Assembly (NCBI GenBank): GCA_003142095.1
Contig: PLON01000044.1
Location: 1,210-34,328, forward strand
DNA from: Acidimicrobiaceae bacterium
GTDB taxonomy: Bacteria; Actinomycetota; Acidimicrobiia; Acidimicrobiales; RAAP-2
Length of the DNA: 33,119 bases
Direction of reading: 5' to 3'
The notes below the pieces were generated by a model, which was not told the origin of the DNA, did not search any database, and saw nothing but the letters and a program-made list of their open reading frames with translations. Made by a program: the position numbers and the translations under genes. Below are positions 1 to 33,119 of this stretch, one piece after another. Each line of letters starts with the position of its first letter. Within the stretch, counting starts at the first letter, position 1.

Positions 1-197
1 TCGAGCCCGGTCGTCCGCTCCAAGATTCCCCGTCGAGGGACCGCCTCGCCCGTGAAATCACCTCACCAATCGATTGCTGTGTGACGTGACCCGACTCGGA
101 CAAGAGGCGGTGGTCCCCGGCCGGTCGGGTGCGATGGTGACGTAATGGCCCGCGGTAACCGACAAGGTCAACTTGCCTTCTGCGTCGTGCCGAGAAT
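1..197. other. Left-edge stretch without recognisable gene
   Basis: I find no convincing coding region, RNA gene or clear hairpin terminator here. The only open frame entering it, on the plus strand from about 145, runs antisense through the minus-strand gene that ends at 198 and has no recognisable protein content. It probably holds the downstream flank of that gene and whatever lies to the left of the window. Confidence 0.4.
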
Positions 198-1226
198 CTA
201 CTTCGTCGCGGTCTGGCTGAGAGCGTCAAGGGCCAAATTTTCGACATCGCGGAAGTCAGGACGGGCGTCGTCCTCGTTGTCGAAGCTCGGCAGCGGGCTG
301 AAGAGAATCAGTCGGCTGCCGTCGTACACGGCGGCCTGGTCGTCGGTGTTGATTGCCGCGTCAGCCAGCGCGTCCACTTCGGTGCCCTCGGGTAGCTCGG
401 CGACGAGGACCGTGTACGAAGGCTCTCCCGCAACGCCTTCACCGATAAAACTGAGGCAGCCGGTGCTGGCAACGTAGGAGCCAGACACGGAGAGGGAAAA
501 GCACGTCGCGGCCAATTGATCTTGACGTATGGCGCTGGTGACGATGCACTTCGAGACGTCCAGCGCATCGGCGAGGGTTACCGAAAGTTGCGCGAGGTTC
601 GATCTGGGCTGAAATTCGACTTCGTTGTCGCCGAGCTTGGGTGCCCCTCGGAAACCTATCTTGGTCGCGTCACGAAAGACGAGCATCTCGATGAATCCCA
701 CGCCGTGACTGGTCGTGACCTCCGCGATATGGCAACTCGAGAGGGACGCGACTCTATTCATGGCCTCTAAGGCGACGTCGAAGCGCCGCGAGGCGTCTTC
801 GTGTGCCAGATCGCTGAACCTTCTCGAGATGGCGGCGGCGTCGCCCCCCAGCGAACGTGCAACGAACAGGTTCGCCTTGAGCGAGGCATCCCAGGAGACG
901 TCCGCGATATTTGCCACGAGCGCCCACGCGTCCAGTGCCTCGTACAGGAGCCCAAGTGACGACTGGCGGCGTCCTTGAAGGGTGCGACGCATGGCGAACA
1001 GGCAGAGTCCTTCCGACGCGCCCTCTTCAAGCTCAATCTCGCGGCGAAATGCTTCACATCCCTGCTCGCCTTCGGCGATGACGGCGCGTAGGACACCAGA
1101 AAGGGCATCATCGTTGGAGTCGACTCGGAACCGGACGAACTCCTCGGCACTGCGGTCGTAGGGGCGCGACGTGAGGTTCACGCCGAGCGTCTTGATTCGG
1201 TCAACGGCGCTTGCGTCGATCTTCAT
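198..1226 (-). CDS. Hypothetical protein, 342 aa
   Basis: I do not recognise this protein. It is acidic, with no signal peptide, no membrane segment and no familiar catalytic motif. The first half (about residues 1-190) looks mainly helical, with an Ala/Leu-rich stretch near 90-180. The second half looks like alternating beta strands and ends in an acidic segment (DNEDDARPDF near 320). The ATG at 1226 is preceded on the minus strand by AAGGAAAG at normal spacing, which supports this start. It stands alone, divergent from the nitroreductase at 1571, with 344 bases between them. It is likely a soluble cytoplasmic protein. Long open frames on the other strand across it are shadows. Confidence 0.6.
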   Translation of the reverse strand: MKIDASAVDRIKTLGVNLTSRPYDRSAEEFVRFRVDSNDDALSGVLRAVIAEGEQGCEAFRREIELEEGASEGLCLFAMRRTLQGRRQSSLGLLYEALDAWALVANIADVSWDASLKANLFVARSLGGDAAAISRRFSDLAHEDASRRFDVALEAMNRVASLSSCHIAEVTTSHGVGFIEMLVFRDATKIGFRGAPKLGDNEVEFQPRSNLAQLSVTLADALDVSKCIVTSAIRQDQLAATCFSLSVSGSYVASTGCLSFIGEGVAGEPSYTVLVAELPEGTEVDALADAAINTDDQAAVYDGSRLILFSPLPSFDNEDDARPDFRDVENLALDALSQTATK

Positions 1227-1570
1227 GTACTTTCCTTGCTATTCAACATGGATCATGTCGCAACGCCAGTCGCGGCGGGGGAGTCTCGTGAAGTGCCCAT
1301 CGTGCTCGGACCCGACAGGGGCTGGGGTCGTGCGACCGAGCGGGATTGGCGAACTGCTTCCGGTCGTCAGCACATAGACACTGTAGGGCGCTGCAGGCGC
1401 AGGGTTCGATTGGGGACCCTCGTCCGGGCCAGCCGCCGGGGTCGCCGTGCGACAGGACCAGGCGCTTGACGGAGGGACGCACCGGCTCTTCGCGGGATTA
1501 CCTTCGTTCGCGCTTTGAGAGTTGGAAGACGGCGACGTGGGTTGTCTCGTGGTGTCGGTACCATGTCGTG
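1227..1570. other. Divergent intergenic region, 344 bases
   Basis: This separates the hypothetical gene (minus) from the nitroreductase (plus), so it should hold two outward promoters. Next to the nitroreductase a -10-like TACCAT (1559-1564) lies six bases before the ATG, which would give a leaderless message; the -35 is not clear. A T-loop-like GGTTCGATT occurs near 1403, but no tRNA can be folded around it. Nothing else is recognisable. Confidence 0.4.
1559..1564 (+). promoter_or_regulatory. Candidate -10 (TACCAT) for leaderless nitroreductase
   Basis: TACCAT matches the TAnnnT form and ends six bases before the ATG at 1571, so transcription would begin at or next to the start codon. No Shine-Dalgarno-like sequence precedes the ATG, which fits leaderless translation. 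The -35 element is weak. Confidence 0.35.
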
Positions 1571-2170
1571 ATGGAATTCTCAGAAGTCATACGACGGCGC
1601 CGGATGGTTCGTGACTTCGTCGATCGTGCGCTGGAGCCAGAGGTCATCGAGCGCATCTTGGTCAGTGCGCTACGGGCACCGTCAGCCGGCTTCTCGCAGG
1701 GCTCGAGCTTCTTGGTTCTCACCGAGCAGGCGGACCGGGCTCGCTTCTGGCCCTTTGTGCCCACTCGTGTTGAGAACTCACCGGCAATTCAACTGGCGCC
1801 GTTGGTCGTCGTTCCGTTCGCCAACAAGAGCGTGTACCTCGAGCGGTACGCGGAGCCCGACAAGGGCTGGCAGGATCGTGCCGAGGCTCGGTGGCCTGCG
1901 CCGTACTGGTTCATCGACACGGGCATGGCCGCCCTCTTGATCCTTCTGAGTGCGGTGGACGAAGGCCTCGACGCATGTTTCTTTGGCATTATGCCCGAGC
2001 ACCTTGAGCCCTTCGGACGCGAGTTCGCAATACCCGCGGAGCTCACGGCGATCGGAGGTATCGCCGTCGGATACCGATCCCCGGACCTCCCGGCGCAAAG
2101 TGAAACGTTGGCGCAACGGCGAAAGGGGATTACGCAGGTCATGCATCGAGGACAGTGGGGTCGCCAATAG
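1571..2170 (+). CDS. Nitroreductase family protein (FMN-dependent)
   Basis: A 199-residue protein of the nitroreductase fold. The N-terminus has the usual Arg-rich FMN phosphate-binding stretch (RRRRMVRDF, about residues 7-15), followed by RAPSAGFSQG (about 35-44), a typical flavin-contact segment, and a Gly-rich GGIAVGY segment near the C-terminus. Members are cytosolic homodimers that use NAD(P)H to reduce nitro, quinone or other electron-poor substrates; the substrate here is unknown. An upstream in-frame extension exists but lacks family similarity, so I use the ATG at 1571, which fits the family length and the -10 placed for a leaderless message. The esterase and sulfatase genes follow on the same strand after a 199-base gap. 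Confidence 0.8.
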   Translation: MEFSEVIRRRRMVRDFVDRALEPEVIERILVSALRAPSAGFSQGSSFLVLTEQADRARFWPFVPTRVENSPAIQLAPLVVVPFANKSVYLERYAEPDKGWQDRAEARWPAPYWFIDTGMAALLILLSAVDEGLDACFFGIMPEHLEPFGREFAIPAELTAIGGIAVGYRSPDLPAQSETLAQRRKGITQVMHRGQWGRQ

Positions 2171-2357
2171 GCGGTCCTTCGTTTCTTCGCTCGCCGTCGT
2201 TCCGGAACCGCGCTTTGTCCGCATGGGGTATCCGGCACGGTCAGGTCGCGCGGGCCGCATCTACGAGACGCCGCCCTCGAATGAGTCTTGTGGAGGAGTA
2301 CTTCGAAGCGTTGACACCGACAACGTCCGCGAGGATTTGGCCCGATATGCTTCGCCC

Positions 2358-2365
2358 AAGGAGGT
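2358..2365 (+). promoter_or_regulatory. Strong Shine-Dalgarno deciding the esterase start
   Basis: AAGGAGGT lies four bases before ATG 2370 and is a near-perfect anti-16S match. It selects this ATG over an open frame reaching back to about 1950, whose extra residues resemble no esterase and overlap the nitroreductase gene. Confidence 0.7.
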
Positions 2366-2369
2366 GGTC

Positions 2370-3308
2370 ATGGTTCATCGTGCGCTCGAACCATTTGTCC
2401 GTGCCGCTCACGAGAATCCCCCGCCGCACCCCTCAACCTTGAGCGCGACGGAGCGAAGGAGGCTCTTTCGTGAGGAGGCCCGGGCCATGTGGGGCGAGCC
2501 CGAAACGGTGGCCTCGGTGAGCGACGGGCACATCGCCCTCGCGGACCGTACGCTCGACACGCGGCTCTACGTGCCGCTACGTGACGAAGGGAAGGCGCTC
2601 GTCTTGTTCTTTCACGGCGGGGGGTTCGTGGCGGGTGACCTGGAGTCTCACGATGCCCTTTGTCGGCGGCTGTGTGCCGATACCGGAATGCGTTTCCTCG
2701 CCGTGGACTACCGATTGGCGCCCGAGCACCCCTTTCCGGCTGGCATCGATGACGCCGTTGACGTCATTCGCTACGTGGCGAACTCTCTGTCGCAGTTTTG
2801 CACCGGCGCCGCAGAGCTCATCGTCATGGGTGAGTCGGCGGGCGCCTCGCTCGTCGCGGTGGCGTCGGCGCTGACGCGCCAAGAGAATCTAGGCGTCGCG
2901 GCTCAGGTGCTTATCTACCCGACGTTGGGACCGGACTTGGTGACTGAATCGTCTCACACCTACGCGTCGGGCTACCTGCTCGAGCTCGATCACCTTCGCT
3001 ACGACTACCAGCAGTACCTGGGCGCGTGGAGTGATCACACCGATCCGCGCGTCACGCCACTCATGTTCAATGACCTCTCCGGCGCACCGTCGGCGATCGT
3101 GCTCGTAGCCGAATGTGATCCGCTGCGCGACGAGGGCGTCGCGTACGCCGGATTGCTGGAGCACTTCGGAGTCTCGGTCGAACTGCTCGAAGCGGAGGAC
3201 ATGGTGCACGGCTTCCTGAAACTGGGCGCTCTCGTGCCCGAGACGCTCGACATTGTTGACGACCTCGCCGATCACATGCATAGGTTCGTGGAGCACGCTT
3301 CGAGGTGA
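2370..3308 (+). CDS. Alpha/beta hydrolase, hormone-sensitive-lipase-type carboxylesterase
   Basis: A 312-residue esterase of the HSL (family IV) group. The oxyanion-hole motif HGGG is at residues 82-85, the nucleophile elbow GESAG at 154-158 with Ser156, the acid Asp250 in DPLRDE, and His280 in DMVHGF. The DYRLAPEHPFPA stretch after the oxyanion loop is also typical. There is no signal peptide, so it probably acts in the cytoplasm on short-chain carboxyl esters. Its TGA overlaps the GTG start of the sulfatase gene (GTGA), so the two are very likely translated together. Their joint substrate might carry both carboxyl and sulfate or phosphonate esters, but that is inference. Confidence 0.88.
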   Translation: MVHRALEPFVRAAHENPPPHPSTLSATERRRLFREEARAMWGEPETVASVSDGHIALADRTLDTRLYVPLRDEGKALVLFFHGGGFVAGDLESHDALCRRLCADTGMRFLAVDYRLAPEHPFPAGIDDAVDVIRYVANSLSQFCTGAAELIVMGESAGASLVAVASALTRQENLGVAAQVLIYPTLGPDLVTESSHTYASGYLLELDHLRYDYQQYLGAWSDHTDPRVTPLMFNDLSGAPSAIVLVAECDPLRDEGVAYAGLLEHFGVSVELLEAEDMVHGFLKLGALVPETLDIVDDLADHMHRFVEHASR

Positions 3309-4789
3309 ACGTCCTCTTCATCACACTCGACCAGTTTCGTGGCGACTCCTACGGCGCCGCCGGTCACCACCTTGTCAAGACGCCAACCCTGGACCGAATC
3401 GCGAGGGAAGGAGTGCGTCTTGCGCGCCATTACTCCCAGTCTGCGCCCTGCGCACCGGGGAGGGCGGCCCTGTACACGGGCACCTACCAGATGAACAACC
3501 GTGTGGTCACCAACGGCACTCCCCTGGCCGCCGGGATGGACAACATCGCCCTCGTCGCTCGCAGGGCCGGCTACAACCCGACCCTCTTCGGCTATACCGA
3601 TCAGGGCCTCGATCCCAGTGAGGCCGAGGGTTATGACGACCCGCGCTTGGACTACCACGACGGTATCCTGCCCGGCTTTTCGGTGGGGCTCTATCTCCCC
3701 GAGAGCCAGGCGGGATGGGTGCAGTACTTGCGCGCGAAGGGATACGAGGTTGAGGCGGGCTGGATTCCGCTGCTCATCGGAGAACCTGAGCGCCCGGCGC
3801 AAGACTCCTTGAGCGGATTCTTGACCAATCGATTCGTCCAATGGCTCCAGGAGCAGGAGAGCGGTTGGTTCGCCCATCTCAGTTACTTGCGTCCGCACCC
3901 TCCCTACGCCGCGGCGGGGGAGTTCTCCGCGATGTACGACCCCGCTGACGTCGATCTGCCGATATCGCCCGTCGACGCTCCCTGCCGACACCCCGTGCAC
4001 GAGTATTCGCTCGGCGTCAAGGGCCGAGCGGCGCCCGTCGAAGAGGAGAAGATGCGCCACGTCAGGGCGCAGTACTACGGCATGATCAGCGAGATCGACT
4101 TTCAGCTCGGGCGCGTCGTCGAAGCCATCGAGGAGCGAGGTGAGTGGCACGACACCTTGGTGGTCATCACGTCGGATCATGGTGACCAATTGGGCGACCA
4201 CGGCCTCATTCAGAAATTGGGCTTCTTCCCCGAGAGTTACCACGTGCTGGGGCTTTGGCGTGATCCACGCTCAGAACTAGTCGGTCGCACGGTCACGGAC
4301 TTCAGCGAAAACGTGGACCTTCTTCCCACACTATGCGACGCTCTCTGCGTAGATCAGCCTGCGCAGTGCGATGGAAGGTCCCTGCACGAATTGATGAAGG
4401 GCAATTCAGACGGTTGGCGAGTAGCCGCTCACTACGAGTGGGACTTCCGAGGGGACTGGATCAAGCAACATGAAACGAGCTGGACCAAGAACCAACGGCT
4501 CTCCAATCAGAACCTTTCCGTCTCGGTAAGCAATGATGTGGGCTACGTTCAGTTTGGCGACGGTTCGTTCAAGTGTTTCGACCTCAAGGCCGATCCGACC
4601 TGGCGAAGTGAATGTGCAGATAGTGATCGCATCCTCGTTGCGGCGCAAGAGCAGCTCGTCTGGCGTCAAGAGCACCTGCGCCGTGACATGACGGATATGC
4701 TCCTCGGGCGTGGGCGCCGAGGTCGTTGGCCTCGGGAGTTCGCTAGGGAGTCGACAGCGAAGGACCTAAGCCCCGCAACAACCCAGTAA
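3305..4789 (+). CDS. Sulfatase (alkaline phosphatase superfamily, Cys-type)
   Basis: A 494-residue sulfatase-family hydrolase. The sulfatase signature C-x-P-x-R is present as Cys49-Ala-Pro-Gly-Arg53, so Cys49 should be converted to formylglycine by a formylglycine-generating enzyme. The N-terminal metal ligand region (LDQFRGDSYG) and the later SDHGDQLGDHG segment supply the other metal-binding residues. The run GLIQKLGFFPESYHV resembles the arylsulfatase / phosphonate monoester hydrolase subgroup. No signal peptide is visible, which suggests intracellular action. The GTG at 3305 overlaps the esterase stop. The 3' end overlaps the convergent tetR gene by 47 bases, leaving no room for a separate terminator. 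The exact substrate cannot be read from the sequence. Confidence 0.87.
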   Translation: MNVLFITLDQFRGDSYGAAGHHLVKTPTLDRIAREGVRLARHYSQSAPCAPGRAALYTGTYQMNNRVVTNGTPLAAGMDNIALVARRAGYNPTLFGYTDQGLDPSEAEGYDDPRLDYHDGILPGFSVGLYLPESQAGWVQYLRAKGYEVEAGWIPLLIGEPERPAQDSLSGFLTNRFVQWLQEQESGWFAHLSYLRPHPPYAAAGEFSAMYDPADVDLPISPVDAPCRHPVHEYSLGVKGRAAPVEEEKMRHVRAQYYGMISEIDFQLGRVVEAIEERGEWHDTLVVITSDHGDQLGDHGLIQKLGFFPESYHVLGLWRDPRSELVGRTVTDFSENVDLLPTLCDALCVDQPAQCDGRSLHELMKGNSDGWRVAAHYEWDFRGDWIKQHETSWTKNQRLSNQNLSVSVSNDVGYVQFGDGSFKCFDLKADPTWRSECADSDRILVAAQEQLVWRQEHLRRDMTDMLLGRGRRGRWPREFARESTAKDLSPATTQ

Positions 4790-5345
4790 TCAAACTCCGG
4801 AATGTTCCTTCGTGGTCACTCGAGAAGTTAACGGACGTCAATTCGATCGAAACGTAGCCGTGGCAGGCTGACCACATCATCTGCGCCGCGTTGGTGGCCG
4901 AGTAGCCTTCGAAAAGCCCGACTGCCTGACAGCGCTGGATGTGGTTCACGAGCACCTGGAAAGTTTGCGCAGCGAGTTGAGTGGCGGGGATCGAGGGAAC
5001 GAATCCATCGAAGTGGTGGATGAACATGACCGTGTAGTGCGCGCGATGCTCGAGGGCAAAGTTCCGATAGGCGAGTGCCGACGCAATCAAGTCATGCGCC
5101 GGATCACCGGTCTCGATGCCGAGAGCCTGCTGGAGCGTCGAGAATCCATCGGTCCAGACGATCTCCAAGAGGCCGTTCTTTCCGTTGAAGTGGTTGTAGA
5201 TAGTCATTGGAGCGACCTTGGCCCGCTTCGCGATGGCGCGGACGGTGAGCCCATCCGGACCATCCTCATTGAGGATGTACACGACGGCCCCGAGCACGGC
5301 AGGTTCGATCCGCTGGGATGGTGTTCGCAACATTCGGCGGGGCAT
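4743..5345 (-). CDS. TetR-family transcriptional regulator
   Basis: About 200 residues. The N-terminal helix-turn-helix is clear (LTVRAIAKRAKVAPMTIYNH, about residues 32-51), followed by an all-helical ligand-binding domain typical of TetR proteins with a C-terminal TetR_C-like region. In-frame starts exist at GTG 5372, ATG 5351 and ATG 5345. I prefer 5345 because a minus-strand TATACT (5358-5353) would start transcription almost exactly there, and because GTG 5372 would put coding sequence inside the operator. It lies divergent to the exporter gene across a palindromic double operator, so it most likely represses both itself and the exporter until an inducing compound binds. Confidence 0.88.
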   Translation of the reverse strand: MPRRMLRTPSQRIEPAVLGAVVYILNEDGPDGLTVRAIAKRAKVAPMTIYNHFNGKNGLLEIVWTDGFSTLQQALGIETGDPAHDLIASALAYRNFALEHRAHYTVMFIHHFDGFVPSIPATQLAAQTFQVLVNHIQRCQAVGLFEGYSATNAAQMMWSACHGYVSIELTSVNFSSDHEGTFRSLITGLLRGLGPSLSTP

Positions 5346-5352
5346 TGCCATT

Positions 5353-5396
5353 AGTATAGAACAGTGTTCCACACTAATGGAACACTGTTCTATAGA
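5353..5396. promoter_or_regulatory. Mirror-image overlapping divergent promoters for tetR and the exporter
   Basis: Plus strand: -35 TTCCAC (5367-5372), 18-base spacer, -10 TATAGA (5391-5396), directed at the exporter ATG 5407. Minus strand: -35 TTCCAT (5382-5377), 18-base spacer, -10 TATACT (5358-5353), directed at tetR ATG 5345. The two promoters are nearly symmetric and face away from each other, so both cannot easily be bound at once. Predicted start sites fall within a few bases of each start codon, giving leaderless or near-leaderless messages. Confidence 0.55.
5355..5394. promoter_or_regulatory. TetR double operator: 16-bp perfect inverted repeat
   Basis: Arms TATAGAACAGTGTTCC (5355-5370) and GGAACACTGTTCTATA (5379-5394) are exact reverse complements around an 8-base spacer. 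Each arm is itself a near-palindrome with core GAACA-n-TGTTC, centred at 5364 and 5385. The centres are 21 bases apart, two helical turns, so two repressor dimers could sit on the same DNA face and cover both promoters. Confidence 0.8.
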
Positions 5397-5406
5397 GGGC
5401 GGTTAG

Positions 5407-6993
5407 ATGCGTTCGACTCACGAGCGGCGATGGAAGATTCTTATCGTCCTGTGCCTGGCGGCGTTTCTCGTTGTCATTGATAACACGATCGTCAACGTCG
5501 CGTTGCCGACGCTCGCAAGAAACCTTCACGCGTCGAATTCGTCGCTGCAGTGGATCGTCGATGGCTATTCGCTTCCTTTTGCAGGTCTTCTGCTCGCCGG
5601 GGCTGGAGTGTCCGATCGTTTGGGTCGCAAGCGCGTCATGCAGAGCGCGATCATGGCCTTCGCGGTCTTCTCGTTCTTCGCTGCCCGATCGAACAGCGTG
5701 CCTGAGTTGTTGGCGGCCCGGGCGCTGATGGGGGCGTCTGCCGCCTTCATCTTCCCGGCGACTCTCTCGATCTTGACCACGACCTTTGACGATGGTGCCG
5801 AGAGGGCCAAGGCCTTCGGGGTTTGGGGCGCCACGGCGGGTGTCGCGATTGCCGTGGGACCGATCGTCGGCGGATCACTGCTCGTCCACTTCTGGTACGG
5901 CTCGATCTTTCTGGTCAATATTCCGATTGTGGCGGTGGCCCTGGTGGCGTCGGCCTACGTCGTTCCCGAGTCGAAGAGCCCAACCGCACGTGCCCTTGAC
6001 GTGCGGGGCCTCGCTATCGGGACTCTGGGCGTCACGTCTCTCGTCCTCGCGATCATCCAAGGGCCATCGTGGGGCTGGCGCTCGGTCGCCACGCTGACGC
6101 TCTTCGCGACGGCCCTCGTGCTCGGCTACCTGTTCACACGCTTCGAGTTGCAGCACTCGGCGCCCCTGCTCGACGTGCGCATCTTTCGAAATGGCACCTT
6201 TGCCGCCGGCGCCGGGACGATCGCCGTGAGTTACTTTTGCCTCTTCGGGTTCATCTTCCTCGTGACCCAGTACTTCCAGCTCGTTCGCGGCTACAGCGCA
6301 CTGTCCGCGGGAGTGCATACGTTGCCGTTCGCCATCGTCACCGCGCTCGTCACGCCTTTGGGCGCCGTCCTGGCGATTCGAATCGGAGCTCGATACGTCG
6401 TCGGTGCCGGCCTCTTGATCATGTCCGCGTCGATGGCCTGGGTGACGACCGTGAGCGCAACGGCCCCGTACGTCGGTCCCGTCATCGGAGTGATGATCGT
6501 CATGGCGGTCGGTTTCTCGCTCGTGAGTGCACCTTCGACGGCGGCACTAATGGAGACCTTGCGGCCCGATCAGATTGGCGCGGGTGCCGCGGTCAATGAG
6601 ACCACCCGCGAGTTGGGCGGGACGTTGGGCGTGGCACTCATTGGATCGGTGTTCTCGTCGATCTTTGGCCCTCAGGTGAGGGCTGCATTGGCGAGGCTAG
6701 GTCTGACGGCTCATCAGTTGGACGTCGCGCGCAGTTCGATGGCTGCGGCGCAGGCAACGCTGGCGCACGTTCCAGCCAACCTGCGAACCATCTCAGGTCA
6801 GGGGCTGACGAAGGCCTTCATGGAGGGCTTCCATCGTGGCTGCCTCGTCGCGTCGATCGTCGTCGCAGCGGTGGGCGTAGCGGTCGTTCGATTCTTGCCC
6901 TCGGGCGACACGCGCGAGGATCGCACGAAGGGCGTCGCTGATGGCTCTCGATCTCCGGTGCGCGAGCAACGTCAACCAGATGTTGGACCGTGA
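5407..6993 (+). CDS. MFS drug exporter, DHA2 (EmrB/QacA-like) family
   Basis: A 528-residue, strongly hydrophobic protein of the length expected for 14-helix DHA2 antiporters. The first helix carries the family motif D-x-TIVNVALP (IDNTIVNVALP, about residues 24-34), the loop between helices 2 and 3 has the MFS motif A form DRLGRKR (about 70-76), and a motif-C-like Gly-rich segment (GPIVGGSLL) follows in helix 5. Such proteins expel drugs, dyes or other amphiphiles in exchange for protons across the cytoplasmic membrane. The C-terminal tail is charged and cytosolic. Control by the divergent TetR protein is very likely given the operator between them. The substrate is unknown. Confidence 0.88.
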   Translation: MRSTHERRWKILIVLCLAAFLVVIDNTIVNVALPTLARNLHASNSSLQWIVDGYSLPFAGLLLAGAGVSDRLGRKRVMQSAIMAFAVFSFFAARSNSVPELLAARALMGASAAFIFPATLSILTTTFDDGAERAKAFGVWGATAGVAIAVGPIVGGSLLVHFWYGSIFLVNIPIVAVALVASAYVVPESKSPTARALDVRGLAIGTLGVTSLVLAIIQGPSWGWRSVATLTLFATALVLGYLFTRFELQHSAPLLDVRIFRNGTFAAGAGTIAVSYFCLFGFIFLVTQYFQLVRGYSALSAGVHTLPFAIVTALVTPLGAVLAIRIGARYVVGAGLLIMSASMAWVTTVSATAPYVGPVIGVMIVMAVGFSLVSAPSTAALMETLRPDQIGAGAAVNETTRELGGTLGVALIGSVFSSIFGPQVRAALARLGLTAHQLDVARSSMAAAQATLAHVPANLRTISGQGLTKAFMEGFHRGCLVASIVVAAVGVAVVRFLPSGDTREDRTKGVADGSRSPVREQRQPDVGP

Positions 6994-7131
6994 GCCGAAT
7001 GACCAGTTAAGTCGTCGGGGAACGTGTAGTAGAACTTCAAGCGTGGCGATGAATGGCAGCACACTCGTGGAAGCCATCGTGAATTGCCTATGCGAGCGAA
7101 TGGCGGCCCTTGTCATCGGGGGGAGAGAGCG

Positions 7132-8292
7132 ATGACGTGGAGCATCGATCCGAGCAATGTGGGTACCGGGTTGCCGCTCGAAGGAGTTCGAGTCCTCGAC
7201 TTTTCACGAGTCCTCGCTGGGCCCCTCTGCGCGATGATCGCCGGTGATCTGGGTGCGGACGTCATCAAGGTTGAGAGCCCCGACGGCGATCCCGTGCGAG
7301 GACTGAAACCACCGACGTTTCATGGTGACGCCACCTACTACCTGGCGGTCAATCGTCACCGTCGCAACATTGTCGCTGACCTTCGTCGACCCTCGGACTA
7401 CGCGCAGGTAGCGGAGCTGGTTCACCAGGCCGACGCCGTCGTGGAAAACTTCCTACCCAGTCAGGTTCGAAGCCTCGGCGTCGATCGACTGAGAGCCGGG
7501 AACCCCGACTGCGTATGGATCAGTATCACGCCCGCGACCTCGGGTGGTCCCGTGGCGGACTTGCCCGCCTTCGATCTGCTGGCACAGGCCCGCTCCGGGC
7601 TGATGGGAATCACGGGCGATGCCCTCGGCGCGCCGACGAAGGTGGGGGCGCCGCTGGCCGACGTGGTGACCGGGCTCTACGGTGCGATCGGGCTCCTGGC
7701 CGGTCTCTTCGCCCGGCTCGACGGACGCGCCGGGCGTCACTTTGAAGCGCCGCTGCTCGAGTCGACCATGAGCGCGCTGATCAATCAGGCCCAGGGATAC
7801 CTCTCGACTGGCGAGAACCCGAGTCGCTTAGGCAATGACCATCCCAGTATCGCGCCCTATGGTCCGGTGACGACGGCCGACGGCTTCCTCTTACTGGCGG
7901 TAGGGACCGATGCTCAGTTTGTGAAGCTGGTGGCGGTGCTCGACGACGACGCGCTCAACCGTCGAACTGAGTGGGCGACGAACGCGAACAGGGTTGGGTC
8001 ACTCGACGAACTGCGCGACACCCTCAACAGGGCCTTCGTGTCCCATTCGACCGTCGAGTGGCTGGAGATTCTGTCCGCATCGGGAGTACCCCACGCACCG
8101 ATCTTCGATATAGCGGACGCCTTTTCGCAGCCTCAGATTAGCGACGGAGATTTTCTGGGTCTGATGGATACTCCTGACGGCCAGACGACCGCCATGCGTT
8201 CGCCCTTGGTCATCGACGGCGTGCGTCCCAGGATTCGCCGGGGTCCACGACGCCTTGGTGAAGATACGGGCGAGATCTTCGAGGAACGCTGA
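7132..8292 (+). CDS. CaiB/BaiF (class III) CoA-transferase family protein
   Basis: A 386-residue class III CoA-transferase. The N-terminal LEGVRVLDFSRVLAGP and GADVIKVESP segments are hallmark CoA-binding parts of the family, and VNRHRRNIVADL also fits. The expected catalytic aspartate is Asp177 in APLADVVTG. The family includes formyl-CoA, carnitine and alpha-methylacyl-CoA enzymes, and the specific CoA acceptor cannot be assigned. ATG 7132 is chosen because a purine-rich GGGGGGAGAG lies just upstream; the frame is open to 7084 but those residues are not conserved. The gap after the exporter is 138 bases, so it probably has its own promoter. It converges on a nitroreductase gene with only three bases between the stops. 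Confidence 0.87.
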   Translation: MTWSIDPSNVGTGLPLEGVRVLDFSRVLAGPLCAMIAGDLGADVIKVESPDGDPVRGLKPPTFHGDATYYLAVNRHRRNIVADLRRPSDYAQVAELVHQADAVVENFLPSQVRSLGVDRLRAGNPDCVWISITPATSGGPVADLPAFDLLAQARSGLMGITGDALGAPTKVGAPLADVVTGLYGAIGLLAGLFARLDGRAGRHFEAPLLESTMSALINQAQGYLSTGENPSRLGNDHPSIAPYGPVTTADGFLLLAVGTDAQFVKLVAVLDDDALNRRTEWATNANRVGSLDELRDTLNRAFVSHSTVEWLEILSASGVPHAPIFDIADAFSQPQISDGDFLGLMDTPDGQTTAMRSPLVIDGVRPRIRRGPRRLGEDTGEIFEER

Positions 8293-8295
8293 CGA

Positions 8296-8982
8296 TCATC
8301 CTGGAGAAAATGCCTCTCCCTCAAAGGAGTCGACCGTGGTGAACGACCCTACGGGCTTTCGGCTGAGCTTCGTGAGGCGCTTCGCCGGGTAGCCCAGTAT
8401 GACGATCGAGGCGACGGCGTAGGTCGCCGGAATCGAGAGGATGGTGCGCAGGTCGCTCTCGTTACGGGTCGCCACCGTCGTCATGACGCCAGCGAGTTCC
8501 CTCTCTCTCGCCGCGAGAAGAATGCTCCACACGAAGGGGTAGATTGACGCGCCGCCCACCATTTGGTAGCGATCCAGGTCGCGGTCCGTCGCGGCGAGTA
8601 CTTCGAGATTGGCGCAGACCACCAGCATCACGGGAGCTTCGTTGAGCCTTTCGGAGAAGTCGTCCGGTCGGGAGCGATCTTCAGCGGCCGAGCGTTGCGC
8701 GAGCGCGGCCAAGCGGTCGTCATCACTCGCGAGAGGTGAAAACGGTATGACACCCGCGAGGAGGTGCGCCACGTAGTCGTGCCACGCGTCGAGGTACGCC
8801 GCCGCGACGGCACGACGTTGGGAGATGTCCTTGACGACGATGACCCTCCAGGCCTGGCGATTTCCACCCGAGGGGGCGAATCGCGCGTCGTCGAGAACTT
8901 CGAAGAGGACGGCGTCGTCGACGGGGCGAGCACTGAATTCACGCGTCGATCCGGTGGTTCGTAAAGCGTCACGAAGATTCAT
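8296..8982 (-). CDS. Second nitroreductase family protein
   Basis: A 228-residue nitroreductase-fold protein, different in sequence from the one at 1571. It has the N-terminal RTTGSTREFSARPVDD stretch, RFAPSGGNRQAWRVIVV (about residues 34-50) for FMN contact, and a C-terminal VASIVILGYPAKR strand. The long insert around residues 65-110 is typical of the larger nitroreductase subgroup. The ATG at 8982 has AAGGTGG at good spacing. The substrate is unknown. It ends three bases from the convergent CoA-transferase stop. Confidence 0.8.
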   Translation of the reverse strand: MNLRDALRTTGSTREFSARPVDDAVLFEVLDDARFAPSGGNRQAWRVIVVKDISQRRAVAAAYLDAWHDYVAHLLAGVIPFSPLASDDDRLAALAQRSAAEDRSRPDDFSERLNEAPVMLVVCANLEVLAATDRDLDRYQMVGGASIYPFVWSILLAARERELAGVMTTVATRNESDLRTILSIPATYAVASIVILGYPAKRLTKLSRKPVGSFTTVDSFEGEAFSPG

Positions 8983-9015
8983 TTCGCCACCTTAGAAGGC
9001 GGGTTGGTTCGGTGC

Positions 9016-9801
9016 CTACGCGTCGCGTCGCGTGAAGACCGTCGTGCCGATGGTGACGAGCACGACCGCGTAGACAGCCAAGACAATGAGGGAAGTCCAC
9101 GGTCCAAACTCGTTTGCGACAGGCGTGGGCGACACCATGGCGTGACCTAACTCCGACGGCAAATACTTTTCTCCGGCGTTCTGCCAGCTCTGAGGGAGAA
9201 AGGCGAAGATCAGAGGAACGATCAAGAGAACGCCGACGAAGACGCTGATGCAGGCGGCGCTGTGACGCATGATGAGTCCGAGCCCGAAGGCCAATGCGGA
9301 CAGCAGAGTCAGGTACACACCGGCCAGAACAACCGCACGTAGCGTCGCTCCATTGGAGAGCGAGGCCGTGGGCACGACGCCCGAGTAGATCGACTGGCCG
9401 AGCAAAAAGGACCCGAAGCACGCCACTTCGCCCACGACCAGCATCGAAGCGAGGAGAACTAACAGTTTGGCGAACGTCAACTCGATTCGTTTCGGCACAG
9501 CCGTGAGTGTGGTGCGCATTGAACCCGAGGAGTATTCGCTCGTCACAAAGAGTGCACCGATTACCCCGACGGCGAACTGGGCAAGGAGGACGCCCACGAG
9601 GCTGGACGACACCGGATCGAACGTGAGTTGGCGCGCGGTACCCATGGTCGCCCAGTGTCCGCGCACCACGGAGGAAATTAAAGCAGCGAGACCGATGGTA
9701 AAGACGAGCGTTAAGACGACGCCGGTAATCGAGGAACGCACACTACGAAACTTGAGCCACTCCGAGCGGACGATCGAGCCGAGTGAGATGTCACGATTCA
9801 T
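9016..9801 (-). CDS. ABC-2 type transporter permease
   Basis: A 261-residue integral membrane protein with about six hydrophobic segments (for example near residues 20-45, 60-80, 100-125, 140-165, 170-195 and 235-255). The overall plan matches ABC-2 permeases, including the SLGSIVRSEWLKFRSVRSS start and the SSGSMRTTLTAVPKR loop. ATG 9801 is chosen because AGGGG precedes it and it overlaps the ATPase 3' end by 11 bases, a common coupling arrangement; an in-frame start at 9822 would overlap more. It forms the membrane channel partner of the ATPase at 9791-10708, probably as an export or stress-response transporter. Confidence 0.8.
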   Translation of the reverse strand: MNRDISLGSIVRSEWLKFRSVRSSITGVVLTLVFTIGLAALISSVVRGHWATMGTARQLTFDPVSSSLVGVLLAQFAVGVIGALFVTSEYSSGSMRTTLTAVPKRIELTFAKLLVLLASMLVVGEVACFGSFLLGQSIYSGVVPTASLSNGATLRAVVLAGVYLTLLSALAFGLGLIMRHSAACISVFVGVLLIVPLIFAFLPQSWQNAGEKYLPSELGHAMVSPTPVANEFGPWTSLIVLAVYAVVLVTIGTTVFTRRDA

Positions 9802-10708
9802 GACGAACCCCTGACGAACCATATTCGACTGCGTCCGAGGTCAATTCCATGAAGACTTCCTCCAACGACGCGCGCTGGGGAGTCAGTTCGTAGATCACGA
9901 CTCCCGCGTCGAAGGCGATCTGTCCCACCTGCTCGGCGGTGAGGCTCCCAATCGTGACGCCGTCATCGTTCGCGTCGGCGGTGACTCCACCGTGAGCCGT
10001 GAGTGCAGCGAGCAGCTGCTGATGGTTGGACGCGCGCACGAAGACGGTGCCCTTGACCGTTGCGGTCAGCGTATCGATGGAACCTTGGGTGATGAATTTG
10101 CCCCGACCAATGACGATGATCTGGTCGGCGGTGACGGCCATTTCGCTCATGAGGTGCGACGAGACGAAAACGGTGCGGCCCTCGTTCGCCAGGGTGCGAA
10201 AGAAGTCGCGGATCCAGCGAATGCCTTCGGGGTCGAGTCCGTTGACCGGTTCGTCAAAGAGGAGGACTTCCGGGTCGCCGAGCAGAGCCGCCGCGATCCC
10301 GAGCCGCTGACTCATGCCGAGAGAAAAACTGCCCACTTTCTTCTGGGCGACTGAGGCAATTCCGGCAAACTCCAAGACCTCGTCGACACGCGAGTAAGGG
10401 ATACGGTTCGACGCGGCGAGCGCGCGGAGGTGATTACGCGCGCTTCGACCCGGGTGGATGGCTTTCGCGTCGAGGAGAGCTCCCACCTCTTGCATCGGAT
10501 CGCGCAACTCCGCGTAGCGCTTGCCCTTTACCGTTGCGCGTCCTTTGTTCGGATGGTCGAGACCGAGAATGATACGCATCGTCGTTGATTTGCCCGACCC
10601 ATTGGGTCCTAGAAAACCGGTCACGACGCCCGGACGAACTTCGAAGTCGAGGTCGTCGACCGCGATCGTGTTGTGGTAGTGCTTCGTGAGATGTTCGACT
10701 TTGATCAT
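9791..10708 (-). CDS. ABC transporter ATP-binding protein
   Basis: A 305-residue ATPase. Walker A GPNGSGKST is at residues 34-42, the signature FSLGMSQRL at 128-136, Walker B VLLFDEP at 148-154, followed by the D-loop and the H-loop in SSHL. After about residue 220 there is an extra domain common in the drug/bacitracin export group (DrrA/CcmA/BcrA-like), ending with SLEEVFMEL. It pairs with the overlapping permease gene, so the complex is likely an exporter. The cargo cannot be told. Confidence 0.9.
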   Translation of the reverse strand: MIKVEHLTKHYHNTIAVDDLDFEVRPGVVTGFLGPNGSGKSTTMRIILGLDHPNKGRATVKGKRYAELRDPMQEVGALLDAKAIHPGRSARNHLRALAASNRIPYSRVDEVLEFAGIASVAQKKVGSFSLGMSQRLGIAAALLGDPEVLLFDEPVNGLDPEGIRWIRDFFRTLANEGRTVFVSSHLMSEMAVTADQIIVIGRGKFITQGSIDTLTATVKGTVFVRASNHQQLLAALTAHGGVTADANDDGVTIGSLTAEQVGQIAFDAGVVIYELTPQRASLEEVFMELTSDAVEYGSSGVRHES

Positions 10709-10791
10709 GGGAACCTAGAAGAATCTATCGACAATGTTCGACGAGCTCCGAAGGGCTGTATAAATACGGTGGCGAGGCGTGACCTCAATCA

Positions 10792-11751
10792 CTACGGAGC
10801 GAGGCGAGCGAGAATCTCCTCAGCGTCACGAACCATGTGCGCCACGATTTCACCAGCTGGCAGGACGTCGCGAATACCTCCGACTACTTGACCAGCCGGG
10901 TAGCCCTCGCGGCGCGGATCGACTCCCGGCGTCGTCTCATCGCCACCAAGATGAAACGTTCCCTCGCGAGACGACGTGGTGAGTTGGTCGGGGAAGCCTC
11001 GCAACAAGGCGGGGTCGGCCTCGTAGCGATCGGTTGTGTCGTTTCTTATAACCCTCATTGTTTTGCCACTGAAGGCGCGCGAAATGACCGTGCCGTCCTC
11101 GCGTGTTTCAATGAGACGTTCTTGGTAGCCCGGCAGGGTTCGAGCTTCGGGTGTGGCGATAAAACGTGTGCCGACCCAGACGCCGTCGGCACCGAGCGCC
11201 AAGGCCGCCGCGAGTCCGCGCCCGTCGAAGATCCCGCCCGCGGCGACGACCGGGATGGCGCCGTGAATGGCGTCAACGATGAGTGGTACGAGGGGCAACG
11301 TCGCGACGGTGCCCGTGTGCCCTCCGGCCTCGGTGCCCTGAGCCACCACCACGTCACATCCGGCCGCGAGAGCCCGACGGGCGTGTTCGACTTTGCCGCA
11401 CATGGAAATGACGAGGACGTTGTGATCGTGACAGAGGTCAACGACGTGCTCGGGAACGCCGAGCCCGGCGACGAAGGTGCTCGCGCCACCATCGATGAGC
11501 AGCTCCACGTTCGCGACGAGCGAGTCGGGAAACGCGGTCAAGAGATCGACGCCGAAGGGTTTTGAGGTCAGTGCACGGGTGGCCGCGATTTCGCCAGCCA
11601 GTTCGGCGCTCGACATGGTCGACGCGCCGAGGCATCCGTAGCCGCCCGCGTTCGAGACCGCTGCCGCGAGGGCGCTATAGGAGACGCCGCCCATACCCGC
11701 CAACATGATCGGGTGCTCGATGCCAAGTAGTTCGGTGAGTCGGGTCTTCAT
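10792..11751 (-). CDS. Nitronate monooxygenase / 2-nitropropane dioxygenase-like flavoprotein
   Basis: A 319-residue TIM-barrel flavoprotein. It shows PIMLAGMGGVS near residues 14-24, the FMN-binding GTEAGGHTG at 139-147 (His145 is the usual catalytic or near-flavin residue), AAGGIFDGRGLAAALALGADGVWVGTRF near 170-197, and a C-terminal stretch PAGQVVGGI. These mark the NPD/NMO family, which also contains enoyl-reductase-like enzymes (FabK type), so oxidation of alkyl nitronates is likely but not certain. A minus-strand TAGGTT just upstream may be its own -10; it shares bases with the stop codon of the phosphatase gene that precedes it. Confidence 0.8.
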   Translation of the reverse strand: MKTRLTELLGIEHPIMLAGMGGVSYSALAAAVSNAGGYGCLGASTMSSAELAGEIAATRALTSKPFGVDLLTAFPDSLVANVELLIDGGASTFVAGLGVPEHVVDLCHDHNVLVISMCGKVEHARRALAAGCDVVVAQGTEAGGHTGTVATLPLVPLIVDAIHGAIPVVAAGGIFDGRGLAAALALGADGVWVGTRFIATPEARTLPGYQERLIETREDGTVISRAFSGKTMRVIRNDTTDRYEADPALLRGFPDQLTTSSREGTFHLGGDETTPGVDPRREGYPAGQVVGGIRDVLPAGEIVAHMVRDAEEILARLAP

Positions 11752-11765
11752 AGTCTTTGATCAAC

Positions 11766-12293
11766 CTACTCACGCTGCGCGTCGTCGCGAGTCACGCGTC
11801 CTTCGCGCGTCGCCAGTCGGGACCGGAGGAGCGTCCTGAGGCTCTCGCCCCCAGAGGTCAGCACGGCGAGGCATTCGTCGAACTCGACCTCGTCGCCGTA
11901 ATAGGGGTCGGCGACGTCGAGATCTTTCGAGGGATCGATGAGGTGGCGCCAGAGCACGAGTTCAGTGTTTGGATTAGTGACTCGACTTCGCACCTCGTCG
12001 AGATGTTCGCGGGTCATGACGACGACCAGGTCCTGCGAGTCCAAGAATTCGCGACTGGCGTAGGCGCCGGGCGAGCCGTCGAGCGGGTACCCGGCCCGAT
12101 CGAGAGCGCGGCGCGCGCGCGAATCCATTGCGCTGCCAACGTGCCATCGGGCGGTGCCGGCGCTCGTGACGTTTACGTGACCGTCAAGATCAGGGTCCTC
12201 GGCAATGAGGTGTTTCAGGACAACTTCGGCCATAGGCGAGCGGCAGATGTTGCCCGTGCAGATCGTGGCCACGCACAGTTCTGGTTGGGACAC
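11766..12293 (-). CDS. Low-molecular-weight protein tyrosine phosphatase
   Basis: A 175-residue protein with the C-x5-R phosphate loop near the N-terminus (CTGNICRS, Cys12 and Arg18) and the general-acid motif DP(Y) at Asp129-Pro130, both diagnostic of LMW-PTPs. The GTG start at 12293 has CCAGGAG at correct spacing on the minus strand. Such enzymes dephosphorylate protein tyrosine or arginine residues in the cytoplasm, or are secreted in pathogens; no signal is present here. It lies divergent to the DUF3040 gene and 14 bases upstream of the NMO-like gene, so those two minus-strand genes could share a transcript. Confidence 0.87.
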   Translation of the reverse strand: MSQPELCVATICTGNICRSPMAEVVLKHLIAEDPDLDGHVNVTSAGTARWHVGSAMDSRARRALDRAGYPLDGSPGAYASREFLDSQDLVVVMTREHLDEVRSRVTNPNTELVLWRHLIDPSKDLDVADPYYGDEVEFDECLAVLTSGGESLRTLLRSRLATREGRVTRDDAQRE

Positions 12294-12402
12294 GTATCTC
12301 CTGGAGAATTCTTAGGTGGGGCTGGTGGAATCGCGTTGAGCGACGTGCGAATATTAGGGGGAGAAAGATAAAGTACGTTTGGGACTAACGGAAGGAGTCG
12401 CG

Positions 12403-12786
12403 ATGCCCCTGTCAGAGCATGAGCAGCGAATCCTGGCCGAATTGGAAGAGTCCCTGTCGAAGCAGGATCCACGCTTCGCGAAGAATGTCCGAGAGACCAA
12501 TATTTACTCCCACAGTGGCCGGCGCGTGCGCTGGGGTGTGGCCGGTTTTATCGCGGGCCTGGCTATCCTCGTTCTCTTTTTCCCCCACTCGGTTCTTCTT
12601 GGGCTGGTGGGCGTCGCCATGATGTTTGTTTCCGCAGTTGTTGTTGAGCGTAACGCTCGGCTTTTGGGCCGCGCGTCCTGGCAGGACATCACTCAAGGCC
12701 AGGGCGACGACGCCCACGCGAACTATGGTCCCCGAACCAGTTCGCTCCGCGACTGGTTGTCGCGTCATCGCCATAAAAGCGAATGA
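12403..12786 (+). CDS. DUF3040 membrane protein
   Basis: A 127-residue protein beginning MPLSEHEQRIL, the hallmark of the DUF3040 family, a small actinobacterial membrane protein often encoded just upstream of mraZ. Residues 1-43 are a charged cytoplasmic segment, about 46-62 and 66-85 are two membrane helices, and the rest is a polar tail. The ATG at 12403 follows GGAAGGAG at ideal spacing; an in-frame GTG/ATG region further up (12379) is less likely. The stop overlaps the next start as ATGA, so the ROK gene is translationally coupled. The biochemical role is not known. Confidence 0.87.
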   Translation: MPLSEHEQRILAELEESLSKQDPRFAKNVRETNIYSHSGRRVRWGVAGFIAGLAILVLFFPHSVLLGLVGVAMMFVSAVVVERNARLLGRASWQDITQGQGDDAHANYGPRTSSLRDWLSRHRHKSE

Positions 12787-13379
12787 ACGATATCGGGGGC
12801 GCGCCCAGCGCGTCTCCGTGCCTCGCTCTTGATATAGGGGCATCCAAGGTCGACGTTGTCGACGTGGATCGTGACGGCATGATTCTCGCGCGTGGACGGG
12901 TCGATGTCACGGCCCATGGGTCTGATCTTTTTGACGTCATGGTGGAAGAAGTTCGCGACGTCCTCGACGGTGTGACGGGCAACGCCGGACATATTGGACA
13001 CCTGAACGTCGTGCCCCGTGGGGCGCTCTGTTCATGTGGAGCGTTCGGCTGTCTCGAAGCCGAAGTGTCGGGGCGCGCCATTGAGGCTCGCACCGGTCGC
13101 CACGCCGTCGAGGCGGACGCCGCAACGCGCCAACGCACTGGTGAGCTCGTCGGCCGCGCCGTGGGAACCTTGAGCTCGGTTCTCGATTTTCGCCATTGCT
13201 ACGTCGCGGGTTCAGTGGTGCTCGGCTACGGCGACGAGTTCTTTGATGTCGCCAACAAGGCTGCGCGTTCGGTGGCGACGATGTCGTGCTCACACGACAT
13301 CGAGATTCGTCCGTCGCAACTCGGCAGCGACGGTCCCATTCTTGGCGCGGTCCTCATTGCCTGGCGGGGCGCGCAGTGA
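12783..13379 (+). CDS. ROK-family protein, internally shortened and probably inactive
   Basis: A 198-residue ROK (repressor / sugar kinase) relative. The N-terminal phosphate loop is present (LALDIGASKVDVV, residues 14-26) and so is the zinc signature GNAGHIGH (66-73) with Cys83, Cys85 and Cys90. The C-terminal lobe with VAGSVVLGYGDEFF also matches. However, about 100 residues normally found between the first strand region and the zinc motif are missing, taking out the catalytic Asp (the DNDA-type motif) and the second phosphate-contact Gly motif. The reading frame stays open, so it may be a binding or regulatory remnant rather than a kinase, or an early pseudogene. Coupled to DUF3040 by ATGA and to the 84-residue gene by GTGA. 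Confidence 0.75.
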   Translation: MNDIGGAPSASPCLALDIGASKVDVVDVDRDGMILARGRVDVTAHGSDLFDVMVEEVRDVLDGVTGNAGHIGHLNVVPRGALCSCGAFGCLEAEVSGRAIEARTGRHAVEADAATRQRTGELVGRAVGTLSSVLDFRHCYVAGSVVLGYGDEFFDVANKAARSVATMSCSHDIEIRPSQLGSDGPILGAVLIAWRGAQ

Positions 13380-13630
13380 AAGGCGTGGACGCGAAAGCGC
13401 TTGGGGCCCATCTGGTTCGCCACCCGTTGGACGTACCGGCGCTAACCCGAGCCGCCTGGCGTCTACGCCGTAGAGCGTGGTGGCGTCGCGCGCCATTCCT
13501 CCCGCTTCCCGGACGTGAGTACTGGCAGTTTCGAGTGGCGACCGCCGCGGGTTCTCCGACGGGAACGACGAGTGTGAAAGAAGTGATCGAGTACGCCATG
13601 TGGTCCGACCAACAACGGACGAGACGGTAG
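13376..13630 (+). CDS. Small conserved actinobacterial-type protein of unknown function, 84 aa
   Basis: An 84-residue basic protein starting at GTG 13376, which overlaps the ROK stop by four bases (GTGA). The sequence has RHPLDVPALTRAAWRLRRRAW followed by WWRRAPFLPLPGREYWQFRV, a pattern I associate with short conserved proteins of unknown function in actinomycetes. It is rich in Arg and Trp, has no membrane helix or signal, and could bind nucleic acid or a membrane surface, but that is speculation. Its stop codon TAG forms the first three bases of a predicted -10 for the next gene. Confidence 0.65.
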   Translation: MKGVDAKALGAHLVRHPLDVPALTRAAWRLRRRAWWRRAPFLPLPGREYWQFRVATAAGSPTGTTSVKEVIEYAMWSDQQRTRR

Positions 13631-13633
13631 ATT
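13628..13633 (+). promoter_or_regulatory. Candidate -10 (TAGATT) for leaderless HNH gene
   Basis: TAGATT has the TAnnnT form and ends six bases before GTG 13640. The intervening bases are T-rich and contain no Shine-Dalgarno, so a leaderless message is likely. The first three bases double as the stop codon of the 84-residue gene. The -35 is weak. Confidence 0.4.
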
Positions 13634-13639
13634 TTTTCC

Positions 13640-14146
13640 GTGGCTCGCGTACTCCTGTTGAACGCCACGTTCGAACCGTTGCAGCTGGTCTCCGAGCGAC
13701 GCGCCGTCGTTCTCATGCTCGCGGGCCGGGCCGAGGCCATAGCGATGCCCGATGAGCCAGAAGTGTGTCGATCCGCGTCCGTGGTGGTCGAAATCCCGGC
13801 CATCGTGCGCTTGCACGTCATGGTGAAACTGCCGAGCAAAATTCGCACGCCGCCACTCACGCGACGATCGCTCCTGCTACGCGACAGCTATCGCTGCGCG
13901 TACTGCCTAGAACACGCCGACACCATTGATCACGTGGTACCGCGATCGCGAGGTGGGCGACACGAGTGGACGAACGTGGTCGCGGCCTGTCGGCGCCACA
14001 ACATGCAAAAGGGCGATCGCCTTCTCGAAGAGATCGGTTGGCGGATGCACTTTGAACCGCGGGTGCCCGACGGCCCGTGGTGGCGCTGGCGACATGTACC
14101 CGACCCCGATCCGCTGTGGGCGCCGTATCTGCCACGCGCTTCGTGA
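13640..14146 (+). CDS. HNH endonuclease family protein
   Basis: A 168-residue protein. Residues 1-75 form a typical N-terminal part starting ARVLLLNATFEPLQLVS, and the HNH domain follows: Cys86-x2-Cys89, Asp97-His98, Asn112, Cys117 and His120-Asn121, as in HNH nucleases with structural zinc. The general form is common in actinomycetes and cyanobacteria; the biological role is unclear, and it is not linked here to any methylase, phage or CRISPR gene. GTG 13640 fits the start of the conserved N-terminus. Its TGA overlaps the GTG of the lipoate-ligase-like gene. Confidence 0.85.
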   Translation: MARVLLLNATFEPLQLVSERRAVVLMLAGRAEAIAMPDEPEVCRSASVVVEIPAIVRLHVMVKLPSKIRTPPLTRRSLLLRDSYRCAYCLEHADTIDHVVPRSRGGRHEWTNVVAACRRHNMQKGDRLLEEIGWRMHFEPRVPDGPWWRWRHVPDPDPLWAPYLPRAS

Positions 14147-14790
14147 GTGTTGAAGATCTCTACGACTACGACGAGCTACGCAAACTAGACGTTCCTACGG
14201 TCTTCGTGGCGCAGGTAAAAAGCGCGACTCTCGTCCTCGGGGGTAATCAGTTGATCGACGTCGTGGACGTGTCGCGTACTCCCGCAGTGCGCCGCCGACG
14301 TGGTGGAGGGGGACTGGTCCTCTTGCGTCCGGACGATCTCTGGATCGACTGGTGGATCCCGCACGGCGATCCGCTTTGGAGTCACGACGTACGGGTGAGC
14401 TCGATTCAGGTCGGCAACTGGTGGGCGGACGTGCTTCGAGAGCGCACGCGCGACGAAGTTCGCGTGCACGAAGGCTCGCTTAAAGGGGACCCGACGTTTC
14501 GCGTCGTGTGCTTCGCCGGGCGCGGTCCGGGAGAGGTATTTGTCAATGATCGAAAGGCCGTCGGTCTTACTCAGTGGCGCGTGCGTGAGGGCGTATTCGT
14601 CTCCACCGTGCTGCACGCGGGACCGACTACCGACGTGCTCGAATATCTCCGTGACCCTCCCGCGGGTCTCGAAGAGGCTCTCGATCACCACACTCTCACG
14701 TCATTATCGTTAGGCGCTCGCGACACGCTCGTCGCGCAACTTACGAAGGCGAGTGGTCTGTTTCAAGTTCGCCCTCGTCTCTTCGTCTAA
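14143..14790 (+). CDS. Lipoate-protein ligase A family protein
   Basis: A 215-residue protein of the biotin/lipoate ligase superfamily. RRRGGGGLV (about residues 51-59) is the RRxGGG lipoyl-AMP-binding motif, and GPGEVFVNDRKAVGLTQWR carries the family lysine at Lys138 in K-x-x-G-x-x-Q. The C-terminal accessory domain is short or absent, as in many two-gene or scavenging forms. It could attach or transfer lipoyl or octanoyl groups, or be a related acyltransferase. GTG 14143 overlaps the HNH stop (GTGA). Being next to the dcw genes is probably a conserved neighbourhood rather than a functional link. Confidence 0.78.
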   Translation: MSVEDLYDYDELRKLDVPTVFVAQVKSATLVLGGNQLIDVVDVSRTPAVRRRRGGGGLVLLRPDDLWIDWWIPHGDPLWSHDVRVSSIQVGNWWADVLRERTRDEVRVHEGSLKGDPTFRVVCFAGRGPGEVFVNDRKAVGLTQWRVREGVFVSTVLHAGPTTDVLEYLRDPPAGLEEALDHHTLTSLSLGARDTLVAQLTKASGLFQVRPRLFV

Positions 14791-14808
14791 CCACACTCAC
14801 ACGAACAC

Positions 14809-14858
14809 TTGATCGCTTTTTCGACTCGTGGGTTCTCGACGTCACTCTTTTCGATCAA
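14809..14858. terminator. Weak candidate hairpin after the ligase gene
   Basis: TTGATCG (14809-14815) and CGATCAA (14852-14858) are exact inverted repeats of seven bases with a long loop of 36 bases, 19 bases beyond the ligase stop. There is no clear T-tract, so termination is uncertain. It might separate the ligase transcript from the mraZ promoter. Confidence 0.25.
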
Positions 14859-14870
14859 AACGGAATCGAT

Positions 14871-14900
14871 TTGGCGCTGAGTGGTTGACGGTGGTGTAAT
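14871..14900 (+). promoter_or_regulatory. Candidate mraZ operon promoter
   Basis: -35-like TTGGCG (14871-14876) and -10-like TGTAAT (14895-14900, five of six to TATAAT) are separated by 18 bases. Transcription would begin near 14907, leaving a leader of about 40 bases with GGAGGA (14935-14940) before ATG 14946. A TTGACG at 14885 lacks a well-placed -10. The GTG repeat array covers the spacer, -10 and leader. Confidence 0.45.
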
Positions 14901-14925
14901 GTGTCACGAAGTGGGGGAAAGTGGT
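14881..14925 (+). promoter_or_regulatory. Candidate MraZ operator: five GTG-led units at 10-base period
   Basis: Units beginning at 14881, 14891, 14901, 14911 and 14921 each start with GTG: GTGGT, GTGGT, GTGTC, GTGGG, GTGGT. The period is exactly 10 bases, one helical turn. Known MraZ proteins, which are ring-shaped AbrB-like regulators, bind short direct repeats (TGGGN in E. coli) at the same 10-base spacing upstream of their own gene. This points to autoregulation of the dcw operon. Confidence 0.65.
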
Positions 14926-14945
14926 GAACCCGCGGGAGGACGAAA

Positions 14946-15365
14946 ATGCTCGGCTTTGTTGGTCAGTTTCAGCACTCGCTGGACGCCAAAGGTCGGCTCA
15001 TTCTGCCCGCAAAGTTCCGCGGTGAGTTCGAACGCGGTGGTCACTTAAGCCCTAACACCGAAGGGTGCGTGGCGCTCTGGACACCGGGAGAGTTTTCGCG
15101 TCAGATGGAAGAGCGTCTCCTCCAAAGTCGAGCCGGCGGATCGGCCGATCGCCAGCAGGTGCGTTACTGGTCGGCCAATTCTTCAGACGTCGAGTTCGAC
15201 AAGCAGGGTCGATTCGCGTTGCCGTCGTCGATCCGTGACTACGGACAGCTCAGTGGAGACGTGCTCGTGGTCGGCGCCATTGACCACGTCGAACTGTGGA
15301 ATCCAACCACCTACATAGAGAAAGTGAATGCCGCCGAAGAGATCTTTAAGCAGGGCAGTGACTAG
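14946..15365 (+). CDS. mraZ: Transcriptional regulator MraZ
   Basis: A 139-residue protein with two AbrB-like half domains, each marked by a D-x-KGR-type turn: FQHSLDAKGRLILPAKFR (about residues 7-24) and VEFDKQGRFALPSSIR (about 80-95). MraZ forms a ring oligomer that binds repeats in front of its own gene and usually represses the dcw operon. GGAGGA lies five bases before ATG 14946. It is the first gene of the operon proper, and a five-unit repeat array sits over its promoter. The length is close to that of E. coli MraZ (about 150). Confidence 0.95.
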   Translation: MLGFVGQFQHSLDAKGRLILPAKFRGEFERGGHLSPNTEGCVALWTPGEFSRQMEERLLQSRAGGSADRQQVRYWSANSSDVEFDKQGRFALPSSIRDYGQLSGDVLVVGAIDHVELWNPTTYIEKVNAAEEIFKQGSD

Positions 15366-16423
15366 TGACCAGTCTCTCGGAGCAGTACCGGCCGCGGACC
15401 ACGCGCAGCCTGGCAATCGTGACAGCGATGCGGGATTCCTCCTCCGCCTTCTCGCCCGTTGTCGCGATTGAAAGGCTGCGGATGGCCCAGGACCGTTTTC
15501 ACGAACCCGTGCTCACGAGCGAAATCGTCGAGCTCTTTTCCAGCCTGCCGGCTGGCGTGGTCGTTGACGCCACGTTGGGCGGCGCCGGTCACGCCGCAGC
15601 GATTCTCTCCGTCGCACCGCAACTTCGGGTTCTCGGCATCGACCGCGACCCCGACGCCATTGAAGAGGCGAGCAATCGTCTGGCACCCTTTGCATCGCGC
15701 GCCCTGGTAGCCAAAGCCACCTTCGCCGAACTCGACGAGATTCTCGAGCGTGAAGTCTCGTTCGTTAACGGTGATCCTGTGGTCGGCGTTCTGATGGACC
15801 TCGGCGTCTCGTCACACCAGCTCGACGAGGCCAGTCGCGGGTTTTCCTTTCGGGCCGACGCGCCGCTCGATATGCGCATGGATCCGACGTCGGGCGAATC
15901 CGCGGCGGACTACCTCTCGCACGTGGACGTTCACGAGTTCGCTCGGCTGCTCCGCAACCATGGTGAAGGTCGATTTGCCGGATCCATTGCCAAGTCCGTG
16001 ATTGATCGCCAGCCCCGCACGACCAGTGAACTCAGCGAAGCAGTGGAGCGTGCCGTCCCCATGGCGGCCCGTCGACGTGGCCACGTCGCGACGCGCGTCT
16101 TTCAAGCACTGCGCGTAGCGGTGAACGGCGAGGAAGAGCAACTCGTTGACGGCCTCAACGCCGCACTCGACGCCGTCAGCGTCGGAGGACTCGTGGCAGT
16201 CATCTCGTATCACTCGGGTGAGGATCGAGTGGTTAAGTCCTTCTTCGCCGACCAACAGAGCGGCGGGTGTCGCTGTTCGCCTGAACTCGGCTGCGTGTGC
16301 GGTGCAGTCTCGCGAGTTCACGTCTTTAAGGCCAGCGCTCAACTCGCCAGCGTTGGCGAAATCTCTGGTAATCCGCGCGCCCGATCGGCGCGTCTACGAA
16401 TCGCGCGAAAGGTTGCGTCGTGA
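15365..16423 (+). CDS. rsmH: 16S rRNA (cytosine(1402)-N(4))-methyltransferase
   Basis: SAM-dependent methyltransferase RsmH (MraW), which methylates C1402 N4 in the 16S rRNA decoding centre. Visible are HEPVLTSEIV, the SAM-binding VVDATLGGAGHAAAIL, GVLMDLGVSSHQLDEA, and RGFSFRADAPLDMRMD, all family hallmarks, and a C-terminal RSARLRIARK. Two starts are possible. GTG 15365 overlaps the mraZ stop as TAGTG and gives 352 residues. ATG 15482, with AAAGG before it, gives 313, the usual length. I use 15365 because the extra 39 codons show third-position GC of roughly four in five, well above positions one and two, as in coding DNA; but the shorter form remains quite possible. Confidence 0.92.
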   Translation: MTSLSEQYRPRTTRSLAIVTAMRDSSSAFSPVVAIERLRMAQDRFHEPVLTSEIVELFSSLPAGVVVDATLGGAGHAAAILSVAPQLRVLGIDRDPDAIEEASNRLAPFASRALVAKATFAELDEILEREVSFVNGDPVVGVLMDLGVSSHQLDEASRGFSFRADAPLDMRMDPTSGESAADYLSHVDVHEFARLLRNHGEGRFAGSIAKSVIDRQPRTTSELSEAVERAVPMAARRRGHVATRVFQALRVAVNGEEEQLVDGLNAALDAVSVGGLVAVISYHSGEDRVVKSFFADQQSGGCRCSPELGCVCGAVSRVHVFKASAQLASVGEISGNPRARSARLRIARKVAS

Positions 16424-16863
16424 GCGTCATCAGTTTTCCTCGTCGCGTCGACACCCGTCGTCCACCGGCTCGTCCCGCTTCGCGCCCAACTCATCGTCAG
16501 CCCGCACCGCGACGCGCCGAAGCGGCGCAACGTTGGCGCTCGGCGTCGTCCGTACGTAAGGCGGCCATCGTGGTTGTTGTCGCGCTCGCGATATCCCTCG
16601 CGGGCTCGATGTTTGAAGCGAATCGCCAGATCGAAATCCACCAACTGCAGAGTCAACTTCTTCAAGAGCAGTCGACCTACGCCGAACAAGTGGGTTCGCT
16701 CACCAATATGTCCGCGCCCAGTCAGATCGCGACGCAGGCCGGAGCGTTGCACCTTGTGGATCCCTCCTCGGTCACTCAAGTACCGTCAACGTCTCTTGAT
16801 GCGCCTCTGCCTCTACCGAAGTTCTCAGGGTACGCACCGGCCACATCAAGGACGATTCGGTGA
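16420..16863 (+). CDS. ftsL: Cell division protein FtsL
   Basis: A 147-residue bitopic membrane protein in the standard ftsL position between rsmH and ftsI. Residues 1-46 are a basic, Pro/Arg-rich cytoplasmic part, 47-65 the single membrane helix (KAAIVVVVALAISLAGSMF), and about 66-100 a heptad-like coiled coil with many Gln and Leu, followed by a short external region. FtsL joins FtsQ and FtsB to activate FtsWI at the septum. The family is poorly conserved, so the call depends on topology and position. GTG start overlaps the rsmH stop by GTGA. Confidence 0.8.
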   Translation: MSVISFPRRVDTRRPPARPASRPTHRQPAPRRAEAAQRWRSASSVRKAAIVVVVALAISLAGSMFEANRQIEIHQLQSQLLQEQSTYAEQVGSLTNMSAPSQIATQAGALHLVDPSSVTQVPSTSLDAPLPLPKFSGYAPATSRTIR

Positions 16864-18689
16864 GCGTCCACCAGACCTCCACCCACGCGCGTACTCGACC
16901 GTCTAGAGCGACGGTTACCCGGTCGCCCGGCCCACGTCGCCTCATTCTTCTTCGAGCACTCCTGGCGACGGCGTTTTGTGCCCTCGGCGTGCGGCTCGTC
17001 TACCTTCAGGTTGTCGATCACGCCCACTACGCCAAACTGTCGGTGGAGCAAGTTCGAGAGAACCTCACGACGACGGCGTTGCGCGGTGGCGTCTACGACC
17101 GTGACGGCCAGACGCTGGCAATCTCGCGGCCTACGTCGCTCGTCGTGGCCGACGACTTCCAGATCAAGCACCCGGCAACGGAGGCCGCGGCCATGTCGCC
17201 TCTCGTGCACGTACCACTCGCCAAGTTGACCGCCTTGCTCTCACGTCACAGCGGCTACGTCGTCGTGAACAATGCGCTCGATCTGACGGACGGACGACAG
17301 GTTTCGTCGCTGACATTTCCGGGCGTCGTGGTTCAAGATTCATCGGTGCGCACGTACCCTGACGGCACGCTCGCCACGTCGATTCTCGGCGGAGTGAACG
17401 CGAGTGGTGCGGGGACAACGGGCGTTGAGTATGAATATCAGAAAATGCTCGCCGGTCAGACGGGCGTAACGCGTGAATTTGTGTCAGCCTCGGGCGTCAA
17501 CCTGCCCGCGTCGCACTCAACGGTGATTCGTCCCGCCAAGCCCGGCGTCGGACTGGAACTGACTCTCGACTCGTCACTGCAGTACGTCACCGAGCGCGAT
17601 CTGGCGCAACAGCTGAAGGCCGAAGACGGACTGACGGGGCTCGCGGTCGTCATGGACGTGAAGACCGGACAGATTCTGGCCGACGCCTCCCTCGTCAACA
17701 CGAAGACGCCCGCCGGTGCTCTCGGGCCGATTCCCGCCTGGGGCAAGAGTGTGGGCTACTCCGGCATCGAACAGACCATCAACAACCTGCCGTTCTCCCA
17801 AGCCTACGAACCCGGCTCGGTTTTTAAGGTCGCGACCTTCTCCGCCGCACTCCAGGCCGGTTTGATTACGCCGAGCACCGTGTTTGCGGTGCCGAACTCC
17901 GTCGTCGTAGGCGGACGGTACTTTCACGACGCCGAAAATCACGGACTCGAACATTTAACCGCGACCGAGGTGCTCGCCCAGTCGTCCAATATCGGGACCT
18001 ACGAGATTGGTGAACGTGTGGGCGAAGCCGGCATCCTGGCCCAAGTCGAGCGATTGGGATTTGGTCAGACGACCGCAATCAACTTTCCCGATGAGACGAG
18101 AGGTCTGCTCGTCAACGCGGCCAACTGGTACGCCAGTGACCAGGTCGCGTTGCCCATCGGTCAGGTAGATGCGGTGCCGGCCGTTCAGGTGCTCGACGCG
18201 TACAACGCCATTGCCAACGGGGGAGTGTTCGTCGAGCCCAAGCTGGTGCGCGCCTACGTCTATCCCGACGGCACCATGAAGGCGACGCCGCCCAGTGCCA
18301 AACGGTTAGTCCTGTCGAAGAGCGTCGACTCCACCATGATCAAAATGCTCGAACAAGTCGTACTCGACGGTACCGGGACCGACGCCATTATTCCCGGCTA
18401 CAGCGTCGCCGGTAAGACGGGCACCGCGACCATCCCGTACCCGGGGCAAGACAAGTTGACCAACAGCTACAACGCCAGTTTCGTGGGCTTCGCGCCCGCC
18501 AGCGATCCCATTTTGTCGATGATCGTCGTCATCGAACGACCGCTGAACGATATCTACGGTGGATCGGTCTCGGCGCCCGTCTTTCAACAGGTCATGTCGT
18601 ACGCCCTGCATCACTACGGCATTCCCTCCAACGGCGCTGTGCAGAAACCCCTCACTGGTGCCGCAGCGCTCTCGTCGGACGTGACGTGA
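16860..18689 (+). CDS. ftsI: Septal peptidoglycan transpeptidase FtsI (PBP3-like)
   Basis: A 609-residue class B penicillin-binding protein. An N-terminal membrane helix (about residues 28-50) anchors an extracytoplasmic PBP dimerisation domain and the transpeptidase domain. The active-site motifs are S-x-x-K as Ser320-Val-Phe-Lys323, S-x-N as Ser375-Ser-Asn377 and K-T-G at Lys519-Thr-Gly521. It cross-links septal peptidoglycan together with FtsW. No PASTA repeat is visible at the C-terminus. The GTG start overlaps the ftsL stop by GTGA, and its own stop overlaps the murE start as TGATG. Confidence 0.95.
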   Translation: MSVHQTSTHARTRPSRATVTRSPGPRRLILLRALLATAFCALGVRLVYLQVVDHAHYAKLSVEQVRENLTTTALRGGVYDRDGQTLAISRPTSLVVADDFQIKHPATEAAAMSPLVHVPLAKLTALLSRHSGYVVVNNALDLTDGRQVSSLTFPGVVVQDSSVRTYPDGTLATSILGGVNASGAGTTGVEYEYQKMLAGQTGVTREFVSASGVNLPASHSTVIRPAKPGVGLELTLDSSLQYVTERDLAQQLKAEDGLTGLAVVMDVKTGQILADASLVNTKTPAGALGPIPAWGKSVGYSGIEQTINNLPFSQAYEPGSVFKVATFSAALQAGLITPSTVFAVPNSVVVGGRYFHDAENHGLEHLTATEVLAQSSNIGTYEIGERVGEAGILAQVERLGFGQTTAINFPDETRGLLVNAANWYASDQVALPIGQVDAVPAVQVLDAYNAIANGGVFVEPKLVRAYVYPDGTMKATPPSAKRLVLSKSVDSTMIKMLEQVVLDGTGTDAIIPGYSVAGKTGTATIPYPGQDKLTNSYNASFVGFAPASDPILSMIVVIERPLNDIYGGSVSAPVFQQVMSYALHHYGIPSNGAVQKPLTGAAALSSDVT

Positions 18690-20086
18690 TGCAACTCGGT
18701 GACATCTTGGATGACGTGGCGCTCGACGTAGCGACGAGCAGCCTCGAGATCGATCGAGTCGAGATCGATTCGCGTGTCTGTGGGCCGGGTGCTCTCTTTT
18801 TTGCCATGCCCGGTACCAAACAGAATGGAGCCGCCTACGCGCGCGAAGCGGTGGCGATGGGCGCCGAATGCGTGGTGGGTAGCGTCTCGATTTCCCTCGA
18901 CGCCCCCGTCGTGGTCGTGCCCGCCTCGCAACTTCCGGCGCTTCTCGCACACGCCTGCGCGACGATTACTGGACACCCCGAAACTCGAACGACGTTGGTC
19001 GGCGTGACCGGCACGAACGGGAAAACGAGCGTCACCACGATTCTCGCCACCCTCGCGCGGGCCCTCGAGTGGAACGCGTCAAACATTGGCACGTTGACGA
19101 ACGAACGCACGACGCCGGCTCCGCCGGAGTTGTATCGAACGCTGGCCTCAACGGTGTCGAGTTTTGACTCCTCGCGGCCTCACTCGCTCGTCGCCCTCGA
19201 AGTGTCGAGTCACGCGCTCGATCAGCACCGCGTCGAGGGCCTTCGCTTCTGCGTCGCCGCTTTTACCAATCTCAGTCACGATCACCTCGACTACCACGGC
19301 ACGATGGAGCAGTACTTCGAGACAAAGGCGTCTCTCTTTACGGGTGAGTACGCCAAGCGCGCCGTGATCTGGGTCGACGACCCCTACGGCGAACGACTGG
19401 CGGCAGCGACCGCTCTGCCCGTCACGCGCGTAAGCCGGAGCGACGCGCACGACGTGGTCAACTCGCTGCGCGGTTCGACGTTCTTCTGGCGCGATCATTT
19501 GGTGAACTCCCCGCTCGTGGGCGACTACAACGTCGATAACGCGTTGGTGGCGATGGCGATCATGAGCGCACTCGGCGCCGACGACGCGCAGATCGCGGCG
19601 TCGATGGCCGATGTCACCTCGGTGCCCGGTCGTTTCGACGTGCTCTACGGGCGCGGCATCACGGTCATCGTCGACTACGCCCATACGCCCGAAGGGCTCG
19701 AGAGATTGTTGCGCGACGTGCGCACGTTGCAACCCGACGGACGACTGATCACTGTCTTTGGTGCAGGGGGCGATCGCGACCGCACGAAGCGACCCGAAAT
19801 GGGTCGCGTGGCGACGCAACAGTCGGACCTGACAATTGTGACGTCCGATAACCCGCGTTCCGAGACGTCAGATGCAATTATTGATGCAGTGATGTCGGGG
19901 TGCGTATCGGACGCTCAGGTCGTTCGCGAGAGCGATCGTCGTCGGGCCATCGCTCTCGCACTAGAAAGCGCTACCGAAGGCGACATCGTCGTGCTCGCGG
20001 GCAAGGGACACGAAGCGACCCAGACAACGGGCGATCTCGTGATCCCCTTTGATGATCGAGTGGTAGCGAAGGAACTGATGAGGTGA
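18689..20086 (+). CDS. murE: UDP-MurNAc-tripeptide synthetase MurE (meso-DAP type)
   Basis: A 465-residue Mur ligase that adds the third stem residue to UDP-MurNAc-L-Ala-D-Glu in the cytoplasm. The ATP loop GTNGKTS is at residues 108-114, NLSHDHLDYHGTMEQY follows in the central domain, and DNPR at 387-390 is the meso-diaminopimelate recognition motif, so the wall is probably DAP-based. The start may be GTG 18686 or ATG 18689, one codon apart; the ATG overlaps the ftsI stop. It is followed directly by mraY, without the murF gene found there in most dcw clusters. Confidence 0.94.
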   Translation: MQLGDILDDVALDVATSSLEIDRVEIDSRVCGPGALFFAMPGTKQNGAAYAREAVAMGAECVVGSVSISLDAPVVVVPASQLPALLAHACATITGHPETRTTLVGVTGTNGKTSVTTILATLARALEWNASNIGTLTNERTTPAPPELYRTLASTVSSFDSSRPHSLVALEVSSHALDQHRVEGLRFCVAAFTNLSHDHLDYHGTMEQYFETKASLFTGEYAKRAVIWVDDPYGERLAAATALPVTRVSRSDAHDVVNSLRGSTFFWRDHLVNSPLVGDYNVDNALVAMAIMSALGADDAQIAASMADVTSVPGRFDVLYGRGITVIVDYAHTPEGLERLLRDVRTLQPDGRLITVFGAGGDRDRTKRPEMGRVATQQSDLTIVTSDNPRSETSDAIIDAVMSGCVSDAQVVRESDRRRAIALALESATEGDIVVLAGKGHEATQTTGDLVIPFDDRVVAKELMR

Positions 20087-20093
20087 GTGTGAC

Positions 20094-21125
20094 ATGTTGA
20101 GCTTGATGGAGTCGGGCGGCGTCGCGTTCCTCCTCGCGCTGTTTCTGACACCCCTGTGGATTCGTTTCCTCACTGCTCGCTCGCTCGTTCAGCGGATTCG
20201 CGAGGACGGACCTACGCACCAGCACAAGGCTGGCACCCCCACGATGGGTGGCGTGATTATCGTCTTCGCCGCGCTACTCGGCTACGCCATGGGTCACATC
20301 GGTACGTCGGTCGTCTTCACCCGTTCTGGGATCCTCGCTATCCTCGCCATCGTCGCGTCGGGGTTGTTGGGTTTCGTCGACGACTACCTCGCGATTCGTA
20401 ATCTGCGCAACTTAGGTCTCAACAAGCGCGGAAAACTTATCGGCCAACTGGTGATCGCGGCCGTCTTCGCGGTGCTGGCCCTCAACTGGGTGCACACCTC
20501 CACGCAGCTGTCCTTCACCCGGTTCTCTCTGCCCGGGTGGCAACTGACGTCGGTGGGGTGGTTCTTTCTCGGGGCGTTCGTCATCATCGGGACGTCCAAC
20601 GCCGTCAACCTGACCGACGGACTCGACGGCCTCGCGGCCGGATCGGCGACGTTCTGCTTTGGGGTCCTCGCGATTATTGGCTACTGGCAGTTTCGACACT
20701 TCGACATTTATCACCTTCACGCGTCACTCGACCTCGGTCTCGTGGCGGTTGCGCTCGTGGGGGCGTGTCTCGGCTTTCTATGGTGGAACGCGGCCCCTGC
20801 GCGGATCTTCATGGGTGATACCGGCGCACTCGCGGTGGGCACGGGACTCGGCGCGCTCTGTCTATTAATGAACCTTGACCTATTGCTTCCCATCATCGGC
20901 GGCCTCTTTGTTGCCGTGACCCTGTCGGTGATTATCCAGGTAATTAGTTTTCGCCTCTTCGGGCGGCGGGTGTTTCGCATGGCGCCGTTTCAGCACCACT
21001 TCGAACTTCGCGGTTGGCCCGAGACGACGGTCATTATCCGTTTCTGGATTATGGCGGGGCTGCTCGCGATGCTCGGACTCGGGATTTTTTACGGCGATTT
21101 TCTAAAGATTGCGAAGGTGGGTTAA
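20094..21125 (+). CDS. mraY: Phospho-MurNAc-pentapeptide translocase MraY
   Basis: A 343-residue polytopic protein with about ten membrane helices. It transfers phospho-MurNAc-pentapeptide to undecaprenyl phosphate, making lipid I. Key motifs are KAGTPTMGG near the N-terminus, Asp96-Asp97 in FVDDY, NLTDGLDG, and FMGDTG with Asp242. The third loop normally reads HHH-F-E; here it is Gln300-His301-His302-Phe-Glu, so the first His is changed. The ATG lies seven bases after the murE stop, and its own TAA is directly followed by the ftsW ATG. The murD gene often found next is absent. Confidence 0.95.
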   Translation: MLSLMESGGVAFLLALFLTPLWIRFLTARSLVQRIREDGPTHQHKAGTPTMGGVIIVFAALLGYAMGHIGTSVVFTRSGILAILAIVASGLLGFVDDYLAIRNLRNLGLNKRGKLIGQLVIAAVFAVLALNWVHTSTQLSFTRFSLPGWQLTSVGWFFLGAFVIIGTSNAVNLTDGLDGLAAGSATFCFGVLAIIGYWQFRHFDIYHLHASLDLGLVAVALVGACLGFLWWNAAPARIFMGDTGALAVGTGLGALCLLMNLDLLLPIIGGLFVAVTLSVIIQVISFRLFGRRVFRMAPFQHHFELRGWPETTVIIRFWIMAGLLAMLGLGIFYGDFLKIAKVG

Positions 21126-22451
21126 ATGTCGATTCGTTCCCTCGAGAGACGTGCCACGCGTCCTGCGGCGCGGCGCGAAGCGACTCGCTCGCCCGAGCGC
21201 GGGAGAGGACTGCTGCAGCCTTTGCCGCGCGGGGACAACACTGCGCGCGTCCTCATCGTTGTCACCACCGCGCTCGTCATCTTTGGCGCGATCTTCGTCG
21301 CCTCGGCGAGTGAAGGACAGTCGGCCGCGAACGGTGGGACGGCATTTTCGATCATGGTCCACGACGTGGCCTACCTCTGTCTCGGGATCTTTGCCCTCTA
21401 CCTTGCGGCGCGGGTGCGCCTAGAGCGCCTCGTCAAGACCGCGCCGCTACTCGTCGCGGGGGGGCTGTTCTTACTCGTGGCGGTGAAGGCGGTCGGAGTG
21501 ACGTCGAACGGTGGCAAGCGGTGGCTGAACCTGCGCGTCATAGATCTTCAGCCGTCGGAACTGTTCAAGCTCTGCACCGTCGTGTTTCTCGCCTGGCTGG
21601 TGGAGCATCACCACGATGAGCTGAACAATTGGAAACAGCTCGCGCTGTGGACGCTGCCCCTGTGGCTGGGTTGTGGATTCATCGTTCTGGAACCGGACAT
21701 CGGCACTGCGTCGGTCGTCTTGATCATCGCGGTGTCGATGCTGGCCGTCGCCGGCCTCTCGCGTCGGCTTCTTCTTGGCGTGCTCGTCCTCACGGGAGCG
21801 GCGGTCGGTGGTTACCTCGCCATGGAGCCCTATTCGGCCAAGCGATTCTTCTCGTTTCTGCATCCGAATTCGAACCTGCTCGGCAGTGGGTACCAGCTGC
21901 TGCAGTCGAAAATTGGACTGGGCGCGGGCGGCATTACCGGTCTCGGGCTCGGTCACAGCCGCGAGAAGTGGGGACTGCTGCCGAACCCGCACACCGACTT
22001 CATCTTTACGATCGTCGGAGAAGAGCTCGGCATCATTGGCGCGCTCGCCGTCATCGCCCTCTTCATCGCATTTTTGATGGTGTCGGTGCGCATTGCACGC
22101 CAGTGCTCGAACCAGGTCTATCGACTCATCGCCGTCGGCATCACGACGTGGATCATTGTCGAGGCTCTCATTAACATCTCCTCAGTGGTGGGCTGGTGGG
22201 CCGTCACCGGCGTTCCCTTGCCCTTCTTTTCCTACGGCGGTACGGCGCTCATTACCGAGCTAGCGGCGGTGGGGCTGCTTTACAACATCGCCCACGACCG
22301 CTCGCGCAGCGGCGATCTCACCATTCGCCAGCACCAGCTGACGAACGTTCGCGAGACCTTCCAGCGTCCTCGCCCCCAGTCACGACCCGCTCCTCGACCC
22401 GCTCCTCGACCCGTCGCCCATCGTCGACCGCGCCATCCCCAGGAGTACTAG
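21126..22451 (+). CDS. ftsW: Septal peptidoglycan glycosyltransferase FtsW
   Basis: A 441-residue SEDS-family protein with about ten membrane helices, which polymerises lipid II at the septum together with FtsI. Hallmarks are GGKRWLNLRVIDLQPSEL, a Gly-rich GLGLGHSREKWGLLPNPHTD stretch carrying the conserved Asp of the catalytic loop, and a C-terminal GVPLPFFSYGG. Both ends are extended: a basic N-terminal tail of about 40 residues and a Pro/Arg-rich C-terminal tail (about 410-441), probably cytosolic. FtsW rather than RodA is favoured by position within dcw. Start ATG follows the mraY stop without a gap; its stop overlaps murG as TAGTG. Confidence 0.93.
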   Translation: MSIRSLERRATRPAARREATRSPERGRGLLQPLPRGDNTARVLIVVTTALVIFGAIFVASASEGQSAANGGTAFSIMVHDVAYLCLGIFALYLAARVRLERLVKTAPLLVAGGLFLLVAVKAVGVTSNGGKRWLNLRVIDLQPSELFKLCTVVFLAWLVEHHHDELNNWKQLALWTLPLWLGCGFIVLEPDIGTASVVLIIAVSMLAVAGLSRRLLLGVLVLTGAAVGGYLAMEPYSAKRFFSFLHPNSNLLGSGYQLLQSKIGLGAGGITGLGLGHSREKWGLLPNPHTDFIFTIVGEELGIIGALAVIALFIAFLMVSVRIARQCSNQVYRLIAVGITTWIIVEALINISSVVGWWAVTGVPLPFFSYGGTALITELAAVGLLYNIAHDRSRSGDLTIRQHQLTNVRETFQRPRPQSRPAPRPAPRPVAHRRPRHPQEY

Positions 22452-23563
22452 TGGGCCGCCCCGTCGTCATCACCGGAGGCGGCACCGGGGGCCACGTCTT
22501 TCCCATGCAGGCGATTGCTGAGTCACTTCGCGAACGTGGGCTCGGAGCATCGGAGTTGCGCTACGTGGGAAGTCGTCGCGGTCAAGAGCGGACCCTTCTC
22601 GTGGGTGACGTCGCCCTTACATTGCTACCCGGGCGTGGACTGCGCCGTTCGTGGGGCGTCAGCGACGTTGTCGCGAACGTCGGGGCGGTGATCGGTCTCG
22701 TTGGTGCGCTCATCATCGCCCAGTGGCTCGTGCGTCGCTGGCGTCCGTCGGTGGTGGTTTCGGTCGGCGGGTACGCCTCGTTCGCGGTGGCCCTCGCCGC
22801 AGTGAGTTGGCGAGTCCCGCTCGTGCTGGTCGATTTCGACGCCGCACCCGGTGCGTCGCACCGACTGCTCGGTCGCTTCGCGACGGCCCGGTGTATGGCG
22901 TTCGCGTCGAGCGGCGACAACGTCGTCGTCACCGGTGCGCCACTTCGCGCCGCCATCGAGTCGCTGGATCGTTCGACGAGCGCGCGTGGTGAGGCGAAAG
23001 CGCGACTGACTCCGCCCATCGACGTCGAACGCAGCGTCGTGGTCGTGATGACGGGGTCTCTCGGGTCGCATCGCGTGAACGCGGCCGTGCGCGAGCTAGC
23101 TCGGGCCTGGTCGTCACGCAGCGATCGAGCACTGGTGCACGTCACGGGACGTCGCGACTACGAAGAGTTCGCGACCACGAAACCCCTCGTGGAGAGCCTC
23201 GACTACCGAGTGATCGACTTTGGCGACATGGTGGAACTATGGAGTCTCTGCGACGTTGCGGTCTGTCGCGCCGGAGCGATCACCGTCGCCGAGCTCACCA
23301 CGCTCGCCGTACCGGCGGTGCTCGTTCCCTTACCCGGCGCGCCGAATGACCACCAAACGAAAAATGCGCGCGTGCTGGCCGACGCCGGGGGCGCGATCGT
23401 GCTCAGTGACGCGCAGTGCACCGGCGAGGCCCTCGCCAACGCGCTCGAGATCATGATGGCGCCGCCGACTCTCGAGGAGATGGGTCGCGCCGTGCACGCG
23501 TTGGCGCATCCTCACGCGGCGGACGCCATCGCCGACGTCGTACTCGAAAGCCGCGCCTCGTGA
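22451..23563 (+). CDS. murG: MurG, undecaprenyldiphospho-muramoylpentapeptide GlcNAc transferase
   Basis: A 370-residue GT-B glycosyltransferase that converts lipid I to lipid II on the inner face of the membrane. The N-terminal GGGTGGH loop is at residues 9-15, with VSVGGYASF later in the N-domain. In the C-domain, the usual GGSQG motif is replaced by TGSLGSHRVN, and CRAGAITVAELTTLAVPAVLVPLPGA with DHQTKNA forms the UDP-GlcNAc site. The GTG start at 22451 shares a base with the ftsW stop. The open frame upstream of it is the shadow of ftsW. Confidence 0.93.
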   Translation: MGRPVVITGGGTGGHVFPMQAIAESLRERGLGASELRYVGSRRGQERTLLVGDVALTLLPGRGLRRSWGVSDVVANVGAVIGLVGALIIAQWLVRRWRPSVVVSVGGYASFAVALAAVSWRVPLVLVDFDAAPGASHRLLGRFATARCMAFASSGDNVVVTGAPLRAAIESLDRSTSARGEAKARLTPPIDVERSVVVVMTGSLGSHRVNAAVRELARAWSSRSDRALVHVTGRRDYEEFATTKPLVESLDYRVIDFGDMVELWSLCDVAVCRAGAITVAELTTLAVPAVLVPLPGAPNDHQTKNARVLADAGGAIVLSDAQCTGEALANALEIMMAPPTLEEMGRAVHALAHPHAADAIADVVLESRAS

Positions 23564-24918
23564 GCAACCTGCGACCCGGAGTGCGCGTGCACGTCGTGGG
23601 CATCGCGGGCGCGGGAATGAGCGCGATGGCCATGCTGCTCGCCGAACTCGGAGCTCAAGTAAGCGGGAGCGACGCGAACGAGTCTGCGGTCTTTGACGAT
23701 CTTCGGGCCCGTCACGTCACTGCGTATCTGGGTCACGACGCGGCACACGTTGCGGGCGCTGAGGTGGTCCTGTGGTCACCCGCGGTCGCCGCGGACAATG
23801 TAGAACTCGTGGCGGCCCGCGAGGCGGGCGCCGAGATGATGACTCGCGCCCGCGCGTTTGAGGAACTCTCGTCGATGAAGCGCGTCATTGGCCTAACGGG
23901 CACGCACGGTAAAACAACCGCGACCTCAATGATGGTGCAGGTCTCGCTCGCGGCCGGACGCGACGACGGATGGCTGCTCGGAGCCCCGGTGCTTGGTGTC
24001 GGAGCTCAGGGCCATTGGGGCGAGGGGGACCTCCTCGTTGAAGTCGACGAAAGCTACGGCACGTTCGGCGAACTTCACCCCTTCGCACTCGGGGTCTTGA
24101 ACGTGGAACCCGATCACCTCGACTTCTATGGTTCGCTGGCCGCACTCGAGGCCGCCTTCGCGGAACTGGTGGGACGCACCGGTGGGCCGGTCGTGGCGTG
24201 GGCCGACGACCCCGGGGCGAAACACGCCGTCGCGTCTCGACGTGACGCTCTGCTCGTTGGAATCACCGCCGACTGCGCGTGGCGGGTGTCGGACGTGGTC
24301 CTAGAACGCCGAGGCGCGTCATTTCGACTGAGCGGACCGACGACGATGCAGATCGAACTTCGCGTGACGGGGGCGCATAACGTCGCCAACGCCGCCGTGG
24401 TGGCGGTGCTCGCTCACGCCCTCGCGATTCCCGATGAGGCGACCGTACGGGGACTATCCAACTTCGTCGGCGCGCCGCGGCGCTACCAGTATCGCGGGGC
24501 GTGGCACGACGTGGACGTCTACGAGGACTACGCGCACCTGCCCGGTGAGATCGCGGCCATCCTCGCCGCGACGAGCGCGGCGGGGTATGAGCGCATCACC
24601 GTTGTCTTTCAGCCTCATCGCGTGACGCGCACGTTGGCGCTCGTCGACGAGTTCGCTTCCGCCTTCAACGGTGCGCGCCACGTGATCGTGACCGACCTCT
24701 ACTGCGCGGGTGAGGCGAATCCGACACGCGTCACGGGCGAAGTGGTGGCGAACGCCATTCAGCGATACGACCCGGCGCTCGACACGCTCTACTGTGGTGA
24801 TCTTTCGCTCGTGGGTGAACTGTTGGAACAACTTCTCGACGACAGCGACGTGATTGTGGTGCTCGGCGCCGGCGACGTCGCATCCATTATCTCCACGTTG
24901 CCCGGGGGAGTGGCGTGA
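23560..24918 (+). CDS. murC: UDP-N-acetylmuramate--L-alanine ligase MurC, divergent
   Basis: A 452-residue Mur ligase. The N-terminal VHVVGIAGAGMSAMAML is the MurC UDP-binding signature, and GTHGKTT is at residues 114-120. Two places differ from the usual pattern: DESYGTF at 163-169 where DESDGSF is expected, and EDYAHLPGE at 322-330 where most MurC proteins have DDYxHHPTE. FQPHRVTRT near 350 is conserved. It probably still adds L-Ala to UDP-MurNAc, but substrate specificity deserves a check since murF and murD are absent from the cluster. The GTG overlaps the murG stop (GTGA); the frame's upstream extension is murG shadow. Confidence 0.88.
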   Translation: MSNLRPGVRVHVVGIAGAGMSAMAMLLAELGAQVSGSDANESAVFDDLRARHVTAYLGHDAAHVAGAEVVLWSPAVAADNVELVAAREAGAEMMTRARAFEELSSMKRVIGLTGTHGKTTATSMMVQVSLAAGRDDGWLLGAPVLGVGAQGHWGEGDLLVEVDESYGTFGELHPFALGVLNVEPDHLDFYGSLAALEAAFAELVGRTGGPVVAWADDPGAKHAVASRRDALLVGITADCAWRVSDVVLERRGASFRLSGPTTMQIELRVTGAHNVANAAVVAVLAHALAIPDEATVRGLSNFVGAPRRYQYRGAWHDVDVYEDYAHLPGEIAAILAATSAAGYERITVVFQPHRVTRTLALVDEFASAFNGARHVIVTDLYCAGEANPTRVTGEVVANAIQRYDPALDTLYCGDLSLVGELLEQLLDDSDVIVVLGAGDVASIISTLPGGVA

Positions 24919-25826
24919 ACGCCATCGACACTCTCGTCGCGCGCGGAGGCGTACGCGTGAGTGAGCACGCGCCCTTTGGCTCGCGCACGACCTACCGCGT
25001 CGGTGGGACCGCACGCGTCGTCGTGAACGTCACGTCGCTCGAGGACCTCGACGAACTCGGTCCCACGATGACCGAGACGGGGCTCACCATCGTCTGTCTC
25101 GGCAACGGTTCGAACCTGCTCGTGGAGGACGGCGAGCGCGACGTCCTCGTGGTGCACTGCGATCGATCTTTCGCGGCGCTCGACTATGACGGCGACGAAC
25201 GCGTCGTGGTGAACGCCGACGCGGGGCTCGATCTGCCTCTCATGGCGCGGCGATTGGCGCGCGACGGCGTCGTGGGATTCGAGTGGGCCGTCGGCATACC
25301 AGGCACGGTCGGTGGCGCCGTGGCGATGAACGCCGGCGGCCACGGCGACGACATCGCCGGCTCGATCGAAGCGGCCACGGTCTGGCGCGACGGGGTCACG
25401 ACCACGTGGTCGACGGACGAGCTGCAATTGGGCTACCGCACGAGCGCGCTCGGAGCACGCGACGTGGTCCTCGGTGCTCGATTTGTTCTCGCGCGCGGTA
25501 ACGCCAACGAAGCCGAGGAACGCGTCCGTGAGATTGTCCGGTGGCGCCGCGAACACCAGCCCGGAGGTGCTAACGCGGGCAGCGTGTTTCGAAATCCTCC
25601 GGCGGATCACGCGGCGCGACTCATCGAAGCGGCGGGGTGTAAGGGTCTGCGACTCGGCAGCGCAGCCGTCAGTGAGAAGCACGCCAACTTCATTCAAGCC
25701 GACGCCAATGGACTGGCGATTGACGTGTACTCCCTGATAAACCTGGTTCGAACGCGAGTGTTCGAGGAGTCGGGTGTGGAGCTCGTCGGCGAGAACCGCT
25801 TCGTCGGTTTTGGAGTAACGCCGTGA
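24915..25826 (+). CDS. murB: UDP-N-acetylenolpyruvoylglucosamine reductase MurB
   Basis: A 303-residue FAD enzyme reducing UDP-GlcNAc-enolpyruvate to UDP-MurNAc with NADPH. Seen are TTYRVGGTA (about residues 25-33), GNGSNLLV (65-70 region) and GIPGTVGGAVAMNAGG (about 128-142) for FAD binding, Arg175 in GYRTSALG, the proton donor Ser223 in NAGSVFRNP, and Glu293 near the C-terminus. GTG 24915 overlaps the murC stop and the murB stop overlaps ftsQ, both as GTGA. Together with murC it forms the early cytoplasmic steps. Confidence 0.94.
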   Translation: MNAIDTLVARGGVRVSEHAPFGSRTTYRVGGTARVVVNVTSLEDLDELGPTMTETGLTIVCLGNGSNLLVEDGERDVLVVHCDRSFAALDYDGDERVVVNADAGLDLPLMARRLARDGVVGFEWAVGIPGTVGGAVAMNAGGHGDDIAGSIEAATVWRDGVTTTWSTDELQLGYRTSALGARDVVLGARFVLARGNANEAEERVREIVRWRREHQPGGANAGSVFRNPPADHAARLIEAAGCKGLRLGSAAVSEKHANFIQADANGLAIDVYSLINLVRTRVFEESGVELVGENRFVGFGVTP

Positions 25827-26611
25827 GCCGCCACGTCGCCACTCGTGAGCGTCATCGCCGCGAGGAGATCGTGCCGGTACGAAGAGCGCGTGAGCCCCGT
25901 CCGCGCATGCGGCGTCTCACAAAATGGTTGGTCTCACTCGGCGTCGTTGCGACGGTGTTGGCGCTGGGCGCCCAGTGGATGCTCCACTCGTCGTATTTTC
26001 GCGTTCAACATATCACGATCGTCGGCCTCCGCCACGAGAGCGCGGCGTCGGTGCTCAACGTGTCGGGACTGGCGGAGCACCCCTCCATGATCGGTCTCAA
26101 CGATGCAGCGATTGTGAAGCGACTCGACGGGTTCCCGTGGATCGATACGGTCGCCGTCACGAAGCGCTGGCCCAACTCCGTCATCCTCACGGTGCACGAG
26201 AACGTCGCCGTCGCGGTGGCGTTCACCTCGCATCACGTTCTTGAATTCGTTGACGCGAAGGGACGCGCGCTCGGTGTTGCGCCGCTGCGCGAGAATCTGC
26301 CGACGCTGAACTACCTCGACGGGACCTCGTCGACGTGGCCCTACGAGCGCGCCGGACGCAGCGCCGCTTACGTGGCGAGTCAACTGCCGCGCGCGTTCAC
26401 GACGCAGGTGAACACGATTACCGATAACGCGCAGGGCTCAGTGACCCTGCGAATGACGACACCCGTCACCTTCATATTGGGTCCGCCCACCGACCTGCAC
26501 GCCAAGTTCGTGGCGATTGCGTCGGTCATCGCGCACAGCACCCTCATACCCGGTGACGTGGTGGACGTGACGGTTCCCGACGAACTCGCGGTGACGCCGC
26601 CGACGAATTAG
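25823..26611 (+). CDS. ftsQ: Cell division protein FtsQ
   Basis: A 262-residue bitopic protein. An Arg-rich cytoplasmic N-terminus (1-33) precedes one membrane helix (about 34-54) and a POTRA domain beginning SSYFRVQHITIVGLRH (about 56-125). The following WIDTVAVTKRWPNSVILTVHENVAVAV is the typical end of POTRA and start of the beta domain. FtsQ docks FtsL/FtsB and recruits FtsWI. The GTG start overlaps the murB stop. The 112-base gap after it ends the tightly overlapped part of the operon. Confidence 0.9.
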   Translation: MSRHVATRERHRREEIVPVRRAREPRPRMRRLTKWLVSLGVVATVLALGAQWMLHSSYFRVQHITIVGLRHESAASVLNVSGLAEHPSMIGLNDAAIVKRLDGFPWIDTVAVTKRWPNSVILTVHENVAVAVAFTSHHVLEFVDAKGRALGVAPLRENLPTLNYLDGTSSTWPYERAGRSAAYVASQLPRAFTTQVNTITDNAQGSVTLRMTTPVTFILGPPTDLHAKFVAIASVIAHSTLIPGDVVDVTVPDELAVTPPTN

Positions 26612-26626
26612 TAGAAACCGTGGCAT

Positions 26627-26655
26627 TTGACCGAAATGGAGGCGGTGACTAGCCT
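26627..26655 (+). promoter_or_regulatory. Candidate ftsZ promoter
   Basis: -35 TTGACC (26627-26632), 17-base spacer, -10 TAGCCT (26650-26655) lie in the ftsQ-ftsZ gap. A start near 26662 leaves a leader of about 60 bases with AAGGGGAG (26713-26720) before ATG 26724. A separate promoter would let FtsZ be made at higher level than the upstream genes, as is common. Confidence 0.5.
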
Positions 26656-26723
26656 TCAATGACTGTTCGCCACGCCGCCCCCGCTGAGGCGGTAACAATA
26701 GAAGAGATAATCAAGGGGAGTCC

Positions 26724-27800
26724 ATGAGTCTCAGTCAGAGCAACTACCACGCCGTTATCAAGGTAATTGGCGTCGGTGGGGGCGGAGCGAACGCAGTTAA
26801 CCGGATGATCACCTCGGGCTTGAAAAATATCGAGTTCATCGCGGCCAACACGGACGCTCAGGCACTGCTTCTTTCGGAAGCTGACTTGAAGATTGACATT
26901 GGTCGACAGTTGACTCGGGGCCTCGGGGCCGGCAGTGATCCCGAAGTTGGTCGCCAAGCCGCCGAAGACCACCGTGCCGAGATCGAAGAGGCTCTCAAAG
27001 ACACCGACATGGTCTTTATCACCGCCGGTGAGGGCGGTGGTACGGGCACGGGAGCGGCACCCGTGGTCGCCGAGATCGCCCGCGCGCTCGGCATTCTCAC
27101 CATTGGCGTTGTCACGCGTCCCTTCGGTTTCGAGGGTAAGCGCCGCGCCACGCAGGCCGAAAAGGGAATCCAGATGTTGCGCGAAAAGGTGGACACCTTG
27201 ATCGTGATCCCGAACGATCGACTGCTTTCGGTGACCGCACCCGACACCTCCATGCTCGACGCCTTCAAGATCGCCGACGACGTGTTGCTCTCGGCCGTGC
27301 GCGGTGTGACCGACCTCATCACGGTGCCCGGTCTCATCAACACCGACTTCGCCGATGTCAACACGGTCATGCGCAACGCCGGCACCGCCATCATGGGTGT
27401 CGGCAGTTCGACCGGAGAAGGTCGCGCGGTCAACGCCGCGCGTGCCGCGATCACGTCGCCGTTGCTCGAAGCCTCCATCGATGGTGCGCGGGGCATCTTG
27501 ATGAATATCGTTGGTGGACCGAACGTGACCTTGAACGAAGTCACACAGGCCGCGGAGATCATCCACTCGGTCGCCCACCCTGACGCCAACATCATCTTCG
27601 GTTCGGTGATCGACGACTCGATCGGCGAGGCGGTACGCGTCACCGTCATCGCGGCCGGCTTCGATCAGGGCGCGGTGAGGACGAACGCGCAGAGCGAGCC
27701 CGTCATGACTGAGGGCCCGCGCAGCGACATCTTTACCACCACGGGCGACGACTTCTTTGACGTCGGTGGCGATGACGATCTTCCCAGCTTCCTCCGATAG
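26724..27800 (+). CDS. ftsZ: Cell division GTPase FtsZ
   Basis: A 358-residue tubulin-like GTPase that polymerises into the Z ring at midcell. The GTP-binding loop GGGTGTG is at residues 104-110 and the T7 loop NTDFAD at 206-211 (usually NLDFAD), which supplies the catalytic Asp to the next subunit. The core ends near residue 318, followed by a short linker and the C-terminal peptide DDDLPSFLR (350-358), one or two residues shorter than the common DDDLDVPxFLR, and the likely docking site for SepF. Strong ribosome site AAGGGGAG precedes it. The last 29 bases overlap yggS. Confidence 0.97.
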
Positions 27801-28455
27801 CGAACTCCTCGAACGCGTCGGCGCCAACCTCGAACGAGTGCGCGATCGCATCACGTTGAGCGGTCGAGATCTCGCGAGCGTGCGCATCGTCGCGGTGACG
27901 AAGACCTTTGGCGTCGATGAAGTTCATGCGGCGTGGCAACTCGGGCTGCGACACTTTGGCGAGAACTACGTCGACGAACTCTGCGCAAAACGAGATGCGG
28001 CGCTCGAGGGGACGTGGCACTATCTGGGCGCGCTCCAGACGAACAAGATCGCTCGCGCGAGCTACTGCGCGAACGTCTTAAGCGCCGTGGCACGGGTACG
28101 CGAACTCGAGAAGCTCGCCGCGCTCAAGAGCGAGAGGGCACTCGACATTCAAGTTGACTTCACCGGTCGCGCCGAGCGAAATGGCGCGGCGCCCGGGGAG
28201 GTGGCGAAACTCGTAAGTCGCGCTCGAGAGTTGAACTTGAACGTTCGCGGACTCATGGTCGTTGCCCCGACCGACCCGAGCGCGGCGCGCGACGCCTTCG
28301 CCGCGACGGTCGCCCTCGCCGACGAATTGGGGCTCGCCGAGCGCTCCATGGGCATGACGGAGGACCTAGAACTGGCCTGTTCTCTGGGGACGACCGAGGT
28401 ACGCCTCGGACGCGCCCTCTTCGGGCCACGGACCCCCTGGGGCCGCCTCGCCTAA
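27772..28455 (+). CDS. YggS/PLPBP family PLP-homeostasis protein
   Basis: A 227-residue TIM-barrel protein binding pyridoxal phosphate at Lys44 in IVAVTKTFG. Other family marks are [22 protein letters not shown], and near the C-terminus LSMGMT-like [28 protein letters not shown]. It helps control free PLP and amino-acid balance. The ATG at 27772 lies within the last codons of ftsZ; an earlier in-frame start at 27757 is also possible. In many actinomycetes a laccase-domain gene (pgeF/ylmD) lies between ftsZ and this gene; it is absent here. Confidence 0.9.
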
Positions 28456-28477
28456 CATAGTTCTGGGCGTTGTGGCC

Positions 28478-28483
28478 AAGGAG
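28478..28483 (+). promoter_or_regulatory. Shine-Dalgarno deciding the sepF start
   Basis: AAGGAG is six bases before ATG 28490. It lies inside the coding region that would result from the in-frame GTG at 28472, so the ATG is the better start and restores the usual SepF N-terminus. Confidence 0.7.
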
Positions 28484-28489
28484 AGGCGA

Positions 28490-29098
28490 ATGAAAGAAAA
28501 GTTACGAGGGTTCCTCGGGTTTCTCGGTCTCGTCGAAGACGAGTACGGCGAGTACGGTCCGAACAACGCGCCTCGACCCTTCTCTGAACAGCCAGAGGAG
28601 TTTGAACCTGAATGGACCCCTACCCCCGTGCCCGTTGCTCGAACCTTTCCCACCCAGCCAGCCAGCCCGTCACCTTTTCGTCAAAGCAACCCCGCTCCGC
28701 GCACCCCGTCGCGCTCGGCGCCCATCTCGGTACTCGAAGGTTCAAACGGGGTGAGCCGGGTGCGCCCGATGGCGACCACCAGCGCCGCACGGGGCGCGTC
28801 ACCCTTTCAACAAGAACGCGACGTCGCCATCGTCTCGCCCGAGACGTACGACGATTCGCGCCGTATCACTGATCTACTGCGTTCGAATCGCGCGGTCGTG
28901 CTCAGCACACTCGACGTCGATCCGGGACTTGCTCGACGTTTGGTCGACTTTACGGCCGGAACAGCCTACGCCCTCAACGCCAAGATTGAGATGCTGATTC
29001 GTGGTGTGTACTTGATCAGTCCGCAAGGAATGCACGTGGGACCCGAGATGAAAGAGCGGCTTCGCGCGGCGAATTACCACGCACTCGATCAGGCATGA
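28490..29098 (+). CDS. sepF: Cell division protein SepF
   Basis: A 202-residue protein that anchors FtsZ to the membrane. The N-terminal MKEKLRGFLGFLGLVEDEYG is the amphipathic membrane-binding helix followed by the conserved acidic turn. A Pro/Ser/Arg-rich linker follows (about residues 25-100). The SepF core then runs from DVAIVSPETYDDSRRITDLL to LISPQGMHV (about 105-185), with RRLVDFTAGTAYALNAKIEML as the usual dimer and polymer interface. It is the main FtsZ membrane anchor in actinomycetes, which lack FtsA. Its stop overlaps the YggT gene start as ATGA. Confidence 0.92.
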   Translation: MKEKLRGFLGFLGLVEDEYGEYGPNNAPRPFSEQPEEFEPEWTPTPVPVARTFPTQPASPSPFRQSNPAPRTPSRSAPISVLEGSNGVSRVRPMATTSAARGASPFQQERDVAIVSPETYDDSRRITDLLRSNRAVVLSTLDVDPGLARRLVDFTAGTAYALNAKIEMLIRGVYLISPQGMHVGPEMKERLRAANYHALDQA

Positions 29099-29346
29099 GG
29101 GGCGTTCACGACCTGATTACCCTCTACATCTGGATCCTCATCATTACCGCGTTCTTGAGTTGGATTCCGGTGCAAAGTTCTCAAGGTGGAATGGCCACCA
29201 CCAAGCGCATCTTGGCGCAAATTACTGAACCGGTACTTCGACCACTGCGCGCGATTCTGCCGCGTCCGAGAGTCGGCGGAGTCGGTGTTGATTTTTCGGT
29301 GCTCGTTGCCGTCATCGTGCTCGTCGTGATCAACAACATTATTTAG
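29095..29346 (+). CDS. YggT/YlmG family membrane protein
   Basis: An 83-residue protein with two hydrophobic helices (about residues 8-26 and 65-83) separated by the family loop TEPVLRPLRAILPRPRVGGVGVDFS. This loop is diagnostic for YggT (YlmG). The gene is commonly found between sepF and divIVA. The family has been connected with osmotic stress and with division or chloroplast nucleoid placement in relatives; the precise role is unknown. The start is coupled to sepF by ATGA. Confidence 0.9.
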   Translation: MRGVHDLITLYIWILIITAFLSWIPVQSSQGGMATTKRILAQITEPVLRPLRAILPRPRVGGVGVDFSVLVAVIVLVVINNII

Positions 29347-29360
29347 CGTGACGTAATTGT

Positions 29361-29390
29361 TTCACCGCTGCGAGCATCGGGCGGTAGGGT
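29361..29390 (+). promoter_or_regulatory. Candidate divIVA promoter, leaderless
   Basis: TTCACC (29361-29366) and TAGGGT (29385-29390) are 18 bases apart, and the -10 ends six bases before ATG 29397. No Shine-Dalgarno precedes the ATG. This suggests a leaderless divIVA message separate from the sepF transcript. Confidence 0.5.
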
Positions 29391-29396
29391 GGCTGG

Positions 29397-30233
29397 ATGG
29401 ACAGCACGGATAACGCAACGTCGGCGCTCGACACCATCGACACCGTCGCATTTAAGGTCGGACTCAAGGGGTACAACGTCGACGAGGTCGACGATTTTCT
29501 CGAGAGACTGTCGGTCGAAGTTCGCCAGCTCAAAGATCTCGCCCAGCAGCAACGCCAGCAGTTACGCCAGGCCGCGGAGCGCATCAATCAACTCGACGCT
29601 CGCGGAGCGACCGCCCCGGTGCCCCCCGCCCCGGCCCCGGCCCCGGCCCCGGCCCCGGCCCCCGCGGCACCGACCCTCGCGCCGGTGGCCCAGGCAATTC
29701 GCACCGGCGGAGCCGCCGGCGCGGAACAGGTGACCTCGATGATCGCGATGGCTCAGAAGTTCATCGAAGAGGCCCAGGGTGAAGCCGAAGACAAGGCGCG
29801 AGAGTTCACCGCCTCCGCGCAGGAACGCGCGCGAGAGATTGTGAACGAAGCGCGAAGTCGCGCCGAAGATGAAGTCAACCGACTCAACGGGCTCAAGCAA
29901 CGTCTGAGCGAAGACGTCGAAACACTCGCACACCAGTTGCAGGCCGAACGCACGCGCATCGCTCAGGTGCTCGCGGAGTTCACGCAGTGGGTCGAAACGT
30001 CATTGCAGGCCGGCGCGAAGTCCTCGGCCGCTGCGACGACGCGAACGCCACCGCCTGCTCAAACGCCATCTGCGCCAGCACCGGCCGCAGCTCCGGCGGC
30101 CCCGCCACCTCGTCCGTCGAACGTTCCGCCCGCCGCCCCCGCTCCGTCCTCAAACGCCGGTCAACCAACCATCTCGCAACCAACGATCGGCCAAGTTCTG
30201 AAGTTTGACCAATCCTCGCGCGACGATCGATAG
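29397..30233 (+). CDS. DivIVA-domain protein (Wag31-like)
   Basis: A 278-residue coiled-coil protein. The N-terminal membrane-curvature domain is at about residues 12-50 (TVAFKVGLKGYNVDEVDDFLERL, broken by the key GY turn). A Pro/Ala repeat follows near 75-92, then a long coiled coil (about 110-205) rich in Glu, Ala and Arg, and a Pro/Ala/Gln-rich tail. In actinomycetes DivIVA marks poles and directs growth. The linker is encoded by a GCCCCG hexanucleotide repeat. The gene has its own candidate promoter with no leader. Confidence 0.88.
   Translation: MDSTDNATSALDTIDTVAFKVGLKGYNVDEVDDFLERLSVEVRQLKDLAQQQRQQLRQAAERINQLDARGATAPVPPAPAPAPAPAPAPAAPTLAPVAQAIRTGGAAGAEQVTSMIAMAQKFIEEAQGEAEDKAREFTASAQERAREIVNEARSRAEDEVNRLNGLKQRLSEDVETLAHQLQAERTRIAQVLAEFTQWVETSLQAGAKSSAAATTRTPPPAQTPSAPAPAAAPAAPPPRPSNVPPAAPAPSSNAGQPTISQPTIGQVLKFDQSSRDDR
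29628..29657 (+). repeat. GCCCCG hexanucleotide repeat, five units
   Basis: Five perfect GCCCCG units in frame within divIVA encode alternating Ala-Pro, followed by GCCCCC. Slippage changes the linker by two residues at a time without frameshift, so length may vary between strains. Confidence 0.85.
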
Positions 30234-30234
30234 T
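30205..30234 (+). promoter_or_regulatory. Candidate promoter for the TraR/DksA gene
   Basis: TTGACC (30205-30210), the same -35 as in front of ftsZ, and GATAGT (30229-30234) are separated by 18 bases at the end of divIVA. The predicted leader is about 55 bases and includes GAGGAG (30284-30289) before ATG 30297. Confidence 0.4.
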
Positions 30235-30296
30235 AAAACCCTCGCTAACTGCTAGCCTCGGCGAGCACTGTTCTGAGGAACGCGAGGAGTAAATAC

Positions 30297-31325
30297 ATGC
30301 CGTCGAGCGCAAAGACCACGAAAAAGGCCCCCACGAAGAAGGCGGTCGCGAAAAAGCCCGCTTCGCGGGCGCCCGTGAAGAAAGTCGTGAAGAAGGCGGC
30401 GAAGACCGCCCCGGTGAAGAAGGCGACAGCGAAGAAGGCTCCCGCGAAGAAGACGGTCGCGAAAAAGCCTGTCGCATTGACGGCGGCCCAAAAGGCGGCG
30501 GCGGCGAAGAAGCAAAAGGCTCTCGCGGCTGACCAGGCAAAGAAGGAACGCGACGCCAAGGCGAAGGCCGCCGCGCAAAAGGCACTCGTACGCCAAAAGG
30601 CTCTCGACGCCGCGAAGGCGAAGAAAGAGCGCGAAGCGAAAGCTCGCGCCCTGGCCAAAGAGAAGGCCGTGGAGCAGAAGGCCCGTGCGACCGCCGCGGT
30701 AAAGGCGAAGAAGGAACGCGACGCCAAGGCAAAGATCGCGGCCAAAGAGCGCGAAGTCGCGCGTAAGGCGCGCGAGAAGGCTGCCGTCGAGGCGAAGAAG
30801 CAACGCGAGATCGAACACAAGCGCAAAGCCATCGAAGCGGAGAAGCAGCGCAAACTGCGCGAGATCGAACGTCGCGAGTCCGAAGAGCGCAAGCGTCAAG
30901 AGCGTCGCGAAGCCGAAGAGCTGAAGCGTCAAGAGGCTCTGGAGCGAAAGATGCACTCCAAGCCCTACGCCGAAGATCGCGAATTCCTCGAGGAACTACG
31001 CGGACTGCTCCTTGAAACTCGTGAGGCGACGACGGCTCAAATTGCCGTGAGCGAATCTGAAGCGAACGAGATGCTCGTGGACCGTGAGCGACTCGAGTAC
31101 GACGACGAGGACGGCAGCAGCGTCGCGTCGGACATTCAGCGAGACCAGTTGAAGGACTACGCTTCGGCGCTTCGCCTCAAGGTCGACGAGATCGACGTGG
31201 CGCTCGCGCGTATCGACGACGGGAGCTACGGGCGCTGTGACGAGTGCTACGAACCCATCTCGCAACCGAGACTGCGCGTGCAGCTGCCGGTCTTTACTTG
31301 CGTGTCGTGCCGCGCCAGCGTTTAA
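30297..31325 (+). CDS. TraR/DksA zinc-finger protein with histone-H1-like N-terminal tail
   Basis: A 342-residue protein, more than twice the length of typical DksA. Residues about 1-65 are almost only Lys, Ala, Pro, Thr and Val in AKK/PAKK-type repeats like bacterial histone-H1-like tails. About 66-225 is a very charged Lys/Arg/Glu/Ala helix, probably one long coiled coil. The last 115 residues are TraR/DksA-like, with the four zinc cysteines Cys314, Cys317, Cys335 and Cys338. The C-terminal part could reach RNA polymerase's secondary channel, while the tail should bind DNA nonspecifically. DksA-type genes near lspA and rluD are common in actinomycetes. The lspA start overlaps its 3' end. 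Confidence 0.85.
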   Translation: MPSSAKTTKKAPTKKAVAKKPASRAPVKKVVKKAAKTAPVKKATAKKAPAKKTVAKKPVALTAAQKAAAAKKQKALAADQAKKERDAKAKAAAQKALVRQKALDAAKAKKEREAKARALAKEKAVEQKARATAAVKAKKERDAKAKIAAKEREVARKAREKAAVEAKKQREIEHKRKAIEAEKQRKLREIERRESEERKRQERREAEELKRQEALERKMHSKPYAEDREFLEELRGLLLETREATTAQIAVSESEANEMLVDRERLEYDDEDGSSVASDIQRDQLKDYASALRLKVDEIDVALARIDDGSYGRCDECYEPISQPRLRVQLPVFTCVSCRASV

Positions 31326-31780
31326 GGTTCCGTCTCAACTACACCGTGCTCGCGGTGGCGCTGGCGGTCACCGTCGTCGACGCCGCGACCAAGTACTGGG
31401 CCCGTCACGCGTTGGCGGGACACCCTGAGCAGATCGCGGGCGTCTTCTGGTTTCGACTGCAGTACAACTCGGGCATTTCTTTTTCGATCAATAGTTCGGG
31501 ACCACTCGTGACGACGATCGCAACGGTCGTCGTGGCGGTGATCGTCGTGCTGGTAGGCATCAACGCGAATCGTGGTGCACCGGCTATCGGATTTGGACTT
31601 CTGCTGGGCGGGGGACTGGCCAACGTGATTGACCGACTCGCCGCGTCGCCGCACCAGGTCACAGACTTCATCGCCGTCTCGTCCTTTCCCGTCTTTAATG
31701 TGGCGGACATAGCGATCACGGTGGGATTTGTCATGTTGATGGTGGCCGCGTTGCGCGGTGAACGACTGCTGGCTCGATGA
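31307..31780 (+). CDS. lspA: Lipoprotein signal peptidase LspA
   Basis: A 157-residue aspartyl protease with four membrane helices that removes signal peptides from prolipoproteins after lipidation. The two catalytic aspartates are Asp109 in NVIDR and Asp134 in FNVADI, with LQYNSGISFS as another conserved segment. I choose GTG 31307, which overlaps the DksA gene by 19 bases, because it gives normal length and a basic N-terminus (PRQRLRFR) before helix 1; TTG 31298 is an alternative. Its stop overlaps rluD as ATGA. Confidence 0.92.
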   Translation: MPRQRLRFRLNYTVLAVALAVTVVDAATKYWARHALAGHPEQIAGVFWFRLQYNSGISFSINSSGPLVTTIATVVVAVIVVLVGINANRGAPAIGFGLLLGGGLANVIDRLAASPHQVTDFIAVSSFPVFNVADIAITVGFVMLMVAALRGERLLAR

Positions 31781-32751
31781 GCGACAACGAAGAGCGCGAC
31801 GCTTTCGACGGAGAGACTTTGGACTTAGTCGTCCCGGGCACGCTGGCGGGGGTGCGGGTCGACCGTGTTCTCTCGATGCTGACGGGTCTGTCGCGTTCTG
31901 AGGCGGTGGGCGTCGTGGCCAGCGGTTCGGTCCAAATAAACGACAAGGTAGTGGCGAAACCGTCGATATCACTCGAAACGGGCCAGCACTTGGTAGCCCG
32001 GTTAGCGCCGCGTCCAACGGGCGTGGTCGCCGCGGACTCTTCGGTCGAGGTGAGCGTGGTGCTCGATGACGACGATTTCGTGGTGGTCAACAAGGCGCCG
32101 GGCCAGGTAGTCCACCCCGGTGCGGGTCAGCTCGAGGGCACGCTCGTGGCGGGCCTATTGGCGCTCTATCCGCAAATTCAACACCTCGCGGACGAAGGAC
32201 TATGTGACATTTCCCGTCCGGGGATCGTGCATCGACTCGACAAAGGAACTTCGGGTCTGTTGGTGGTCGCGAAAACGCCCGAGGGATTCGTGTCGTTGAG
32301 CGAGCAACTCGCCCAGCGTGAGATGGGTAGGACGTATTTGGGGATGGTGCAGGGCCACGTCAGCGAAGAACGCGGTGTCGTCGACGCGCCAATTGGTCGC
32401 TCGACACGTACGCCGACATTAATGGCCGTGCGCAGTGACGGACGAACGGCCCGTACGAGCTACGAAGTCGTAAGCCGACTGAGCAAACCCCATCCGATGA
32501 CTCTGCTGCGTCTGCGCCTCGAGACGGGCCGTACGCACCAAATCCGCGTGCACTTAGCGACGATTGGCCACCCCGTCGTGAACGATCTTCGCTACGGCCA
32601 ACGACGCGACAAACGACTCGACGAAGAGCGGTTCTTTTTGCACTCCACCACGTTGACGTTTCGCCACCCGCGTTCGGGCGAGACAATTATTTCTGAGGCG
32701 CCTCTGCCGGCGGACCTGCGCGCGCTCGTGCCCGCCGACGTCGTGTATTAG
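31777..32751 (+). CDS. RluA/RluD-family 23S rRNA pseudouridine synthase
   Basis: A 324-residue pseudouridine synthase. An N-terminal S4 RNA-binding domain (about residues 22-75, VDRVLSMLTGLSRSEAVGVVASGSV) precedes the catalytic domain. The catalytic Asp155 lies in HRLDKGTSGLLV, and RLETGRTHQIRVHLATIGHPVVND near 250 is the other conserved block. RluD-type enzymes modify 23S rRNA helix 69 at U1911/1915/1917 in E. coli; the exact targets are not shown here. It follows lspA by ATGA overlap, the usual pairing. Its TAG stop overlaps the stop of the convergent sigma factor gene. Confidence 0.9.
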   Translation: MSDNEERDAFDGETLDLVVPGTLAGVRVDRVLSMLTGLSRSEAVGVVASGSVQINDKVVAKPSISLETGQHLVARLAPRPTGVVAADSSVEVSVVLDDDDFVVVNKAPGQVVHPGAGQLEGTLVAGLLALYPQIQHLADEGLCDISRPGIVHRLDKGTSGLLVVAKTPEGFVSLSEQLAQREMGRTYLGMVQGHVSEERGVVDAPIGRSTRTPTLMAVRSDGRTARTSYEVVSRLSKPHPMTLLRLRLETGRTHQIRVHLATIGHPVVNDLRYGQRRDKRLDEERFFLHSTTLTFRHPRSGETIISEAPLPADLRALVPADVVY

Positions 32752-33119
32752 GCGACGTCGTGAGCGGCGAGCACGTTGCTGTCGTCGCGCAAGATTGCGA
32801 GAGCCTCGTCTTCAGCCCGGCGCACTCGACGAACGCCGATGTCCATCTTTGTGGCTGTCGCTTGCAGTGAGAGGGGGGTGGCCCCGTTCAGTCCAAAGCG
32901 CAGCGTCAAGACGTCACGCTGAAGGTCCGTCAACTTGGTGAGCGCACCGTGCAGTTCGTCGTTCATCATCGTCTGCTCGATGTCGTTGACCCAGTCGTGC
33001 TGGCTGGGTGCCACGAGGTCGCCCAACGTCGTCGCTGAATCGGAACTCGCCGGCTGGTCAAGACTGGCCGTCACACCCGCGAGACCCTTTAAGTTCTCGC
33101 GCTCGGCCTTGGACATGCC
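32748..33119 (-). CDS. Sigma-70 family RNA polymerase sigma factor, 3' part
   Basis: The gene runs off the right edge; 123-124 codons of the C-terminal part are visible. The stretch DNPASS-like LDQPASSDSATTLGDLV corresponds to region 3, and LTDLQRDVLTLRFGLNGATPLSLQATATKM begins region 4, with its helix-turn-helix following (DIGVRRVRRAEDEALAIL). The helix-turn-helix lacks the TRERIRQIE pattern of primary sigma factors, so this is more likely an alternative (group 2 or 3) sigma factor. The Met near 33116 looks internal. Its TAA overlaps the rluD TAG within TTAG (32748-32751). Confidence 0.82.
   Translation of the reverse strand, partial: GMSKAERENLKGLAGVTASLDQPASSDSATTLGDLVAPSQHDWVNDIEQTMMNDELHGALTKLTDLQRDVLTLRFGLNGATPLSLQATATKMDIGVRRVRRAEDEALAILRDDSNVLAAHDVA

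Follow-up and report, generated by a model that had tools for sequence, protein, structure and literature searches.

A predicted MraZ operator of five GTG boxes at the mraZ promoter of an Acidimicrobiaceae bacterium

Known MraZ sites and the array of the window

In the MraZ sites of B. subtilis, E. coli and mycoplasma, a GTG motif is repeated and conserved, as given in the available excerpts of PMC7761207. According to the same excerpts, the E. coli site lies downstream of the -10, and Burkholderia cenocepacia has four seven-base repeats with three-base spacers over the start site, within a 250-bp fragment that was shifted by MraZ in EMSA. The mycoplasma site is written as (AAAGTGKN3)3 in excerpts of PMC5282649 and also of PMC8475190. 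For M. genitalium, the latter excerpts report the box motif at mraZ only and higher mraW, MG_223 and ftsZ transcripts in the absence of MraZ. In addition, the structure entry 9sz7 announces in its title M. genitalium MraZ solved with a '4 box promoter'.

The window, i.e., the whole stretch of 33,119 nucleotides that was analyzed, carries five GTG triplets at a 10-base period (14881, 14891, 14901, 14911 and 14921), with GTGG in four units and GTGT in unit 3. By direct reading, this agrees exactly with the original prediction, and mraZ follows directly downstream as claimed, with 15 bases between unit 5 and its ATG. The five units, which fill 14881-14930, are given in Table 1 together with the neighboring features. 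The extent first proposed, 14881-14925, stands for the five units; it missed a weaker in-phase TTGG just upstream. Thus, the array comprises five strong units and one weak one, or six by the run measure described below.

Table 1. Array units, promoter element and genes at the mraZ locus of the window (percentages are matches to GTGG at three or more of four bases among 49 close relatives, unless stated otherwise)
Feature	Coordinates	Strand	Sequence	Basis or remark
Unit 0, weak or degenerate, in phase	14871..14880	+	TTGGCGCTGA	TTGG at 14871-14874; alternatively or also -35 region
MraZ unit 1 (predicted)	14881..14890	+	GTGGTTGACG	92%
MraZ unit 2 (predicted)	14891..14900	+	GTGGTGTAAT	100%; holds first four bases of probable -10
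Probable -10 hexamer	14897..14902	+	TAATGT	Last T is the T of the unit 3 GTG
MraZ unit 3 (predicted)	14901..14910	+	GTGTCACGAA	94%; GTG in 94%, GTGG in 39%
MraZ unit 4 (predicted)	14911..14920	+	GTGGGGGAAA	100%
MraZ unit 5 (predicted), last	14921..14930	+	GTGGTGAACC	98%; next phase position 6%
Ribosome-binding site of mraZ	14934..14940	+	GGGAGGA	Read by eye
mraZ, 139 aa, presumed binding protein	14946..15365	+		Pfam MraZ, fold and motifs
rsmH (mraW), next dcw gene	15365..16423	+		TIGR00006, 264.3 bits (cut-off 154.3)

Direct repeats of GTG-core boxes, of seven plus three bases, likewise stand at the mraZ promoter of the Mollicutes M. gallisepticum and M. genitalium in the excerpted sources. 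Compared by eye with their AAAGTGK, unit 5 of the window (AAAGTGG) fits fully, units 3 and 4 fit at 6/7 positions and units 1 and 2 at 5/7. The published Mollicutes core, as excerpted, has three boxes and the 9sz7 title four, whereas the window has five strong ones and a weak one. The E. coli K-12 units (GTGGGAAATT GTGGGGCAAA GTGGGAATAA GGGG) are likewise GTGGG repeats at 10 bp, three perfect and one degenerate by the measure used here, but the excerpts place that array downstream of the -10, while two or three units of the window lie upstream of its probable -10. The B. cenocepacia repeats are similar in unit and spacer; as excerpted, they number four and are located downstream of the -10, whereas the five strong units of the window run through its probable -10. 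The original prediction had also proposed a slightly different core, GTGGK instead of TGGGN. This part had to be dropped: the units of E. coli themselves read GTGGG and the published sites share the GTG core. TGGGN and GTGGK are two ways of cutting one motif.

Nowhere else in the window, on whichever strand, do as many as three GTG triplets follow one another at a 10-bp period. Assuming independence at the window's GTG frequency of 0.022, the expectation per window, both strands included, is 3e-4 five-fold arrays. In 3 Mb of second-order Markov sequence, read on one strand, no array of four or five GTGs was obtained. The genome itself (2.64 Mb, 77 contigs, 96% complete) has a single match to the five-fold pattern, the one before mraZ. 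Given that a reversed-pattern control also matches once, genomic rarity alone is modest evidence, and the case is carried by the place before mraZ and by conservation. A wider search of this genome with AGTGG-N5-AGTGG-N5-AGTGG, allowing up to two mismatches, returned eight places including the mraZ site, against four for the reversed control. Five of the seven others were rejected, being in or at the end of open frames of at least 90 aa or showing the bare match only; L217 and L218 have partial in-phase units and no same-strand frame of at least 90 aa just downstream. Three GTGG in a row without mismatch were found at no place in the genome and at two in the control, and we do not claim a second MraZ target.

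The mraZ product

The mraZ product passes the Pfam MraZ model with 65.8 bits (cut-off 23), and PF02381 matches two stretches of it. As regards family membership, two domains with both DxxxR motifs (DAKGR at 13-17, DKQGR at 85-89) and the fold were found, while the TIGR00242 score of 85.1 bits is under the NCBIfam cut-off of 98.35. The AlphaFold model (pLDDT 94.2) matches MraZ of M. pneumoniae and M. genitalium with Z 19.0-20.7 and rmsd 2.5-2.8 over 136-138 aligned positions, e.g., 1n0e (Z 20.7, rmsd 2.7, 136 aligned) and 9sz7 (Z 19.1, rmsd 2.5, 136 aligned), and all rows ranked under the MraZ entries in the structure search have Z below 5. Judged from this model, the protein has the MraZ fold, and the matched structures include entries with promoter DNA. 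An MraZ match was obtained in 57 of the 61 genomes comprising this one and its relatives (35/37 in the window's genus, 22/24 in other families of the order) and in 188/197 genomes searched in a phylum sample. Within that sample, one genus (g61 of family f50, genomes of 7.1-9.9 Mb) has no match in any of its seven members.

Conservation and length of the array

Conservation was followed in the sets of mraZ upstream regions listed in Table 2. GTGG pairs were counted by lag in the 200 bases upstream, with the other lags of 5-60 as control; for the run measure, each in-phase unit had to match at least three of the four bases of GTGG, with at least two perfect units. The genus set includes the window. 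As named loci, the best 80 of 573 were taken, which are skewed to close relatives; the other Actinomycetota and the Bacillota among them were sorted by record title. Five Acidimicrobiaceae MAGs are the nearest named relatives among these best 80 of 573. For ten of the 28 named close relatives, the upstream region is identical to that of a genus locus. From the 188 MraZ-bearing genomes of the phylum sample, 70 were used, namely the 30 best-scoring loci and 40 hand-picked among the matches listed, mainly for family coverage; four of the 70 belong to the window's order or class, and 69 remained after one identical upstream region was dropped. Identical upstream regions were counted once within each set, and L053 (contig end) and L205 (no upstream region) were removed from all counts.

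Table 2. GTGG periodicity and in-phase runs upstream of mraZ (n, number of loci; named sets are from the best 80 of 573)
Set	n	Pairs at lags 10/20/30/40/50/60	Other lags, mean (max)	Runs of at least five units	No array by run measure (some mraZ starts may be misplaced)
Genus	35	73/55/62/33/10/9	2.0 (9)	28/35	1/35
Named close relatives (best 80 of 573)	28	57/45/44/24/5/4	2.0 (9)	22/28	
Order	21	21/16/16/4/4/3	2.2 (9)	8/21	7/21
Other named Actinomycetota (best 80 of 573)	38	50/30/29/12/7/2	4.9 (24)	13/38	2/38
Phylum sample	69	105/63/18/7/6/4	3.8 (16)	6/69	6/69
Bacillota (best 80 of 573)	13	21/9/0/0/0/0	0.7 (8)	0/13	1/13

Many other Actinomycetota, many Bacillota and E. coli K-12 also have the same motif and period in front of mraZ. 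The lag controls are unclean in two sets: outside the multiples of 10, one lag reaches 24 in the other named Actinomycetota (best 80 of 573), and the maximum in the phylum sample is 16. Runs of five at periods of 7, 8, 9, 11, 12 or 13 bp were found in none of the sets. The comparison of mraZ upstream regions proposed with the original prediction was thus carried out, and the outcome named there as refuting it, a period not conserved in relatives, did not occur.

The array length is clade-dependent, and the longer array that had been predicted is borne out by the share of loci with at least five units (28/35 in the genus against 6/69 in the phylum sample and 0/13 in the Bacillota among the best 80 of 573). 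Counting one value per genus, such runs occur in 9/25 other genera of the order or class and in 4/57 among the remaining phylum sample (uncorrected for relatedness, Fisher p 0.002). Three or four boxes are usual in the other sampled lineages. By the relaxed run measure, three loci of the other named Actinomycetota (best 80 of 573) reach 8 or 9 units; since one of these, L187, has only two perfect units, long runs in a single locus are not to be trusted. In the genus, and less regularly in the order, the predicted operator is extended on its upstream side to five strong boxes, and frequently to six or seven. Seven units are present in the relatives L009, L013 and L015. As a side observation, L034 has seven and L157 six in-phase units, and several of these boxes are near-perfect AAGTGG.

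The per-unit figures come from 49 of 53 distinct close-relative upstream regions that fit a five-unit anchor, with L021, L022, L043 and L052 left out. As the anchor takes the best placement and rewards TA in unit 2, the values for units 1-5 (Table 1) and for TA are flattered; unit 0, unit -1 and the abrupt stop behind unit 5 did not enter its score. In these relatives the off-phase background is 7% (5% upstream), and the phase ends after unit 5. Unit 0 matches in 65%, mostly as TTGG, its second base being T in 0.90 and its third base G in 0.92, and unit -1 matches in 33%. The pooled unit reads GTGGnG followed by A-rich bases, with T and G at its center in 98% and 99%. This pattern bears on another reading of the G-rich stretch, as a conserved, transcription-controlling G-quadruplex in the mraZ promoter, which has been proposed for Staphylococcus aureus and other bacteria. 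A 2025 paper (PMC11796246), as available in excerpt, places such a motif downstream of the S. aureus mraZ promoter, describes it as conserved and presents biophysical and reporter data. Motifs of four tracts of at least two G lie over units 0-5 in 15/49 relatives, but those with tracts of at least three G (loops 1-7) in 0/49, the four low-anchor loci being excluded here as well, and 14871-14935 of the window holds neither kind. Moreover, a G-quadruplex requires neither the T of GTGG, kept at 98%, nor the 10-bp phase, which is kept too. On these sequences, the G-quadruplex reading is not supported for the window's clade and we consider it very improbable. In other bacteria too, the proposed 'conserved G-quadruplex' may overlap the MraZ operator, which would confound that reading as far as the excerpts of PMC11796246 describe it.

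Among units 1-5, the strongest systematic deviation is found in unit 3, which is mostly GTGT in close relatives. It follows the probable -10 directly and may be under a second constraint. Its GTGTCAC, kept in many species, contains the reverse complement of GACAC, which we take to be the WhiA motif, and could thus speak for a regulator other than MraZ on these repeats. HTH_WhiA was not found in the genome by a search that was positive in 3/14 control genomes. A further candidate is MtrA, since the Dietzia protein binds the mraZ promoter in EMSA (PMC9602371, in excerpt). That the repeats serve such a regulator instead of MraZ nevertheless seems most unlikely, considering that the same kind of array precedes mraZ in Bacillota and E. 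coli and fits the published MraZ sites.

Promoter position and proposed regulation

The hexamer TAATGT is likely the -10, judging from its sequence context, and transcription is predicted to start near 14909. Its T and A are kept at 0.92 and 0.94 in the 49 relatives, TA being part of the anchor score. Outside the genus, a TTGA[CT]N-N16-18-TANNNT promoter was found near the array in 42 of 59 actinomycetotal upstream regions (21 of the order and 38 named ones from the best 80 of 573), and in 33 of these 42, the final T of the -10 coincides with the T of an in-phase GTG position. Exactly two counted units start upstream of the -10 in 22 of the 42, none in nine, one in two, and three to five in nine. 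In the phylum sample, 13/69 have such a promoter, 10/13 in the same phase. The phase-lock is partly built in, as the T of GTG favors a match, but this does not hold for TTGAC and TA. The predicted overlap is supported both for the probable -10, by the phase in 33/42 other upstream regions (best 80 of 573 for the named ones), and for the leader. In the window's genus, TTGA[CT] stands at the expected distance in 0/53 upstream regions, and thus the promoter position there rests on phase homology. The genus keeps instead TTGG, in phase with the array and three bases further upstream than the usual -35 (14871-14876), which may mean a weaker promoter or a box that replaced the -35. A generic sigma-70 scan of 14700-15000 returned nothing. 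Two other elements were rejected, namely TTGACG at 14885-14890 as -35, which is inside unit 1 and by eye not kept in relatives, and TGTAAT at 14895 as -10, which is less general than the TANNNT at 14897, several relatives having GTATGG or GTATCG.

With the -10 placed in this way, the extra units would lie on the upstream side, inside the core promoter, and units 4 and 5 are probably transcribed. The leader units could then act as RNA, in an attenuator or in translational control. However, the predicted RNA folding is no better than that of shuffles (z 0.48 and 0.22), Rfam returned nothing for 14600-15200 with E up to 1, and the strict 10-bp period suggests double-stranded DNA, so that we give this reading hardly any weight.

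The array is almost certainly a docking site for the regulator MraZ. Its conservation, its 10-bp GTG-core direct repeats and its place at the promoter and leader of mraZ, the first dcw gene, point to the originally predicted MraZ operator, whose boxes would be bound by one or more MraZ rings that repress mraZ and the dcw genes from within the promoter (probability of roughly 93%). With every 10-bp step, a further GTGGNG box would come to lie on the same side of the helix, and successive boxes would be bound by neighboring subunits of one ring, or of several rings. The boxes extend from the -35/-10 spacer across the -10 and the start region as far as the leader, so that MraZ bound there would exclude RNA polymerase from the promoter. 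The outcome would be negative feedback on mraZ, on rsmH and on the genes that follow.

More tentatively, the genus and much of the order might use an operator of five to seven boxes that passes through the core promoter, with one box giving the last T of the -10. Its stoichiometry would call for an opened ring, more engaged subunits or two rings, and the feedback would be steeper or graded; we regard this as possible but doubtful. If true, such an array exceeds the four boxes of the 9sz7 title. This kind of operator is already known, but its length and threading through the core promoter may be new; among the matches listed in a search of part of the literature, there was no report of an MraZ operator of at least five units or on Acidimicrobiia. 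MraZ heads the cell-division gene cluster. Since box number differs countably between lineages, these genomes supply natural DNA for testing how a closed protein ring reads sites set in a straight row, and whether feedback strength is determined by the number of boxes.

Behind rsmH, the order is an FtsI/SpoVD-like penicillin-binding protein, murE, mraY, ftsW, murG, murC, murB, a weak ftsQ and ftsZ, followed by SepF and DivIVA; of these, the transpeptidase, ftsW, murG and ftsQ stay under their curated cut-offs. The genes murF and murD usually adjoin mraY. Here they are not beside it (mraY at 20086-21126); murD is on contig C60 (256.9 bits), and the best murF match, on contig C69, is under the cut-off with 188.9 bits. 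Further downstream, 30297-31325 encodes a 342-aa protein with a DksA/TraR-like C-terminus (PF01258, 25.3 bits; NF033459, 51.3 bits, under its cut-off) and a long lysine/alanine-rich N-terminal part.
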